From the NCBI GenBank assembly GCA_030447865.1, contig JAUJOD010000001.1, positions 854,909 to 918,908 of the forward strand: 64,000 nucleotides of DNA, written 5' to 3'. Of the stretch, positions 1 through 64,000 are shown piece after piece. This DNA is from Nocardioidaceae bacterium (GTDB taxonomy: Bacteria; Actinomycetota; Actinomycetes; Propionibacteriales; Nocardioidaceae). The notes under the pieces are model-generated. The model did not search any database, was not told the DNA's origin, and was given only the letters and a program-made list of their open reading frames with translations. The position numbers were made by a program, and so were the translations under genes. Positions within the stretch are counted from its first letter, which is position 1. The number at the start of each line of letters is the position of its first letter.

Positions 1-2
1 CG

Positions 3-104
3 TCTCCGCCCGACCAGCAGTCCAGCTCCAGTGCCCAGGCGACGGCCACGGAGCCGCCGGCCGAAGCCGTGAGCGCCGAAGCAGCAACCGAAAGCACCGA
101 GTAG
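3..104 (+). CDS. C-terminal end of a protein, probably GrpE (partial)
   Basis: The frame is open from the window edge to a TAG at 102-104 and encodes about 33 residues rich in Ala, Glu, Ser, Thr and Pro. GrpE is the nucleotide exchange factor of DnaK. Actinobacterial heat-shock operons usually run dnaK-grpE-dnaJ-hspR-clpB, and GrpE often ends in such a low-complexity acidic tail. The stop lies 32 nt before dnaJ, as in an operon. No diagnostic GrpE motif is in view, so the name rests on position only. Confidence 0.5.
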
Positions 105-136
105 CAGCAACCGCCGACGGAGGAGGAGGTGAGCGC

Positions 137-1288
137 ATGAGTCCCGCGGACTGGGCGAGCAAGGACTTCTACCAGGTTTTGGGCGTGTCCAAGGCCGCCA
201 CGGCCGATGACATCAAGAAGGCCTACCGAAAGCTCGCGCGCGCGAACCACCCCGACTCCCGACCCGGTGACACCGCCGCGGAGGAGCGCTTCAAGTCGAT
301 CTCTGAGGCCTACTCGGTGCTGTCCGACCCCGACAAGCGCAAGGAGTACGACGAGCAGCGGACGTTGTTCGGCTCCGGCCGGTTCCGGCCTCCCCGGCCG
401 GGCCAGCAGGGCGGCTACGACTTCTCCGACCTGTTCGCCGGGCAAGCCGGTGGCGGCAGCTTCTCCGACCTCTTCGGCGGCGTGTTCGGCGGCGGCACTC
501 GGACTCGGTCGACGCAGGCGCGGCGCGGCCAAGACGTCGAATCGGAGACATCGCTGACGTTTGATCAGGCGCTCGAGGGGCTGACCGTTGCCCTCCAACT
601 GAGCAGCGACGCGGCCTGCCGGGCCTGCTCGGGCACGGGTGCGCGCGCCGGCACGCTGCCGCACGTATGCCCGAACTGCGAGGGCTCGGGGATGCAGACC
701 TCGAGTCAAGGTGGCGTTTTCGCGATGACCGAGCCGTGCCGGGAGTGCCTGGGCCGCGGCCTGGTCGTCGACGACCCCTGTCCGGTGTGCCACGGCTCCG
801 GCCGGGGCGTGTCAACCCGCACGATCCAGGCCCGCATCCCGGCCGGGGTCAAGGACGGCCAGCGGATCCGGCTGCGTGGCAAGGGCGCCCCCGGCGAGCG
901 CGGCGGTCCCCCCGGCGACCTCTACGTCACCGTGCACGTAGCGCCACACCCGATTTTCGGCCGCAAGGGCGACAACCTGACGATCACAGTGCCCGTCCGG
1001 TTCGACGAGGCAGCGCTGGGCGCCGACATCGCCGTACCGACCCTTGCCGGCGGAACCGTGACGCTGAAGGTGCCGCCAGGCACACCGAACGGGCGGACGT
1101 TCCGGGTCAAGGGGCGCGGCGCTCCACGGCGCGACGGCACCAAGGGCGACCTGCTGGTGACCGTCGAGGTGGAGACGCCGACCTCCCTCGACGAGGCGTC
1201 CCGCGCAGCCGTCGAAGCGTTCCGGGCCGCATCCAACGGCCACGACCCGCGTGCCGGCCTGTTGAGGGGAGCCCGCAGTCATGGCTAG
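137..1288 (+). CDS. dnaJ: Chaperone protein DnaJ
   Basis: This is the Hsp40 co-chaperone that delivers unfolded clients to DnaK and stimulates its ATPase in the cytoplasm. The 383-residue protein has an N-terminal J domain (about residues 9-75) with the HPD motif at 38-40. A Gly/Phe-rich linker (about 80-122) follows, then a zinc domain with four CxxCxGxG repeats (162-169, 179-186, 202-209, 216-223), then the C-terminal client-binding domains. All zinc cysteines are present. The ATG start has a strong GGAGG about 7 nt upstream. The gene overlaps hspR by 8 nt, so the two are translationally coupled. The length fits the actinobacterial DnaJ1 type found beside dnaK. Confidence 0.97.
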
Positions 1289-1700
1289 AGCGCCAGTGCG
1301 CTTCGACGTCGACAACGACGATGCGCCGGTCTTCGTCATCAGCGTGGCAGCTGAGCTGACCGGGATGCACCCGCAGACCCTGCGCGGCTACGACCGGATG
1401 GGACTGGTGAGCCCCGGGCGGGCGGAGGGCGGCGGGCGCCGCTACTCCCTGCGCGACATCGCGATGCTACGGGCGGTCGCCGACCTGACGTCGGCGGGCA
1501 TCGGCATCGAGGGTGTACGCCGCATCCTCGAGCTAGAGAACCAGGTCAGCGCACTGCAGTCGCGGATCACTGAGCTGGAAGCCGAGCTGGTCGAGACCGC
1601 GCGCGCCTCGCTGCCGAACCTCCCGGTGCTCCGGTCGGGTACTGCCGTCACCCGATGGCGGCCGACGCAACCTTCCCGAACCACGAACAGACGCACGTAA
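1281..1700 (+). CDS. hspR: HspR heat-shock repressor (MerR family)
   Basis: HspR represses the dnaK operon and clpB in actinobacteria and uses DnaK as co-repressor. The 139-residue protein has a MerR-type winged helix-turn-helix (about residues 18-85, with the typical [13 protein letters not shown] recognition segment and an R-R-Y-S wing). A short coiled coil (about 95-118) follows, with a basic low-complexity tail. Its ATG lies inside the end of dnaJ. The HAIR operator expected for HspR (CTTGAGT-N7-ACTCAAG) was not found in this window, including the 16 nt before clpB, so control probably acts upstream of dnaK, outside the view. Confidence 0.93.
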
Positions 1701-1716
1701 AGGACACAGAGATCCG

Positions 1717-4308
1717 ATGGACGCCAACAAGTTCACCCGACGTAGCCAGGAGGCGCTAGGGGCGGCGATCGAGCTCGCCACCACGGCGGGCAACCCGGCT
1801 GTTGAACCGGTGCACCTGCTGTCGGCACTCCTGGCCCAACCCGACGGCATTTCCGGCGCTCTACTGCGGGCGGTGGGGGTCGAGCCGGCGACTGTCGCCG
1901 ACCGGGCCACCGACCTGCGGCGCAGACTGCCCGCAGCAGCCGGCTCGACCGTATCCTCGCCGTCGTACGCCCGCGCCACGATCTTGACCCTGACCGCTGC
2001 CGAGCAGCAGGCCGAGTCGCTGGGTGATGAGTACATCTCCACCGAGCACCTGCTGGTCGCGCTCGCCAGCGTCGACAGCCCCGTCAAGCAGCTCCTCGTC
2101 GAGCTGGGTGCAACCGACGCGGCGCTGCAGGGGGCCTTCGACAGGGTGCGCGGGTCCGCCCGCGTCACCAGCCAGGATCCCGAGGCCACCTATCAGGCGT
2201 TGGAGAAGTACGCCGTCGACCTGACCGAGCGCGCCCGCGACGGTTCGCTCGACCCGGTCATCGGCCGCGACAGCGAGATCCGGCGCGTCGTGCAGGTGCT
2301 GTCACGACGTACGAAGAACAACCCCGTGCTCATCGGCGAGCCCGGCGTCGGGAAGACCGCCGTCGTCGAGGGGCTGGCCCAGCGGATCGTGGCCGGTGAC
2401 GTGCCCGAGTCGCTGCGCGGCCGGCGGCTGCTGTCGCTCGACCTGGCGGCGATGGTCGCTGGCGCGAAGTACCGCGGGGAGTTCGAGGAGCGCCTCAAGG
2501 CTGTGCTCAGCGAGATCAAGGACTCCGGCGGCCAGATCATCACGTTCATCGACGAGCTGCACACCGTCGTAGGCGCCGGCGCCAGCGGCGACTCGTCGAT
2601 GGACGCCGGCAACATGCTCAAGCCGATGCTCGCGCGCGGTGAGCTGCGGCTGATCGGCGCGACCACGCTCGACGAGTACCGCGAGCGCATCGAGAAGGAT
2701 CCCGCGCTCGAGCGCCGCTTCCAGCAGGTGTACGTCGGTGAGCCAAGCGTCGAGGACACCGTCGCGATCCTGCGGGGGTTGAAGGAGCGCTACGAGGCTC
2801 ACCACAAGGTGGCGATCGCGGACTCCGCGCTGGTCGCGGCGGCGACGCTGTCCGACCGCTACATCTCCGGGCGGCAGCTGCCCGACAAGGCGATTGACCT
2901 CATCGACGAGGCGTCGTCCCGGTTGCGGATGGAGATCGACTCCAGCCCGGTCGAGATCGACGAGCTGCGTCGCATCGTCGACCGGCTCAAGATGGAGGAG
3001 TTCGCCCTCGAGCGGGAGGACGACCCAGGTTCGGTGCAGCGGCTGGAAGCGCTGCGCGCCGAGCTAGCCGACAAATCCGAGCAGCTGCGGGCGCTGGAGA
3101 CCAGGTGGGAGCGGGAGAAGGAGGGCCTCAACCGGGTCGGTGAGGTCAAGGAACGTATCGATGACTTGCGCAACCAGGCCGAACGGGCAAAGCGCGAAGG
3201 TGACTTGGCGCATGCCAGCGAGTTGCTGTATGGCCAGATCCCTGCGTTGGAGAAGGAGCTCGCCGAGGCACAGGCAGCGGCTGACGCTGTGGATACCGGC
3301 GACCTGATGGTCCACGAGGAGGTCGGCGCCGACGAGGTCGCCGAGGTCGTGGCCGCCTGGACCGGTATCCCCACCGGCCGGCTGCTCGAGGGCGAGACCG
3401 GCAAGCTGCTGCGAATGGAAGAGGAGCTCGGCCGCCGACTGATCGGCCAGCGGGCCGCGGTCACCGCGGTGTCGGACGCCGTACGCCGGGCGCGGGCGGG
3501 TATCTCCGACCCCGACCGGCCGACCGGGTCTTTCCTGTTCCTCGGCCCCACCGGTGTCGGCAAGACCGAGCTCGCGAAGGCATTGGCGGACTTCCTGTTC
3601 GACGACGAACGGGCCATCGTGCGCATCGACATGAGTGAGTACTCCGAGAAGCACTCGGTGGCCCGGCTCGTGGGGGCGCCGCCGGGCTACGTCGGTTACG
3701 ACGAGGGCGGCCAGCTCACCGAGGCGGTGCGCCGCCGGCCGTACTCTGTGGTGCTGCTCGACGAGGTCGAGAAGGCCCACCCCGAGGTGTTCGACATCTT
3801 GCTGCAGGTGCTCGACGACGGCCGGCTCACCGACGGCCAGGGCCGAACCGTCGACTTCCGTAGCACGATCTTGATCCTGACCAGCAACCTCGGGTCGCAG
3901 TACCTGGTCGACCCGACGCTCGAGCAGGAGCAGAAGCGCGACGCGGTGATGGCTGCGGTGCGCGCCGCCTTCAAGCCGGAGTTCCTCAACCGACTGGACG
4001 AGGTGGTCCTCTTCGACGCCCTCGGCACCGAGGAGCTCGCCGCGATCGTCGGCCTGCAGATCGACGCGCTCGCGCGGCGGCTGTCGACGCGGCGCATCTC
4101 CTTGGACGTCACCGACGCGGCGCGGGAATGGCTGGCGCTCACCGGCTTCGACCCGGCGTACGGCGCCCGGCCGCTGCGGCGGCTCATCCAGAGCGCGATC
4201 GGCGACGCGCTGGCCAAGGCGGTGCTGGCCGGTGAGGTGCGGGACGGCGACACCGTGCGGGTCGATCTCGACGCGAGCAAGGAGCGGCTGACGGTGGCGG
4301 CTGCATGA
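1717..4308 (+). CDS. clpB: ATP-dependent disaggregase ClpB
   Basis: ClpB is a hexameric Hsp100 ATPase that extracts polypeptides from aggregates together with DnaK, DnaJ and GrpE. The 863-residue protein has an N domain (about 1-150), a first AAA+ module with Walker A near 207-215 and the IDELH Walker B, and a coiled-coil middle domain (about 400-520). A second AAA+ module has Walker [10 protein letters not shown] near 609-617 and [10 protein letters not shown]. The middle domain and the absence of a ClpP-binding loop separate ClpB from ClpA and ClpC. It starts 16 nt after hspR, so it is part of the same operon. The Shine-Dalgarno is weak. Length is normal for the family. Confidence 0.97.
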
Positions 4309-4859
4309 GCGCCGACTCGCCAAATCCCGCCCCGCGGCCCCGCGAGGTGACCTTCGGGGGGATGCAGGCGATCATCGGCAGCTCCATCGCGCTGCTCGGC
4401 GTGATCAGCGTCGCCGAGCAGCTCGACACTTCCACCGTGCAGGACGCGCTTGCAGAGCTCAGCGACGATCCGCGGGTTGCGTCCCTCGACCTCACCGTCG
4501 AGGGCATCCGGTCGTGGTTGAGGTACACCCTGATGGCGCTCGGCGTGATGAGCGTCACCTCGCTCATCATGGGCATCTTCGTGCTGCGCCGGCATAAGGC
4601 CTCGCGCATCGTCCTCACCGTGCTGGGCGGCGTGGTGGTTCTCGGGTCGCTCGCCGGTGGCCCCACCGGTTGGCTCGTCGCGGCGTACGTCGGGGTGTCG
4701 CTGTTCATGCTGTGGACCAAGCCTGCGCGGGCCTGGTTCGCGGGTGCTACCTGGTCAGCCGGGGGACCTGGCGGCGCAGCACCTGGCTCGCCGCCGCCTG
4801 GTTCCCCGCCGCCTCCTGACCCACCGCCGCCACCGCCGCCCCCGCCAACGCGGCCCTAG
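4305..4859 (+). CDS. Membrane protein with proline-rich C-terminal tail
   Basis: The 184-residue protein is of unknown function. It has hydrophobic segments at about residues 20-40, 71-92, 99-116 and 120-137. A soluble loop of about 30 residues lies between the first two. A cytoplasmic-type tail made almost entirely of Pro, Gly and Ala (from about 150 on) ends in an uninterrupted polyproline run. The ATG overlaps the clpB stop in an ATGA tetranucleotide, so it is coupled to clpB and probably co-induced by heat. Its stop overlaps that of the convergent aminotransferase in a CTAG. I do not recognise the family. Confidence 0.8.
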   Translation: MSADSPNPAPRPREVTFGGMQAIIGSSIALLGVISVAEQLDTSTVQDALAELSDDPRVASLDLTVEGIRSWLRYTLMALGVMSVTSLIMGIFVLRRHKASRIVLTVLGGVVVLGSLAGGPTGWLVAAYVGVSLFMLWTKPARAWFAGATWSAGGPGGAAPGSPPPGSPPPPDPPPPPPPPPTRP

Positions 4860-6019
4860 CGGATGAGGCCGCCGAGCCTCTCGATCGCTTCGTCGAGCAC
4901 CTCGTCGCGCTTGCAGAACGCCCAGCGCACCAGCGGGCGCCCGACCTGCTTGTTGTCGTAGAACACCTCGTGCGGGATCGCCACGACGCCGCAGAGCTCG
5001 GGCAGCTTCAAGCAGAAGTCGAGCCCGTCGGCGTACCCCAGGGGAGTGATGTCGGTGCTGACGAAGTATGTGCCCTGCGGCACGAACACCTCGAAGCCGA
5101 CCTCGCTGAGCCCCCGGCAGATGCGGTCGCGCTTCGCCTGCAGCGCGGTCCGGGCGCTTCGGTAGTAGTCGTCGCTCAGCAGCAGCGCCTGGGCGATGGC
5201 CGGCTGCAGCGGTGCGCCGGAGGTAAACGTGAGGAACTGCTTGGCGGTCATCACGGCTCGGACGAGATCCGCCGGACCGGTCGCCCAGCCGATCTTCCAG
5301 CCGGTGAACGAGAACGTCTTGCCAGCGCTGGAGATCGACAGCGTGCGCTCGGCCATGCCGTCGTACGTCGACAGCGGCCGATGCCGCACGTCGTCGAAGA
5401 TCAGGTGCTCGTAGACCTCGTCGGTCACCACGAGCAGGTCTCGCTCGCAGGCGAGCCGGGCGATCGCGGCGAGCTCCTCTTCGGTGAGCACGGTGCCGGT
5501 GGGGTTGTGTGGACTGTTGATCAGCAGCAGCTTGGTGCGGTCGGTGACGGCGGCTCTCAGGGCGTCGACGTCGAGCCGGAAGTCGGGCGGGCGCAGCGTG
5601 ACCGGCACTCGCACGCCACCGGCCATTGCGATGGTGGCGGCGTAGGAGTCGTAGTACGGCTCCAGCGCTATCACCTCGTCGCCGGGGTCGACCAGCGCCA
5701 GCACCGCGGCGGCGATGGCCTCGGTCGCGCCGGTGGTAACGAGCACTTCGCTGTCGGGGTCGAGCTCGATGCCGTAAAAGCGCTGCTGGTGAGCCGCGAT
5801 CGCCGTACGCAGCTCAGGAACCCCCGGCCCGGGCGCGTACTGGTTGCGCCCCGCGCGCATCGCCGCCGCGGCCGCCTCAATGATCTCCGGCGGACCGTCG
5901 ACGTCGGGGAAGCCCTGGCCAAGGTTGATCGAGTCCGTTGCCAGGGCAAGCGCCGACATCTCCGCAAAGATTGTCGTGCCCAGGCCGTCGAGCCGGGTGG
6001 CCGCTCTGGCATTCGTCAC
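4856..6019 (-). CDS. dapC: PLP-dependent aminotransferase, DapC-like
   Basis: This is a class I/II fold-type I aminotransferase. The best match by recognition is N-succinyldiaminopimelate aminotransferase of lysine/meso-DAP synthesis (as in Mycobacterium DapC), but related kynurenine or methionine aminotransferases share the motifs. Visible are the N-terminal FAEMSALA segment, NLGQGFPD, NQYAPGPG, NSPHNPTG and the PLP lysine in SSAGKTFSFTGWK. A TTG start at 6052 is possible, but GTG at 6019 is preferred. It has a GGAG 6 nt upstream and matches the family N-terminus, giving 387 residues. The gene is convergent with, and its stop overlaps, the clpB-linked membrane protein. Confidence 0.85.
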   Translation of the reverse strand: MTNARAATRLDGLGTTIFAEMSALALATDSINLGQGFPDVDGPPEIIEAAAAAMRAGRNQYAPGPGVPELRTAIAAHQQRFYGIELDPDSEVLVTTGATEAIAAAVLALVDPGDEVIALEPYYDSYAATIAMAGGVRVPVTLRPPDFRLDVDALRAAVTDRTKLLLINSPHNPTGTVLTEEELAAIARLACERDLLVVTDEVYEHLIFDDVRHRPLSTYDGMAERTLSISSAGKTFSFTGWKIGWATGPADLVRAVMTAKQFLTFTSGAPLQPAIAQALLLSDDYYRSARTALQAKRDRICRGLSEVGFEVFVPQGTYFVSTDITPLGYADGLDFCLKLPELCGVVAIPHEVFYDNKQVGRPLVRWAFCKRDEVLDEAIERLGGLIR

Positions 6020-6146
6020 TGCTCGCTCCAACCGTTCTGTGCACTTGGCCAACAGGAACGATACGACGCCGGAGGCGGTGCGTTACTCGGGCCGCAGCTT
6101 GCGCTCCGGTGCGCGAGCGGTCCCTGAGGTGTCGTAGCCTCCACTA

Positions 6147-7148
6147 GTGCATTATCGACTTCTCGGCCATAGCGGGTTCAAGGTCAGCGAACTGACGTAC
6201 GGCAACTGGGTCACGCATGGCAGCCAGGTCGGGGACGAGGCGGCCGAGGCGTGCGTGCGGGCCGCATTGGATTGTGGGATTACGTCGTTCGACACTGCCG
6301 ACGTCTACGCCGGTGGGCGGGCTGAGGAGATTCTCGGGCGCGCCCTGAAGGGCGAGCGGCGTGCCGGCCTGGAGATCTTCACCAAGGTGTACGGGCCGAT
6401 GGGTGACGGACCCAACGACGTCGGGCTGTCCCGCAAGCACATCCGGGAGGGCATCGAGGCGTCGTTGCGTCGGCTGCAGCTGGACTACGTGGACCTCTAC
6501 CAGGCGCACCGCTACGACTACGAGACTCCTCTCGAGGAGACGATGCAGGCGTTCGCCGACGTCGTCAGGTCCGGCAAGGCGCTCTACATAGGGGTGTCGG
6601 AGTGGCGGGCCGAGCAGATCCGTGCGGCCAAGGCGCTGGCAGACGACCTGCACGTGCCGCTGGTGTCCAACCAGCCGCAGTACTCGGCGATCTACCGGGT
6701 CATCGAAGCCGAGGTCTTGCCGACCTGCCGAGAGCTCGGCCTCAGTCAGGTGGTGTGGTCACCGCTCGCCCAGGGGGTCCTCACCGGCAAGTATCAGCCG
6801 GGTCAGCAGCTGCCGGCAGGGTCACGCGCCACCGACGAGGCCGGGGGCGGCGCACGGTTCATCGAGGGGCTGCTGCGTGACGACGTCCTTCAGCGGGTGC
6901 AGCAGCTGCGGCCACTTGCTGACGAGGCGGGTCTGTCGATGGCCGGACTGGCGCTCGCCTGGGTCCTTCAGGAGGACAACGTCGCCGCTGCCATCATCGG
7001 GGCCTCTCGGCCCGAGCAGGTCCGGGACAACGTCGCGGCCGTCGGCGTGCGCCTGGACCCAGAGCTGAAGCGGCGCATGGACGACATCCTTGCCCCCATC
7101 ACGGAGACCGACCCAGCCCTCACCCAAAGCCCGAATCCGCGCGGCTAG
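6147..7148 (+). CDS. Aldo/keto reductase (Kv-beta-like subgroup)
   Basis: This is a cytosolic NADPH-dependent oxidoreductase of aldehydes or ketones with a TIM-barrel fold; the substrate is unknown. The 333-residue protein carries the catalytic tetrad D49, Y54 (in DTADVYAGG), K80 (in IFTKVYG) and H121 (in LYQAHRYD). The C-terminal cofactor-binding segment reads IIGASRPEQVRDN. The overall pattern is that of the potassium-channel beta-subunit-like AKR group, common as stand-alone enzymes in actinobacteria. The start is GTG. It lies divergently from the dapC-like gene, about 127 nt away, so the two probably have separate promoters in that gap. Confidence 0.9.
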   Translation: MHYRLLGHSGFKVSELTYGNWVTHGSQVGDEAAEACVRAALDCGITSFDTADVYAGGRAEEILGRALKGERRAGLEIFTKVYGPMGDGPNDVGLSRKHIREGIEASLRRLQLDYVDLYQAHRYDYETPLEETMQAFADVVRSGKALYIGVSEWRAEQIRAAKALADDLHVPLVSNQPQYSAIYRVIEAEVLPTCRELGLSQVVWSPLAQGVLTGKYQPGQQLPAGSRATDEAGGGARFIEGLLRDDVLQRVQQLRPLADEAGLSMAGLALAWVLQEDNVAAAIIGASRPEQVRDNVAAVGVRLDPELKRRMDDILAPITETDPALTQSPNPRG

Positions 7149-7195
7149 CCGACGGCTTCGCGAGCAAGCCTTTCGTCGATGGCGTCTCCTGGCGC

Positions 7196-8017
7196 TCAGG
7201 GAGCGCCCATCACCAGACCCTCGATGGTGTGCTTCTGCACGATCGGTTCAAGCCTGTCGACGACTCGGCAGTTGAGGTGAGACCGAACGTCGTCGGGCAG
7301 CTCGGCGTGGTAGTCGCGGGTGACCGACAGGTCGTGCATCTCGGCGTGGCCCGCGCCGGGCGCGTCCACCCCGAGCACAAGCACGGGGCGAGACTCGTCG
7401 GAGTGGTTGGCCGTGCCTCGGTGAATCGTCAACGCGGACCGGGCCGACACGTCGCCCATCTGAGGAAGTTTCTGGTGAGCGAGCGACGCGTACCTGGGCC
7501 ACTCGGCCTGATCGGGGAACATGCCGTGGTCGAACTCCAGGCCGTCCTCCCACTGGGTGCCGTGAGCCACCTCGAGAGGCCCCATCTCGACGACGGTGTC
7601 AACGGCGGTCAGGTTGAAGGCGAGCGACGTCAGCCGCCGTCCCTCATAGGATTCGGGAGGAGAGGGGAAGTCGCGATGCCAGGGCTGGTTGGCGGCTCCG
7701 GGGAAGGGGATGTCGAAGCCGATCTCCACGATCTCGTAGTCGGGACCGAGCACTGACTCCGAGACGGCGCGGACCCATGGGTGCGTGACCAGATCGACGA
7801 AGCCGCGCATCTGCTCGGGGTGGATCTCGACGTAGTACCGCTTCGGTCCACGGCCGACCGCCCCGCCGGGGCGGGAGATCGCTTCCTCGAAGGCCGCCTC
7901 AATGTCCTCGCGCATGCGTGCCGCCCACTCGCGGGAAAAGGCCCCCTTGCAGGCCACGATGCCATCGGTGTACAGCGCCTGCGTGGATGCATCGACGTCA
8001 AGGGCGCTTGTTGTCAT
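7196..8017 (-). CDS. Phytanoyl-CoA dioxygenase (PhyH) family protein
   Basis: This is a predicted Fe(II)/2-oxoglutarate-dependent oxygenase that hydroxylates an unidentified small molecule. The 273-residue protein shows the proximal iron ligands in WHRDF (HxD), a distal histidine near HRGTANHSD, and the 2-oxoglutarate arginine in ESRPVL. The start at 8017 is chosen because ATG has GGGAGG 6 nt upstream; an upstream extension to 8155 has no ribosome site. It is divergent from pyrE with under 100 nt between them. Its substrate cannot be told from the neighbours. Confidence 0.85.
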   Translation of the reverse strand: MTTSALDVDASTQALYTDGIVACKGAFSREWAARMREDIEAAFEEAISRPGGAVGRGPKRYYVEIHPEQMRGFVDLVTHPWVRAVSESVLGPDYEIVEIGFDIPFPGAANQPWHRDFPSPPESYEGRRLTSLAFNLTAVDTVVEMGPLEVAHGTQWEDGLEFDHGMFPDQAEWPRYASLAHQKLPQMGDVSARSALTIHRGTANHSDESRPVLVLGVDAPGAGHAEMHDLSVTRDYHAELPDDVRSHLNCRVVDRLEPIVQKHTIEGLVMGAP

Positions 8018-8114
8018 GACTGACCTCCCTGGTCGGTTACAAGCCAAACCTACCCGTCGGTGGATCGCGTGCACAGGGCCCAACGCACCACTCTTCCGTC
8101 GTAGGGTGACCGGC

Positions 8115-8651
8115 ATGTCCGACCGCGTCGAGCTCCTGCGCCAGATCAACGCCAAAGCGGTGGTCAGGGGTCGGGTGACCCTGAGCTCAGGACTGGAGGC
8201 TGACTACTACATCGACCTGCGCCGGATCACCTTGGAGGGTCATGCGGCCCCCCTGGTCGGGCGCGTCATGCTCGAGCTGACCAGCGATTGGTCGTACGAC
8301 GCGGTCGGCGGGCTCACGCTGGGAGCAGACCCGGTAGCTGCGGCGATGCTGCACGCCGCTGCGGCGCGGGGCGGTCGGCTGGACGCCTTCGTCGTCCGGA
8401 AGGCGGGCAAGGCGCACGGCCTCCAGCGCCGGATCGAAGGCCCTGACGTCGCTGGCCGGCGGGTGCTCGCGGTGGAGGACACGTCGACGACGGGTGGCTC
8501 CGTCCTCACCGCGGTGGAGGCACTGCAAGAGGCTGGTGCTGCCGTCGTCGGTGTGGCGGTCATCGTGGACCGGGGGGCTCGGGAAGCGGTCGAGGCGGCG
8601 GGCCTGCCCTACCTGGCCGCCTTCGAGACGTCCGACCTCGACCTCACCTGA
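8115..8651 (+). CDS. pyrE: Orotate phosphoribosyltransferase
   Basis: PyrE joins orotate to PRPP to form OMP in pyrimidine synthesis. The 178-residue protein has the PRPP-binding signature VLAVEDTSTTGGS in its C-terminal half and the N-terminal KAVVRGRVTLSSG segment of the family. The frame is open farther upstream, but the ATG at 8115 matches the normal N-terminus and length. It stands alone rather than in a pyr operon, which is common in actinobacteria. The 3' side faces the convergent aldolase gene across a repeat-filled gap. Confidence 0.93.
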   Translation: MSDRVELLRQINAKAVVRGRVTLSSGLEADYYIDLRRITLEGHAAPLVGRVMLELTSDWSYDAVGGLTLGADPVAAAMLHAAAARGGRLDAFVVRKAGKAHGLQRRIEGPDVAGRRVLAVEDTSTTGGSVLTAVEALQEAGAAVVGVAVIVDRGAREAVEAAGLPYLAAFETSDLDLT

Positions 8652-8740
8652 CGTCTACCGGGTTGTAACGGTAAACGGTCACCGTCCGGGCGCTGGGGGC
8701 GTACGTCTACCGGGTTGTAGCGGTAAACGGTCAACCGTCC
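8651..8740. repeat. Two tandem 37-38 bp repeats (period 52)
   Basis: Copies at 8651-8687 and 8703-8740 begin acgtctaccgggttgta and differ by one substitution and one inserted base. Each contains small inverted repeats: TACCG-N8-CGGTA and ACGGT-N8-ACCGT. They fill the gap between the convergent pyrE and fba genes. They could act as weak terminators for both, or be a small intergenic repeat. A similarly organised pair occurs near 33.5 kb. Confidence 0.75.
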
Positions 8741-8750
8741 CGCCGACGGG

Positions 8751-9785
8751 TCATGAGTTGAGCGACGTACCGGCTGCGCGGAGGTTCTCGCAGGCCACCT
8801 CCACCCGGGCCGCCATCCCTGCTTCGGCGGCCTTGCCGTACGACCGCGGGTCGTAGGCCTTCTTGTCACCGACCTCTCCGTCGACCTTCAGCACACCGGC
8901 GTAGTTGGTGAACATGTGGTCGACGATCGGGCGGGTGAAGGCGTACTGCGTGTCGGTGTCGACGTTCATCTTGACAACGCCGTAGTCGAGCGCCGCCGTG
9001 ATCTCCTCCAGCAGCGACCCCGATCCGCCATGAAACACCAGGTCGAACGGTTTGGTGTCGTCGCCCAGCCCGTGCTTCTCGGCCACGGCGGCCTGCGCAT
9101 CCTTGAGGATCTCGGGCCGCAGCTTGACGTTGCCCGGCTTGTAGACGCCGTGCACGTTGCCGAAGGTCAGAGCGGTGATGTAGCGACCGTGCTCTCCGAG
9201 ACCGAGCGCCTCCGCCGTACGAACCGCGTCGCCAGGGGTGGTGTAGAGCTTCTCATCCATCGCGCCGACGATGCCGTCCTCCTCACCGCCGACCACGCCG
9301 ACCTCGATCTCCAAGATGATGTGTGCGGCAGCGGCGTCCTTCAACAAGTCGCGCGCGATCGAGAGGTTCTCCTCCAACGGGACCGCGGACCCATCCCACA
9401 TGTGGGACTGGAAGATCGGCAGCCCACCCCCGGCGACGCGCTCGCGGGACGCCTCGAGCAGCGGCCGCACGAAGCTGTCGAGCTTGTCGGCCGGGCAGTG
9501 GTCGGTGTGCAGCGCGATGTTGACGGGGTACTTCTTCGCCGCCTCCGCCGCAAACGCGGCGAACGCCAGGGCCCCCGACACCATGTCCTTGACCGACGCA
9601 CCGGACAGGAATTCAGCGCCACCGGTCGAGATCTGCACGATGCCGTCACTGCCGGCCTCGGCGAACCCGCGCATCGCTGCGTGCAGCGTCTGCGACGAGG
9701 TCACGTTGATCGCTGGGTACGCGAAGCGTTCGGCCTTTGCCTTGTCGAGCATGGCGGCATAGGTCTCAGGCGTTGCGAGCGGCAT
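8751..9785 (-). CDS. fba: Class II fructose-bisphosphate aldolase
   Basis: This zinc enzyme cleaves fructose 1,6-bisphosphate to DHAP and glyceraldehyde 3-phosphate in glycolysis and runs in reverse in gluconeogenesis. The 344-residue protein has the class II zinc and substrate motifs ALHTDHC, the NVHGVYKPG loop, FHGGSGS and the KMNVDTDTQYAFTR strand. The ATG has GGAG 5 nt upstream. Length matches the long actinobacterial/E. coli FbaA type. It is convergent with pyrE; the SPOUT methyltransferase lies upstream on the same strand. Confidence 0.96.
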   Translation of the reverse strand: MPLATPETYAAMLDKAKAERFAYPAINVTSSQTLHAAMRGFAEAGSDGIVQISTGGAEFLSGASVKDMVSGALAFAAFAAEAAKKYPVNIALHTDHCPADKLDSFVRPLLEASRERVAGGGLPIFQSHMWDGSAVPLEENLSIARDLLKDAAAAHIILEIEVGVVGGEEDGIVGAMDEKLYTTPGDAVRTAEALGLGEHGRYITALTFGNVHGVYKPGNVKLRPEILKDAQAAVAEKHGLGDDTKPFDLVFHGGSGSLLEEITAALDYGVVKMNVDTDTQYAFTRPIVDHMFTNYAGVLKVDGEVGDKKAYDPRSYGKAAEAGMAARVEVACENLRAAGTSLNS

Positions 9786-9912
9786 TGCGGCTCCGTCGGG
9801 ATAGGCGGGTAGTGGCGTTCCCAGTATCCCTTGCCGGTCCCGGCCCTCGCCACACCCGGGGCAGTCCCGGCCTTCGCCACACCCCGGGGCGCCAGGCTCA
9901 GGAGTGCTGGGC

Positions 9913-10572
9913 TCACTCCTGCGGTTCGGCGTGCTGGCGGACCCAGGCGTGCATCGCGATCGCGGCCGCGGCGCCGGCGTTGATCGAGCGCGTCGACCCG
10001 AACTGGGCGATCGACAGCGTCACGCCACACGCCGTACGCATCTCGTCGCTCAGCCCCGGCCCCTCTTGACCGAAGACCAGCACGCAGGCCCGCGGCAGCA
10101 GCGCGGTCTCGAGCGGTAGGGCGCCAGGCAGGTTGTCAACGCCCAGCAACGGCAGGTCGGCGTACGACGCCCACTGCTGGAACGCCTGCACCGAGTCGTG
10201 GTGGCGTAGGTGCTGGTAGCGGTCGGTGACCATGGCGCCGCGCCGGTTCCAGCGTTTGCGTCCGACGACGTGCACCTCCGCGGCGAGGAACGCGTTGGCG
10301 GTGCGTACCACCGAGCCGATATTGAGGTCGTGCTGCCAGTTCTCGATCGCCACGTGGAAGGGGTGCCGGCGACCGTCGAGGTCGGTGACGATCGCGTCGT
10401 GCCGCCAGTAGCGGTAGCGGTCGGCGACGTTGCGGGTGTCGCCGTACCTGAGCAACTCGGGGTCGTACCGGTCGTCGGTGGGCCAGTTGCCGTCCCACGG
10501 CCCCACCCCGACGGCTGGGAGGGGGGTGCGGTGCCGATGTCGGCCGGCGCCCGCGCGGTCGGTCACGGGCAC
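9913..10572 (-). CDS. SPOUT (TrmH/SpoU) family RNA 2'-O-methyltransferase
   Basis: This is a predicted SAM-dependent ribose methyltransferase acting on tRNA or rRNA; the target nucleotide is unknown. The 219-residue protein has the three SpoU motifs: NIGSVVRTANAF, LVFGQEGPGLS and SIAQFGSTRSINAGAAAAI, which form the trefoil-knot SAM site. About 70 N-terminal residues form an extension rich in Arg, Tyr and Trp. It lies upstream of fba on the same strand with a 127-nt gap, and is divergent from the DedA gene. Substrate identity would need comparison with characterised members. Confidence 0.88.
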   Translation of the reverse strand: MPVTDRAGAGRHRHRTPLPAVGVGPWDGNWPTDDRYDPELLRYGDTRNVADRYRYWRHDAIVTDLDGRRHPFHVAIENWQHDLNIGSVVRTANAFLAAEVHVVGRKRWNRRGAMVTDRYQHLRHHDSVQAFQQWASYADLPLLGVDNLPGALPLETALLPRACVLVFGQEGPGLSDEMRTACGVTLSIAQFGSTRSINAGAAAAIAMHAWVRQHAEPQE

Positions 10573-10600
10573 ACCCTATGGCGACGGTTACCCTCGACGG

Positions 10601-11305
10601 GTGATCGCCGACCTTCAGCAGCTCCTGCTCCTGGACGGTCTCCTCGACCCGCAGGGCTGGATCGACCGCTTTGGCACCTACGCCTTGTGGGGCGCGGCGC
10701 TGATCGTCTTCATCGAGTGCTGGCTGTTCCCCTTCTTGCCGGGTGACTCGCTGCTGTTCACCGTTGGGTTGCTGATCTCGCAGCAGGAGCAGGTCGGCGC
10801 GCCCATCTGGCTGGCGTGCGCGGTCCTGACGACGTCGGCCATCCTAAGCAACGTGGTCGGGTACGGCGTCGGTGCCAGGCTCGGGCCGGCGGTGTTCAAC
10901 CGGCCCGACTCGCGGTTTTTCAAGCAGGAGTACGTCGACAAGACCTACGCGTTCTTCGACCGCTACGGCAACCGCGCGATCGTGCTGGCCCGGTTCGTGC
11001 CGTTCGTGCGGACCTTCATCACGCTGGCGGCCGGCGTCGGCCGGATGCCGATGCGCCGGTTCGTCACGTACTCGGCGATCGGCGGCTTCCTGTGGGCGAC
11101 CGGTGTGACGCTGCTCGGCTACTGGCTTGGCCAGGTCCCGTTCCTGGCGAACCACATCGACCTGCTGCTCGTGGGCCTGGTCGCGTTGTCGCTGGTCCCG
11201 ATCGCCGTTGAGCTGCTGCGAGCTCGCTCCGGCGGGCGCGACGAGAGGTACGACGAGGAGGCAGAGCGCGCGCGAGTACTGAGGGATCAGGCGGGAAACG
11301 ACTAA
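10601..11305 (+). CDS. DedA family inner-membrane protein
   Basis: DedA/SNARE-associated proteins are polytopic membrane proteins linked to lipid (undecaprenyl phosphate or phospholipid) translocation and membrane homeostasis. The 234-residue protein shows the family signatures: an acidic ECWLFPFLPGDSLLF helix near the N-terminus, the RFVPFVRTF motif with its essential arginines, and a following AGVGRMPMRRF segment. Four to five hydrophobic segments and a charged C-terminal tail are visible. GTG at 10601 is chosen over an upstream in-frame ATG (10430) because the extension is low-complexity and overlaps the divergent methyltransferase. Confidence 0.9.
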   Translation: MIADLQQLLLLDGLLDPQGWIDRFGTYALWGAALIVFIECWLFPFLPGDSLLFTVGLLISQQEQVGAPIWLACAVLTTSAILSNVVGYGVGARLGPAVFNRPDSRFFKQEYVDKTYAFFDRYGNRAIVLARFVPFVRTFITLAAGVGRMPMRRFVTYSAIGGFLWATGVTLLGYWLGQVPFLANHIDLLLVGLVALSLVPIAVELLRARSGGRDERYDEEAERARVLRDQAGND

Positions 11306-11465
11306 ACCTACGTCAAGCCCCCGCTAAGGACCCAACTGTCCGAACTCGAGAACCTTGCCGTCGGATGCGAGGAGGATCAGGTAGGCCTTCGAGCGGGTTC
11401 AGGGGGTCGTCGCACAACGGTTCAGATCGTCCTAGAGCAGGCTAACGAACCCTTCTCGAGGGGTT

Positions 11466-11530
11466 AGGTATCGAACAGGGCATCGACCCTCGTGCCCTGC
11501 TCGGCCGATGGCAAGCGTCGAACCGGAACC
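11466..11530. repeat. 65-nt dispersed repeat, copy 1
   Basis: This 65-nt unit begins aggtatcgaacagggc and is 60/65 identical to the copy at 11919-11983. It follows a small hairpin (AACCC/GGGTT at about 11448-11465). The rest of the 287-nt gap from 11306 shows no convincing gene or promoter. The two copies bracket the small membrane protein gene at 11593-11889. Confidence 0.8.
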
Positions 11531-11592
11531 GCTGTCGCTCAGTCACGACAGGCACTACGCCGGACTTACGCGCACGCCTTACGCTCCGCAGT

Positions 11593-11889
11593 ATGAACAT
11601 GAGTGCTGAGGCGCGCGTCATCGCTTCCTTCACCTTCATCGTTGCGCTGCTCTTCGGCGCCTGGGGTGCGCTCGACCACCTGATCGCCGGGCCGCCCTCC
11701 TTTCTGCTGCCCGAGCCGGAACCTGGCCGTTTCGGCATCGCGCTGTTGCCGTTCGCGGCGACCGCGGTGGCATTCCAGGCGACGAACGCAGCGGAGGCCG
11801 CGTGGGCGCGGGTTCTTGGCAGTGCCGCCGTGATGCTCGGCATCCTCAGCAGCCTTGGCGGCGTGCTCTACTTGGTCACAAACTTGTGA
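11593..11889 (+). CDS. Small hydrophobic protein of unknown function
   Basis: The 98-residue protein has three likely membrane segments (about residues 8-30, 47-63 and 74-95). A Pro-rich loop (PEPEPG) joins the first two. An alternative ATG two codons downstream is possible; neither start has a good ribosome site. I do not recognise the family. The gene is bracketed by two copies of a 65-nt repeat and followed at once by a strong hairpin, so it looks like a self-contained cassette. Coding potential is moderate: the frame is clean and the hydrophobicity pattern is protein-like. Confidence 0.6.
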   Translation: MNMSAEARVIASFTFIVALLFGAWGALDHLIAGPPSFLLPEPEPGRFGIALLPFAATAVAFQATNAAEAAWARVLGSAAVMLGILSSLGGVLYLVTNL

Positions 11890-11924
11890 TACCTGCGTCA
11901 ACGGCACTGAGCTGACGCAGGTAT
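11889..11924 (+). terminator. Perfect 12-bp hairpin after the small membrane gene
   Basis: ATACCTGCGTCA and its exact reverse complement are separated by a 12-nt loop and start at the last base of the TGA stop. There is no U-tract, as is usual for high-GC intrinsic terminators. Its right arm runs into copy 2 of the 65-nt repeat. Confidence 0.6.
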
Positions 11925-11983
11925 CGAACAGGGCTTCGGCCCTCGTGCCATGCTCGGCCGATGGCAGGCGTCGAACCTGAACC
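11919..11983. repeat. 65-nt dispersed repeat, copy 2
   Basis: This copy differs from copy 1 at five positions. Here the inner AGGGC-TTCG-GCCCT forms a hairpin with a stable C(UUCG)G loop on the + strand; in copy 1 one base pair of it is lost. That suggests a terminator-like role for this copy, but the origin of the repeat is unknown. Confidence 0.8.
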
Positions 11984-12045
11984 GGTGGTACTCCACAAAC
12001 TGCCGAGGTGACGGGCACGGCAGTCATCGGGACGGGCAAGGGCAG

Positions 12046-12450
12046 TCATCGGGACGGGTCGGCGTCCGGATTGGCGTCGGCGAGGAACTGGTGGCAGCGT
12101 TCGGCTTCGGGTAGATCACCGATTCGGTCCGAGGCCTCGGCCAGCGCCGCCAGGCAACGCAGGAATCCGCGGTTGGGTTCATGTGAATCGGGGATCGGCC
12201 CGTGACCTTTCCAGCCACTGCCCCGCAAGGCGTCGAGCCCGCGGTGGTAACCGACCCGGGCAAAGGCGTAGCCCCGCAGATCATCGCCCTCCGCCAGGGC
12301 TGACTCTGCGAGCGTGGCCCACACCAGCGACGAGGCGGGGTGTGACCGGACCACCTCTTCCGCCGAAACGCCCCTGCCCAGCTCGCCGGCGGCGGGATCC
12401 TCGGGCAAGAAGGTGGGCGCTGGTCCGCCGAGGAGGTTGTCGAGTGTCAT
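12046..12450 (-). CDS. DUF3151 family protein
   Basis: The 134-residue soluble protein has no known biochemical role. Recognisable family features are LLGGPAPTFLPEDPAA at the N-terminus, HPASSLVWATLAE, GYHRGLDALRGSGWKGHGP and HEPNRGFLRCLAALA. The last parts have a helical, TPR-like look. The family is largely restricted to actinobacteria and is often found close to fba and purA, as here. The ATG start is at 12450. The next gene on the left is a separate unit, and the LuxR-type gene diverges from it. Confidence 0.88.
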   Translation of the reverse strand: MTLDNLLGGPAPTFLPEDPAAGELGRGVSAEEVVRSHPASSLVWATLAESALAEGDDLRGYAFARVGYHRGLDALRGSGWKGHGPIPDSHEPNRGFLRCLAALAEASDRIGDLPEAERCHQFLADANPDADPSR

Positions 12451-12754
12451 GGACCTATGATGCCCGGCGAGCTAAAGCGGCCACACCCGCTGGCCGAGCG
12501 CACCGTCTCCTCACCTTCACTAGCCACAGGGCCGTCTTCCCGCCCGAAATGCCCAGGTAGTGACCACTCACCCGGTGAAGGCGGAACAAGGCGGCCGGGC
12601 GGCGCGACGGAGCACTTCGGCCAAGGCAGCCGCGGAGCGCGACGACGGAACCGTCCCCCGCCTCGATTCCGAGGTCGCGCTCGCTGAGAGGGATTATGCC
12701 CTAACCGCGCGTCGTACCCTGGCACGAAGTCGACGCTGGCCTTAACCTGCCATA
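12451..12754. other. Divergent intergenic region, 304 bp, no gene seen
   Basis: The gap separates the DUF3151 and LuxR-type genes. Short reading frames cross it on both strands, but none has a ribosome site or a protein-like composition. It must hold promoters for both neighbours. The only -10-like hexamer on the + strand is CATAAT at 12751-12756, which overlaps the LuxR-type start codon. Confidence 0.6.
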
Positions 12755-13744
12755 ATGACATCGCAAGCTGCGCCACAGTTGCCGCTCGCTCTGGTGGGCA
12801 TCGACCCCGGAAGCGAGCAGCTCTACCGCCTTGTGCTGCGGTACCCCGGCAGCTCTATGGAGTCCCTCAGCGATCGCCTCGGGCGCTCGATGGACAACCT
12901 CCAGCGCGACCTCGCCTCGTTAATCGACCGGCGGCTCGTCTCGGTCATCGGCCAACAGGTGACTCCCGAACCGCCTGAGTTCGCGCTCGGCCGACTGCTG
13001 AACCAGGAGACACAGCGGCTGGCGGAGGCGGAGCGTGCCCTGAGCGTCGCCCAAAGCGAGATTCGCACGTATGTCGGCGAGTACCTGCGGGGACAACAGC
13101 GCTCGGACTGGCGGCCCATCCCCATCGACGTCATCCCCGACGGCGAGCTCCTCGACGTAATGCTGACGCTGGTCAGCAACACCGAAGGGGAGCTGCTGTT
13201 CTTGCGGCCCGATCAGTGGTTCTTGCCAACGGGTCAACGCATGGACGTGGCGGTGACCGAAGCGATCAGCAACGGCCGTGGTTCGCGCGCGATCTACCCC
13301 GAGGCGATCATCGAGACCCACCCCGAGTCGGTGCAGGCGCGGGCGAGGGCGGGGGAACGCATCCGCGTCCTGCCCACGGTCCCGACCAGGCTTGCGGTGT
13401 TCGGCGCCGAAGCCGTGATCATCCCCGAGGCGTGGGGGAGCACTGTCGGTGCTCGGTTGCTCGTGCGCCAACCCGCGATCGTGGCGGCTTGCATCGCGCT
13501 GTTCGACCAGCTGTGGAGCCATGCCTTGACAGTGCCGGGCTTTGACGATGCCACGGCGAGCGGCAGCGCGCGACGCCAGTTGTTGGAGCTGCTCGCTCGC
13601 GGCGCCAAGGACGAGCAGATCGCTCGCTCGCTCGGTGTCTCGCTAAGGACCGTACGCCGGTGGATCGCGTCGATGATGGCCGAGCTGGGCGTCGACTCGC
13701 GGTTTCAGGCCGGCGTCGAGGCGGTCCGCCACGGCTGGCTGTAG
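12755..13744 (+). CDS. LuxR-type helix-turn-helix regulator with TrmB-like N-terminus
   Basis: The 329-residue predicted transcription factor ends in a LuxR/NarL-type DNA-binding domain (about 270-329) with the pattern LLARGAKDEQIARSLGVSLR followed by TVRRWIASMMAELGV. The N-terminal 60 residues look like a winged helix (LSDRLGRSMDNLQRDLASL), as in TrmB-like proteins. A central effector-type domain follows. Similar stand-alone regulators are frequent in Streptomyces and relatives; no target or ligand can be inferred. It lies between the DUF3151 gene (divergent) and the lipid kinase gene (convergent, 6 nt apart). Confidence 0.85.
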   Translation: MTSQAAPQLPLALVGIDPGSEQLYRLVLRYPGSSMESLSDRLGRSMDNLQRDLASLIDRRLVSVIGQQVTPEPPEFALGRLLNQETQRLAEAERALSVAQSEIRTYVGEYLRGQQRSDWRPIPIDVIPDGELLDVMLTLVSNTEGELLFLRPDQWFLPTGQRMDVAVTEAISNGRGSRAIYPEAIIETHPESVQARARAGERIRVLPTVPTRLAVFGAEAVIIPEAWGSTVGARLLVRQPAIVAACIALFDQLWSHALTVPGFDDATASGSARRQLLELLARGAKDEQIARSLGVSLRTVRRWIASMMAELGVDSRFQAGVEAVRHGWL

Positions 13745-13750
13745 CCCGGC

Positions 13751-16028
<2,278 letters not shown>

Positions 16029-16032
16029 TCTC

Positions 16033-16055
16033 GCAAGGCGCAGCTCGCGGCTTGC
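16033..16055 (+). terminator. Hairpin downstream of purA
   Basis: GCAAG-g-CGC and GCG-g-CTTGC pair around a 5-nt loop, with one G-G mismatch, 4 nt after the purA stop. It is a plausible intrinsic terminator without a U-tract. Confidence 0.45.
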
Positions 16056-16214
16056 CGGCCTGGATAATTCGTGTGCGTACGGCGGACCCGGTCGCTTATC
16101 GTCAATCTCATGGGCACCGCAGGCTGACCTCCACCAGGCGCGGATTCGCGCTTGACGACCAGCGTCACGCTGCTGTGCCGCTGGTCCTGCCGGCTCAATC
16201 TGCGGGAAATCGAC

Positions 16215-17090
16215 ATGGCCTCCTTCGCTCAGCGGGCGTTTCCGCTGCCCCATACCAGCACCTCACAGTCTGAAGCTCGGCGCTACTCACTCGCCCGCCG
16301 CAATCTGTTGCCTCGGGACGACCGGGTGACCGCCGTTTCCGGACTTTGGCAGCACGAGTTCGTGATTCGCTCGGGCGCGAGCATCGAGACGTTCTTGTGG
16401 TGTCCCCGCTCGGTTGACGATCATGGGGCCGCGCCTGCCGATCCTTGGGCAACCGATCGAGTGCAGGCATGCCTAGCGGCCGCCGTAGGCCTAGCGGACG
16501 CCTCGTACCTGATCTCCGAACGCACGCTCAGGCGGTTACACCCGGGCCTTACTCCCCCTGCGATGTTGTCGGTAGTTCGCCTACCGACATGGAACGACAG
16601 TGCCCTGTCCTCCTCCACGACAGGGCTGCTGCTCGTCGCCGACGGCATCCAGTACGCCGGCAATCTTGGAACTCTGATCCGGACTGTTGACGCGTGCGGC
16701 GCCGATGGCCTGCTGCTGACGAACCCGGTCGCGCGCCTTACCAACCCGAAGGTTTTCGTTGCAAGCCGCGGCACCGTGCTGTCGACGCCGGTTCGCGAGT
16801 GCCAGTCGGTCGAGGAGGCGCTAGGGACCCTTCGCGCCGCGGGTTTTGTGGTGTACGTCGCCGATCCCGCCGCCGTCAACCCGTATCGAGAGATTCCGTA
16901 CGGCTCCACTCGGCTAGCGGTTGTGGTCGGCTCAGAGGGTGACGGCGTATCACCCGGTTGGCAAGATCGAGGGCACAACCGCGTCGCCATTCCCATGCTC
17001 GGGCGAGCTGACTCGCTGAACGTGGCCGCATCAGCCGCCATCCTGCTTTACGAGGCCCGATCCCAGAGGGGGACCGCGCCCTGCCCTTGA
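16215..17090 (+). CDS. SpoU-family rRNA methyltransferase resembling thiostrepton-resistance enzymes
   Basis: This is a predicted SAM-dependent 2'-O-methyltransferase of 291 residues. An N-terminal RNA-binding-like part is followed by the SPOUT domain, with NLGTLIRT, VGSEGDGVSPGW and IPMLGRADSLNV. The spacing and wording around GADGLLL...ASRGTVLSTPV and the final motif resemble the Tsr/nosiheptide-resistance group, which methylates A1067 of 23S rRNA. Housekeeping relatives share these motifs, so resistance is an inference. ATG at 16215 is preferred over an upstream TTG at 16152. It sits between purA and purD with no functional link to purines; no thiopeptide biosynthesis genes are seen. Confidence 0.78.
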   Translation: MASFAQRAFPLPHTSTSQSEARRYSLARRNLLPRDDRVTAVSGLWQHEFVIRSGASIETFLWCPRSVDDHGAAPADPWATDRVQACLAAAVGLADASYLISERTLRRLHPGLTPPAMLSVVRLPTWNDSALSSSTTGLLLVADGIQYAGNLGTLIRTVDACGADGLLLTNPVARLTNPKVFVASRGTVLSTPVRECQSVEEALGTLRAAGFVVYVADPAAVNPYREIPYGSTRLAVVVGSEGDGVSPGWQDRGHNRVAIPMLGRADSLNVAASAAILLYEARSQRGTAPCP

Positions 17091-17197
17091 GGTACGGGTC
17101 GGGAGGTTCGCAAGCGCAGCTAGTGTTTCCGGCCGCCAACGGCAGCGACCAGCGGTGTCTGGGCGTAGGCGGCCCCCAGTCACTACGCTCGGGCAGC

Positions 17198-18436
17198 GTG
17201 GAGATCCTGGTGATAGGTGCGGGTGGCCGGGAACACGCATTGGCGGCTTCGCTCGCGCGCGACCCAGCCGTCGATGAGGTGTACGCAGCGCCGGGCAACC
17301 CGGGCATCGCGTCCGTCGCGGGGCTCCACGACATTGACCCGGTGGACGGCGAGGCCGTTGCTGTGTTGGCGCTCAGGCTAGGGGTCGACCTGGTGGTCGT
17401 CGGACCCGAGGCTCCGCTCGTGGCAGGTGTCGCTGACGCGGTGCGTGAGGTGGGCATCGCCTGCTTCGGGCCGAGCCAGCAGGCGGCGGCGATCGAGGGC
17501 TCCAAGGCGTTCGCCAAGGACGTGATGGTGAGCGCGGGCATCCGCACCGCCGACGCGAGAGTGTGCGAGTCTCGCAGCGACGTTACGGCTGCGCTCGAGG
17601 CGTTCGGGTCGCCGTACGTCGTGAAGAACGACGGTCTCGCCGCGGGCAAGGGCGTGGTCGTCACCACTGACCGGGCGGCGGCCGAGGCACACGCGGCTGC
17701 CTGCGGGCGGGTGGTCATCGAGGAGTTCCTCGACGGACCGGAGGTGTCGCTGTTCGCGCTCTCTGACGGTCGCACGGTGCTGCCGCTGCTACCGGCGCAG
17801 GACTTCAAACGGCTCCTTGACGGTGACGACGGCCCGAACACCGGGGGGATGGGCGCCTACGCCCCGCTGGCCTGGCTTCCTGACGGGTTCTCCGACGAGG
17901 TATGTGAGCGGGTGCTTCGCCCTGCGGTGGCGGAGGTGTCCCGGCGCGGGACGCCGTTTGTCGGGCTGCTGTACGCCGGGTTGGCGCTCACCTCGGGTGG
18001 CGTCAGGGTGGTCGAGTTCAACGCCCGCTTCGGCGACCCGGAGACCCAGCCGCTGCTCGAGCTGCTTGAGACACCGCTTGCCGAGCTGCTGCACGCGGCG
18101 GCGACGGGGCGGCTCAACGAGTCTGGGCCGCTGAAGTGGCGGTCTGCGCACTCGGTGGCGGTCGTCATAGCGGCGCAGGGCTACCCGGTCGCACCACGGA
18201 CGGGTGCGGTGATCACGGGCGTCGAAGAGGCCGAGGCGCTCACGGGGGTATGTGTCTACCACGCTGGTACGACGCTCGGGCCTGCCGGCCTCACCGTCTC
18301 AGGAGGTCGGGTGCTTACTGTCACGGGGACGGCCGACTCGCTCCCCGGCGCCAGGCGGGCGGCGTACGCCGGGGTTGAACGCATCCGTTTCGAGGGTAGC
18401 CAGCTACGCCGCGACATCGCCGCAGCTGCCGGGTGA
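17198..18436 (+). CDS. purD: Phosphoribosylamine-glycine ligase (GAR synthetase)
   Basis: PurD makes glycinamide ribonucleotide from phosphoribosylamine, glycine and ATP, the second step of purine synthesis. The 412-residue ATP-grasp protein has the N-terminal EILVIGAGGREHAL motif, GSKAFAKD, the VKNDGLAAGKGV ATP-binding segment and EFNARFGDPETQ near the metal site. GTG at 17198 gives the usual N-terminus; an in-frame extension starting at 17087 would overlap the upstream methyltransferase gene. purB follows 55 nt later, so the two probably form an operon. Confidence 0.96.
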   Translation: MEILVIGAGGREHALAASLARDPAVDEVYAAPGNPGIASVAGLHDIDPVDGEAVAVLALRLGVDLVVVGPEAPLVAGVADAVREVGIACFGPSQQAAAIEGSKAFAKDVMVSAGIRTADARVCESRSDVTAALEAFGSPYVVKNDGLAAGKGVVVTTDRAAAEAHAAACGRVVIEEFLDGPEVSLFALSDGRTVLPLLPAQDFKRLLDGDDGPNTGGMGAYAPLAWLPDGFSDEVCERVLRPAVAEVSRRGTPFVGLLYAGLALTSGGVRVVEFNARFGDPETQPLLELLETPLAELLHAAATGRLNESGPLKWRSAHSVAVVIAAQGYPVAPRTGAVITGVEEAEALTGVCVYHAGTTLGPAGLTVSGGRVLTVTGTADSLPGARRAAYAGVERIRFEGSQLRRDIAAAAG

Positions 18437-18491
18437 CCACGGTGCGGGAGCGACCACTCGGCGGTGCGGCGGAGTGGGAGACAATGAGCCG

Positions 18492-19910
18492 GTGATCACG
18501 AACGTGCTCGCTGCCAGGTACGCGTCGGAGGAGCTGCGCGAGATCTGGGCGCCGGCCAGCAAGGTGGTCGCGGAGCGGAGGCTGTGGATCGCCGTGCTCA
18601 AGGCGCAGCGTGACCTCGGCGTCGACGTTCCGGAGGCGGCGATTGCCGACTACGAGCGGGTTGCCGACCAGGTCGACCTGGACTCAATCGAGCGCCGTGA
18701 ACGCCGTACCCGCCACGATGTGAAAGCTCGCATCGAGGAGTTCTGCGAGCTCGCCGGTCATGAGCACATCCACAAGGGCATGACCAGCCGCGACCTGACC
18801 GAGAACGTCGAGCAGGTGCAGATCCGCGACTCCTTGCTGCTCGTCAGGACGCGCATGGTGGCGACGCTGGCCAGGATGGGCGAGCTCGCCGCCCAACACG
18901 CCACTCTCGTCGTCACCGGCCGCTCGCACAACGTCGCGGCGCAGGCGACCACGCTCGGCAAGCGGTTTGCCTCCGTCGCCGAGGAGCTGCTGCTGGCTCT
19001 GGGGCGGCTCGACGACCTGCTCACCCGCTATCCCCTCCGCGGCATCAAGGGGCCGGTCGGCACGGCGCAGGACCAGCTGGACCTCCTCGGCAATGATCCA
19101 GGCCGGCTGGCCGAGCTTGAGCACCGCGTCGCTGGTCACCTGGGCTTCGACTCGGTGCTGGCCAGCGTCGGGCAGGTCTACCCCCGCTCACTGGACTTCG
19201 ACGTCGTCTCCGCCTTGGTCCAGGCGACCGCTGCTCCCAGCAACCTAGCCACGACTCTTCGCCTGATGGCCGGCCATGAGCTGGTCACCGAGGGCTTCCA
19301 GCCCGGCCAGGTCGGGTCGAGCGCCATGCCGCACAAGATGAACACCCGGTCGTGTGAGCGTGTCAACGGGCTGGCCGTGGTCGTGCGCGGCTACCTGTCG
19401 ATGGTGTCCGAGTTGGCCGGTGACCAGTGGAACGAGGGCGACGTCTCGTGCAGCGTCGTACGCCGGGTGGCCCTGCCCGATGCGTTCTTCGCCACCGATG
19501 GCCTGTTCGAGACGTTCCTGACGATCCTCGACGAGCTCGGCGTCTTCCCAGCGGTTGTGCAGCGCGAGCTAGACCGGTACCTGCCGTTCCTCACGACGAC
19601 GAAGATCCTGTTGGCTGCGGTGCGCCGCGGCGTCGGTCGGGAGACCGCTCACGAAGCGATCAAGGAGCACGCCGTCACCGCCGCCCTGGAGATGCGGGAG
19701 AAGGCCTTGTCGCGCAACGACCTCTTCGACCGGGTCGCCGCGGACGAGCGGCTGGGGCTGTCAGCCGCCGACATCGCCGAGCTGGTCGCCGCACCACTGT
19801 CGTTCACGGGAGCGGCGACCAGTCAGGTCGACGACGTCGTACGCCGGGTCGAGCAAGTCGTCGCCGCGGACTCGAAGGCCGCCGGCTACCGTCCCGCCCC
19901 TATCGTCTAG
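18492..19910 (+). CDS. purB: Adenylosuccinate lyase
   Basis: PurB cleaves SAICAR to AICAR and adenylosuccinate to AMP, releasing fumarate. The 472-residue protein of the fumarase/aspartase superfamily carries the signature GSSAMPHKMNTRSCE and GMTSRDLTENVEQVQ near the active site. GTG at 18492 matches the known N-terminus (ITNVLAARYASEELREIW). An in-frame extension begins inside purD and is not needed. It lies 55 nt after purD, in the same direction. Confidence 0.96.
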   Translation: MITNVLAARYASEELREIWAPASKVVAERRLWIAVLKAQRDLGVDVPEAAIADYERVADQVDLDSIERRERRTRHDVKARIEEFCELAGHEHIHKGMTSRDLTENVEQVQIRDSLLLVRTRMVATLARMGELAAQHATLVVTGRSHNVAAQATTLGKRFASVAEELLLALGRLDDLLTRYPLRGIKGPVGTAQDQLDLLGNDPGRLAELEHRVAGHLGFDSVLASVGQVYPRSLDFDVVSALVQATAAPSNLATTLRLMAGHELVTEGFQPGQVGSSAMPHKMNTRSCERVNGLAVVVRGYLSMVSELAGDQWNEGDVSCSVVRRVALPDAFFATDGLFETFLTILDELGVFPAVVQRELDRYLPFLTTTKILLAAVRRGVGRETAHEAIKEHAVTAALEMREKALSRNDLFDRVAADERLGLSAADIAELVAAPLSFTGAATSQVDDVVRRVEQVVAADSKAAGYRPAPIV

Positions 19911-19958
19911 CCCCTCCCACCCGGCTCCCGACCAATGGCCGCACGTATCTTTGCCGCC

Positions 19959-20407
19959 ATGACTGGCACCGCTGTGCGCAAGTACACCAAGGCACCGCCC
20001 ACGCAGGTCTGGGCGGTGCTGAGCGATGGTCACCGGTACGCCGAGTGGGTGCAGGGCACCAAGGAAATCCGGGACGTCGACGCCGACTGGCCAGCCGAGG
20101 GCACCGCCCTGCACTACACCGCCGGGGTTGGGCCGATGACCAAGGAGGGAGTGACGACGGTCCTCACCAGCCAGTCCCTTGGCCGCCTTGAGCTGGAGGT
20201 GCACGCTTGGCCGGGCGGCACCGTTCGGGTCAACATCGTGATCGAGCCCTCCGGTGCCGGGAGCATCGTGACGCTCGAGGAGCACCCCTGCGGGGACCGG
20301 CCCGGCTGCTGCACAACCCGATCACCCGGCTGGCCTTCCGGGCCCGCAACAGCCTGATGATCCGCGACCTGCTCCGCCTGGCCGAAGCGGAGTCGCACCT
20401 CACCTAG
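19959..20407 (+). pseudogene. Frameshifted SRPBCC (polyketide cyclase-like) protein
   Basis: The first frame encodes about 110 residues of an SRPBCC/START-like lipid-binding protein (WAVLSDGHRYAEWVQGT, VTLEEHP). The rest of the domain (ARLLHNPITRLAFRARNSLM) continues in another frame and ends at a TAG at 20405-20407. The break is near 20290-20300, in the sequence tgcggggacc, so a single-base indel is the simplest cause. If it is real the gene is dead; it could be a sequencing error. A second, shorter and more decayed copy of the same gene lies at 22610-22800, on the other side of the IS/RHS island. Confidence 0.75.
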
Positions 20408-20547
20408 CCCGTTCGTCCGACTGAGCGCGGGCGGGTTTACGCCGAGCCCAGTCCGTCGATTCGCATCGGGAACTGAAGCGCCCCAGGTTCCTTGCCGCTC
20501 TCATACGGGTTGCGGCTCTCCGGGTGAGGGTCGCTCAGGGGCTGCTA

Positions 20548-21679
20548 GTGGAGCGTGTCATTAGTTAGTTTACGGTTGGGTGGGTCAGAATGGGGTATGG
20601 CGAACCGGGCTGCGGAAGCGTTGGCGTTGCGGGATGGCGATCGTGAGCGGTTGTCTTCGATGATGCGGAGTACGGCGGGGCGGGCTGGGCTGGCGCAGCG
20701 AGCTCGGATCGTGTTGCTGGCGGCCGAGGGCGAGTCCAACACGAGGATCGCGGACCGGACTGGGTTGTCTCGGCCAACGGTGATCGATTGGCGGAAGCGG
20801 TACGAGCGCAGCGGGCTGCAGGGTCTGGAGGATGAGCCGCGATCGGGTCGGCCGCGGCACATCGATCACGCCAAGATCGTGGCTGAGACGTTGAAGCCGC
20901 CGCCGAAGAAGCTCGGGGTCACACACTGGTCGTCTCGTTTGATGGCGTCTCGGCTTGGGATCGGCAACGCCACGGTCGCTCGGGCCTGGCGGGACTACGG
21001 GGTGCAGCCCTGGCGGGCCGAGACGTTCAAGTTCTCCACCGACCCCGAGCTGGTCGCGAAGGTCACCGACGTGGTCGGGTTGTACCTGGCGCCGCCGGAG
21101 AACGCGATCGTGCTGTGTGTGGATGAGAAGTCCCAGATCCAGGCGCTGGACCGGACCCAGAAGATGCTGCCGATGCAGCCCGGGTTCCCCGAACGAAGGA
21201 CCCACGACTACGTGCGGCACGGCACCAGCACGCTGTTCGCCGCGCTGGAAGTCGCCACCGGCAACATCACCGCTGCCTGCAAGCCGCGGCACCGGCATCA
21301 GGAGTTCCTGGCGTTCCTCAAGCAGGTCGCCCGGGCCTACCCCGACGACGGCTCTGGAACCGAGCTGCATCTGGTGATGGACAACTACGCAGCCCACAAG
21401 CGGGTCGAGGTCCGGGACTGGCTAGCCGCTAACCCCAGAATCCAGGTGCACTTCACTCCCACCTCTGGGTCCTGGCTGAACCTGGTCGAGGTCTGGTTCG
21501 GCATCATCGAGAGGCAAGCTATCCACCGCGGCACGTTCGGGTCGGTCAGGGACCTCAACACCAAGATCCGTGCCTTCATCGACGGCTGGAACGACCGCTG
21601 CCACCCCTTCGTCTGGACCAAGACCGCCGACGAAATCCTCAAGAAAGCAAACCGTCAGACAACTTCAGAAACGGCCCAC
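20548..21679 (+). mobile_element. IS630-family insertion sequence (1132 bp)
   Basis: The element starts GTGGAGCGTG and ends in CCAC. The outer about 33 bp at each end form an imperfect inverted repeat (about 24 of 33 positions pair, including TAGTGG at the tips and ACGGTT inside). It is flanked by TA at 20546-20547 and 21680-21681, the target duplication expected for IS630/Tc1-mariner. One full-length transposase gene fills it, so it may still be active. Confidence 0.88.
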
Positions 21680-21682
21680 TAG
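20597..21682 (+). CDS. IS630-family transposase
   Basis: The 361-residue DDE transposase catalyses cut-and-paste transposition into TA sites. The N-terminal helix-turn-helix region includes RIADRTGLSRPTVIDWRKRY. The catalytic acids are the D in VLCVDEKSQ, the D in LVMDNYAAHK and the E in WLNLVEVWFG. ATG at 20597 is preferred over an upstream start at 20555, which lies within the terminal repeat. The reading frame is intact. Its stop codon is completed by the flanking TA: TAG at 21680-21682 lies across the right junction. Confidence 0.93.
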   Translation: MANRAAEALALRDGDRERLSSMMRSTAGRAGLAQRARIVLLAAEGESNTRIADRTGLSRPTVIDWRKRYERSGLQGLEDEPRSGRPRHIDHAKIVAETLKPPPKKLGVTHWSSRLMASRLGIGNATVARAWRDYGVQPWRAETFKFSTDPELVAKVTDVVGLYLAPPENAIVLCVDEKSQIQALDRTQKMLPMQPGFPERRTHDYVRHGTSTLFAALEVATGNITAACKPRHRHQEFLAFLKQVARAYPDDGSGTELHLVMDNYAAHKRVEVRDWLAANPRIQVHFTPTSGSWLNLVEVWFGIIERQAIHRGTFGSVRDLNTKIRAFIDGWNDRCHPFVWTKTADEILKKANRQTTSETAH

Positions 21683-21819
21683 GGCAAGCCAGGCATCCGC
21701 TGACCTTCAACCTCTATCTTCACGTCGAGGACAATTCGGTTGATGCGACCGACCCGACGGGAAGGTGGATTGGGGTGAATGCGTCGGAGATGTCGACGTC
21801 GTGTGGGACACGGTGTTGA
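21682..21819 (+). pseudogene. RHS-repeat core remnant
   Basis: In this frame the DNA reads FNLYLHVEDNSVDATDPTGR, the hallmark of the RHS-associated core (canonical form NLY-Y-NNP-N-DPTG), followed by about 20 residues and a TGA at 21817. The protein start is missing and the piece abuts the right end of the IS element. RHS proteins are large polymorphic toxins whose variable C-terminal toxin begins after DPxG. So this is the broken junction of such a toxin. No matching upstream part was found on the left of the IS. Confidence 0.75.
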
Positions 21820-21983
21820 AGGTGCAGGCACTGGCGACACCATTGATGCGCTCGCTGGTGCAGTCGGGGGTTGCGCCGTAGGGCCTTGCGGGGCAGCCGT
21901 GGGTGCTACCTGGCGCACTCGCCCGAGTTGGCTACGGTGGTCTAGCTGACTGGACCGGTATATGGCCTAGTGGAGGGTACTCG

Positions 21984-22205
21984 ATGTCACGTAGGAGTCT
22001 CGAGGAGAGATTGGCAAGTCCATCGTGGCTGCGCCGCGTCGGAATCAGGCTCGGCCTCTTACTACCTGTCACTCGACTGGAGGACATCGAAAATGGAGTA
22101 TCGCGCCGATATGGGCCCTTCGCGCGGCGGAATCTCGATCAGGACATTGCTCGTCTGCAAGCTCGGGTAGAAGCGCTTGAAGAAGGTCGCGAAGAGAGTC
22201 CCTAG
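21984..22205 (+). CDS. Orphan hypothetical protein in low-GC island
   Basis: This is a possible 73-residue protein. A basic segment near a moderately hydrophobic stretch (about residues 10-28) is followed by a C-terminal acidic amphipathic helix (DIARLQARVEALEEGREE). A longer version starts at 21903. I do not recognise it. The surrounding DNA is clearly poorer in G and C than the pur genes on each side, which suggests transfer. Downstream of an RHS remnant, small genes are often immunity or orphan toxin genes, but nothing in the sequence proves that. Confidence 0.4.
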   Translation: MSRRSLEERLASPSWLRRVGIRLGLLLPVTRLEDIENGVSRRYGPFARRNLDQDIARLQARVEALEEGREESP

Positions 22206-22327
22206 GAATGAAGACAATGTGGGAGTCACAGACGATACCGTGGCTCGTACCGTCAGCCTGGTTCGTAACTGCCTGATCCACGGTGTGATACCAAACGTTC
22301 GCTTGTGAGCGGTGAGAGACTACGCAT

Positions 22328-22477
22328 ATGAGAGGCAAGACTATCCTGGAATACTTGGGCGTGTTGCCACCTGAGGGCGCCCCAGTTCCAACGCCTGCCC
22401 AAAGGGCGCAGGCCGTGATTGTCGCAGTGATTGTCGGCGTCGCCGTTATCATCAGCTTGGTCTGGTTTATTCGCTGA
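22328..22477 (+). CDS. 49-residue putative tail-anchored membrane microprotein
   Basis: A short clean frame, ATG to TGA, encodes a soluble N-terminal half (MRGKTILEYLGVLPPEGAPV) and one strong C-terminal membrane helix (about residues 29-47) ending in a single arginine. The layout is that of a tail-anchored microprotein. A purine-rich stretch (gcggtgagag) lies about 8 nt upstream as a possible ribosome site. It sits in the same low-GC island as the RHS remnant. The family is unknown and the gene could be spurious. Confidence 0.45.
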   Translation: MRGKTILEYLGVLPPEGAPVPTPAQRAQAVIVAVIVGVAVIISLVWFIR

Positions 22478-22609
22478 GAGTGCGTTGCTGACCTGACAGC
22501 TGCAACCCCCGATCTCCACCTTTAACGGCGCAGCAGATCCAGGTCGCCCAGACCGCAAAATCAAGCTGCCACGGGTGTGTAGCGGGTAACCACCCCCATC
22601 ACGCTGATC

Positions 22610-22800
22610 GGTACGGCACTGCACTACACCGCAGGGTCGGTCCGCTGATCAAGGAGGGCGAGACGACGGTGTTCGCCAGCCAGTCGCTGGGCCGCCTCGA
22701 GCTAGGTGCATGCCTGGCCGAAGCGGAGCTGCAGCTCACCTAGCCCATTCGTCCGACTGGGCGCGAAGGGTCTACACCGGGCGCAGTCTGACGAATCGGT
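22610..22800 (+). pseudogene. Decayed second copy of the SRPBCC gene and its 3' flank
   Basis: This DNA aligns with 20104-20466: first the CTGCACTACACCG...AAGGAGGG...GCCAGCCAGTC part, then, after an internal deletion of about 165 bp, CTGGCCGAAGCGGAG through the stop codon and into the non-coding flank (TAGCCC-TTCGTCCGACTG). Frames are broken. The similarity past the stop codon shows a DNA duplication rather than two related genes. The two copies bracket the IS630/RHS island. Confidence 0.8.
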
Positions 22801-23124
22801 ATGTGTGGACGTGCTGTAAAGTCCGCCAGCACCAGCTCGGCCCTAAGGCCCTGATGAGTTCGATGAGGCGCTGGGACACCAAGGCGCCTCGACCGCGACG
22901 CCCGCCCGCTACGCCGTCCTGGGTGCATGACGCTGCCAACCGCGATGGCACAACGCGGTGGACGAACCGCACTCAATCTACGCATAATGCTGCAACAGCG
23001 CCGACGCCTGCGGCGCGCCTCTTGCGCGAAGTCGCGCGACACCTTATGGTCTGCCCACGCGCTACGGTGCGTCACCTTCAGTTCACACCGGCCAAACCAG
23101 GCCGTCTTCTGCCATGGAGGCAGC
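22801..23124. other. Upstream region of the LVIVD gene, no gene seen
   Basis: This 324-nt stretch carries overlapping short frames of Arg-rich composition on both strands, none convincing. A GGCC-CTAA-GGCC hairpin (about 22842-22853) is visible. The likely promoter of the next gene lies at 23022-23050. Confidence 0.5.
23022..23050 (+). promoter_or_regulatory. Candidate sigma-70-type promoter for the LVIVD gene
   Basis: TTGCGC (23022-23027) and TATGGT (23045-23050) are separated by 17 nt and lie about 75 nt before the ATG at 23125. The match is moderate, and high-GC genomes give such pairs by chance. Confidence 0.35.
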
Positions 23125-25056
23125 ATGCGCAAAACCCGACGCGCGGTCGTCAGTGCCGCGGTTTTTGTCTTAGCGGCTGGCACAGCGTCCGCACCTGCTG
23201 CGTTCGGCCATCCGGACCCAGGCTCTGACGGGCCGGTTAGCTCTAACGACGACTATCACCACGACGACCAGCACGGCAGCGACGGCGGTCATCTCCCAGC
23301 GTCGAGCAAGAACGTCAGCCTCATCGGCAAGGTCGACAACCTGACCTCGGTCGACGGCGGCATCAGCGACGTTGCGGCCTTCAAGAAGCACGCCTACCTC
23401 GGGGCGTTCCACCCGGAGTGCACCGGCCGTAACCCCGGCGGCCAAGGCGGCGGCGTCCACGTCGTCGACGTACGTGACCCCGAGAACCCGGTCAAGGTGG
23501 CGTGGATCCCCGCGCACCCCAACAGCTACGTCGGGGAGGGTGTGCACGTGTTCCACATGGCCACGCCAGCGTTCACCGGTGACGTCCTCGTGCACAACAA
23601 CGAGACCTGCGACGGCAACCTGTACGCCCCGAGCGGGGTGTCCATCTGGGACGTCACCGACCCCCGCAACCCCAAGTCGCTGACGCTCAACTTTGGTGAC
23701 GCGAGTCCAGCCGTGCCAAGGCAGGACTACCACACCACCCACTCCGTGCAGGGCTGGGCGACTGGTGACAAGGCGTACGTCGCGCTGCAGGACAACCAGG
23801 AGCTGAAGGATGTCGACATCATCGACATCAGCGACCCCCGCAACCCGACGTTCCTGTCCGAGCGCGGCCTCGAGGACTGGCCGGGTGCATACGGCTCCTA
23901 CGCCAACGGCGAGACGGTGAACCACCACGACATGCAGGTCCAGAAGATCGATGGTCACTGGTACATGGCGGTGTCCTACTGGGACGCCGGCCAGGTGTTG
24001 CTCAACGTGGACGACCCAGCAAACCCCGTGTTCGTCACCGACTCCGACTTCAGCTCGCCCGACCCGGAGATGCCGGGCTTCCAGATCGCCGAGGGCAACT
24101 CGCACCAGTCCTACTGGAGCTCCGACGGCAAGTACCTGCTCTCCAGCGACGAGGACTTCTCGTCGTCCCGGACGCTGTTCCAGATCACCAGCGGCGCCAG
24201 CGCGGGCGCGTTCAGCGCCGGCTCGTTCAGCTGGACTCCACCGCTCCCGGCAGAAGGCATGGCCGGCACGACGGTGTACGGCGGCAGCGGCTGCGAGGAG
24301 GACGCGAACAGCAACGGCATCAGCGACCGCGCCGAGGTTCCGTCCGCCGCGTCGACGGGCGCTGACATCGTCGTCTTCACGCGTGGCACCTGCTTCTTCT
24401 CCAAGAAGACCGAGTCTGGCCAGCTGGCAGGCTACGACGGGGTCATCGTGGCGCAGAGCCACGGTGGCACCCGCAACGGGCTGCTGCCCGACGCGTTCAT
24501 CTGCGGGTCGCAGGGCCACGCCTACACTCCCACCATCCCGGCGATTTGCATTGGCCACCGCGCCTCTCACCTGCTGTTCAACGATGAGGCCAACTACTTC
24601 GGAGCTGACATCGCGGCCGGCGGCGACATGCCGGCGATCGGCGCACCGGGCGAGTTGGTGTCGGCGAAGAACACCTACGACGGGTGGGGCTACATCCACC
24701 AGCACGACGGCATGACCCTGAAGGAGCAGGACACCTTCGCGGTGCAGGAGGCGCTCGACCCGGCGTACGCGACCGGCTTCGGGAACTTGACCGTGCATGA
24801 GGTCAAGACCGACCCGCGCGCCGGCAAGTACCTGGCCTACGCGTCCTGGTACGACGCCGGCCTGCGGGTGCTGAAGTTCGGGCCTCGCGGTATCACCGAG
24901 GCTGGGCACTTCATCGGCGGCGGCGGCAACGACTTCTGGGGCGTCTACCCGCTCATGCAGGGGAAGTCGGGCCCCGGCTCGACAGCCAGGCCGCTGCTGT
25001 TGATGAGCGACCGTGACAGCGGGTTGTGGATCTTCCGCTACACCGGTCGGGAGTAG
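23125..25056 (+). CDS. Secreted LVIVD-repeat beta-propeller protein with PA domain
   Basis: The 643-residue exported protein has a classic signal peptide (RKTRR then a hydrophobic run ending AxA near residue 30). A His/Asp-rich linker follows, then LVIVD-type repeats such as GVHVVDVRDPENPVKV, GVSIWDVTDPRNPKSL and VDIIDISDPRNPTFLSE, expected to form a beta-propeller. A protease-associated (PA) domain (about residues 385-490, with CEEDAN, VVFTRGTCFFSKK and AICIGHRASHLLF) is inserted before the last propeller blades. No protease active site is seen, so it is probably a binding or scaffold protein. ATG has GGAGG 5 nt upstream. Function is unknown. Confidence 0.88.
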   Translation: MRKTRRAVVSAAVFVLAAGTASAPAAFGHPDPGSDGPVSSNDDYHHDDQHGSDGGHLPASSKNVSLIGKVDNLTSVDGGISDVAAFKKHAYLGAFHPECTGRNPGGQGGGVHVVDVRDPENPVKVAWIPAHPNSYVGEGVHVFHMATPAFTGDVLVHNNETCDGNLYAPSGVSIWDVTDPRNPKSLTLNFGDASPAVPRQDYHTTHSVQGWATGDKAYVALQDNQELKDVDIIDISDPRNPTFLSERGLEDWPGAYGSYANGETVNHHDMQVQKIDGHWYMAVSYWDAGQVLLNVDDPANPVFVTDSDFSSPDPEMPGFQIAEGNSHQSYWSSDGKYLLSSDEDFSSSRTLFQITSGASAGAFSAGSFSWTPPLPAEGMAGTTVYGGSGCEEDANSNGISDRAEVPSAASTGADIVVFTRGTCFFSKKTESGQLAGYDGVIVAQSHGGTRNGLLPDAFICGSQGHAYTPTIPAICIGHRASHLLFNDEANYFGADIAAGGDMPAIGAPGELVSAKNTYDGWGYIHQHDGMTLKEQDTFAVQEALDPAYATGFGNLTVHEVKTDPRAGKYLAYASWYDAGLRVLKFGPRGITEAGHFIGGGGNDFWGVYPLMQGKSGPGSTARPLLLMSDRDSGLWIFRYTGRE

Positions 25057-25074
25057 CACACCAACAGGAGAACC

Positions 25075-25117
25075 CAAGCGGGGCGCCAGCGGCGAGAATG
25101 CGCTGGCGCCCCCCTTG
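25075..25117. terminator. Strong bidirectional terminator hairpin
   Basis: GGGGCGCCAGCG (25080-25091) and CGCTGGCGCCCC (25101-25112) pair perfectly around a 9-nt loop. Outer bases CCAAG and CTTGG extend the stem past a mismatch. It lies between the ends of the convergent LVIVD (25056) and oxidoreductase (25125) genes and can serve both. Confidence 0.85.
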
Positions 25118-25124
25118 GCGTCAG

Positions 25125-26741
25125 TCAGGAGCGCACCCGCCGCAGGCGGTCCTGCACCGGCCGCAGGCGGTCCTGCACCCGCCGTAGGCGGTCCTGCGCC
25201 AGCGCCGCCCTGGCCGCGTTGGAGCCGGGCGCCCCGTGCACACCGCCGCCGGGGTGCGCCGACGCAGACGCCAGGTAGAGCCCCTCGATCGGCGTCTCGG
25301 CGCGCCCCAGCCCGGGGACGGGTCGGAACACGAGCTGTTGGTGCAGGTTGGCCGTGCCACCGTTGATTGCACCGTTGTGCAGGTTGGCGTCGCGGGCCTG
25401 CAGCTCGCGCGGCCCCAAGATGCGCCGGCCGATGATCCGACTCGCGAGGTCGGGCGCGAACCGCTCCACCCGTCGCTGCATCCGGTCCGCCATCCGTTCC
25501 AGGTCATCGCGGTCCCAACGGCCGCGGATGCCTTCGTCGCCGGCGTCGGCCAGCGCGTGCTGCGGCAGGTGGCAGTACGCCCACATCGACTCGGTTCCAA
25601 CTGGTGACCTGGTGGGGTCCGTCGTCGTCATCTGCCCCATCAACAGCAGCGGTCGTGCTGGCACGGTGTTGCCGTTGATCTGGGCTGCGTAGGTGGTCAG
25701 CTCGTCGACCGAGTCGGCGATGTGCACGGTGCCGGGTGCGACGCTGGGCGCCGGCTGCCATGGAACACCGCTGGACAACGCCCAGTCCACCTTGATCGTC
25801 GCGGGATCCCACGCAAACCCCACCAGCCCACGCCGGACCCGCGCGGGCAGGTCGTCAAGCGGGATCAGGCCGCCGTACAACGCCGGCGCCGATACGTCGG
25901 CGATGATCGCGCGGCTCGCCGGCACCTCCGCACCATCGGCAAGGCGTACGGCGACCGCCCGCCCTCGCCGTACCACCACCGACGTCACCTCGGCGCCGGT
26001 GGTGATCGTGCCGCCCCGCGCCTGGAACCGGCGGGCCATTGCCTGGGTCAGCTCCCCTGCACCGCCTTTGGGCACCGGGAAGCCCACGGTCTGTCCAAGC
26101 ATCGTGAGCAGCAGACCGAAAAGGCCAGAGCCCGCGCTCTCCGGGGAGATGTCGGAGTGCAGCGCGTTGCCCGTGAGCAACAGCCGAGGCGCCTCCCCGC
26201 GGAAGTGCTCCTGCCCGAGCCGCCGGGCCGACACCAGCAGCAGCCGCAGCGCCTGCATGCCGCCTGCTTCGGGGAGGCTTGCCGCGAACCGGGTCCCGGC
26301 GCGCACCGGCGGGAACGGGTTGAGCAGAGCGCTGATGATCGGGGCGCCCATTCGGTCCCAGACCCGGCACAGCCGTAACCAGGCTTCCCCGTCGCCGGCG
26401 CACAACTCGTCGAGAGCGGCAGCGGTGTCGGCGGGGTTCCGGTGGAGCATCGCCCAGCTGCCGTCGGGCATCGGGTTGCCAAGCACGGCGGGGGCGTGCA
26501 CCCACTGCAGGCCGTGCTCCTCCAACTGCAGCGTTTTGATCGTGTCGGACGCGGCGGCCAGCGGGTAGAACGCGCTGAACGTGTCGTGAGTGAAACCCGG
26601 TGTGATCTCGGAGTCACTACGGACCGCCCCGCCAATCGTCGGTTGCGCTTCGAGCACCGTCACCGACCAGCCCGCGTCGACCAGCAGGTTGGCGGCGACG
26701 AGACCGTTGGGTCCAGAGCCGATCACGACAGCGTCAGTCAC
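25125..26741 (-). CDS. FAD-dependent phytoene desaturase-like oxidoreductase
   Basis: The 538-residue flavoprotein belongs to the CrtI/NAD(P)-binding Rossmann amine-oxidase-like superfamily. It has the N-terminal dinucleotide motif VVIGSGPNGLVAANLL, the E-x(5)-GG segment EAQPTIGGA, and a C-terminal FAD motif around ASASAHPGGGVHGAPGSNAA. Similar proteins are annotated as phytoene dehydrogenase-like, but no carotenoid genes are near, so the substrate is unknown. GTG at 26741 is chosen for its fit to the Rossmann N-terminus. The last 24 residues are a threefold heptad repeat (QDRLRRV-like) encoded by a 21-bp DNA repeat. Confidence 0.87.
   Translation of the reverse strand: MTDAVVIGSGPNGLVAANLLVDAGWSVTVLEAQPTIGGAVRSDSEITPGFTHDTFSAFYPLAAASDTIKTLQLEEHGLQWVHAPAVLGNPMPDGSWAMLHRNPADTAAALDELCAGDGEAWLRLCRVWDRMGAPIISALLNPFPPVRAGTRFAASLPEAGGMQALRLLLVSARRLGQEHFRGEAPRLLLTGNALHSDISPESAGSGLFGLLLTMLGQTVGFPVPKGGAGELTQAMARRFQARGGTITTGAEVTSVVVRRGRAVAVRLADGAEVPASRAIIADVSAPALYGGLIPLDDLPARVRRGLVGFAWDPATIKVDWALSSGVPWQPAPSVAPGTVHIADSVDELTTYAAQINGNTVPARPLLLMGQMTTTDPTRSPVGTESMWAYCHLPQHALADAGDEGIRGRWDRDDLERMADRMQRRVERFAPDLASRIIGRRILGPRELQARDANLHNGAINGGTANLHQQLVFRPVPGLGRAETPIEGLYLASASAHPGGGVHGAPGSNAARAALAQDRLRRVQDRLRPVQDRLRRVRS
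25134..25196. repeat. Three tandem 21-bp units at the end of the oxidoreductase gene
   Basis: Units at 25134-25154, 25155-25175 and 25176-25196 share the core aggcggtcctg and differ by one or two bases. They are in frame and give QDRLRRV/QDRLRPV repeats, a recent slippage-type expansion of the C-terminus. Confidence 0.9.
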
Positions 26742-26829
26742 GCCCTCATCTTGCTCTGCGCGGGACACGCGGACGCTACGGGGCCTGTTGGTCACCCAAC
26801 GTAGAGAAGCAATTGGGCAGGATGACCCC

Positions 26830-27699
26830 ATGACCGCGAACGTCTCGATCGGGGGGGCCCGCCATCTCCATTCCGGGAAAGTCCGAGAGCTCTACGAGCT
26901 GAGCGACGACCGACTCCTCCTGGTGGCTACCGACCGCATCTCGGCGTACGACTTCGTGCTGAGCCCGGCGATCCCCGACAAGGGCGTGGTGTTGACCCGG
27001 ATGTCGCTGTGGTGGTTCGAGCAGCTGCACGCACTGGTGCCGAACCACGTCGTGTCGACCGACGTGCCTGAGCAGGTGAGGGGACGGGCGCTGGTGTGCG
27101 AGCGGCTCGACATGCTGCCGGTGGAGTGCGTGGCTCGCGGCTACCTTGCCGGCTCGGGCCTGGCCGACTACCGGGCGACCGGCGCCATCTGCGGCGTCGA
27201 GCTGCCGCCGAGGCTGCAGGACGGGTCACGGTTGCCCGAGCCGATCTTCACTCCGGCGACAAAGGCCGTGGCGGGGGAGCATGACCAGAACGTCGCCTAC
27301 GCCGCAGTCGTTGACACGGTCGGCGACAAGGTGGCCGCGCGGCTGCGCTCGCTCACCTTGGCGATCTACCAGCGGGCCGAGGCGATCACGCGTCAGCGGG
27401 GAATATTACTGGCTGACACGAAGCTGGAGTTCGGGCGCCGGTACGACGGGCAGCTCACGCTGGCTGACGAGGTGCTGACCCCCGACTCGTCCCGGTTCTG
27501 GCCAGCGGACCGCTGGCAGCCGGGGCGGCCCCAGCCGTCGTACGACAAACAAATCGTGCGCGACTGGCTCACCTCGCCGGCCAGCGGGTGGAGCAAGGAC
27601 TCCGGGGAGGCACCGCCGCCGTTGCCACCGAGCGTTGTCGAGAAGACCCGCGCCGCCTACGTCGAGGCCTACGAACGGCTGACGGGTGAGCGGTTCTGA
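26830..27699 (+). CDS. purC: SAICAR synthetase
   Basis: PurC joins CAIR and aspartate to give SAICAR. The 289-residue protein has the N-terminal HSGKVRELYELSDDRLLLVATD, VECVARGYLAGSG and LADTKLEFGR motifs of the family. ATG at 26830 gives the usual N-terminus; the frame is open upstream, but that part overlaps the divergent oxidoreductase gene. purS follows after a 145-nt gap holding a conserved inverted repeat. A short GTTGG-TCAC-CCAAC hairpin lies at 26787-26800 in the leader. Confidence 0.96.
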   Translation: MTANVSIGGARHLHSGKVRELYELSDDRLLLVATDRISAYDFVLSPAIPDKGVVLTRMSLWWFEQLHALVPNHVVSTDVPEQVRGRALVCERLDMLPVECVARGYLAGSGLADYRATGAICGVELPPRLQDGSRLPEPIFTPATKAVAGEHDQNVAYAAVVDTVGDKVAARLRSLTLAIYQRAEAITRQRGILLADTKLEFGRRYDGQLTLADEVLTPDSSRFWPADRWQPGRPQPSYDKQIVRDWLTSPASGWSKDSGEAPPPLPPSVVEKTRAAYVEAYERLTGERF

Positions 27700-27724
27700 G
27701 GTTTCCGGTGGGGCTCGCGCGCGC

Positions 27725-27775
27725 CAAAGATCCGACGGTGGGTTCGCCAGGGCGTACCGAGCGTCGGATCCTTTG
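27725..27775 (+). promoter_or_regulatory. Inverted repeat upstream of purS, copy 1 of a shared pur element
   Basis: GATCCGACG (27729-27737) and CGTCGGATC (27762-27770) are perfect inverted arms separated by 24 nt. CAAA and TTTG extend the pairing to 13 bp, with one bulged base on the right. The spacer holds a small CGC-N4-GCG pairing. The same element, of the same 51-nt total length, lies before purL. It could be an operator with two half-sites or an RNA hairpin in the purC-purS leader. Confidence 0.75.
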
Positions 27776-27844
27776 CCCGGCAGGCGGCCTTACACTGGCG
27801 GCGTCCCCATCGCCGTGTCATGGCAGAACCTCAAGGAGGACTTC

Positions 27845-28093
27845 GTGGCCCGCGTCGTCGTCGACGTCATGCTCAAACCGGAGATCCTCGACCCACAGGG
27901 CAAGGCGGTGCACGGGGCGCTTCCCCGGCTGGGCTTCGACGGGGTGCGCGACGTGCGGCAGGGCAAACGGTTCGAGCTCGAGCTTGACGGCGACGTGACC
28001 GAAGACCGGTTGGTGGAGGTACGTCGAGTGGCCGAGACGCTGCTCAGCAACCCGGTGATCGAGAACTACGCGGTCCGGGTGGAGCCGTCGTGA
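27845..28093 (+). CDS. purS: FGAM synthase subunit PurS
   Basis: PurS is the small subunit that links PurQ and PurL in the three-part phosphoribosylformylglycinamidine synthase. The 82-residue protein starts [20 protein letters not shown] and contains [15 protein letters not shown] and NPVIENYAV, all typical. GTG at 27845 has AGGAGG 6 nt upstream, which decides the start against the longer in-frame version. Its stop overlaps the purQ GTG by 4 nt, so the two are coupled. Confidence 0.95.
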
Positions 28094-28764
28094 AGATCGG
28101 CGTTGTCACCTTCCCGGGGTCGCTCGACGACGTCGACGCCCGACGAGCGGTCACACTGGCCGGGGCTGAGCCAGTCCGGCTTTGGCACGGTGACGACCAC
28201 CTGGGCGGGGTCGATGCGGTGGTGCTTCCCGGCGGTTTCTCGTACGGCGACTACCTGCGCTGCGGCGCCATCGCCCGCTTCTCACCCGTGATGGGCGCGG
28301 TCGTCGACGCGGCGAACGATGGACTACCGGTGCTCGGCATCTGCAACGGGTTCCAGATCCTGTGCGAGTCGCACCTGCTTCCCGGCGCGTTGATCCGCAA
28401 CGACAGCCGCAGGTTCGTCTGCCGCGACCAGCGGCTCCGCGTCGACAACGCCTCGACGGTGTGGACCAGCGACTACTCGGCCGGCCAGGAGGTCGTGATC
28501 GTCCTCAAGAACGGTGAAGGCGGGTACGTCGCCGACAACGCCACCCTGGACCGGCTCGAGGGCGAGGGCCAGATCGTCGCCCGCTACCTCGACACCAACC
28601 CCAACGGGTCGATGCGCGATATCGCCGGCGTCAGCAACGAGCGGGGCAACGTGATGGGTCTCATGCCGCACCCCGAGCACGCGGTCGACCCGCTCTGCGG
28701 CGCCGGCACCGACGGCTTGGGGTTCTTCACATCGGTGCTCGGCCAGTTGGCAGCGCACCACTGA
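28090..28764 (+). CDS. purQ: FGAM synthase glutaminase subunit PurQ
   Basis: PurQ is the class I glutamine amidotransferase that supplies ammonia to PurL. The 224-residue protein has the nucleophile elbow [10 protein letters not shown] (Cys about 87) and the His/Glu pair in [10 protein letters not shown]. The GTG start lies in a GTGA overlap with purS. The downstream partner purL is not adjacent but starts about 2 kb later, after four unrelated genes or remnants. Confidence 0.96.
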
Positions 28765-28800
28765 CGTCGAGCGGCTGATCTTTCCAGAACGCGAGGCTTG

Positions 28801-28983
28801 TCACGCCTTCGGCACGAGGATCCATAGCACGAGGTACACAAGTTCGCCGGCTCCGGTGAGCCCGAAGATGACGAAGAGAATGCGGACCAGTGTGGTGGAC
28901 ACACCGAACCGATTGGCCAGACCGGCGCAGACGCCGGCGATCATCTTTCCGTCGCGGGGGCGGACCAGTTCTCGACTTGTCAT
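28801..28983 (-). CDS. PspC-domain membrane protein
   Basis: The 60-residue protein consists only of a PspC domain: RDGKMIAGVCAGLANRFGVSTTLVRILFV followed by a hydrophobic C-terminal half. PspC proteins act in envelope stress responses in other bacteria; in actinobacteria small stand-alone versions are common and mostly unstudied. One, possibly two, membrane segments are visible. The ATG is at 28983. It is divergent from the TPR protein gene and convergent with purQ. Confidence 0.9.
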   Translation of the reverse strand: MTSRELVRPRDGKMIAGVCAGLANRFGVSTTLVRILFVIFGLTGAGELVYLVLWILVPKA

Positions 28984-29098
28984 GTCGCCGACGTACCCGG
29001 AATCGTTACAAGGTATCGGCTTGCCTCCGACGGTTCGGTTGTCGCCGCCTCCCGGTACCCCTCCACGGGCAAGCCGACGTGGCAGGCGGGGGGCGACG

Positions 29099-29773
29099 AT
29101 GAGTGCGGAAGAACGAATCGACCGTGCCAGGGTGCTCTATGAGCGCGCTGTCTTCGGTGGCGATGTGGACGCGCTGGTGGTGGCCGAGGCGGCGCTCGAC
29201 GCAGTAGAGGCCGATCTCGCCTTGGCCCGTGGCCGGGTCATTCATGCGCGATTCCTCGAGCGGCGAGCCACCCAGTCCAGCGAGATTCTCCCCGACGGAG
29301 ACGAGGACCTGCGGGAGCTGGGCTTGTTCGAGCGTGCGGCGGCGCTCTACCGGATGCTAGGTGACGTACGCGGCGAGGGCGAGGCGCTGTTCTGGATCGG
29401 TTGCTTTCACCAGGTCGTCCGTCACGACAACGACACCGCAGTCCCCGTTCTTGAGCGGTCGTCCGAGCTCGCGGCGCAGGTCGGCGACAAGTTGACGGTG
29501 TCCTACGCGCTCAGACACCTAGGGATCGCGGACCATGCCGCCGGCCGGCTGGACACTGCACGCCAACGTTTGGAGGAGTCAACGCGGCTTCGCCGAGAAA
29601 TCGGCTTCCTGCCCGGGGTGGCGGCAAACATGATCGGGCTGGCTTACATCGCCGCCGGAGAAGGCCGCCGCGACGCGGCACTTGCAATGATCGAGGAGGC
29701 GGCCACGATCGCGGAGACCAGCGGTGCGCAAGGCATCTTGCGCTCGGTCGAGCAGGCGCGCTCGCAGCTGTAG
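29099..29773 (+). CDS. TPR-like helical repeat protein
   Basis: The 224-residue soluble protein consists of helical hairpins with TPR-like patterns (LGLFERAAALYRMLGDVRGEGEALFWIG; YALRHLGIADHAAGRLDTARQRLEES; IGLAYIAAGEGRRDAALAMIEEA). It probably mediates protein contacts; no catalytic motif is seen. The ATG at 29099 follows a G-rich stretch (ggcggggggcg) that may act as ribosome site. The neighbours (PspC, hypothetical protein) do not suggest a role. Confidence 0.78.
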   Translation: MSAEERIDRARVLYERAVFGGDVDALVVAEAALDAVEADLALARGRVIHARFLERRATQSSEILPDGDEDLRELGLFERAAALYRMLGDVRGEGEALFWIGCFHQVVRHDNDTAVPVLERSSELAAQVGDKLTVSYALRHLGIADHAAGRLDTARQRLEESTRLRREIGFLPGVAANMIGLAYIAAGEGRRDAALAMIEEAATIAETSGAQGILRSVEQARSQL

Positions 29774-29781
29774 GCACCACG

Positions 29782-30333
29782 CTACGAGGAACGTCGCAGT
29801 TCCGCCAACGTCCGGGTGCGGGCCGCCTGCCCTCCGCGCGTAAGCCTCCACAGCGAGAACCGGGAGAGGCGGGCGAGCGCCTCGACGTCATCGACGCCGA
29901 GCAGTGCCGCGACCGGCCCCATGGCGGCAGCGGAGCTCTCGGCCTGGGTGATCAGCGCGAGAACCTCGGGCAGGTTCGCTGCCACGCGGTCATGGAGCTC
30001 GAGGTCTGCAATGCGCCGTCGCCTGATCACCGCCGGGTCGTTGTCGTCAGGGTCGGCACCGAACGGGTACTCCGCACCGGCTGTCTCCCAAAGCCGGTCG
30101 ATGCGGTCGGCTACCAGAGTCAGCGCCGCGATGAGATCCGGGATCTGACGTGTGCTGAGCACTGGGTTCCGCCCGTCGTTCGTGCTCAGGTGAACGTGCG
30201 GCCCCCGTGTTCCGGTGTCAGCGTGGCTCGCGAACCAACCTGCGATGTTGAGCCACTGGTCGCGGATGCCGGTCTCGAGGGACGCGTGTGCGTCCCCGTC
30301 GTCCGCTGCTTCCTCGTCTCGGTCGGGTTCCAT
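29782..30333 (-). CDS. Conserved-looking hypothetical protein
   Basis: The 183-residue acidic protein is without recognised domains. An N-terminal Asp/Glu-rich segment is followed by a Trp- and His-containing part (QWLNIAGWFASHAD) and a mostly helical C-terminal half (VIRRRRIADLELHDRVAANL; GVDDVEALARLSRFSLWRL). ATG at 30333 (MEPDRDEEAADDGD) is preferred to one at 30360. It converges with the TPR gene, 8 nt apart. Composition and codon use look like the rest of the chromosome, so it is probably a real gene of unknown function. Confidence 0.65.
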   Translation of the reverse strand: MEPDRDEEAADDGDAHASLETGIRDQWLNIAGWFASHADTGTRGPHVHLSTNDGRNPVLSTRQIPDLIAALTLVADRIDRLWETAGAEYPFGADPDDNDPAVIRRRRIADLELHDRVAANLPEVLALITQAESSAAAMGPVAALLGVDDVEALARLSRFSLWRLTRGGQAARTRTLAELRRSS

Positions 30334-30412
30334 TGTCCCAGGGTAGTGACGGGCGACCACCGGCGATCGCGCTCGGTCACGCGATCCAACGGAGACGCTC
30401 CGCTCGACGGGT

Positions 30413-30698
30413 TCAGGCGCCCCAGCGTTCGGCCAGCGTGGTGATGACCTTCAGGTCGCGGGTGGTTGCCACCCCGAGCGCCAGCTCGAGGCGAGCGTTG
30501 CTGAGCTTGGCCGCTTGGACGCCACGGGTGAGCCAGACGTGCACCGCCCGGCCGACGACCCGGGCCGCCTCGCCCTCGAAGCTCAGCGCGTCGACCGCTG
30601 CCGCCGCGGCCGCGTCAGGTTGGTCACGCAGCAGCGTCACGTAGCGACGGCACTCTCCTGAGGTTGATGGCGCGCAGAAACGCGACGTACGTGGCCAT
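30413..30698 (-). pseudogene. DUF1697 gene remnant with internal deletion
   Basis: Read from 30698 on the minus strand, the DNA starts MATYVAFLRAINL, the typical DUF1697 N-terminus, and soon meets a stop. In another frame it ends with GRAVHVWLTRGVQAAKLSNA and ATTRDLKVITTLAE, the typical DUF1697 C-terminus. About 80 middle residues are missing, and the two parts are in different frames, so the gene is dead. It lies directly before the second pur inverted repeat. Confidence 0.75.
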
Positions 30699-30731
30699 GA
30701 CACCAGCCTCTCAGGCACCACGATGCACATC

Positions 30732-30782
30732 GCAAGGATCCGACGTGCAGCACGCTGGAGCGGTTTGAGCGTCGGATCTTGC
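30732..30782 (+). promoter_or_regulatory. Inverted repeat upstream of purL, copy 2 of the shared pur element
   Basis: GATCCGACG (30737-30745) and CGTCGGATC (30770-30778) are separated by 24 nt, exactly as in copy 1. GCAA and TTGC extend the pairing to 13 bp, with a bulged G on the left. The outer pairs differ from copy 1 but stay complementary. It ends 20 nt before the purL GTG, so as RNA it would lie in the leader, close to the ribosome site. Confidence 0.75.
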
Positions 30783-30802
30783 TGCTCTGTAGCATCACCG
30801 CA

Positions 30803-33085
30803 GTGACAGCACAGCGTGTCATCGACACGGTCTCGGCCGCCGAGAAGGATCCTGACGCGCAGCAACCGTGGGCCGATCTGGGGCTCAAGCCCGACGAGTA
30901 CGCCCAGCTGCGGGAGATCCTGGGTCGCCGGCCCACGTCGTCAGAGCTCGCCATGTACTCCGTGATGTGGAGCGAGCACTGCTCCTACAAGTCCAGCAAG
31001 GTGCACCTGCGCCAGTTCGGCGACACCATGACCGACGCGATGCGCGAGCGACTCCTCGTGGGGATGGGCGAGAACGCCGGCGTCGTCGACATCGGCGACG
31101 GGTACGCCGTGACGTTCAAGGTCGAGTCGCACAACCACCCGTCGTACGTCGAGCCCTATCAAGGCGCCGCCACCGGGGTCGGCGGCATCGTGCGCGACAT
31201 CTTGTCGATGGGTGCCCGGCCGGTCGCGGTCTTGGACCCGCTCCGGTTCGGACCGCTTGAGGCCGACGACACCCGACGGGTGCTGCCCGGCGTCGTGGCC
31301 GGCGTCGGGGGCTACGGCAACTGCCTGGGGTTGCCGAACATCGGCGGCGAGGTCGTCTTCGACCCGTCGTACGCCGGGAACCCGCTGGTCAACGCGCTGT
31401 GCGTCGGGTTGCTGCGGCACGACCAGATCCACCTCGCCAAGGCATCCGGCGCCGGCAACCAGGTGATCGTGTACGGCGCCAAGACCGGCGGCGACGGGAT
31501 CGGCGGCGTGTCGGTGCTGGCGTCGGAGACCTTCGACGAGACCGGCCCCGCCAAGCGGCCCAGCGTGCAGGTCGGCGACCCGTTCATGGAGAAGCTGCTG
31601 ATCGAGTGCACGCTCGAGCTGTTCGCCGAGGGCATCATCTCCGGCATCCAAGACCTCGGTGGCGCAGGTCTGTCATGCGCAACCTCTGAGCTCGCCAGCG
31701 CCGGAGACGGCGGCATGCACATCTGGCTCGACCGAGTGCCGCTGCGAGACGCGTCGCTGGCTCCGGAGGAGATCTTGATGAGCGAGTCGCAGGAACGGAT
31801 GATGGCGATCGTCGAGCCCTCGAGCGTCGAGCGATTCACGCAGATCTGCCGCACGTGGGACGTCGACGCCAGCGTGATCGGGGAGGTGACCAACACCGGT
31901 CGGCTGGTGATCGAATGGCACGGCGAGACGATCGTCGACGTACCACCGGGCTCGGTGGCTCACGAGGGGCCCGTGTACCAACGGCCGTACGCCCGCCCGG
32001 CCACCCAGGACGAACTACAGGCTGACAGCGCCGACCGGCTCCCGCGCCCGCGCAGCGGCAACGGGCTGCGCGCGACGCTCCTGACCCTCGCCGCATCGCC
32101 GAACCTGTGCGACAAGTCGTGGGTCACCGACCAGTACGACCGGTACGTACAGGGCAACACCGTGCTGGCGCAGCCGGAGGACGCCGGTGTCGTCCGCGTC
32201 GACGAGCAGACCGGGCTCGGCGTGGCGGTGGCGACCGACTGCAACGGCCGGTTCGTGCGGCTCGACCCGTTCGCCGGCGCCCAGCTGGCGCTGGCCGAGG
32301 CCTACCGCAACGTCGCGACCAGCGGCGCCCGCCCGATCGCGGTCACCGACTGCCTCAACTTCGGCTCACCCGAGGACCCGGCAGTGATGTGGCAGTTCGC
32401 CGAGGCCACTCGGGGACTGGCGGAGGGTTGCCGCGCTCTCGGTATCCCCGTCACTGGCGGCAACGTCAGCTTCTACAACCAGACCGGCGACGCGGCGATC
32501 CTGCCCACGCCGGTGGTCGGCGTGCTGGGAGTCATCGACGACGTACGGCGACGTACACCGCTCGGCTTCTTCGCGGAAGGCCAGCACATCTGGCTGCTCG
32601 GCGAGACCCGCGACGAGCTGAGTGGCTCCGAGTGGGCGCACGCGCTGCACGGTCACCTCGGCGGTCTGCCGCCTCGGGTCGATCTCGACGCTGACCGCGC
32701 CCTGGCCGACGTCTTGATCGACGCCTCGCGCCGTCGGCTCGTCGCCGCGGCGCATGACCTCTCCGACGGCGGGCTCGCCCAGGCGCTTGTCGAGTCGTGC
32801 CTGCGAGACGGCGTCGGCGCGTCGATCAGCCTGCCTTCTGGCCTCGACCCCTTCATAGCGCTGTTCAGCGAGTCGACGGCGCGGGCCGTCGTCGCCGTAG
32901 CGGCGGAGCACGAAGCCCGTTTCACCGACCTGTGTACGGCGCGCGGAGTCCACCACGCACAGATCGGCGTGACCCAAGGCCGCGACCGCGAGGCAGCGCT
33001 CGACGTGTATGACCAGTTCCGCATCCCGCTGACCGAACTGCGCGCTGCCTGGTCAGCAACCCTGCCCGCAGCGTTTGCGGACTAG
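30803..33085 (+). CDS. purL: FGAM synthase large subunit PurL
   Basis: PurL converts FGAR to FGAM with ATP and ammonia from PurQ. The 760-residue protein is the short, non-fused type that needs PurS and PurQ. It carries the [15 protein letters not shown] signature, [10 protein letters not shown], and two tandem AIR-synthetase-like halves (second: [39 protein letters not shown]). GTG at 30803 is preferred over TTG at 30779, since the latter falls inside the inverted repeat. It follows the pur element by 20 nt. Confidence 0.96.
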
Positions 33086-33089
33086 ACAC

Positions 33090-33464
33090 ATGCCGGCACG
33101 ACTGCGTCAGTTGCCCGGCCCGGAACTCGGAGCGGTGCTGGCGCGGATTGACGAGGCGACGCTTTCGGGCGAGCCTCCCGACACGGCGGATCTCCGGGCA
33201 GCCGTCAAGCACTTCCTTGCGGTGCTGGCCGCGCGCGCACCAGGAAAGAGCGTCGAGGTGCGGGTGCCGCCGTACGCAGCGGTGCAGTGCGTCGAGGGTG
33301 CCCGCCACATCCGTGGGAAGCCCCCTGCGGTGGTGGAGACCGAGGCGGTGACCTGGATCGCCCTGGCGCGCGGTCAGTTGGGTTTTGTGGAGGCGGTAGA
33401 CGCAGGCAGGGTTCGAGCGTCGGGTGAGCGATCGGACCTCACCGAGCACCTCCCGCTGGTCTGA
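33090..33464 (+). CDS. Sterol carrier family (SCP-like) protein
   Basis: The 124-residue small soluble protein recalls the bacterial sterol-carrier-like family that often follows purL or precedes purF in actinobacteria. Recognisable parts are PGKSVEVRVPPYAAVQC, the GARHIRGKPPAVVETEAVTW core and a C-terminal HLPLV. A hydrophobic ligand pocket is expected by analogy; no ligand is known. ATG at 33090 follows the purL stop by 4 nt, so it is co-transcribed with purL. Confidence 0.8.
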   Translation: MPARLRQLPGPELGAVLARIDEATLSGEPPDTADLRAAVKHFLAVLAARAPGKSVEVRVPPYAAVQCVEGARHIRGKPPAVVETEAVTWIALARGQLGFVEAVDAGRVRASGERSDLTEHLPLV

Positions 33465-33478
33465 CTTGCTCCCACCGC

Positions 33479-33563
33479 GTACGTCTTTCGACACGCGACG
33501 GCAGACGGCGGCTGGCCGGGGCGGGGGCCGTACGTCTTCGGACACGTGACGGCAGACGGCGGC
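33479..33563. repeat. Two tandem 34-bp repeats (period 51)
   Basis: Copies at 33479-33512 and 33530-33563 start gtacgtctt and end gacggcagacggcggc, with three differences. CGTCT and AGACG inside each copy can pair. A CGGAC-N5-GTCCG hairpin follows at 33578-33592. The block lies between the SCP-like gene and the peptidase gene and may end the purL transcript. Its organisation recalls the repeat pair at 8651-8740. Confidence 0.7.
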
Positions 33564-33623
33564 GGCTCGGGCGTGTTCGGACGGCACGTCCGTTCAGGTC
33601 TGAGCGTCGATAACATCGCGCGC

Positions 33624-34964
33624 ATGAGTTCTGATCTGCGAGCCGCGGTGGCGGCGATCCTGCCGGGCGTTCGTGCCGACCTCGAAGACCTGGTGCGCAT
33701 CCAATCGGTGAGCGCCGACCCAGCCCGCGCCGATCAGGTACGCCGCTCGGCTGAGGCCACCGCGGGACTCTTCCGCCAAGCCGGGCTGGAGGTGGAGATC
33801 ATCTCCGCTGACGGCGGGATGCCCGCGGTGCTTGCCCACAAACCCGGTCCGCCGGGAGCGCCGACCGTGCTGCTGTACGCCCACCATGACGTCCAACCCG
33901 AGGGCGACCCGTCGACGTGGAACTCTCAACCGTTCGAGCCAACCGAACGTGGCGACCGGCTGTTCGCCCGCGGCGTCGCTGACGACAAGGCCGGCATCGC
34001 TGCCCATCTGGCGGCGATCCGGGCGCACGGCGACGACCTGCCCGTCGGCGTGACGGTCTTCGTCGAAGGGGAGGAGGAAGTGGGGTCGCCAACCCTCGAC
34101 GCGCTGTTGACGACGTACCGCGAACAGCTGGCCAGCGACGTCATCGTCATCGCCGACTCGGCGAACTGGGAGATCGGCACCCCCGCCCTCACCACGTCGC
34201 TGCGCGGCCTCGCCGACTGTGTGGTCGAGGTCCGGGCGCTTGACCACGCCGTGCACTCCGGCATGTGGGGAGGCGTCGCCCCCGATGCGCTGATCGCGCT
34301 CTGCCGGCTCATCGCCACCCTGCACGATGACAACGGTGACGTCGCTGTACCCGGCCTGATTACGGGCAAGGCCGCCGATCTCCAGTACGACGAGCACCGG
34401 CTGCGCGCTGACGCCGGTATCGCCGAGGGGGTGGAGCTGATCGGCACCGGCTCGGTCGTCGACCGCCTCTGGGCCAGACCGGCGATCTCGGTCATCGCCC
34501 TCGACGCCACCCGGGTCGCCGACGCCAGCAACACGCTCATCCCCGCGGCCCGCGCCAAGATCAGCCTCCGCGTGGCACCCGGCGATGACGCGCGTCGAGC
34601 GCTCGACCAGCTGAGTCAGCATCTGGTCGAGTCCGCCCCTTGGGGCGTCCAGGTGACGGTCACCGACGGGGACGTCGGCCAACCGTTCACTGTCGACGCC
34701 AACGGCCCGGCGTACGACGCCGCGCGGGCCGCTTTCGCGGAGGCGTGGGACGGCACGGCGCCCGTCGACATCGGCGTCGGTGGGTCAATCCCCTTCATTG
34801 CCGCCTTCGCTGAGATGTTCCCGGCCGCAGCGATCCTGGTGACCGGCGTCGAGGACCCCGACACCCGGGCGCATGGTGCGAACGAGGGGCTGCACCTGGC
34901 GGAGTTCGAGCGGGTGTGCCTCGCCGAGGCGCTGCTGCTCCAGAAGCTTGCCGACAGTACGTAG
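33624..34964 (+). CDS. M20-family dipeptidase
   Basis: This is a predicted dinuclear zinc peptidase of 446 residues (carboxypeptidase/dipeptidase type) in the cytoplasm. Metal and catalytic residues are visible: H in LLYAHHDVQPEGD, the bridging Asp in ARGVADDKAG, the catalytic Glu pair in FVEGEEEVGSP, IADSAN, and the C-terminal His in AHGANEGLHL. A dimerisation domain is inserted around residues 200-330. ATG at 33624 is chosen over an in-frame start at 33546 in the repeat region. purF follows 9 nt after the stop, so the two may be co-transcribed. Confidence 0.92.
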   Translation: MSSDLRAAVAAILPGVRADLEDLVRIQSVSADPARADQVRRSAEATAGLFRQAGLEVEIISADGGMPAVLAHKPGPPGAPTVLLYAHHDVQPEGDPSTWNSQPFEPTERGDRLFARGVADDKAGIAAHLAAIRAHGDDLPVGVTVFVEGEEEVGSPTLDALLTTYREQLASDVIVIADSANWEIGTPALTTSLRGLADCVVEVRALDHAVHSGMWGGVAPDALIALCRLIATLHDDNGDVAVPGLITGKAADLQYDEHRLRADAGIAEGVELIGTGSVVDRLWARPAISVIALDATRVADASNTLIPAARAKISLRVAPGDDARRALDQLSQHLVESAPWGVQVTVTDGDVGQPFTVDANGPAYDAARAAFAEAWDGTAPVDIGVGGSIPFIAAFAEMFPAAAILVTGVEDPDTRAHGANEGLHLAEFERVCLAEALLLQKLADST

Positions 34965-34973
34965 ACTGCGTTA

Positions 34974-36533
34974 GTGGCTCGCGGCGACGGACGGCTCACT
35001 TCTGACCTTGATCCGCACGAACTCGGACCGCAAGATGCGTGCGGGGTCTTCGGTGTCTGGGCCCCCGGTGAAGACGTCGCAAAGCTGACCTACTTCGGGC
35101 TCTACGCCTTGCAGCACCGGGGGCAGGAGTCGGCGGGCATCGCGGTCGCGAACGGTCGACAGATCCTCGTCTACAAGGACATGGGCCTGGTGTCCCAGGT
35201 CTTCGACGAGTCAACCCTCGCCTCGCTCAACGGCCACGTGGCGGTCGGCCACTCCCGCTACTCCACCACCGGTTCCAGCGTCTGGCAGAACGCCCAACCG
35301 ACGTTCCGCTCCACACCCGTCGGCTCGATAGCCCTGGCCCACAACGGCAACCTCACCAACACCGGTGACCTGGCCCGCCGGGTCGACGAGCTGGCGGTGA
35401 CCAATGGTCAACTCGACGTACCGACTCAGCAGTTGCGGGCCACCGAGGCGTCGACCGACACCGACCTCGTCACCGCGCTGCTCGCGGCTTATCCCGACCG
35501 GCCGGTCGAGCAGGCGGCGCTGGAGGTGTTGCCAACGCTGCACGGCGCGTTCTGCTTCGTGTTCATGGACCAAGGCGCGTTGTACGCCGCGCGCGACCCG
35601 CAAGGAATCAGGCCCTTGGTCCTCGGCCGGCTCGAGCGCGGCTGGGTGGTCGCGTCGGAGACAGCGGCGCTCGACATCGTTGGTGCGTCCTTCATTCGCG
35701 AGGTGGAGCCCGGTGAGCTCATCGCGATTGACGAGGACGGCCTGCGCAGTCGGCGTTTCGCGGGGGCCGAGCCCAAGGGGTGCTTGTTCGAGTTCGTCTA
35801 CCTCGCCCGCCCCGACACCCTCATCAGCGGTCAGCGGGTGCATACGGTGCGGGCCGAGATCGGCAGGACGCTGGCGCGGGAGTTCCCTGTCGACGCCGAC
35901 CTCGTGATCCCGGTCCCGGAGTCAGGGACGCCGGCGGCCATCGGGTACGCCGAGGAGAGCAAGATCCCCTACGGCCAAGGCTTTGTGAAGAACTCCTACG
36001 TCGGCCGCACCTTCATCCAGCCAAGCAACACGATCCGACAGCTCGGCATCCGGCTGAAGCTCAACGCGCTGCGCGACGTCATCGAGGGCAAGCGGCTGGT
36101 AGTCGTCGACGACTCGATCGTGCGAGGTAACACCCAGCGGGCCCAGGTGCGGATGCTGCGCGAGGCCGGAGCGCGTGAGGTGCACGTGCGGATCGCCAGC
36201 CCGCCCGTCAAGTGGCCCTGCTTCTACGGGATCGACTTCGCGACCCGGGCCGAGCTTATCGCCAACGGCATGAGCACCGACGAGATCTGCCGGTCCATCG
36301 GCGCGGACTCGCTGGCCTATGTCTCACTTGACGGTCTGGTGGCCGCGAGCCGGGTACCGAAGAACGATCTGTGCCGCGCCTGTTTCGACGGCGTCTACCC
36401 CGTCGAGCTGCCGGAGCCGCGCTTGCTCGGTAAGCACCTGCTCGAGCAGAAGCTCGACGCGCCGCTCGGCCCAGACGGTTTGTCCGCGACCCTTGCCGGC
36501 GGCGGCGCAGCGGACGCGCTGACCCGCCCGTGA
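34974..36533 (+). CDS. purF: Amidophosphoribosyltransferase
   Basis: PurF commits PRPP to purine synthesis by forming phosphoribosylamine with glutamine. The 519-residue protein is of the B. subtilis type. A propeptide precedes the catalytic Cys23 (in DACGVFGVW), which must be exposed by cleavage. The glutaminase domain is followed by the PRPP motif VVVDDSIVRGNT. Cysteines in FEFVYLARP/KWPCFYGID/LCRACFDG positions fit a [4Fe-4S] cluster. The start is GTG. The stop overlaps the purM start in GTGA. Confidence 0.96.
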   Translation: MARGDGRLTSDLDPHELGPQDACGVFGVWAPGEDVAKLTYFGLYALQHRGQESAGIAVANGRQILVYKDMGLVSQVFDESTLASLNGHVAVGHSRYSTTGSSVWQNAQPTFRSTPVGSIALAHNGNLTNTGDLARRVDELAVTNGQLDVPTQQLRATEASTDTDLVTALLAAYPDRPVEQAALEVLPTLHGAFCFVFMDQGALYAARDPQGIRPLVLGRLERGWVVASETAALDIVGASFIREVEPGELIAIDEDGLRSRRFAGAEPKGCLFEFVYLARPDTLISGQRVHTVRAEIGRTLAREFPVDADLVIPVPESGTPAAIGYAEESKIPYGQGFVKNSYVGRTFIQPSNTIRQLGIRLKLNALRDVIEGKRLVVVDDSIVRGNTQRAQVRMLREAGAREVHVRIASPPVKWPCFYGIDFATRAELIANGMSTDEICRSIGADSLAYVSLDGLVAASRVPKNDLCRACFDGVYPVELPEPRLLGKHLLEQKLDAPLGPDGLSATLAGGGAADALTRP

Positions 36534-37609
36534 CCGGCGAGACACCCACCGCCGAACGGTCGCCGTACGCCGCGGCAGGTGTCTCGATCGAGGCCGGTGA
36601 CCGCGCCGTCGCGCTGATGAAGCAGTGGGTCGACAAGGCGCGCCGCCCAGAGGTGGTGGGGGGGATCGGCGGCTTCGCCGGCCTCTTCGACGCGTCGGCG
36701 CTGCGCAGCTACCGCCGGCCGTTGCTCGCCACCAGCGCCGACGGCGTCGGGACGAAGGTCGCCGTCGCTCAGCAGCTCGACAAGCACGACACGATCGGGT
36801 TCGACCTGGTCGCGATGCTGGTCGACGACCTCGTGGTGTGCGGCGCCGAGCCGCTGTTCATGACCGACTACATCGCTTGCGGCAAGGTCGTGCCCGACCG
36901 CATCGCCACGATCGTGAAGGGCATTGCGGAAGCGTGCGTCGTGGCGGGCTGCGCGTTGCTGGGCGGCGAGACCGCCGAGCACCCCGGCCTGCTCGGTCCT
37001 GACGAGTACGACGTTGCCGGCTCCACGACCGGTGTGGTCGAAGCCGACGAGGTGCTCGGTGCCGACCGCGTCCAGCCGGGCGACGTACTCATTGCCATGG
37101 GTTCGTCGGGGCTGCACTCCAACGGCTACTCGCTGGTGCGGCGCGTGCTGCTCGAGCAGGCCGGGTGGTCGCTGGACCGTCAGGTCGACGAGCTGGGGCG
37201 CTCGGTTGGCGAGGAGCTGCTCGAACCCACCAGGATCTATGCGCTGCCGTGTCTGGCGCTCGCTCGGCACACCGCCACGCACGCCATGTCGCACGTCACC
37301 GGCGGCGGACTCGCCGCCAACCTCGCCCGGGTGCTACCGACGTCAGCCAGCGCGGTGGTGGACCGATCGACCTGGACACCTGCTCCGATCTTCGGCATGG
37401 TTCAGCAGGCCGGCGGCCTGAGCCAGGACGACATCGAGCAGACGCTGAACATGGGCGTCGGCATGGTCGCTGTCGTGGCCCCCGCCGACGCCGACCGGGC
37501 CGTCGCGGTGCTGACTGAGCGTGGTGTCGACTCCTGGGTGTGTGGCGAGGTGACCGCCGATCCTGCGGGCGAGGTCCGGCTGCACGGCTCGTACGGCGGC
37601 TCGGCCTAG
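36530..37609 (+). CDS. purM: AIR synthetase (phosphoribosylformylglycinamidine cyclo-ligase)
   Basis: PurM closes the imidazole ring of FGAM with ATP to form AIR. The 359-residue protein has the family signatures PYAAAGVSIEAGD, LLATSADGVGTKV, VDDLVVCGAEPLFMTDYIA, GGETAEHPG and HVTGGGLAANLARVLP. The GTG start overlaps the purF stop by 4 nt. A perfect hairpin 9 nt after its stop probably ends the purF-purM transcript. Confidence 0.96.
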   Translation: MTGETPTAERSPYAAAGVSIEAGDRAVALMKQWVDKARRPEVVGGIGGFAGLFDASALRSYRRPLLATSADGVGTKVAVAQQLDKHDTIGFDLVAMLVDDLVVCGAEPLFMTDYIACGKVVPDRIATIVKGIAEACVVAGCALLGGETAEHPGLLGPDEYDVAGSTTGVVEADEVLGADRVQPGDVLIAMGSSGLHSNGYSLVRRVLLEQAGWSLDRQVDELGRSVGEELLEPTRIYALPCLALARHTATHAMSHVTGGGLAANLARVLPTSASAVVDRSTWTPAPIFGMVQQAGGLSQDDIEQTLNMGVGMVAVVAPADADRAVAVLTERGVDSWVCGEVTADPAGEVRLHGSYGGSA

Positions 37610-37618
37610 CCGCAGGAC

Positions 37619-37635
37619 GGTTCGGCTGGCGAACC
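37619..37635 (+). terminator. Hairpin downstream of purM
   Basis: GGTTCG and CGAACC pair perfectly around a 5-nt loop, 9 nt after the purM stop codon. A short run of T lies a few bases downstream. It is a probable terminator of the purF-purM unit. Confidence 0.6.
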
Positions 37636-37789
37636 CCGACGTTTGCACCAGCGGCGGCCGGCTCAGACACTCGACAATCAGATGTGTGAGCAGGGCAACC
37701 GGCGGGTATCGTTGTCGGCACGACATGAGACAGAACAGATCGGGCGCCCTCGCGGTGATCCGTCACGAATTGCGAGGGGGTCGACCCGG

Positions 37790-38008
37790 ATGGGGCGCGG
37801 CCGTGCGAAGGCGAAGCAGACCAAGGTCGCTCGCGAACTGAAGTACCGCGAATTCAACACCGACTTCACCGAGTTGCAGCGTGAGCTCCACGGTGACACT
37901 CCGGCCGACTCCTCAGCCGACGATGTCGATGCCACTGACACCGCCGACGAGGCTGACGATCCGTACGCCGACGCCTACGACGAGACCTCACCGGCGAGCT
38001 GGCGCTAG
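37790..38008 (+). CDS. DUF3073 family protein
   Basis: The small 72-residue protein is common in actinobacteria and of unknown role. The basic N-terminal half MGRGRAKAKQTKVARELKY is the family signature and could bind nucleic acid. The C-terminal half is strongly acidic (Asp, Glu, Ala, Ser). ATG at 37790 is preferred because the upstream in-frame extension is not conserved-looking. It lies between purM and the dehydrogenase gene, an order I recall as similar in Streptomyces. Confidence 0.9.
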   Translation: MGRGRAKAKQTKVARELKYREFNTDFTELQRELHGDTPADSSADDVDATDTADEADDPYADAYDETSPASWR

Positions 38009-38020
38009 CCCGGTCACCGT

Positions 38021-38059
38021 TAGCCCAGCCAGATCTTGGGCTAGCCCAGCCAGATCTTG
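38021..38059. repeat. 21-bp tandem duplication at the 3' end of the dehydrogenase gene
   Basis: The 18-mer tagcccagccagatcttg occurs at 38021-38038 and 38042-38059. The second copy is the end of the minus-strand dehydrogenase gene, including its stop. The first is a non-coding duplicate just past it. Confidence 0.85.
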
Positions 38060-39126
38060 CGGAGTCGGGTGACCTCGGCCATCCGTTGCTCGGCGAGTCG
38101 GTCGGCTGCGACTGCGGTGGGGACCCCGGCGCTGGCGGCGAGCGCGAAGACGCGTTTGGTGGTGTCGTAGATCCGGCCCGCTCGGGCCTTGGCCCGGTCG
38201 AAGGAGAAGCCGTGCAGCTCGTCGGCGACCTGCACCAGACCGCCGGCGTTCACGCAGTAGTCGGGCGCGTAGAGGATCCCCCGCGACTCCAGGACGTGCT
38301 CGATGCCTGGGTGGGCGAGCTGGTTGTTCGCCGCACCGCAGATGATCTTGGCCTTCAGCAGCTGGACGCTGTCGTCGTTGATGGCGTCGCCGAGCGCGCA
38401 CGGGGCGTAGACGTCGAGGTCTGAGGCGACCAGCTCGTCGGTGTCCGCGGCAACCTCGACTTGTGGGTATGCCGCGCGCACCCGGGAGACGGCCGGCTCG
38501 TGCACGTCGGTGATGACGACCTCGGCGCCGTCGTCGTACAGGTGCTCCACGAGGTGGTGCCCGACCTTGCCGACACCGGCGACACCGACCCGCCGCCCGC
38601 GCAAGGTGGCGTCCCCCCAGGTCACTTCGGCCGCGGCGCGCATGCCCTGGAAGACGCCGTACGCCGTGAGCACGCTGGAGTCGCCGGCGCCGCCGTGCTC
38701 GAGCGTGCGCCCGGTGACGTAGTCGCACTCGCGGGCGACGACGTCCATGTCCTCGCTGAAGGTGCCCACGTCGCAGGCTGTCAGGTAGCGCCCGTGCAGT
38801 GACTGCACGAACCGGCCATAGGCGCGGAGCAGCGGCTCGGTCTTGTCGGTGCGCGGGTCACCGATGATGACGGCCTTCCCGCCGCCGAGGTCGAGGCCCG
38901 CCAGCGCGGCCTTGTAGGCCATGCCCTTCGACAGGTTCAGCACGTCACGGACGGCCTCGGCCTCATTCGGGTAGGGGTAGAAACGAGTGCCGCCAAGGCT
39001 GGGCCCCAGCGCCGTGGAATAGATCGCGATGATCGCTCGCAGCCCGGTGGTGCGGTCCTGGCAGAACACCACCTGCTCGTGGTTCTCCCCTCGGCCGAAT
39101 ACGGAGAAGTCCGCGGTCTCGGTCAC
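38041..39126 (-). CDS. Glu/Leu/Val/Phe dehydrogenase (valine dehydrogenase-like)
   Basis: This is an NAD-dependent amino acid dehydrogenase that oxidatively deaminates a branched-chain or aromatic amino acid. The 361-residue protein has the glycine-rich catalytic segment [16 protein letters not shown] with the active lysine and the dinucleotide motif [11 protein letters not shown]. The C-terminal [11 protein letters not shown] is also typical. Position next to a bldC-type gene matches valine dehydrogenase (vdh) of Streptomyces, which makes valine the likely substrate. Leucine or phenylalanine cannot be excluded. The ATG is at 39126. It is divergent from the next gene. Confidence 0.9.
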
Positions 39127-39244
39127 GGTGGTGACTCCTCCTTGAATCGGATGCCCGCGCAGTGGCGTGGGTGGTTGCTCCCACGATATGTCGCAATCGG
39201 CGATGGTACGTCGCGGAGTCCCCGCGCACGGCTACTCTGACGCC

Positions 39245-40063
39245 GTGCTGCCCTACCCGTCGTACCTGCGGGTCTATGAGCCGGTGTCAGCCGTGAGCCA
39301 GGCGGTGCGGGAGGGGCTCCGGGGTGCGGACCGCGGCCAGCTTGACAGTGTCGGAACGCTGATCGCCGAGCAACAGACGGTGCTGCGGCGGACCGTCACG
39401 TCCACGACGGTCACCGTCGATGCGGATCAGCCGACGGGCGCGTACGTCCTGCGGCGCGAGGGGCGGTTGCATGTGTGTCCCGTCGACATGCCGCTGCGGT
39501 CGTGGCTGTCCCTCACCTCGCTGGTCGACAACAGCTCCGACCCCTCGCTCACCATGCTGGTGCCGGCGGGGTCACTGGCTGTTGCCGACGAAGCCTTCCT
39601 GCGTTGGCGGCGCGACCATCCGCAGGCGGTGGCGCACATCCAGCAGGTGACCTGGGGAGTGCCGCGCACCTGGTTCGTCTTGGTGGCTGACGACGAGCGC
39701 GAGCTGTACGACGCCGGCGGCTTCACCGGTCTTCGCTATCGCACCCGGATGCTCGACGCCCGCCGCCGGATGTCGTCGGCGCACCGCGTCGTGCGCGAGG
39801 TCGTCGACGACGCCGACCTGATCGACGAGATGACGCGCCTCGCGGCCTGGCTCGAGGCGTTCGATGACGCGTCGTGGGTGGAGCTCGACTATGCGGGAAT
39901 CGCTCGGCTGTCTGCCCTGGCGCTGGCAGATGACCATTCGGCTCGAGACATCTCGCGGGCCTTGCGGGCGCTCCGGGCCGGCGACTACGCAGCCGCCGCG
40001 ACGGCGTACCGATCGTTCGAGCAGCGGTGGCGCTCGGTGAGCGCCTACGAGCGTGCGAACTGA
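39245..40063 (+). CDS. Conserved hypothetical protein between vdh-like gene and bldC
   Basis: The 272-residue soluble protein is of unknown function. The sequence begins LPYPSYLRVYEPVSAV and continues with TLIAEQQTVLRRT, RREGRLHVCPVDMPLRSWLSL and HIQQVTWGVPRTWFVLV, then a helical C-terminal half. GTG at 39245 is chosen because LPYPSYLRVYEP looks like the natural N-terminus; an ATG-type extension to 39167 crosses the promoter region. In Streptomyces a gene of similar placement lies between vdh and bldC, as I recall, so it is probably a conserved actinobacterial gene. Confidence 0.78.
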   Translation: MLPYPSYLRVYEPVSAVSQAVREGLRGADRGQLDSVGTLIAEQQTVLRRTVTSTTVTVDADQPTGAYVLRREGRLHVCPVDMPLRSWLSLTSLVDNSSDPSLTMLVPAGSLAVADEAFLRWRRDHPQAVAHIQQVTWGVPRTWFVLVADDERELYDAGGFTGLRYRTRMLDARRRMSSAHRVVREVVDDADLIDEMTRLAAWLEAFDDASWVELDYAGIARLSALALADDHSARDISRALRALRAGDYAAAATAYRSFEQRWRSVSAYERAN

Positions 40064-40145
40064 TCTCCGCGTTAGTTCCGGTCTACGGGGTGTAGTCAGG
40101 CTTTGCGGTGTTCGGTTACTCTTGGCGTGGGATGACCGCTTGGTT

Positions 40146-40174
40146 CCACTGTGACGGCGCCGCCGTGACAGTGG
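40146..40174. promoter_or_regulatory. 29-bp near-perfect palindrome upstream of bldC
   Basis: CCACTGT and ACAGTGG form the ends. ACGGCG and CGCCGT form the inner arms. Only the central base and two symmetric positions break the symmetry. It lies 115 nt before the bldC GTG, in a gap of 225 nt. It is a likely operator or a very stable hairpin; no terminator is otherwise needed for the short upstream gap. Confidence 0.6.
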
Positions 40175-40227
40175 GCTATCGGTTCGGGAGAGGCATCGTT
40201 AGCTGGCGGCGTCCTTTGGCTTACATT

Positions 40228-40245
40228 GACACTCACACCAGTGTC
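40228..40245. promoter_or_regulatory. Inverted repeat GACACT-N6-AGTGTC upstream of bldC
   Basis: Perfect 6-bp arms with a 6-nt spacer lie 44 nt before the bldC start. They overlap a TTGACA hexamer (40226-40231) that could be a -35 element, but no good -10 lies 16-18 nt downstream. Confidence 0.5.
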
Positions 40246-40288
40246 CGGCAGTCGCTTATCCGGACGCGTCACCGAAGGAGACCCGCGC

Positions 40289-40495
40289 GTGAACACCCGT
40301 GCTACCGAGTCCGAACCGCTACTGACCCCGGCTGAGGTGGCAGCGATGTTTCGAGTCGATCCCAAGACAGTGACTCGCTGGGCGAAGGCGGGCAAGCTCA
40401 GCTCGATCCGGACCCTCGGTGGGCACCGGCGCTACCGCGAGTCCGAGGTGCGGGAACTGCTCGGCACCATCCCGTCCCAGCGCACACCCAACTGA
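40289..40495 (+). CDS. bldC: BldC-type MerR-like DNA-binding developmental regulator
   Basis: The 68-residue small winged helix-turn-helix protein contains LLTPAEVAAMFRVDPKTVTR and WAKAGKLSSIRTLGGHRRYR, nearly the known BldC sequence. BldC binds direct repeats cooperatively and delays development in Streptomyces; in a non-sporulating actinobacterium its role is less clear. GTG at 40289 has AAGGAG 9 nt upstream and gives the usual length. A longer in-frame version (from 40226) would run through the upstream inverted repeat. The upstream gap holds two palindromes. The neighbours support the identity. Confidence 0.95.
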   Translation: MNTRATESEPLLTPAEVAAMFRVDPKTVTRWAKAGKLSSIRTLGGHRRYRESEVRELLGTIPSQRTPN

Positions 40496-40521
40496 CCGAC
40501 AGCTTCATCCATACTTACCGG

Positions 40522-40680
40522 TCAGCGGTACGTCGAGCGCCGACCAGGGCGCCAGCCGACCAGCAGTCCGGCCGCTACCAAGACGGCAGCGATGAACAGC
40601 AGCCACTTCAGCGTGTTGATGATGAAGCTCAGCACCGCCAAGACGAGGGCGGCGACTAGCAGGATCACGACGAGTCGCAC
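40522..40680 (-). CDS. 52-residue two-helix membrane protein
   Basis: The short frame on the minus strand starts GTG at 40680 and ends TGA at 40522. It begins VRLVVILLVAALVLAVLS, then has a KW-containing loop and a second hydrophobic helix (LLFIAAVLVAAGLLVGW), ending in a basic RPGRRSTYR. The positive-inside pattern and clean frame support a real protein. Small hydrophobic proteins are also found near bldC in other actinobacteria, as I recall. The start is close to an AGGGA, so GTG at codon 5 is an alternative. Confidence 0.7.
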   Translation of the reverse strand: MRLVVILLVAALVLAVLSFIINTLKWLLFIAAVLVAAGLLVGWRPGRRSTYR

Positions 40681-40783
40681 TCCCTAAGGGTAGCCGCTGC
40701 AGCGGTCGCGCCGGCCCGCCGAGGGTCCGAAGGAAGGGGGCAACCCCGTTGGCGGCAACCTGTTGGCGGTGCGGGAGGTAGTG

Positions 40784-41806
40784 ATGGCTGCTCATAAGGC
40801 GCAGGTCGTTGTGGTCACTGGCGCGACCGCCGGCATCGGGCGGGCGACGGCGACTGCGTTCGCTCGGCGGGGCGCGAGGGTGGCCTTGTTGGCGCGTGGC
40901 GCGAAGGGGCTGGCTGGCGCCGCCAACGATGTCGAGGCAGCGGGCGGCCAGGCGCTGGTCCTGCCAACCGATGTCGCGCATGCCGACCAAGTGGAGGCAG
41001 CGGCAAGCCAGGTGGAAACCGAGCTGGGGCCAGTCGACGTGTGGGTGAACGTGGCGTTCAGTTCCGTCTTCGCGCCGTTCTGGCAGGTGAGTCCGGAGGA
41101 GTTCAAACGGGTCACGGAGGTGACCTACCTCGGCTACGTGTACGGCACCATGGCCGCGCTCAAGCGAATGCTGCCACGCGACTCCGGCACGATCGTCCAG
41201 GTCGGTTCGGCGCTCGCCTACCGCGGCATCCCGCTGCAAGCGGCGTACTGCGGGGCCAAGCATGCCATTCAGGGGTTCCATGAGTCGCTGCGGTGCGAGC
41301 TCCTGCATGACGGCAGCAACGTGCGGGTGACGATGGTGCAGATGCCCGCGGTCAACACGCCGCAGTTCGCTTGGGTGCTGTCCCGGCTGCCGAACCGGGC
41401 TCAACCGGTCCCTCCGATCTATCAACCGGAGGTCGCGGCGAGGGCCGTGCTGTACGCCGCTGACCACCCGAAGCGGCGAGAGTACTGGGTGGGGCGCTCC
41501 ACCGCCGCCACTCTGGTCGCTAACGCGGTCGCGCCCGGTCTGCTTGACCGTTACCTCGCGCGCACCGGTTACTCCTCGCAACAGACCGACCAACCGCGTG
41601 ACCCCGATCAGCCGGTCAACCTGTGGGAGCCAGCCGATGGCCGGGAAGGCCGAGACTTCGGCGCTCATGGTGCGTTCGATGACCGCTCGACGAGTCGCAG
41701 CCCGCAACTGTGGGCTTCCCAGCATCACGGGCTGCTGGGGGTTGCTGCTCTCGGGCTCGGCGGGGCGGCCGCAGCGGTCACCAGGTCGATGCGGCGTAGG
41801 CCTTGA
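40784..41806 (+). CDS. Short-chain dehydrogenase/reductase
   Basis: The 340-residue NAD(P)-dependent oxidoreductase carries the cofactor motif VVVTGATAGIGRATA and the active-site YCGAK (YxxxK) with an upstream serine in QVGSALAYRG. After the SDR core there is a C-terminal extension of about 90 residues ending in a hydrophobic Gly/Ala-rich stretch and RSMRRRP, which could anchor it to the membrane. ATG at 40784 has GGAGG 5 nt upstream. The substrate is unknown. The gene converges with the VKOR-like gene, 10 nt apart. Confidence 0.9.
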   Translation: MAAHKAQVVVVTGATAGIGRATATAFARRGARVALLARGAKGLAGAANDVEAAGGQALVLPTDVAHADQVEAAASQVETELGPVDVWVNVAFSSVFAPFWQVSPEEFKRVTEVTYLGYVYGTMAALKRMLPRDSGTIVQVGSALAYRGIPLQAAYCGAKHAIQGFHESLRCELLHDGSNVRVTMVQMPAVNTPQFAWVLSRLPNRAQPVPPIYQPEVAARAVLYAADHPKRREYWVGRSTAATLVANAVAPGLLDRYLARTGYSSQQTDQPRDPDQPVNLWEPADGREGRDFGAHGAFDDRSTSRSPQLWASQHHGLLGVAALGLGGAAAAVTRSMRRRP

Positions 41807-41816
41807 CCTGCGTCAC

Positions 41817-42410
41817 TTACGCCGGCTTTGTTCGGCTTCTCACCGTGCGCCATGCCTGCCGGGCCTCGGGAAGCACAAGCGGGACCGCTGCGACGTTGGC
41901 GGCGGCAGCGAGCGTGCACCAACTGCAGATTCGCCGGTGCTTGGTCACTTGCTCGGCAAACAGGTACACCCCACCGAGAGCGTCGGCGGCCACCTTCGCC
42001 GCCGCCAGCAGGGGTAGCCACGGCTTGTCTTCAGCGCGATCGTCGGCTCCTGCACCCAGTAGCACCAGGGACAACCCGTACGACGCGATCCCGATGCCGG
42101 CGTCAGGCGTTCCCAGCGTGCGGTACGCCTCGCCGGAAGCGTCGACGCGATCTGCGTCGAGACCTGGCCACGTCGGTTCGGGCACTGAACGGATAATGCC
42201 TGACTGGTAGGCATCGACGACTCCAAGCGCGGCAACAGCAAGCAGGTAGAGCGCGCTGGCACCCCTCCTACGGCTCAAGGCAGAGGAGTCCTGCCTGCGC
42301 AGCGCATCGCTCACCCGCTCGGCGTAGTAGCTGCTCGACCGGCCGACTCCCTGATGGGTATGGATCTCGGCCGCAGGGGGGCCGGAAGGTCGTTTCCGGA
42401 TTGTCGGCAT
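41817..42410 (-). CDS. VKOR-like membrane protein lacking loop cysteines
   Basis: VKOR proteins oxidise thiols to make disulfides and pass electrons to quinones. The 197-residue protein has four to five membrane segments, the DAGIGIASYGLSL segment and the C162-S-W-C165 redox motif near the end of the bundle. The loop pair of cysteines that normally relays electrons is absent: the matching place reads DADRVDASGEAYRTLG. So it may be a specialised or degenerate member. ATG at 42410 has GGAGG 7 nt upstream. A start at 42482 is possible but lacks a site. It is divergent from the TrkA-C gene. Confidence 0.78.
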   Translation of the reverse strand: MPTIRKRPSGPPAAEIHTHQGVGRSSSYYAERVSDALRRQDSSALSRRRGASALYLLAVAALGVVDAYQSGIIRSVPEPTWPGLDADRVDASGEAYRTLGTPDAGIGIASYGLSLVLLGAGADDRAEDKPWLPLLAAAKVAADALGGVYLFAEQVTKHRRICSWCTLAAAANVAAVPLVLPEARQAWRTVRSRTKPA

Positions 42411-42635
42411 TCGGGATCCTCCTCGAAGCAGGGTGGCAGGCACAGAGTAGTGGTTGTCCGGCTGCGGCGACTTCCTCGTCAAGCGCTAAGGTGGCGTCAC
42501 CGCCGATCGCCGCCTTCCTACTGGTGGCCGGAGCGATTGGGTCGCGAGGAGGAGACATCGGCCGCGACGCCGTGAGAGGTCGCCGAGAGTGACAGCCGCC
42601 AGCCTGACAGTTGTGAGCCAGGACGGGAGCCACTC

Positions 42636-43424
42636 ATGGCTGCCGTAGTCTCGCTGATCGTTGTCGCCACCATAGGACTGCTCATCACGAGGATCGCCAC
42701 CGTCGCTCTTACGCTCACTGGGATGTCGCTGGACCATGCACGGTTCCAGGCGCGGTCGGCGTTCACGAGTACCGGCTTCACCACCTCGGAGGCGGAGGCC
42801 ATCGTCTCGCACCCGGCGCGCCGACGGGTGGTGATGGCGCTGATGCTGATGAGCAGCGTGGGGGCCGTGTCGGTGATCGCCGCCCTCATTCTGACGTTCG
42901 GAGGGGTCGATTCCACCAGCAATGGACTGGCCCGAACGGCATTGATAGTTGGATCGCTGGTGGCGTTGTTGTGGCTCTTCCGCAACGACACCGTCGACCG
43001 GGCGCTGCGGCGGGTCATTGAGCGGCTGCTGCGCCGCTTCACCGACCTGGAGGTGCGCGACTACGCGGCGCTGCTGCACCTGCGGGGCCAGTGGGGGGTC
43101 GTGCAGCTCCCGGTGCAGGCAGATGACTGGATTGCGGCGCGGCCGCTGGGCCAGCTGCGCCTGCCCGACGAGGGGGTGACGGTGCTCGGGATCGAGCGAG
43201 CGCAGGGTTCCTGGGTTGGGGCTCCGAGCCAGGACGTTCAGCTGTGCCCCGGCGACGTCGTGGTGCTCTACGGCCGGCAACCCATTCTCGACGACGTGGC
43301 GAACCGGCTGCACGGTCCAGAAGGTGAGGAAGCGAGCGAGCGGTTCCGCGCTTGGCACGCGTCCAGCCCGCCCGACGAGCCGCTGCCGCACGACAGCGGG
43401 CGGCGCCGACGGGACCGCGCCTGA
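42636..43424 (+). CDS. Membrane protein with TrkA C-terminal (RCK_C) domain
   Basis: The 262-residue protein has three hydrophobic segments (about residues 3-27, 66-88, 97-113). Between the first two lies ARSAFTSTGFTTSEAE, reminiscent of a TrkH/KtrB selectivity loop. A cytoplasmic RCK_C domain follows (about 140-225; WIAARPLGQLRLPDEGVTVL, PGDVVVLYGR), which senses ligands in ion-transport proteins. It may gate or be part of a small potassium-related transporter. ATG has GGAG 6 nt upstream. Function is not established. Confidence 0.78.
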   Translation: MAAVVSLIVVATIGLLITRIATVALTLTGMSLDHARFQARSAFTSTGFTTSEAEAIVSHPARRRVVMALMLMSSVGAVSVIAALILTFGGVDSTSNGLARTALIVGSLVALLWLFRNDTVDRALRRVIERLLRRFTDLEVRDYAALLHLRGQWGVVQLPVQADDWIAARPLGQLRLPDEGVTVLGIERAQGSWVGAPSQDVQLCPGDVVVLYGRQPILDDVANRLHGPEGEEASERFRAWHASSPPDEPLPHDSGRRRRDRA

Positions 43425-43455
43425 GCAGTCATTGAGCGGGTGGCACGGCTGAGAG

Positions 43456-43529
43456 TGGCCAGGGCCGGGATCGAACCGGCGACCTTCCGCTTTTCAGGCG
43501 GACGCTCGTACCGACTGAGCTACCTGGCC
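43456..43529 (-). tRNA. tRNA-Phe (GAA)
   Basis: A 74-nt cloverleaf is read on the minus strand. The acceptor GGCCAGG pairs with CCTGGCC and the discriminator is A. The anticodon loop CTGAAAA gives GAA, and the T arm is GCCGG-TTCGATC-CCGGC. The 3' CCA is not encoded. Asp and Glu tRNA genes lie about 2.8 kb upstream on the same strand. Confidence 0.96.
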
Positions 43530-43569
43530 GCTGAGGATATGGCCACCACAGAGGCCCATCCACAGGTCT

Positions 43570-43588
43570 GCCCCGCCGCTGACGGGGC
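43570..43588. terminator. GC-rich hairpin near tRNA-Phe
   Basis: GCCCCG and CGGGGC pair perfectly around a 7-nt loop, 41 nt from the tRNA-Phe 5' end. It may end transcription from the minus-strand operon above or insulate the tRNA. No U-tract is present. Confidence 0.4.
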
Positions 43589-43680
43589 GCCCGAAGTCTA
43601 TCCGATCTCGACCTGCTGGCCTTGCGGTGATTGCGGTAACGTTCGACGACCGAAGACGCCTACGTAGAAGGAGAAGACCC

Positions 43681-43923
43681 ATGGCGACCGGAGAAACCGG
43701 GTTCGATGATGTGTCGTACGACCTGATCTCTGTGCAGTACCACTCGCTCAAAGCGGGCCACGACTACGGCCAGTACGTTCGCGACGCCGAGAACGCTGGG
43801 CGCACTGACATCGCTGACTTCTTCCGCAGCATCATGGAGGAGGACTCCGCCCGCGCCGCCAAGTGCCACGAGTTCCTCAAGGAGCTCAGCGGCAGCGACG
43901 AGTCAGGTCCCGCGCTTACCTGA
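43681..43923 (+). CDS. Small helical protein, possibly ferritin-like
   Basis: The 80-residue protein is predicted to be two long helices: SYDLISVQYHSLKAGHDYGQYVRDAENAG and DIADFFRSIMEEDSARAAKCHEFLKEL. The spacing of Glu, Asp and His resembles half of a ferritin-like four-helix bundle, so a dimer could bind metal. This is only pattern likeness. ATG at 43681 has AAGGAG 8 nt upstream, which rules out the longer frame. It lies between tRNA-Phe and the convergent CDGSH gene, whose iron-sulfur context makes an iron role thinkable. Confidence 0.75.
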   Translation: MATGETGFDDVSYDLISVQYHSLKAGHDYGQYVRDAENAGRTDIADFFRSIMEEDSARAAKCHEFLKELSGSDESGPALT

Positions 43924-43961
43924 ACTCAGCCGGTGAACCACGAGCGAGGTGGTGCGCCCGG

Positions 43962-44156
43962 CTACCAGTTCCTCTTGGCCGCTTCCTCGGTGACCACCTT
44001 GTGGGTGCCGTCGCACCAGGGTGCAAGCGACGAACGGCCGCACCGGCACAGCGCCACGCACGGCCGGCGTACCTCGTGGGCCACGCCGGCCTCGTCGACC
44101 ACCTCGTCAGCACCGCGCACCAGCAGCGGACCGTCGGGGCAGACGGTGACCGTCAC
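43962..44156 (-). CDS. CDGSH-type iron-sulfur protein
   Basis: The 64-residue protein has the motif CRCGRSSLAPWCDGTH, three Cys and one His that bind a labile [2Fe-2S] cluster (mitoNEET-like). Such proteins act in redox sensing or iron-sulfur transfer. GTG at 44156 gives VTVTVCPDGPLLVRG, the expected first strand; a longer form to 44216 overlaps the upstream gene. It starts 26 nt after the glycosyltransferase gene and is the last of three genes in a row on this strand (HDO enzyme, glycosyltransferase, CDGSH). Confidence 0.9.
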   Translation of the reverse strand: MTVTVCPDGPLLVRGADEVVDEAGVAHEVRRPCVALCRCGRSSLAPWCDGTHKVVTEEAAKRNW

Positions 44157-44182
44157 CGACCTGGGGCTTCGCCGCCGCCAGG

Positions 44183-45223
44183 TCACGACCCGGCTCCGCT
44201 CATCGCCGGGTGGCACGGGCAGGCCCGTTCGGAGCAGTCAGCGGTGCCAAGATTCCGCTCACGATGGGCCGCCAACGTGAGCCGCTTTCCGGCGTACGGC
44301 ACTCCGCCCCGCACGCGCCACCCAACCGCCGCCCAGGAGCACACCGCCCGCTCGGTGACCCACACTGGTGCCCACAACGCCGCGGTGGCCGGAAAGACAT
44401 GGGCACCGCCTTGTCGCCGCCGGCCCAGCTCCGCCGCCGCGACCAGCGCGAGGCCAACCGCACCAGCCGTACGCCGACCGGCTGGGCGCCGCGCGGCCCA
44501 CAACGCCGCCGGCAGCACCGCGAGCTCAACGGCGAACCTGCCCGGCTGAGCGAAGCTGTCGTAGGCCTGCCGGACCCGCTGCCGCCAAAAGTGCGCAGCG
44601 GTGGGCGGTTCGCGCCGCACGTACAGGGCTCGGTCATGCTCCACTCGGCCGCCGTGCGCGCTGATCGTGCGCAGCAGCTCGAGGTTCTCGAACAGCACGG
44701 CGCCGCAGTACTCACCTGCGGGCAGCGCCGAGCGGCGGATCGCCACGGTGCCAGCGAAGTCATGCCCGAAGGCGCGGTTCAGCAGGCTGCGGGCGGTGTC
44801 CCAGCGGGCATGCCACGGCAGCGGGCGGAAGTAGTTCTGCGGCACGACAGCGTCGGCGGTCTGCAGACGTGCCACCAGCCGCCGTAGCGTCTCATCGTCG
44901 TAGCGCACGTCGTCATCGGCGATGACCACCAGGTCGCCGGACGCCACCGCCAGCCCGTCGATGACGCCGGCGACCTTGCCGTTGAGCCGGCTGGACTTCA
45001 CCGGCAGGTGCGTGGTGAAGCTGCTCCAGGCGTCCCGGTGCCGCTCGAACACGGGCGTCGGTGAGCCGTCGGCGACGACCACCTCGAGCCGCTGGCTCAG
45101 CCAGCGCAGGTACGCCGTCAGGTCCTCGTCGGCTGGACTGCTGAGGCGGATGGGCAGCACGTACGACGTTCCCGGCAGCCACGCTGACGCCTCCGACGGC
45201 GCGTGCATGCTGGCTGCGCTCAC
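44183..45223 (-). CDS. Family 2 glycosyltransferase
   Basis: This is a GT-A fold transferase of about 346 residues. The N-terminal nucleotide-sugar domain has VVADGSP and the metal-binding VVIADDDVRYDDETL, followed by an acceptor region with FENLELLRTISAHGG. A C-terminal part has hydrophobic stretches (about 240-310) that suggest membrane association. GTG at 45223 overlaps the upstream HDO gene's TGA in GTGA, so it is coupled to it. ATG at 45208 is an alternative. The sugar and acceptor are unknown; linkage with two iron proteins is unusual. Confidence 0.85.
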   Translation of the reverse strand: MSAASMHAPSEASAWLPGTSYVLPIRLSSPADEDLTAYLRWLSQRLEVVVADGSPTPVFERHRDAWSSFTTHLPVKSSRLNGKVAGVIDGLAVASGDLVVIADDDVRYDDETLRRLVARLQTADAVVPQNYFRPLPWHARWDTARSLLNRAFGHDFAGTVAIRRSALPAGEYCGAVLFENLELLRTISAHGGRVEHDRALYVRREPPTAAHFWRQRVRQAYDSFAQPGRFAVELAVLPAALWAARRPAGRRTAGAVGLALVAAAELGRRRQGGAHVFPATAALWAPVWVTERAVCSWAAVGWRVRGGVPYAGKRLTLAAHRERNLGTADCSERACPCHPAMSGAGS

Positions 45224-46254
45224 CCTGACGCCAGCTCGACCATCGGCCGCAGCAGGGCGCTCCGACCACCACGCCAAGAGTCGAGCAGCCGCCCGGCGGC
45301 TAGACCGTCGATGGCGAGGCACGTCGCGGCACCGAAGAGCACGTCCGGCTCGCATTCCGGCTCGTCGGAGACGAGGGCGCCGCACATCTCCCGAACGGCC
45401 ACCTGCTCGTGTACGGCGTCCGCCTCGACGTGCTCGTCGAAGTAGCGCGCGGCCTCGTCGCCGTACCCCAACCGGCGCACGCCGGCGGCATAGCGGCGGT
45501 TCGGCAGCGCGCTGGTGGCCTCGAACGCCGCGAGGTGCCCGGCCGCCGCGCCCCGCAGGCGCCGGTGCAGGCCGAACAGTGACATCGCGTTGCTGGCCGC
45601 GAGCGTGTAGCCGGGCACCACGTCGACGTAGGCGCCGTACGTGCTGTCGAGGCCGCAGCGCGTCATCGTCTGAGCGAACAGGGTCGAGTGCATGTCGCCC
45701 GCCCGGCCCGCGCCGTACTCGTCGAACTGGATCTCCATCAGTGCGACCTTGGCGCGTCCGCGCAGCCGTGGGACCGCCCAGGTGTGCGGATCGGCCTCTT
45801 TGAGGTGGTAGACGCTGCGGTGGACAAGCAGCTCACGGAGCTGTGTGGTCGTGATCTCGCGTTGCACGTACTGCGCGAGGCGAGGTGAGTCGTCGTCGCT
45901 CATCATGGCGAACAGCCGCTCGGCGATGGGCTCCTCGATGTTGAGCCGTTTCTCGACTTCCACGCGGGTGAGTTCCCGCAGCTCAGCCTCGAAGCGCCGC
46001 TCGAGGTGGCCCCTGACCGCTATCACCTGGGGTGACCATTCGGCTCGCGGGTCCACATCGTCGAAGCCCTGGTAATGCAGTTCGTACAGCAGCCAAAGCG
46101 CCAGCTGGGCATCGTCGCAGTCCAGCAGCGGGCTGGTGTGGGAGTCAACTGCCCCTGTCACCTGATCGACAGCTAGGCCGACGTCCACCCCTCGCAGGCT
46201 TTGGAGAGCCTCGGTGATCGGGCCGCGCGGCTCAGGCAACCGCATGCGGCTCAC
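45220..46254 (-). CDS. Iron-dependent heme-oxygenase-like (HDO) redox enzyme
   Basis: The 344-residue protein recalls the iron-containing redox enzyme family, with a heme-oxygenase-like fold holding a non-heme di-iron site. A group of acidic and His residues spaced like HDO ligands is seen: E174 and D178/E179 in LMEIQFDEYG, H189, E245, and H275/D279/H282 in DEHVEADAVHEQ. Characterised HDOs cleave or oxidise C-C and C-N bonds in natural-product pathways. The reaction here is unknown. The start is GTG at 46254 or ATG at 46245; neither has a strong ribosome site. It is the first gene of the three-gene operon and lies just after tRNA-Asp. Confidence 0.82.
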   Translation of the reverse strand: MSRMRLPEPRGPITEALQSLRGVDVGLAVDQVTGAVDSHTSPLLDCDDAQLALWLLYELHYQGFDDVDPRAEWSPQVIAVRGHLERRFEAELRELTRVEVEKRLNIEEPIAERLFAMMSDDDSPRLAQYVQREITTTQLRELLVHRSVYHLKEADPHTWAVPRLRGRAKVALMEIQFDEYGAGRAGDMHSTLFAQTMTRCGLDSTYGAYVDVVPGYTLAASNAMSLFGLHRRLRGAAAGHLAAFEATSALPNRRYAAGVRRLGYGDEAARYFDEHVEADAVHEQVAVREMCGALVSDEPECEPDVLFGAATCLAIDGLAAGRLLDSWRGGRSALLRPMVELASG

Positions 46255-46328
46255 CCGGGATTGGCCAGCGCGTCATGGCGCAAGGGTACAAGGCAGCAGT
46301 TCTTGTCCACGCCAGCAAGCGGCAGCAG

Positions 46329-46402
46329 CGACCCCGACGGGACTCGAACCCGCGGCCTTCGCCGTGACAGGGCGACGCGCTAACCAGCTGCGCTACGGGG
46401 CC
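46329..46402 (-). tRNA. tRNA-Asp (GTC)
   Basis: A 74-nt cloverleaf lies on the minus strand. The acceptor GGCCCCG pairs with CGGGGTC, and discriminator G73 is as expected for Asp. The anticodon loop CTGTCAC gives GTC, and the T arm is GCGGG-TTCGAGT-CCCGT. No CCA is encoded. It lies 73 nt downstream of tRNA-Glu. Confidence 0.96.
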
Positions 46403-46475
46403 AGGTTGTGGCGTTCCTGGGTCTCGACAAGCTCGACCGAGTACGCCGTTTCACGCGCCACGATAGCGCACGAAG

Positions 46476-46548
46476 CACCCCCAACGGGATTCGAACCCGT
46501 GCTACCGCCGTGAAAGGGCGACGTCCTAGGCCACTAGACGATGGGGGC
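46476..46548 (-). tRNA. tRNA-Glu (TTC)
   Basis: A 73-nt cloverleaf lies on the minus strand. The acceptor GCCCCCA pairs with TGGGGGT (with a terminal G-U), and the discriminator is G. The anticodon loop CTTTCAC gives TTC, and the T arm is CACGGG-TTCGAAT-CCCGT. It is first of the Glu-Asp pair. Confidence 0.96.
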
Positions 46549-46643
46549 CCAAGTCCGGGCATCGAGACGCGATGCCGTCGGGGACCGCACAAGCATAGGG
46601 GAACCCACGCCTGCACCGAACATCATGCGCGGTGCCGGCCACC

Positions 46644-47363
46644 TCAAGACCCGTCCCGGTCATGGGAGCGGCCCCGGTCGGCTCGGGAGCGTCGCATCGC
46701 GGACAGGCCGACCAGGCGGGTGATCACCATCGCGATGTAGAGCACGCCGGCGAGCTGTTCGATCATCGACACCGATCGGGCGAACGGCTTCACCGGCACT
46801 ACGTCGCTCAGCCCGGTGCTGGTCAAGGTGGCGAAGCTCAGGTACAGCAGCTCCATCCAGCTGCGTTGCGCCTCCGGCTCGATCGCCGCGATGAAGCTTC
46901 CCGGCGCAAGGTACTGGACGAGCACGTACACGTAGGCAAAGCCCCACGCCACCAGGGTGAACGTGGCGCCGACGGCGAACATCTCATCGGTGGTGACCAG
47001 CTCGTCGGCGAACATGTATCGGATCAGGCCGACTGCCGTGTAGAAGTACAGCGCCGCCTGGAACGCCGCGCTCCACGGAGTGAGCCACGCAGCGGAGGAG
47101 ACGATTTGGGCGACGAGCAGCACCACCGCGGGCGCGCCCAGCGCGATGCTGATCCAGGTGAACGACGGGGTACGACGCACGGCCAGCACCGCGAGCGCCA
47201 GCACCACGATGCCCAGCACCGCGAACGCCGCCCGGCCCTCTCTGGTGCCCTCCATGAACGGGTAGAGCAGAACGCCTGCCAGCTGGACGAGAAGCAGAAG
47301 GGCAGAGGGCGTGTCCCTCGCCCGCTGCAGCAACGAGGTGCCCGCTTTGGATGCCGACGACAT
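46644..47363 (-). CDS. Two-helix-pore ion channel protein with atypical filter
   Basis: The 239-residue membrane protein has about four N-terminal hydrophobic segments (20-36, 45-62, 68-90, 97-115), one near 132-150, then a pore unit. The pore unit is LYLSFATLTSTGLSDVVP followed by a last helix (EQLAGVLYIAMVITRLVGL), the layout of Ion_trans_2 channels. The selectivity filter reads TSTGLSD rather than TVGYGD, so potassium selectivity is doubtful. ATG at 47363. The C-terminus is short and charged; no RCK domain is seen. Confidence 0.82.
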   Translation of the reverse strand: MSSASKAGTSLLQRARDTPSALLLLVQLAGVLLYPFMEGTREGRAAFAVLGIVVLALAVLAVRRTPSFTWISIALGAPAVVLLVAQIVSSAAWLTPWSAAFQAALYFYTAVGLIRYMFADELVTTDEMFAVGATFTLVAWGFAYVYVLVQYLAPGSFIAAIEPEAQRSWMELLYLSFATLTSTGLSDVVPVKPFARSVSMIEQLAGVLYIAMVITRLVGLSAMRRSRADRGRSHDRDGS

Positions 47364-47405
47364 GGCGACGAGGCTAGCCGCAGCGACGCCGCTACGCTGG
47401 CGGGC

Positions 47406-47753
47406 ATGGTGGAGCTCGGCCCAGTGGAGTTCGAGGAGCTCGTTGCTGTCGCACTCGACGATCTCCCCGCCGAGATCGGTGAGCTGATGGATAACGTTGC
47501 GATCTTCGTGGAAGACGCGCCTGCCGACGGTGAGGACCTGCTCGGCCTCTACGAGGGGGTGCCGTTGACCGAGCGGTCAGGGGCTTACCTGCTGGCCACG
47601 CCTGACCGCATTACGATCTTCCGGCTGCCGATCCTGGCGATCTGCGAAACACCGGACGAGGTGAAGGAGCAGGTGCAGGTGACGGTGGCGCATGAGATCG
47701 GGCACCACTTCGGCATCGACGACCTGCGTCTGCATGACCTCGGATACGCCTGA
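47406..47753 (+). CDS. Minimal zinc metallopeptidase family protein (zincin)
   Basis: The 115-residue protein is of the small metallopeptidase family common in actinobacteria. VAHEIGHHFGID carries the HExxH zinc site close to the C-terminus. Upstream are the conserved VAIFVEDAP and LLGLYEGVPLTER segments. The small size leaves just the catalytic core; its substrates are unknown. ATG at 47406 is chosen; the open frame upstream covers the divergent channel gene. The next gene starts 16 nt later in the same direction. Confidence 0.9.
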   Translation: MVELGPVEFEELVAVALDDLPAEIGELMDNVAIFVEDAPADGEDLLGLYEGVPLTERSGAYLLATPDRITIFRLPILAICETPDEVKEQVQVTVAHEIGHHFGIDDLRLHDLGYA

Positions 47754-47769
47754 GTGGGGGAGAGGCATC

Positions 47770-48990
47770 ATGACACCTCGCAGCCGCCGGCTGCTCGCCG
47801 TACTGACGACAGCCGCAGGTGTGCTGTTGGCCGCCGGGTGCACTGATACGTCGGCCGGCAACGGGACTGACGGCACTGACACCCCCACGTCGGCGGTGAG
47901 CAGCACATCCGCGGCGACCACCTCCGAGCAGACCACATCAGGGGATGCCACCGGCTCTCCCACTCAGCCGACCGAGTCCGCCCAGCCGCAGCCCGCCGCG
48001 GTGACGGTCACGTCGCTGCCGGAGGACATCGACCTCACCGATAGCCGGGTGATTGCCGAGAATCTCCAGGTCCCGTGGGGCATCGCGTTCCTCCCGGACG
48101 GCGACGCGCTGGTCACCGAACGCGACACCGCCCGCCTGCTCCGGGTGAGTGCAGACGGCGATGTCACTCCTCTCGGCACAGTGCCAGGGGTCACCCCAAC
48201 CTCAGAGGGCGGCTTGCTGGGTGTCGCGGTCTCCCCGACGTACGCCGACGACGAGACCGTGTTCATCTACGTCACGACCGAGGCCGACAACCGGGTGCTG
48301 TCTGGCACGGTGGAGGATCTGGTCGAGGGCCGTGGGACGCCGGTCGTGACCGGCATCCCCCGAGGTGATGTGCACAACGGTGGCCGGGTGGAGTTCGGGC
48401 CCGACGAGAAGCTGTATGTCACAACCGGGGAGGCCAACCAGCCTGACCTGGCCCAGGACCTCGAATCGCTTGGCGGGAAGATCTTGCGAGTCAACCCCGA
48501 CGGGTCGATACCGACTGACAACCCGTTCGACGGCTCGCCGGTGTGGTCCTACGGTCACCGCAACGTGCAAGGCATCGCCTGGGACGACGAGGGCCGGATG
48601 TGGGAGACCGAGTTCGGCAGCCAGGTATGGGACGAGGTCAACCTGATCGAGCCGGGTAAGAACTACGGCTGGCCCGATGTCGAGGGTACCGGCAACCTCG
48701 AGGGCATGACCAATCCGTATGCCGTCTTCAGCACCTTTGCGGCCTCCCCCTCGGGCGTGGCGTACGCCGACGGCGCCCTGTGGCTGGGAGCGCTGCAGGG
48801 CGAGACGACGTGGCGGGTGCCGGTGAAGTCAGAGGGGCTGGGCACGCCGAAAGCGGTGCGGCTGGCCGAGGCCCGCACCCGGACGGTTGTTCTGGCACCC
48901 GACGGCTCCCTGTGGGTGACCACCAGTGAGACCGACAGACGCGCCACCCCTGAGGCGGGCGACGACAGGATCTTCGAGGTCGAGCCGTGA
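47770..48990 (+). CDS. Secreted PQQ-type sugar (glucose/sorbosone) dehydrogenase lipoprotein
   Basis: The 406-residue exported protein has a signal peptide with lipobox LLAAGC (Cys about 24). A Ser/Thr-rich linker of about 60 residues precedes a six-bladed beta-propeller of the soluble glucose dehydrogenase/sorbosone dehydrogenase group. Typical parts are PWGIAFLPDGDALVTERD, EGGLLGVAVSP, HNGGRVEFGPDEKLYVTTGE and YGHRNVQGIAWD. Such enzymes oxidise sugars with PQQ, but some homologues are only binding proteins. ATG at 47770 follows a gggggag box. Confidence 0.88.
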   Translation: MTPRSRRLLAVLTTAAGVLLAAGCTDTSAGNGTDGTDTPTSAVSSTSAATTSEQTTSGDATGSPTQPTESAQPQPAAVTVTSLPEDIDLTDSRVIAENLQVPWGIAFLPDGDALVTERDTARLLRVSADGDVTPLGTVPGVTPTSEGGLLGVAVSPTYADDETVFIYVTTEADNRVLSGTVEDLVEGRGTPVVTGIPRGDVHNGGRVEFGPDEKLYVTTGEANQPDLAQDLESLGGKILRVNPDGSIPTDNPFDGSPVWSYGHRNVQGIAWDDEGRMWETEFGSQVWDEVNLIEPGKNYGWPDVEGTGNLEGMTNPYAVFSTFAASPSGVAYADGALWLGALQGETTWRVPVKSEGLGTPKAVRLAEARTRTVVLAPDGSLWVTTSETDRRATPEAGDDRIFEVEP

Positions 48991-49046
48991 CCCGCCGGGT
49001 CCGTTCCGCGATGCCGCCTGGGCAGTGGGGGGTGTAGAAAAGCCTC

Positions 49047-50708
49047 GTGACGTCTGACGCGCTCGTCCTGGGACCCTTGCTGCGGTACGTCGACGAGAGA
49101 TCGGCCGCCATCTGGGTGGAGTCCGCCCGAGCCGCGCAGGTCGCGGTGACCGCAGCGGGCCGCACCTGGACGGCTGCCACCTTCACTGCGCACGGACACC
49201 ACTACGCGCTCGTCGACGTGGACGGTCTGGAGCCCGGGTCGATGCAGGACTACACCGTCGAGATCGACGGTGCACGGGTGTGGCCGCCCCCGGACTCGCC
49301 GTACCCGCCGAGCCGGATCGCGACGCTCGACTTCAGCAAGCCGCTGCGGATGGCCTTCGGCTCCTGCCGCACGAGCGTCCCCCACGACAGGGCGGGCAAT
49401 CGCACCCACGGCGTCGACGCACTGCGGGCGTATGCGCTCAAGATGGCCAGCGGTGACCACGAGAAGTGGCCGGACATGGTGCTGTTCCTTGGCGACCAGG
49501 TCTACGCCGACGAGACGTCGGACGCGATGCAGGAGTTCATCGCCGCTCGTCGCGACATCGACGAGGATCCTGGTGAGGAGCTGAAGGACTACGAGGAGTA
49601 CACCCACCTCTACCAGCTCGCCTGGACAGATCCCGCGAATCGGTGGCTGCTGTCGACGCTGCCAAGCTTGATGATCTTTGACGACCACGACATCCGAGAC
49701 GACTGGAACACCTCAGCCACCGAGCGCGAGCAGATGGCGGCGACGCCGTGGTGGCAGGAGCGGATCGTCGGCGGCCTGGGGTCGTACTGGGTCTACCAGC
49801 ACCTCGGCAACCTTTCCCCCGGCCACCGGCAGGCGGACCCCCTCTGGCAGCTGATCGTGGCGGGGCGCGAATCGGGCCGAGAGGTCGACGTGACCGCGGC
49901 GCTCGACGAGCTCGCCGACCGCGCCGACAAGCAACCCGACAGCTACCGCTGGAGCTACTCCCATGACCTGGGTGACACCCGGCTGATCGTTGTCGACTCG
50001 CGCGCCGCGCGGGTGCTCGCGCCCGATCGACGCTCCATGCTGGACGACTTGGAGATGCAGTGGCTTAACGAGCGCGTGCAGGGCGGCTTCGACCACCTTC
50101 TCATCGGTACGTCGCTGCCGTTCCTGCTGTCGCACGGCCTGCACAACCTCGAGGCGTGGAGCGAGGCCGTCGCAGGAGGAGCGTGGGGCCAGCGCGCAGC
50201 CAAGCTGGGCGAGCGGCTCCGGCAGGGCGCGGACTTCGAGCACTGGGCGGCGTTCCAGCAGGGCTTCCTCGAGGTCGCCTCGATGGTGCTCGAGGTCGCG
50301 GACGGCAAGCGCGGTGCTCCGCCTGCCACCGTGACGTTCCTTTCCGGCGACGTCCACCATTCCTACGTCGCGGAAGTCAGCCCGGACGGCCGCAAGACCC
50401 GCGTTCTGCAGGCGGTGTGCTCACCCATCCGTAACCCGCTGCCACGCGCGATCCGGTACGGGATGGCGTTTCTCGCCTACGGGCTGGCGGCGCCACTCGG
50501 ACGGCTGGCGCGTCGGGCTCGGGTGCCAGATCCGCCGTTTGGGTGGCGCAACATCGAGGGGCCATGGTTCGACAACATGCTGGCGACGTTGGAGGTCAAT
50601 GGACGCCACCTGAGGATGCGCTGGGAGAAGGGTGTTGTCGAGCGAGGCGACGACGACCACCCGAGTCTGGAGGTCGTGTCCGACATCGAGATCGAGCCGG
50701 TGGCCTGA
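49047..50708 (+). CDS. PhoD-family phosphodiesterase/phosphatase
   Basis: The 553-residue protein of the PhoD/PAP-like metallophosphoesterase family hydrolyses phosphate mono- or diesters. An N-terminal Fn3-like beta domain (about 1-90) is followed by the catalytic domain with FGSCR, LFLGDQVYADE, MIFDDHDIRDDWN and FLSGDVHHSYVAEV, which hold the metal ligands. No signal peptide or Tat motif is visible, so it may be intracellular, unlike classical PhoD. GTG start. The stop overlaps the next gene start (TGATG). The pst operon is nearby but separate. Confidence 0.9.
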   Translation: MTSDALVLGPLLRYVDERSAAIWVESARAAQVAVTAAGRTWTAATFTAHGHHYALVDVDGLEPGSMQDYTVEIDGARVWPPPDSPYPPSRIATLDFSKPLRMAFGSCRTSVPHDRAGNRTHGVDALRAYALKMASGDHEKWPDMVLFLGDQVYADETSDAMQEFIAARRDIDEDPGEELKDYEEYTHLYQLAWTDPANRWLLSTLPSLMIFDDHDIRDDWNTSATEREQMAATPWWQERIVGGLGSYWVYQHLGNLSPGHRQADPLWQLIVAGRESGREVDVTAALDELADRADKQPDSYRWSYSHDLGDTRLIVVDSRAARVLAPDRRSMLDDLEMQWLNERVQGGFDHLLIGTSLPFLLSHGLHNLEAWSEAVAGGAWGQRAAKLGERLRQGADFEHWAAFQQGFLEVASMVLEVADGKRGAPPATVTFLSGDVHHSYVAEVSPDGRKTRVLQAVCSPIRNPLPRAIRYGMAFLAYGLAAPLGRLARRARVPDPPFGWRNIEGPWFDNMLATLEVNGRHLRMRWEKGVVERGDDDHPSLEVVSDIEIEPVA

Positions 50709-51070
50709 TGTTCACGCGCCTGCACCACATGCTGCTGACGATGCCGGGTGGTGAGGAGTCTGCTGCTCGAGCGTTCTACGGCGACGTGCTGGGCATGACC
50801 GAGGTCGACAAGCCGCCTGTGTTGGCGGCTCGGGGTGGTGCCTGGTTCCGCGCCGGCGACGTCGAGTTGCACCTTGGCGTGGAGGAGGACTTCCGCCCGG
50901 CCCGCAAGGGCCACCCCGGCGTCCTGGTCGACGACCTCGACGCTGTCGTACGCCGCCTGCGTGCGGCGGGGCAGGACGTCGAGTGGGACGGCGACTTCCC
51001 CGGTTATCGCCGCGTCTACGCCAACGACCCCTTCGGCAACCGGCTCGAGTTCCTCGAGTCTTCGGACTAA
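50708..51070 (+). CDS. Glyoxalase/VOC-fold protein
   Basis: This 120-residue vicinal-oxygen-chelate fold protein has two beta-alpha-beta modules. It reads LHHMLLTMPGGEESAARAFY GDVLGMTEV at the start (the first 20 and next 9 residues) and ends RVYANDPFGNRLEFLE. The usual metal ligands can be placed at His about 6, His in VELHLGV and Glu near the end. VOC proteins range from glyoxalases to antibiotic-binding and dioxygenase enzymes; the role is open. It starts within the phosphatase stop codon (TGATG), so it is translationally coupled to it. Confidence 0.85.
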   Translation: MFTRLHHMLLTMPGGEESAARAFYGDVLGMTEVDKPPVLAARGGAWFRAGDVELHLGVEEDFRPARKGHPGVLVDDLDAVVRRLRAAGQDVEWDGDFPGYRRVYANDPFGNRLEFLESSD

Positions 51071-51200
51071 TCAGCCTGATACCGCGCCCGACTAGGAGAC
51101 AGCGGACCTCTGGCGCAAGAGCGAGTAGGCACCGTCCGGGCGCCTGAAGATTGTCGGTTGCGATAATAACTTACTTGACTGGTAGCACACGCTTGATGTC

Positions 51201-51938
51201 GTGGAAGTGGTCACCGGGATCGAGCGTCCCGACCTGGAGGCTGAGTGCCGTGAAGCGTTCCGAGGCAACTGGCCGGAGTTCGTCTTTCACGACGCGATCA
51301 CCAAGAAGTACATCGATCGCACGCACCTCTATTTCCCCAGACTGGACATCCTCCTGTTGGACCAGGGACGTGTTCTAGCGGGAGGATGGGGCGTTGCCCT
51401 GAGCTGGGACGGAAGCCTCACTGATCTCCCGGAAGGCTACGACGGTGCCCTGGAGCGGGCGGTGGAGGGCCATGAGGCCGGGCAGTCGGTGAACACCCTC
51501 TGCCTGATGGCGATAGCCGTGTCCAGCGAACAGAAGCGCCGTGGACTGGCCGCTGCTGTGATTACCGCCCTGCGTGAACGGGGCGCGGAACAACAACTCG
51601 TTAACGTGATTGCTCCTGTGCGGCCGACGCTGAAGCCGCAGTACCCACTCGCCACAATGGAGCGGTTTGCCTCCTGGCGACGCCTCGACGGACAACACTT
51701 AGACCCATGGGTGCGTACACATCTGCGAATGGGCGCCAAGATCTTGGGGACCGCTGCGCGATCCCAGGTCATTCGCGGTTCAGTGGCTGATTGGGAGCAG
51801 TGGACAGGCATGGCCTTCCCTGACTCTGGGGAGTACGTCGTTCCTGGCGCGCTCGGGCTCGTCCATATCGACCGCGATGCTGATCAAGGTGTGTACGAAG
51901 AAGACAACCTCTGGATTCAACACATCAGCTTGGAGTAA
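51201..51938 (+). CDS. GNAT-type acetyltransferase-like protein
   Basis: The 245-residue protein contains the acetyl-CoA-binding pattern AIAVSSEQKRRGLAAAVITA of GNAT enzymes. A C-terminal half of about 100 residues is specific to this protein. The substrate is unknown. GTG at 51201; no strong ribosome site. The upstream sequence is AT-richer than average (gcgataataacttacttgac), which fits a promoter, though spacing is unclear. Codon use is slightly less GC-biased than neighbours, so transfer is possible. Confidence 0.75.
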   Translation: MEVVTGIERPDLEAECREAFRGNWPEFVFHDAITKKYIDRTHLYFPRLDILLLDQGRVLAGGWGVALSWDGSLTDLPEGYDGALERAVEGHEAGQSVNTLCLMAIAVSSEQKRRGLAAAVITALRERGAEQQLVNVIAPVRPTLKPQYPLATMERFASWRRLDGQHLDPWVRTHLRMGAKILGTAARSQVIRGSVADWEQWTGMAFPDSGEYVVPGALGLVHIDRDADQGVYEEDNLWIQHISLE

Positions 51939-52050
51939 CTCACCGTTCAACGCTTCGGTGGCGTGGCGGCTTGGGCATGACACGTCTCGAGCACCGCATT
52001 CCACCGCGCAAGCCCGAAGTTTGTCGGTGGGCTGGTCTATTGTCGTATGC

Positions 52051-53604
52051 ATGTTCGAGCCAGTGATCAGAGACGACGAGGGTCGGGTGATCGACCCGCG
52101 CGACCTGCCCCCGACACGGGGTATGTCGCTGTTTTGCGCGTCGCAGCTGGACCGGTTCACTTCGGTGCTGTCAGCGAACGTGGAAGCCCTCGAAGAAGAC
52201 AACCAGCTCGAGCTGGGTGCCGAGCTGACGTCGTGTGTGGCGACCCTGGAGTGGTTGAAGTGCCGGGTCGCGTCAAGTCTGGGAGTCAAGGACGCCACCG
52301 ACCCGGTCGTGGCGCACACCGCCGCAGCCGGCCGCGGGCGGCCGATCATGCGGACCCTTGGTGGTGACGGCACCCCGGCGGTGTCGGAGTTCCTGGTCCC
52401 AGAGGTCGCGTTGGCGTTCGGGTGCTCCGAACGTGACGCCACCAGCTACCTCGCCGTGGGCCTGGATCTGCGGTTCCGGTTGCGGTGCACCAACGCCGAG
52501 TTCGGCGGTGGCCGGATCAGCTACGGCCACGCCAAGGTGATCTCCGAGGCCACCCGGCACCTACCCGTTGACGCCGCGGAAGCCCTTGACGGTGTGCTGG
52601 CCGACGCCGCGACCACCCGCACCCCCGCCCGGTTGCGGATCCTGGCCCGCCGCAAAGCCGCCGCCGCCGACCCGACCGGGCTCGCCGACCGGCACAGCGA
52701 CGCGATGAGCAACCGCGGGACGGCGATGTTCAGCATCGGTGACGGCATGGGCAGCTTCTGCCTCACCACCTCCTTGACGGCGGCGGTCGCGGTCGCCGAC
52801 CAGATCGACGAATGGGCCGCCAAACTCCGCACCCTGCAACCGCAGCTCCCGCTTGACGCGCACCGCGCCGACGCCGCCACCCGGCTCCTGCTCGGCCAGC
52901 ACCCCCTCACCGGTCACAACCTGTTGGCAACCACGGCCACGCACACCCCTGACCGCCCACCCACTCCCCCCGGTCCGCCCGGTCCCCCCGGGACCGTCGC
53001 GTCGGCGGGAGAAGGCTCAAGCTGCGCCATGGTGCCGGACGGCGCTCCTGCGGGCGACCCAGCCTGGTTGCCGGCCCGCACCGAGCTGCGGGTCACGATG
53101 ACCGCTGACACCCTGCTCGGCCTCGACGACGACACCTGCGACCTCGACGGCCACGGCCCGATCACCGCAACCCAAGCCCGCCACCTCGCCCTCCGATCAG
53201 CCCCGGTCACCCTGCGCCGGGTGTTCACCGACCCCGCCGACAACTCCATCCTGTTCCTCGACGCCAACCGCTACCGGTTCACCCGTGACCAGATCGCCTG
53301 CATCACCACCCTGCACCCCTACTCCACCTTCCCCGGCGCCACCACCCCAGCGACCAGATGCGACATCGACCACCTCAACGAGTACCGCACCGGGCCACCG
53401 GCCAATGCCGACCAGGCAGCCCGATCCGGCGACCCTCCCGGGCAGACCGTGGTGAGGAACGGTCAGCCCCTCGGCCGCCGACATCACCGTCCAAAGACCC
53501 ACGGCGGCTGGAAAGCCCGGCGCGACACCGACGACCCGCACAGCATCCACTGGACCAGCGCACGTGGGCGCACCTACATCGTCAACGACACCGACGGCGC
53601 TTGA
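52051..53604 (+). CDS. DUF222/HNH endonuclease domain protein (13E12-type)
   Basis: The 517-residue protein is of a family highly repeated in actinobacteria. The N-terminal DUF222 region (about 1-330) is helical (EVALAFGCSERDATSYLAVG; RISYGHAKVISEATRHLP). A linker with a collagen-like TPPGPPGPPGT (about 367-377) follows. The C-terminal HNH part has RCDIDHLNEY and the second His in GRRHHRPKTHGGW. HNH domains nick or cut DNA; these genes may be selfish or defence-related. ATG at 52051 is chosen. The upstream frame is open but lacks a ribosome site. Confidence 0.9.
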   Translation: MFEPVIRDDEGRVIDPRDLPPTRGMSLFCASQLDRFTSVLSANVEALEEDNQLELGAELTSCVATLEWLKCRVASSLGVKDATDPVVAHTAAAGRGRPIMRTLGGDGTPAVSEFLVPEVALAFGCSERDATSYLAVGLDLRFRLRCTNAEFGGGRISYGHAKVISEATRHLPVDAAEALDGVLADAATTRTPARLRILARRKAAAADPTGLADRHSDAMSNRGTAMFSIGDGMGSFCLTTSLTAAVAVADQIDEWAAKLRTLQPQLPLDAHRADAATRLLLGQHPLTGHNLLATTATHTPDRPPTPPGPPGPPGTVASAGEGSSCAMVPDGAPAGDPAWLPARTELRVTMTADTLLGLDDDTCDLDGHGPITATQARHLALRSAPVTLRRVFTDPADNSILFLDANRYRFTRDQIACITTLHPYSTFPGATTPATRCDIDHLNEYRTGPPANADQAARSGDPPGQTVVRNGQPLGRRHHRPKTHGGWKARRDTDDPHSIHWTSARGRTYIVNDTDGA

Positions 53605-53633
53605 TCCTCCCGCTCATCCGGGGTCGTCGGGCC

Positions 53634-54533
53634 TCAGCCGAAGCGGCCGGTGATGTACTTCTCGGTCCGCTCGTCGGCGGGTGAGCTGAAGATCTTGGTG
53701 GTGAGGTCGTACTCCACCAGCAGTCCAGTCCGGTCACCGGTTGTCTCGTCGGCGAGTGCCGTGAAGAACGCGGTCCGGTCGGCCACCCGCGCTGCTTGCT
53801 GCATGTTGTGGGTGACGATGATGATGGAGTAGTCGTCGCGCAACTCGGCCATCAGGTCTTCGATCCGCGACGTGGCGATCGGGTCGAGCGCTGAGCACGG
53901 CTCGTCCATCAAGATCACCTCCGGCCGTACCGCGATGGTTCGCGCGATACAAAGTCGCTGCTGCTGTCCGCCCGACAGACCGTACGCCGACTGCTTGAGC
54001 TTGTCCTTCACCTCGTCCCACAGGGCAGACCTGGTGAGGGCTTCCTCAACCAGGTCGTCCATGTCGGCCGACTTCATGCCGGTGACACGTGGCCCGTAGG
54101 CGACATTGTCGTAGATCGACTTCGGGAACGGGTTCGGCTTCTGGAAGACCATGCCGATGCGCCGGCGTACTTCGATGGGGTCGACGTCCTTGGCGTAGAT
54201 GGACTGCCCGTGGAACGTGACGGCGCCCTCGACCCGGGCCTCGGGGATGAGGTCGTTCATCCGGTTCAAGGAACGAAGCAGTGTCGACTTCCCACAGCCC
54301 GACGGTCCGATAAGAGCAGTGATCTCGTTGTACCCGAAGCCTAGGGAGACATCGCAGACGGCTTTGAAGTCGCCGTAGTAGACGTCCACACCGTCGCACT
54401 CCATGATCGGCTTCGGCTCAGGAGGCAGCGACCTTCTGTCGTCCTGGAGGCCCTCGAGGTTGGGGGCCAGTTGGGTGGCTGCGCTGTCGTCCACCGCGTC
54501 GCGTGCTCTGGTGGAGTAGAAGTGGGAAGTCAT
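53634..54533 (-). CDS. pstB: Phosphate ABC transporter ATP-binding protein PstB
   Basis: PstB is the ATPase that powers high-affinity phosphate import. The 299-residue protein has Walker [10 protein letters not shown], the ABC signature [11 protein letters not shown] and Walker [14 protein letters not shown] with the H-loop in [14 protein letters not shown] at 54533 starts 2 nt after the pstA stop. About 40 residues precede the core ABC domain, slightly more than usual. It is the last gene of pstSCAB; no phoU follows. Confidence 0.96.
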
Positions 54534-54535
54534 GG

Positions 54536-55432
54536 TCACCAGCGCTTCTGGTATCGGTTCCGGATGATGATCGCCAACGTATTCATGATCAGCAGCAGCA
54601 CCAGCAACAAGATGATCGCTGCCGATGCTACGTGTTGGAAAGCGAGTTGAGGCTGTTTCGCCCAGTTGTAGATCTGGATCGGTAGCGTAGTGAAGCCCGA
54701 CAACAGCCCGTTGGGGTCGTAGGTGACGCGAACCAAGCCGCCGAGCAGCAGCAGCGGCGCCGCCTCTCCCAATGCGCGTGACAGGGCCAAGATGACCCCC
54801 GTGGCGATCCCCGGAACTGCTGAGGGCAGTGTCTGGCGCCAGATGGTCTGCAGCGGCGTCGCGCCCAGGGCCAGCGAGCCCTGCCGAATCTCTTGCGGCA
54901 CCGCCCGCATGGCCTCTCGGGTCGCGATGATGATGACGGGTAAGACCAACAGAGCCAACGCGATCGCACCCGCCAGCACCACCCTGCGGGGCAGGCCGAT
55001 CCATAACGCGACGCCGGCTGTCAGCATGCCGTAGACGATGGCCGGCACGGCAGCCAAGTTGGTGAGGTTCACCTCGATGAGCTTGTTGTACCAACGACGA
55101 GGGTCAGCGAACTCCTCCAGGTAGACACCTGCTGCCACACCGAGCGGAATGGCCAGCGCGGCCGTCGTGACGATGACCAAGGCGGAACCCAGTATCGCCG
55201 CCCGAGCGCCAGCCGTTTCCGGCAGCACGGTGGAGGAGTAGTTCGTGAAGAGATCTGCGTCTAGCCGGGTCTTGCCGTCCAAGAAGGAGTCGACAAGCAG
55301 CACCACAAGGGCCAGTACGGAGAAGAAGACCGCGAACCAGAGCAGACCCAAGAAGATGATCGACTTGGCGTTCTTGTCGCCTTCTCGTTCAGCTCGCAGA
55401 GGTCTTGTCGCGATCGAGCCCAGGCTTGCCAT
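54536..55432 (-). CDS. pstA: Phosphate ABC transporter permease PstA
   Basis: PstA is one of two membrane subunits of the phosphate importer. The 298-residue protein has six hydrophobic segments. Its ABC-permease EAA loop reads [20 protein letters not shown], which contacts PstB. Conserved parts include FLEEFADP-like [11 protein letters not shown] and [18 protein letters not shown]. The ATG overlaps the pstC stop by 1 nt (TGATG), so it is coupled. Confidence 0.95.
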
Positions 55433-56415
55433 CAGTACGCCTCACGGATCCGTCGAACGATCGCTCCAGCGGTCACGTTCATCAGGAGCGTCACGATAAA
55501 CAGCAACAGGCCTACCGCAAAGAGTGTGTTGTACGTCAGGGTTCCTGGCGTGCTCTCCCCGGTAGCTGTCTGGGCGATGAACCCCGTCATGGTCTGACCG
55601 TCGACGAGGGGGTTGGTCACCATTTGCGCCCGCGTGCCAGCGGCCAGCGCCACAATCATCGTCTCGCCGACGGCCCTCGAAGCAGCCAGCACGATTGACG
55701 CGGTGATGCCCGAGACGGCCGCCGGGAATACCACCCTGAGCGTCGTGCGCATCCGGTTAGCGCCCAGGGCGAGTGAGGCCTGCCGCAGTGACTGAGGCAC
55801 AGCGCTCAACGCGTCCTCGGAGAGTGAAGCAACCGTAGGGATGATCATGATGCCGAGGACGAGACCGGCCGCGAGCACGCTGAACGTTCCGATCTCGATG
55901 CTCAAGAGGTCATCGAGGATGGTCGGCGCCACGAAGTACAGCGCGAAGTACCCGTACACCACTGAGGGGATGCCAGCCAGCACCTCGAGCACCGGCTTGA
56001 GCACTCGGCGTAGCCGCTCGGGGGCGTACTCGGCCAGGTAGATGGCTGCTCCGAGCCCGAAGGGGACCGCGATCAGCAATCCGATGAACGTCGTCCACAA
56101 CGTCCCCGTGACGAGCGGCAGGACCCCGTAGCTGGCATCGGCGAACGTCGGCGCCCATCGCTGTCCGGTAAGGAAATCACCGACCGAGATCTCGCTGAAG
56201 AAGTCGACGGCTGGGAACAGTAGCGAGAAGAAGATGCCGAGCGTGACCAGGACCGATAGGACCGCCGAACCGACTAGAGCGACCTTTACGGCGAGTTCGC
56301 CATACCTCTTGTGCTGTTGGCGCAAGAAGCCAGCAGGGTCCTTGTCATAGGAGCCTTGATCAATGCCCTGAGGGGTCGTCTCGTGCGACGACCCCTCAGC
56401 GGTGGTGGTGCTCAC
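55432..56415 (-). CDS. pstC: Phosphate ABC transporter permease PstC
   Basis: PstC is the other permease subunit. The 327-residue protein has an N-terminal soluble extension (about 45 residues), six membrane segments, YLAEYAPERLRRVLKPVLE and the EAA loop VPQSLRQASLALGANRMRTT. The start at 56415 lies 37 nt after pstS. An acidic N-terminal extension is common in actinobacteria. Confidence 0.95.
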   Translation of the reverse strand: MSTTTAEGSSHETTPQGIDQGSYDKDPAGFLRQQHKRYGELAVKVALVGSAVLSVLVTLGIFFSLLFPAVDFFSEISVGDFLTGQRWAPTFADASYGVLPLVTGTLWTTFIGLLIAVPFGLGAAIYLAEYAPERLRRVLKPVLEVLAGIPSVVYGYFALYFVAPTILDDLLSIEIGTFSVLAAGLVLGIMIIPTVASLSEDALSAVPQSLRQASLALGANRMRTTLRVVFPAAVSGITASIVLAASRAVGETMIVALAAGTRAQMVTNPLVDGQTMTGFIAQTATGESTPGTLTYNTLFAVGLLLFIVTLLMNVTAGAIVRRIREAY

Positions 56416-56452
56416 AGTTCATTCTCCCTGGCTGAGCAACTTCCTTCGGCCG

Positions 56453-57445
56453 TCAGCTCGCCGCCAGCTGTTCTGCTGTGCCTTGCAGCTTAGACAGCTG
56501 CTCCTCGCTCAGTGGGATGAACTTCGCTGCTTCGACGATGGCCGGGTCGTTCTCGACGTAGTAGTCCACGAACGCGGCGACCTGCGGCTTGTCAGCGTAG
56601 GACTTGTCGGCTACGTAAACGAAGAGCGGCCGGGCAAGTGGGGTGTACTCGCCGCTCGCTGCGGTCTCAGGGCTCGGCTCGACACAACCGTCACCGCTGT
56701 CGATCGCGACGGCCTTGAGGGCGTCCTGGTTCTCTTCGTAGTAGCTGTACCCGAAGTAGCCAATGGCGTTGGGTGAGCCAGAGACACCTTGCACTGTCTG
56801 GTTGTCGTCTTCGGTGGCGTTGTAGTCGGAGCGGCTGGCTCCTTCCTCACCATTCACGGCGTCCGTGAAGTAGTCGAACGTGCCCGAGTCTGTGCCGGCC
56901 CCGAACAACTCCAGTGGCTCGTCAGGGAAATCGGGGTTGATCTGGCTCCACTCGGTGATCTTGCCTTCGGACTCAGGAGCCCACATCGTGTTGAGTTCCT
57001 CAATCGTGAGGCAGTCGACGAAGTCGTTCTCCGACGAGACGACGACGGTGAGAGCGTCGTTGGCAACGTGCAGCTCCGTGTAGTCAACGCCATTCTTCTT
57101 GCAGATGGGGACCTCCTCCTCCTCATCGATGGGACGCGAGGCGTTGGAGAGATCGGTTTGTCCTTGGCAGAACTTCTCGAAGCCGCCGCCTGTTCCGGAG
57201 GTGGCGACGGAGACGTCAACGTCGGGTTGTTCCTCGCCGAAGAGATCGGCGGCCGCTGACGTGAGGGGCTCCACAGTCGAGGAGCCGTCGCTGATCACCT
57301 CGCCCGACACGCTCTCGCCGCCGGACCCGGAGCCGGAGCCGTTAGAGGTGTTGGAGGTATCGTCCTGGCCGCCGCAGGCGGTCACCAGGAGCAGCAGGGT
57401 GCCGGCTCCGAAAGCGGCGAAGCGGCTCGATGCGCGTGAGTTCAC
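56453..57445 (-). CDS. pstS: Phosphate-binding lipoprotein PstS
   Basis: PstS captures phosphate outside the membrane and hands it to PstCA. The 330-residue protein has a signal peptide with lipobox LLLLVTAC (Cys24). A Gly/Ser/Asn linker precedes a two-lobed binding domain with ISDGSSTVEPLTSAAADLF and TSGTGGGFEKFC at the phosphate site. The gene has a PHO-box array upstream, so it should be induced by phosphate limitation through PhoP-like control. A divergent epimerase gene starts 192 nt away. Confidence 0.96.
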   Translation of the reverse strand: MNSRASSRFAAFGAGTLLLLVTACGGQDDTSNTSNGSGSGSGGESVSGEVISDGSSTVEPLTSAAADLFGEEQPDVDVSVATSGTGGGFEKFCQGQTDLSNASRPIDEEEEVPICKKNGVDYTELHVANDALTVVVSSENDFVDCLTIEELNTMWAPESEGKITEWSQINPDFPDEPLELFGAGTDSGTFDYFTDAVNGEEGASRSDYNATEDDNQTVQGVSGSPNAIGYFGYSYYEENQDALKAVAIDSGDGCVEPSPETAASGEYTPLARPLFVYVADKSYADKPQVAAFVDYYVENDPAIVEAAKFIPLSEEQLSKLQGTAEQLAAS

Positions 57446-57519
57446 AGTGATGTTGCCTCTCGTAGTACGTGCCGGATGGCAGGCAGAAGCCCGCCCGTCG
57501 CAGAGTCGACGCTAGAGAG

Positions 57520-57563
57520 ACGTTGTGAACCGTCGAGCCCGCTTTTGCGAACAGCAGGTGAAC
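57520..57563 (-). promoter_or_regulatory. PHO-box array of 11-bp direct repeats upstream of pstS
   Basis: On the minus strand, units in 11-nt register read GTTCACCTGCT, GTTCGCAAAAG, CGGGCTCGACG (degenerate) and GTTCACAACGT. This matches the actinobacterial PhoP direct-repeat site (GTTCACC-N4-GTTCAYC). It ends 74 nt before the pstS start and lies in the divergent region with the epimerase gene. Confidence 0.82.
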
Positions 57564-57637
57564 AGAGTCGGGCGGACTGGCTCGATACTCGCCGCTGGCA
57601 AGCGCGTTGGGTCGCCAAAAGTGGGTACGAGCCGGTC

Positions 57638-58696
57638 ATGCGAGTTGTCGTCTTCGGAGCGACCGGGAACGTGGGGACTGCCCTCCTCGAAGCCATGGAG
57701 GCAGACCCCGCGATCACAGAGGTGGTCGGCGTAGCACGCCGGCAACCGGAGTTGCCTGACCACGCAGCCGGCAAGATCTCGTGGCAGGCGGCCGACATCG
57801 ACAGTGCTGACCTCGACCCGCTGGTCAGCAGCGCCGACGTGGTGGTGCATCTGGCCTGGCTGTTCCAGCCGACTCACCGGCCGAACCTGACCTGGGCCAA
57901 CAACGTCATCGGCACGAGCCGGTTGCTGGCGGCGGTGGAGCGGTGCGGCGTCGGAGCCTTCGTCTACTCGTCGTCGGTCGGCGCCTACTCGCCTCGGGTC
58001 GATGCTGAGCCCGTTGATGAGTCATGGCCGACCCATGGCACGTCATCGGCTGCGTACGCCCGCGAGAAGGCGTACGTCGAGCGGCTCCTCGACATCTTCG
58101 AGGCGCGGACCGACAGTTGCCGCGTCGTACGAATGCGGCCAGCGTTTGTCTTTCAACGCCGAGCGGCCAGCCAGCAGCGGCGGTTGTTCGGGGGGCCACT
58201 GGTGCCGGGCCGGCTGATGCGGCCTGAACTCGTGCCCGTGTTGCCGGTGCCCAGCGGGCTGCTCTTGCAGGCTGTGCATGCCGACGACGCGGCCGAGGCG
58301 TTCCGAACGGCTGTCGTGTCGACCGCGTCGGGACCGTTCAACGTGTGTGCTGATGAGATCGTGCGCCCAGAAGATCTCGCGGAGCTGTTCGAGGCCCGCG
58401 TTGCGACAGTGCCTGCCCGGCTGGCGCGAGCAGCCATGTCGGCTGCGTGGCGGGCGCACGCCGTACCGGCTGCTCCGGAGCTGCTCGACGCAGCGCTGAC
58501 AGTTCCGATGATGGCGAACCACCGAGCCAAGACCGAGCTGGGGTGGCGTCCGCAGGTCAGCGCTACCGACGCCCTGAACGAGGTGTTGATCGGGTTACGC
58601 GAGGGGGCTGGGCACCCGACTCCGCCGCTCGACCCGCAAAGCGGCGGCCCGCTGCGGTCAGACGAAGTAGCGACCGGAGTTGGCGACCGTCCCTAG
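57638..58696 (+). CDS. NAD-dependent epimerase/dehydratase family protein
   Basis: The 352-residue extended-SDR enzyme has the N-terminal VVVFGATGNVGTALLEAM cofactor motif, VVVHLAW, VYSSSVGAYSP and the catalytic YAREK (YxxxK). It probably acts on a nucleotide sugar or other carbonyl compound; the substrate is unknown. ATG at 57638 is chosen because it begins the Rossmann fold directly; the upstream frame overlaps the PHO box. The gene diverges from pstS and could share control. Confidence 0.88.
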   Translation: MRVVVFGATGNVGTALLEAMEADPAITEVVGVARRQPELPDHAAGKISWQAADIDSADLDPLVSSADVVVHLAWLFQPTHRPNLTWANNVIGTSRLLAAVERCGVGAFVYSSSVGAYSPRVDAEPVDESWPTHGTSSAAYAREKAYVERLLDIFEARTDSCRVVRMRPAFVFQRRAASQQRRLFGGPLVPGRLMRPELVPVLPVPSGLLLQAVHADDAAEAFRTAVVSTASGPFNVCADEIVRPEDLAELFEARVATVPARLARAAMSAAWRAHAVPAAPELLDAALTVPMMANHRAKTELGWRPQVSATDALNEVLIGLREGAGHPTPPLDPQSGGPLRSDEVATGVGDRP

Positions 58697-58710
58697 TCAG
58701 GCGGTTGAGC

Positions 58711-58920
58711 TCACCGGGACGGTTGGGGGACGTCTACCTTCTTGCAGTTGATCTTGGGGTTCACGCCGACGTAGTTCAGCGGGCCAGCGATGATCGTGAC
58801 CGCAGTGGTGCTGAACGTGGCGCAGTTGGTCTTCTCACGGGAGAAGTAGTCGCGTTGGGCGGCGGCGACCACCCCGATCAGCAGCCAGACGACGACCAGC
58901 AAGGTGATCAGGGACTTCAC
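58711..58920 (-). CDS. 69-residue membrane protein
   Basis: The small protein has one N-terminal hydrophobic helix (about residues 3-22, LITLLVVVWLLIGVVAA) and an outside-type tail with two cysteines (CATFST, NCKKVDVP). A disulfide or secreted domain is possible. GTG at 58920 has AAGGAG 6 nt upstream, which supports a real gene. Of unknown family to me. It converges with the epimerase gene, 14 nt apart, and lies downstream of the protease gene on the same strand. Confidence 0.75.
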   Translation of the reverse strand: MKSLITLLVVVWLLIGVVAAAQRDYFSREKTNCATFSTTAVTIIAGPLNYVGVNPKINCKKVDVPQPSR

Positions 58921-58971
58921 GACGCGCTCCTTGTCTCGACTGCGTGCAGCCTAACGGCCGCGAGCGCCGAA

Positions 58972-59013
58972 ACGCCGTACGCCGCGACCGCAAAGGGCCA
59001 CGGCGTACGGCGT
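58972..59013 (-). terminator. Perfect 13-bp hairpin after the M6 protease gene
   Basis: ACGCCGTACGCCG (58972-58984) and its exact reverse complement (59001-59013) flank a 16-nt loop. It lies 27 nt past the protease stop on the minus strand and is a strong terminator candidate. It may also insulate the small membrane protein gene. Confidence 0.75.
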
Positions 59014-59019
59014 CCTGTC

Positions 59020-59035
59020 ACCGACGTGCGTCGGT
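59020..59035 (-). terminator. Second hairpin after the M6 protease gene
   Basis: ACCGAC and GTCGGT pair around GTGC, 4 nt past the protease stop on the minus strand. With the larger hairpin it forms a tandem terminator. Confidence 0.55.
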
Positions 59036-59039
59036 CTGG

Positions 59040-62000
59040 TCAGCGCACCTGACCGGCGATGATGAAGCTGTCGACGTACGCCAGGCGCTTGCCGTCCTGC
59101 GGCGGATCGACCACCAGCCGGATCACGTGTGTCCCGCCACCGAGCTTCCGGAACGGTTCATTGAAGCGGAACCTTGGCTCCGCCGCCCTGCCGGTGAAAC
59201 TCACCTGGCGGACCTGCTGTCCGTCTATGAACACCTGGGCCGTGCCGCCCGATGTGCTCTTGCCGTAGTGGAGGTCGACCTGCGGACCAGTGAAACGGAG
59301 CCGCATCGTGTCCCCAGCCGTGCCATTGGGCAAGTTGTCGCAGTAGTGGCCCTTCTCGGCGGTGGAGTCATGGTCGTGGATGAGCCGCCACCCTCCGGTA
59401 CGTGCCACCGCGTCGCGCGAGCACTGGATGTCGTCGACAACAGTCACCCTCACGCTCGCCGTGTCGGTTTCGCCGCGGGGATCGGTGACGGTCACCGTGG
59501 CGTTGTAAACGCCGGCCTCGGCGTACTTGAACTCCACGGTCTCCCCGACTGCGTCCTTGTCGACCCCGCCGTCGTCCATGTTCCAGACGTAGTCAAGGTC
59601 GTCCGGGGTCTCCGCATCCGTGGAGCCGCTGGCGTCGAAGGTGATGCTTCGGCCATCGTGCACGCGCTTTGGCTGCGCCGTTGCCTGCGCGACCGGAGCG
59701 GTGTTTGCCGGCGGCGGTGGCGGGTCCTGCTCGACGTAGCCGTAGTCGAACTTGCCGCAGCCGTTGCCCATGGTGAAGTTGACATCGCCGGTGAGGTCAC
59801 CGTTGGACTCCTCCGGTCCTACCTCGTTGCCTGCCATGCTCGCCACGTCGAACGTCAGGCAGTCGTACTGGAAGCGCCATGGGTTGTCGACATCGGGGTA
59901 GCGAGGGTCAGTCGACTTCTCCGCCGGGTCGTGGTAGTTGTCGGTGTGTCCGATTCCGGTGTCGGTGAACGACTTGTCACCAGCAGCCGCTGTCCATGCC
60001 GCGTCGGAGAGATCCGGTGTGTCCCGATCGTCGTTCGTCGGTGCCGGCTGGGAGTCCAGCGGGGACTGCGCCGGCGGGTTGTCGGTACCGACGTTGCCGT
60101 AGCCGTGCGCCTCGTCGGTGTAGACCAACGACAGGCCAGGAGCGAACGCGATGGGGTCGCGGTCGTTCTCGCCCTTGCCTTCCAGGTCGAAGCCTGACCG
60201 GTCGCGCATCTCGAGGTAGTACGCGTGGTCGGCCGGGGCCTCGGCGTCGGAGGCGATGTAGTTCCACCCCGTCGTGCACTGCGACGCTGTCGAGCTGTCG
60301 TCCTTACAGCCACCGTTGTAGAAGAACGGCGAGTCAGGACCGCCCTCGGCGTCGTCCTCGAGGTTGGCGTCGAGCAGCACCTCTTCGCCGCTGTCGAGCG
60401 TCGCCGTCACCTTCATGTCGTCGATGAACCAGCCCGGCCGCGCCAGTCCCGGGTCCGTGGAGTAGCTGAACCGCAGGACGCCGTTGTCGACGCCCGAGAG
60501 GTCGGTGATGTCGTACCGGTCGGCCAGGAACACCGACGGCGGGTAGTTGCCCAGCACCCGGTCGGTCGCGGCCGTGTTGTTCTGGTAGGAGCCGCTGGAG
60601 CCGGTGATGCCGTTGCCGTACTTCAGCTGGCAGGAGTTGCCGTTCGGGTTCTGGCTCCGCTCGGTGGTGTAACCCTTCTCCGACTCGTGGGAGATGTACT
60701 CCTCGCCGCCGTTGTTGGAGGTGAGCACGAACCCGTAGTCGAAGTCCCACTCGATGTCCCAGAGAGACTTGAACTCCAGCTTGAGGGGAGTCCCCGGCGG
60801 CAGGTCGCCAGCGCCCGGGATGATCACGTCAAGGTTGTGGCCACCGTCCGGCGGGCACCCGAAGTCGTTGCCCGAGCCTGACCACCAGGCGTGCGTCTTG
60901 CTCGCCTTGTCGCCGGTGTCGAACTTCGCCGGGTCGATGAGCTGCCGGCCCGGCAGCTTCGCGACGTACGCCTGAGCATTGTGGACGTTCGGCCCCTGCA
61001 ACGTGTACGGCGTCCCGTCCCGCGTCTGCCACTGGATGGTGTGGGTGTCCTGCTTGGAGTCGGTCCAGCCCTGGACCGACGGGCTGGTGCCAGGCTTCAG
61101 CACCTCAGGGACGACCCAGCCCATCTCCTGACGCGAAAAGATGTCCATGTTCTGCGACTTGTCGGTTGCCATTAGGTTCCAGTCGCCGTACGTCTCGCGG
61201 CCGCCGAGGGAGTAGAAGTCCGGCAGTCCGAGGGAGTGGCCGTACTCGTGGGAGATGACGCTCGCGTTGTCGATCGCCGTCTCAGGGTTCACGTTGTACG
61301 GGCCGACGCGTACGAACACCTTGAAGTCGGTCACTTCCGTTGTCATCTGCGACCGCGACGCGTCGGTGTAGTAGAGCTTCTCGCCCTCGAGGTTCTTCAG
61401 CTGGTCGTCGCTGATGTAGCCGGTGAGACCGGTCTCGGGGTCGGTGTAGTAGAACTCCAGCGACGAGCTGTGCGGCCACACGTTGTCGTACGGCACCGTG
61501 TCGTACGGGCAGCCAAGGGTGCTGAGCTGCGAGGCACCGTTGCCGCCACAGCCGGCGTAGACGACCATGAAGAAGTCGACGACGCCGTCCTTGTCGGTGT
61601 CGTAGTCGGAGTAGTCGATCTCGGGGTCGGCGATGGTCGCCGAGTCGTAGACCAGCTTGCCGGTCGGACCGCATGCCGAGTCGATGTCGAACAGCGGACC
61701 AGGCACCTGCGAGCCAACGACCGCGGAACCGAACTTGTCGTCGCCGTAGTAGTCGGTGTCACCGGGCAGCTGGTAGAAACCGTCCTTGATCCGCTCCGGG
61801 TACAGCGGCGTGTTCTTCCCTTCATTCCCTACCGTGACGCCGTGGCAGGTGCCCTGCGGCTCAGGCGAGGTGAAGTCGTACTCCTTGTCGCCGAAGCCCC
61901 TGGTGGCGATGCCCGTCGAGGGGACGGTGCCGTTGGGGAACAGCTGGCCGAGCGACATCTCCTGGAAGAGGTTGAACGTCGACCCTGCCACGCTCGGGGA

Positions 62001-63374
62001 GTTGATCTTGTTGGCGAGCTCGTCACCAGAGTTGTCGGGCTGGTGCTTGCGGTCGCGGTAGTCGACCGGAACCACCGGGAACGGCCGGTCGCCGTAGCGG
62101 GCGGTGTCGTAGATCGTCGACTGCGGGATGACCTTGGGTCCGTGGCTACGGGACGTGGACGTCGTGCCGTCAGCCGTCAACGTCGCGGTCGACGAGAGGT
62201 CCTTCCACACGATCCGCGGGTCCTGCCTCGTAGTGGCGGCCTTTGACTCGATCACCAGGGTCGAGACGTTGCCGGCAGCGATGGTGCCGATGGTCCAGGT
62301 GATCGTCTTCTTGTCGGTCGAGATCGTTGCGGCTGGGCTACCTGGGCTGGTCTGCGTGAACCTCGAGCTGGGTGCTGCGGCCACCGTGACGCTCACATCA
62401 TTGAACGCCCGGTCAGTGAGGTTGCGGACGAAGACGCGCGAGGGGTAGGTGTCGCCTGGCTTCACCCACCCGACGGCGGATACGAAGCTGTTCTCCACGA
62501 TCAGGCCGGTCGGGGGAGTGCTGATCGGCACGGAGCCGGCGCCGGCGCGCTGTGCGGCGAACTCTCCCTGGTCCGGGTCTTGGTACTTCGCGTTGACTGC
62601 CTCGGCGGCAAGCGTGAGCTGGTAACCGCTCTCGGCACCAGCCTTCAGGTCCTTAGTGAAGGTGCCGGGGATCGTCTTGCTGAAGTCGCCGTTCTCCTCA
62701 GCTGTTACGCCGTCGACGCTGCCGAGGACTGTGCCGTCTGCCATGACGAGGCGCAGGTCGAACGTGGCCGGCACGCCGGTCTTGGTGGCGCCGGTGTTGG
62801 CGGTGGCGTCCAGCTCGTGCACGTTGCCGTTCACGGTGATGTCGTCGCCCGGTGCGTAGCTCGTCTTGGCGGCCGCGACGTTGGCGCCGAGCAGGTTGTG
62901 GCCGAACTGCGCCTCGCCGGCCTTTGCGCTGTCGGCCACGACGACCATCCGGATCTCGCCTGCTGGCCAGGTGTTGTCGGGCTTGATGCCAACGCTGTAC
63001 TCGTTCGGCTTGCTCCGCTTGGTCGTGTCAAGAGTGGTGAACGGTTCCGTCGCATCGGCGGCGTACAGCTCGACCTTGACTGTGGTCGCCGCCTCCGACA
63101 GCGTGAAAACGGCGAAGCCGCAGTCTTCCCGGGTGTAGAAGGGGTTGGACGACACGTTGAGTGCGCTGCCGGTGCAAGCCGGCTGAGGCAGGGGGTACTT
63201 GTAAAACAAGAAGCCCGACGCCGTGGCTGCACCGCTTGGCGCAGCCGCCTCCGGCGACGCTGCTGGTGACGCAGCGCTGGCCGTGGTGGCCGGCGAGACG
63301 AGCGCCAGCATCAGGAGAGCAGCCAGCAGGCTGACAAGAGAACGGGGCGTTCCAGCAAGGCGGCGAGCGGCCAT
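59040..63374 (-). CDS. Large secreted M6 (immune inhibitor A-like) metalloprotease with PKD domain
   Basis: The 1444-residue exported protein has a signal peptide (MAARRLAGTP..., AxA near 35). An Ala/Pro/Ser linker and beta-rich N-terminal domains (about 50-430) follow, including a CARDB-like stretch. The M6 catalytic domain has HEYGHSLGLPD at about 709-719 (HExxH plus third ligand). After it come a lectin-like MAM/beta-sandwich part, a PKD domain (about 1240-1325, ITFDASGSTDAE) and a final beta domain (about 1330-1444). It probably degrades extracellular proteins; the C-terminal domains may bind surfaces. The ATG is at 63374. Confidence 0.93.
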   Translation of the reverse strand: MAARRLAGTPRSLVSLLAALLMLALVSPATTASAASPAASPEAAAPSGAATASGFLFYKYPLPQPACTGSALNVSSNPFYTREDCGFAVFTLSEAATTVKVELYAADATEPFTTLDTTKRSKPNEYSVGIKPDNTWPAGEIRMVVVADSAKAGEAQFGHNLLGANVAAAKTSYAPGDDITVNGNVHELDATANTGATKTGVPATFDLRLVMADGTVLGSVDGVTAEENGDFSKTIPGTFTKDLKAGAESGYQLTLAAEAVNAKYQDPDQGEFAAQRAGAGSVPISTPPTGLIVENSFVSAVGWVKPGDTYPSRVFVRNLTDRAFNDVSVTVAAAPSSRFTQTSPGSPAATISTDKKTITWTIGTIAAGNVSTLVIESKAATTRQDPRIVWKDLSSTATLTADGTTSTSRSHGPKVIPQSTIYDTARYGDRPFPVVPVDYRDRKHQPDNSGDELANKINSPSVAGSTFNLFQEMSLGQLFPNGTVPSTGIATRGFGDKEYDFTSPEPQGTCHGVTVGNEGKNTPLYPERIKDGFYQLPGDTDYYGDDKFGSAVVGSQVPGPLFDIDSACGPTGKLVYDSATIADPEIDYSDYDTDKDGVVDFFMVVYAGCGGNGASQLSTLGCPYDTVPYDNVWPHSSSLEFYYTDPETGLTGYISDDQLKNLEGEKLYYTDASRSQMTTEVTDFKVFVRVGPYNVNPETAIDNASVISHEYGHSLGLPDFYSLGGRETYGDWNLMATDKSQNMDIFSRQEMGWVVPEVLKPGTSPSVQGWTDSKQDTHTIQWQTRDGTPYTLQGPNVHNAQAYVAKLPGRQLIDPAKFDTGDKASKTHAWWSGSGNDFGCPPDGGHNLDVIIPGAGDLPPGTPLKLEFKSLWDIEWDFDYGFVLTSNNGGEEYISHESEKGYTTERSQNPNGNSCQLKYGNGITGSSGSYQNNTAATDRVLGNYPPSVFLADRYDITDLSGVDNGVLRFSYSTDPGLARPGWFIDDMKVTATLDSGEEVLLDANLEDDAEGGPDSPFFYNGGCKDDSSTASQCTTGWNYIASDAEAPADHAYYLEMRDRSGFDLEGKGENDRDPIAFAPGLSLVYTDEAHGYGNVGTDNPPAQSPLDSQPAPTNDDRDTPDLSDAAWTAAAGDKSFTDTGIGHTDNYHDPAEKSTDPRYPDVDNPWRFQYDCLTFDVASMAGNEVGPEESNGDLTGDVNFTMGNGCGKFDYGYVEQDPPPPPANTAPVAQATAQPKRVHDGRSITFDASGSTDAETPDDLDYVWNMDDGGVDKDAVGETVEFKYAEAGVYNATVTVTDPRGETDTASVRVTVVDDIQCSRDAVARTGGWRLIHDHDSTAEKGHYCDNLPNGTAGDTMRLRFTGPQVDLHYGKSTSGGTAQVFIDGQQVRQVSFTGRAAEPRFRFNEPFRKLGGGTHVIRLVVDPPQDGKRLAYVDSFIIAGQVR

Positions 63375-63399
63375 CGTGTGACGTCCTAATGTGTTCGAG

Positions 63400-63415
63400 C
63401 GCGCGCTAGCGCGCG
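63400..63415. promoter_or_regulatory. 16-bp perfect palindrome upstream of the M6 protease gene
   Basis: CGCGCGCTAGCGCGCG is centred 33 nt before the protease ATG, in the 125-nt gap to the nucleoside hydrolase gene. It could be an operator for the protease or a hairpin ending the upstream transcript. Confidence 0.5.
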
Positions 63416-63499
63416 GAAACTAAGCGGCTTGACTCCACAACGACCCAAACCGGACAAAGTTACGCCGACCCGGTGGTGACTTTCCGGGCCAGGCAGCAC

Positions 63500-64000
63500 T
63501 CAGCGCTGCGCAGCCTCCACCGCGGCCAGCCACGTCTCGGCGAAGGCAGCGCCGTCGACTGCGGTGACCACTCGGCACGGCAGCCCGTCCTCGTACGGTT
63601 CGAAGCGCAGGACCTCGGCCTCTAGCACTGGCTCAAGCGTCATCGGCGATACGGTCACGCCCGACCAGCCCACCGCCACAGCGCACGTCAGCGGGTCGTG
63701 ATGAAAGTTGAGCAGGTCATCAGCCAGGCCAGGATGGGAGGCAGCAAGTGCTGCGGCGTCCCTGTCGGCGGCGTAGGCCAGCGCCTGTCGAGCAAGTAGG
63801 TTCCCGAGCTCGCCTGACGCCCGGAGCCGCGGCAGATCGACGGCCCGCAGCTGGGCGCGCGCGGTCACCGCGATCGGCACCCAGGTGACCGAAGCATGCC
63901 GAAGGAGCGTGATCGCAGCGGCTGTGTCGCACTGGACGTTCCAGTCCCGCTCAGGCGCCCATGGCGGCAGATCGGGGTCGAGGGGGCCAGTCCAGCCGCC
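63500..64000 (-). CDS. Nucleoside hydrolase-like protein, C-terminal part (partial)
   Basis: The frame runs open from the window edge to TGA at 63500, about 166 residues. Parts recall the inosine-uridine-preferring nucleoside hydrolase family: PERDWNVQCDTAAAITLLR, VTWVPIAVT, and FHHDPLTCAVAVGW near the C-terminal metal/substrate site. These enzymes split the N-glycosidic bond of ribonucleosides for base salvage, which would suit the purine genes. The catalytic N-terminal DxDxxxDD is outside the window, so the family call is fairly but not fully secure. Confidence 0.72.
   Translation of the reverse strand, partial: GGWTGPLDPDLPPWAPERDWNVQCDTAAAITLLRHASVTWVPIAVTARAQLRAVDLPRLRASGELGNLLARQALAYAADRDAAALAASHPGLADDLLNFHHDPLTCAVAVGWSGVTVSPMTLEPVLEAEVLRFEPYEDGLPCRVVTAVDGAAFAETWLAAVEAAQR

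Follow-up and report, generated by a model that had tools for sequence, protein, structure and literature searches.

Oxygenases of the heme-oxygenase-like diiron (HDO) kind need to be re-reduced between turnovers; to our knowledge, most of these enzymes are uncharacterised and their natural electron donors, MboB aside, are not known. One of the closest described systems is the SznE/SznF step of streptozotocin biosynthesis, which we take to consist of a methyltransferase (SznE) and an HDO N-oxygenase (SznF) and to yield a sugar-containing final product; we know of no report of a CDGSH protein accompanying this pair. In the biosynthesis of mangotoxin, the HDO enzyme MboA depends on MboB, a flavin/Fe2S2 protein; the two have been described as perhaps the first dedicated pair of an HDO and its redox partner (PMC13185094). 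HDOs with identical ligands catalyse different reactions, i.e., the fold does not fix the chemistry (PMC13108848).

The window analysed here, the whole 64,000-nucleotide stretch of DNA, comes from a 3.1 Mb genome of a Nocardioidaceae-like actinobacterium. As claimed in the initial annotation, it contains three tightly packed genes on the minus strand, whose assignment to the HDO, family-2 glycosyltransferase (GT2) and CDGSH families agrees with their Pfam matches, and a small gene next to them:

45220..46245, minus strand: heme-oxygenase-like diiron oxygenase (HDO), 341 aa from ATG 46245; PF14518, E=1.1e-59
44183..45223, minus strand: family-2 glycosyltransferase (GT2), probably membrane-associated, start GTG 45223; PF00535, E=4.1e-10
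43962..44186, minus strand: CDGSH protein with a predicted [2Fe-2S] cluster, start GTG 44186 or GTG 44156; PF09360, E=1.6e-15
43627-43923, plus strand: small helical protein, convergent to the trio

The HDO stop codon and the GT2 start codon share a GTGA overlap (45220-45223), which is the 4-nt overlap described initially. The 26-nt gap described after the GT2 gene exists if the CDGSH gene starts at GTG 44156; with the start at GTG 44186, it is replaced by a second 4-nt GTGA overlap, with the GT2 stop codon. As for the HDO gene, ATG 46245, with the conserved MxLPxPRGP, appears more likely to be the start than the alternative GTG 46254. The dN/dS values obtained against the sister genome (G001) are 0.19, 0.18, and 0.06 for HDO, GT2 and CDGSH, respectively, which indicates that all three genes are maintained by purifying selection. 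Upstream of the trio, an open frame of 14 codons (MTRWPIPGEPHAVA; 46232-46276, minus strand) extends over the probable start of HDO at 46245; it is possibly a leader or coupling peptide, or a product of chance.

The metal ligands of the HDO protein (E153, E179, H189, H275, D279, and H282, numbered from GTG 46254), whose loss had been named initially as speaking against the proposal, are all invariant in an alignment of 17 diverse homologues. They make up a set of three histidines and three carboxylates on three helices, with the spacing E-x25-E-x9-H and H-x3-D-x2-H, which presumably equals that of E189/E215/H225 and H311/D315/H318 in SznF. The extra glutamate ligand of the SznF-type 3-His/4-carboxylate site is not present in this protein, glycine occupying the equivalent position, which indicates a 3-His/3-carboxylate enzyme. 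The best PDB folds for the structure model of HDO (pLDDT 90.7) are HrmI (E=8.7e-10, TM 0.75), SznF and RohS, which rank ahead of FlcD, CADD, BesC and PolF, all HDOs that cleave C-C bonds being lower in the ranking, and a profile search with the HDO sequence likewise placed these three at the top. The enzyme thus shares with HrmI, SznF and RohS (all PF14518) the fold and six metal ligands spaced as in SznF; however, it is only 16-22% identical to characterised HDOs, it has no conserved seventh carboxylate, and a Pfam search gave no match to the C-terminal cupin domain that SznF carries. It further differs from them in being paired with a CDGSH protein and in occurring in about half of the sampled Actinomycetes rather than in one rare pathway.

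The CDGSH gene is the sole PF09360 gene in the genome, and its product, a protein of about 74 aa without flavin, has no other domain detectable with Pfam. All four cluster ligands are kept (C57, C59, C68, and H72 of CxC...PWCDGTH, counted from GTG 44216), the sequence conforming to the 3Cys-1His motif of CDGSH/NEET proteins, CxCx2(S/T)x3PxCDG(S/A/T)H (CRCGRSSLAPWCDGTH); judging from these ligands, the cluster is predicted to be a redox-active [2Fe-2S] one. In the GT2 protein, the motifs DDD (D97-D99 counted from ATG 45205, within ADDDVR), FENLEL and QRVRQ show little or no variation among 27 sequences, and the GT-A fold, the DXD motif and the catalytic acid region place it in family 2. Its model (pLDDT 89.9), which comprises a GT-A domain and C-terminal helices, most resembles PcManGT and dolichyl-phosphate mannose synthase, and this resemblance, together with the helices, suggests that the enzyme is probably membrane-associated.

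The initial annotation had made its proposal depend on a conserved gene neighbourhood, and the linkage of HDO and CDGSH is indeed kept across relatives. The same 26 of 40 relatives possess both genes and the other 14 possess neither, as established by a genome-wide PF09360 search; the probability of such a match by chance is about 4e-11 (one in 40-choose-14), shared ancestry being ignored. CDGSH adjoins HDO in all of these 26 relatives except one (G026). Among 148 Actinomycetes genomes, HDO was found in 83, CDGSH in 93 and both in 72, the distance between them being at most 3 kb in 70 of the 72; since the sampled genomes are related, these counts do not represent independent events. A few loci from different scans belong to the same genome, and flanking gene calls are approximate. 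CDGSH lies downstream of HDO on the same strand in 35 cases, downstream on the opposite strand in 25 and upstream in 12, which indicates that the linkage has outlived rearrangement. In one genome (G013) a single frame runs uninterrupted through HDO and CDGSH, with a C-terminal part that aligned poorly, and in a Microbispora-like genome (G052) HDO and GT2 are joined in one frame via a low-complexity linker; each of the two joins was confirmed in a single genome or assembly. As in the MboA/MboB pair, the partner gene adjoins HDO and is co-inherited with it, and the grouping of HDO, CDGSH and GT2 is not by chance. Still, CDGSH is not universally needed, as follows from 11 genomes, all of one family (f18: L207, L209, L214, L218, L219, L224-L229), that have HDO but no detectable CDGSH; there HDO is adjoined by a putative methyltransferase of a different type, which has no Pfam match. 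The genomes with CDGSH only were considered as counter-examples, yet they mostly harbor proteins of the KPFCDGSHxxxGF type or double-domain ones, although the profile scores overlap. A larger conserved cluster was also sought, but no further neighbour is kept and the 145 neighbouring ORFs belong to generic Pfam families only.

GT2 is present in 13 of the 148 Actinomycetes genomes, located between HDO and CDGSH in all 13. In 56 of the best 80 GT2 loci from GTDB representative genomes HDO is at most 3 kb away, and 54 of these contain CDGSH as well; about 20 loci have no known partner nearby; the HDO-linked loci belong to Microbacteriaceae, Micrococcaceae, Promicromonosporaceae, Streptosporangiaceae, Micromonosporaceae, Jiangellaceae, and others. 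Loci that lack GT2 frequently encode a SAM methyltransferase in its stead (HemK2/MTQ2- or PrmC-like), arranged, for example, as HDO-MT-CDGSH, and at no locus were GT2 and a methyltransferase found together within 3 kb of HDO. The coupled trio of the initial annotation is therefore a real linkage, but its invariant core comprises HDO and CDGSH only, GT2 being exchangeable with a methyltransferase. The possibility that HDO-linked GT2 is tied to one clade was rejected, as the GT2 tree requires about 10 switches between the HDO-linked and the unlinked state, at least five of them forced by supported branches; the linkage shows clustering, yet several gains or losses of it have occurred. Among the GT2 loci, a record titled Vibrio cholerae 35D (L088) contains an Arthrobacter-like GT2 with its neighbours and is probably a case of contamination or mislabelling, and in four others (L112, L120, L122, and L134; three Micromonospora and one Arthrobacter MAG) the sequence ends in the 3' part of GT2.

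A phylum-wide genome sample yielded nine loci from four phyla (Actinomycetota outside Actinomycetes, Chloroflexota, Gemmatimonadota, and Acidobacteriota) in which the same GT2 family is found with YqcI/YcgG and DUF1989 proteins and without HDO:

L083 (3209-5660), L071, L091, L132, L260, L263, L264, L268, L276: GT2 with GntA-like YqcI/YcgG and DUF1989

The YqcI/YcgG proteins from the four tested loci score 259-279 bits against NF041366 (cut-off 145), the NCBIfam model for GntA, which is the heme-dependent guanitoxin N-hydroxylase. An NF041366/PF08892 protein is absent from every HDO-GT2 locus and present only in HDO-free GT2 loci; we know of no description of such a GT2-YqcI/YcgG-DUF1989 cluster. 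The YqcI/YcgG heme N-hydroxylases (GntA, AglA, ChmN) are thus similar to HDO in adjoining this GT2 family, in four phyla, and differ from it in the unrelated fold, in the heme cofactor and in being accompanied by DUF1989, not CDGSH. By two independent lines, namely, the top matches of HDO by fold and by profile, which are all N-oxygenases, and the exchange of HDO for a heme N-hydroxylase beside GT2, N-oxygenation is favoured over C-C chemistry, one of the unusual kinds of reaction that the initial annotation had named for HDO enzymes. YqcI/YcgG enzymes hydroxylate guanidine N-H (PMC12866846), an enzyme of this kind replaces the HDO domain of SznF in the biosynthesis of chalkophomycin (PMC10849742), and DUF1989 includes carboxyguanidine deiminase (PMC11271267); from these grounds a guanidino or amine compound would be our best guess for the HDO substrate, and it is only a guess. 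The nine loci are few, and GT2 could act on something else there. By description, the methyltransferase-bearing loci resemble the SznE/SznF step, with the difference that SznF has a cupin domain.

Our best explanation, to which we give about an even chance, is that the trio constitutes one functional module made up of an N-oxygenase (HDO), its electron donor (CDGSH) and a capping enzyme (GT2). HDO would most likely use O2 for the N-oxygenation of a small amine or guanidine compound; the CDGSH protein, as a dedicated [2Fe-2S] partner, would supply single electrons by which the diiron site is re-reduced between turnovers; and the putatively membrane-associated GT-A enzyme would transfer a sugar to the product or to an intermediate close to it, the capping step being presumably performed in other actinobacteria by the SAM methyltransferase in place of GT2. 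The small modification pathway with CDGSH as an electron donor, proposed initially, is in line with these data; the conservation of the genes is shown, while the electron transfer, like the N-oxygenation, the substrate, the sugar and the sequence of steps, is inferred. MboA likewise has a dedicated [2Fe-2S]-containing redox partner encoded alongside; however, MboB is a flavin/Fe2S2 reductase (PMC13185094), whereas the CDGSH protein is small and, having no flavin, would have to be fed by a cellular reductase upstream. On an Azospirillum plasmid (L146, 5560-7307), an HDO gene and a Rieske 2Fe-2S gene have 4 nt in common; after MboB and Rieske, CDGSH would be a third kind of [2Fe-2S] partner for HDO. 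The broader reading, namely, that this is a widespread actinobacterial module in which a mitoNEET-type CDGSH protein is the dedicated donor of electrons to a diiron N-oxygenase and the N-oxygenated metabolite receives a sugar or a methyl group, depending on the lineage, is put forward more tentatively, its chances being somewhat short of even.

The main rival to electron donation is the delivery of iron or of a cluster to HDO, with CDGSH acting as a chaperone that metallates the labile diiron site, which we consider unlikely. NEET proteins can transfer clusters, but in vitro free Fe(II) can be used to load HDOs, and we know of no HDO that needs a chaperone. HDO clusters are labile (PMC13108848), and the co-inheritance and the in-frame join fit such a function equally well; however, the parallel cases, MboB and the Rieske gene of Azospirillum, make use of electron carriers. 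It is also rather improbable that HDO performs C-C cleavage or desaturation of an amino acid or lipid, like UndA, BesC or MboA, with CDGSH giving the electrons and GT2 glycosylating the product or a lipid. UndA and BesC do have the same 3-His/3-carboxylate ligand set, GT2 resembles the lipid-linked glycosyltransferases DPMS, GtrB and ArnC, and MboA, the only HDO for which a dedicated redox partner is proven, is a desaturase, but the top structural and profile matches, all of them N-oxygenases, and the replacement of HDO by a heme N-hydroxylase beside the same GT2 argue against such chemistry.

In other settings, NEET proteins have been linked to the homeostasis of iron and ROS, and the presence of the module in about half of the sampled Actinomycetes is unlike that of a rare natural product; both would suit a stress-protection module, engaged in iron/ROS handling or in making a protectant, with CDGSH as a redox sensor or an agent of cluster repair. 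A comparable case would be DtpC of A. baumannii (dtpC-katE operon), an HDO-fold protein with intact ligands, which is needed for desiccation tolerance (PMC13232832). However, the operon partner of DtpC is a catalase, the paper mentioning neither CDGSH nor a glycosyltransferase, whereas no catalase is found among the 25 commonest Pfam families of the 145 neighbouring ORFs, and none in the conserved neighbourhood. A dedicated GT2 or methyltransferase, besides, suits biosynthesis better, and the protectant version is compatible with the N-oxygenase module, so that stress protection as such seems to us quite unlikely. As to the genes being mere neighbours without a joint function, actinobacterial genomes are gene-dense and most HDO-CDGSH loci are without GT2; yet the distribution and linkage over dozens of genera and the in-frame joins make this highly improbable, and for HDO and CDGSH the linkage already contradicts it.

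The three families are individually known. Our literature search, with subscription papers lying outside it, retrieved no paper on CDGSH paired with HDO-type enzymes or on the trio, in agreement with the initial remark that no described pathway with exactly this trio was known; the module is not described in the literature searched, its novelty being not proven. It is of importance that one small [2Fe-2S] protein accompanies a single HDO clade in different actinobacterial families, even to the point of in-frame joins. The HDO-CDGSH pair makes the question of HDO reduction directly testable and provides bacterial CDGSH proteins with a concrete partner. If the N-oxygenase reading is true, about half of the sampled Actinomycetes would make an unrecognised N-oxygenated metabolite. 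If the CDGSH protein is, in addition, the electron donor, it would be the first of its kind for which the driving of an O2-activating diiron enzyme is shown.

The small gene is present, convergent and encodes a helical protein, as described initially, but the suggested relation to ferritins did not reach significance (PF00210, E=0.055, below the cut-off for a match). We rejected it as a part of the system because it occurs in 5 of the 40 relatives, versus 26 for HDO, and in two of the genomes (G002 and G022) the homologues lie away from the trio; in a few Nocardioidaceae the protein is conserved at 72-83% and encoded elsewhere in the genome. The trio and the small gene are surrounded by a tRNA cluster, in the order tRNA-Glu, tRNA-Asp, about 2.8 kb, tRNA-Phe (43455-43529, 46328-46402, and 46475-46548). 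In at least seven relatives there is almost nothing between tRNA-Asp and the tRNA-Phe after it, which suggests that the block with the trio was probably inserted there in this genus.
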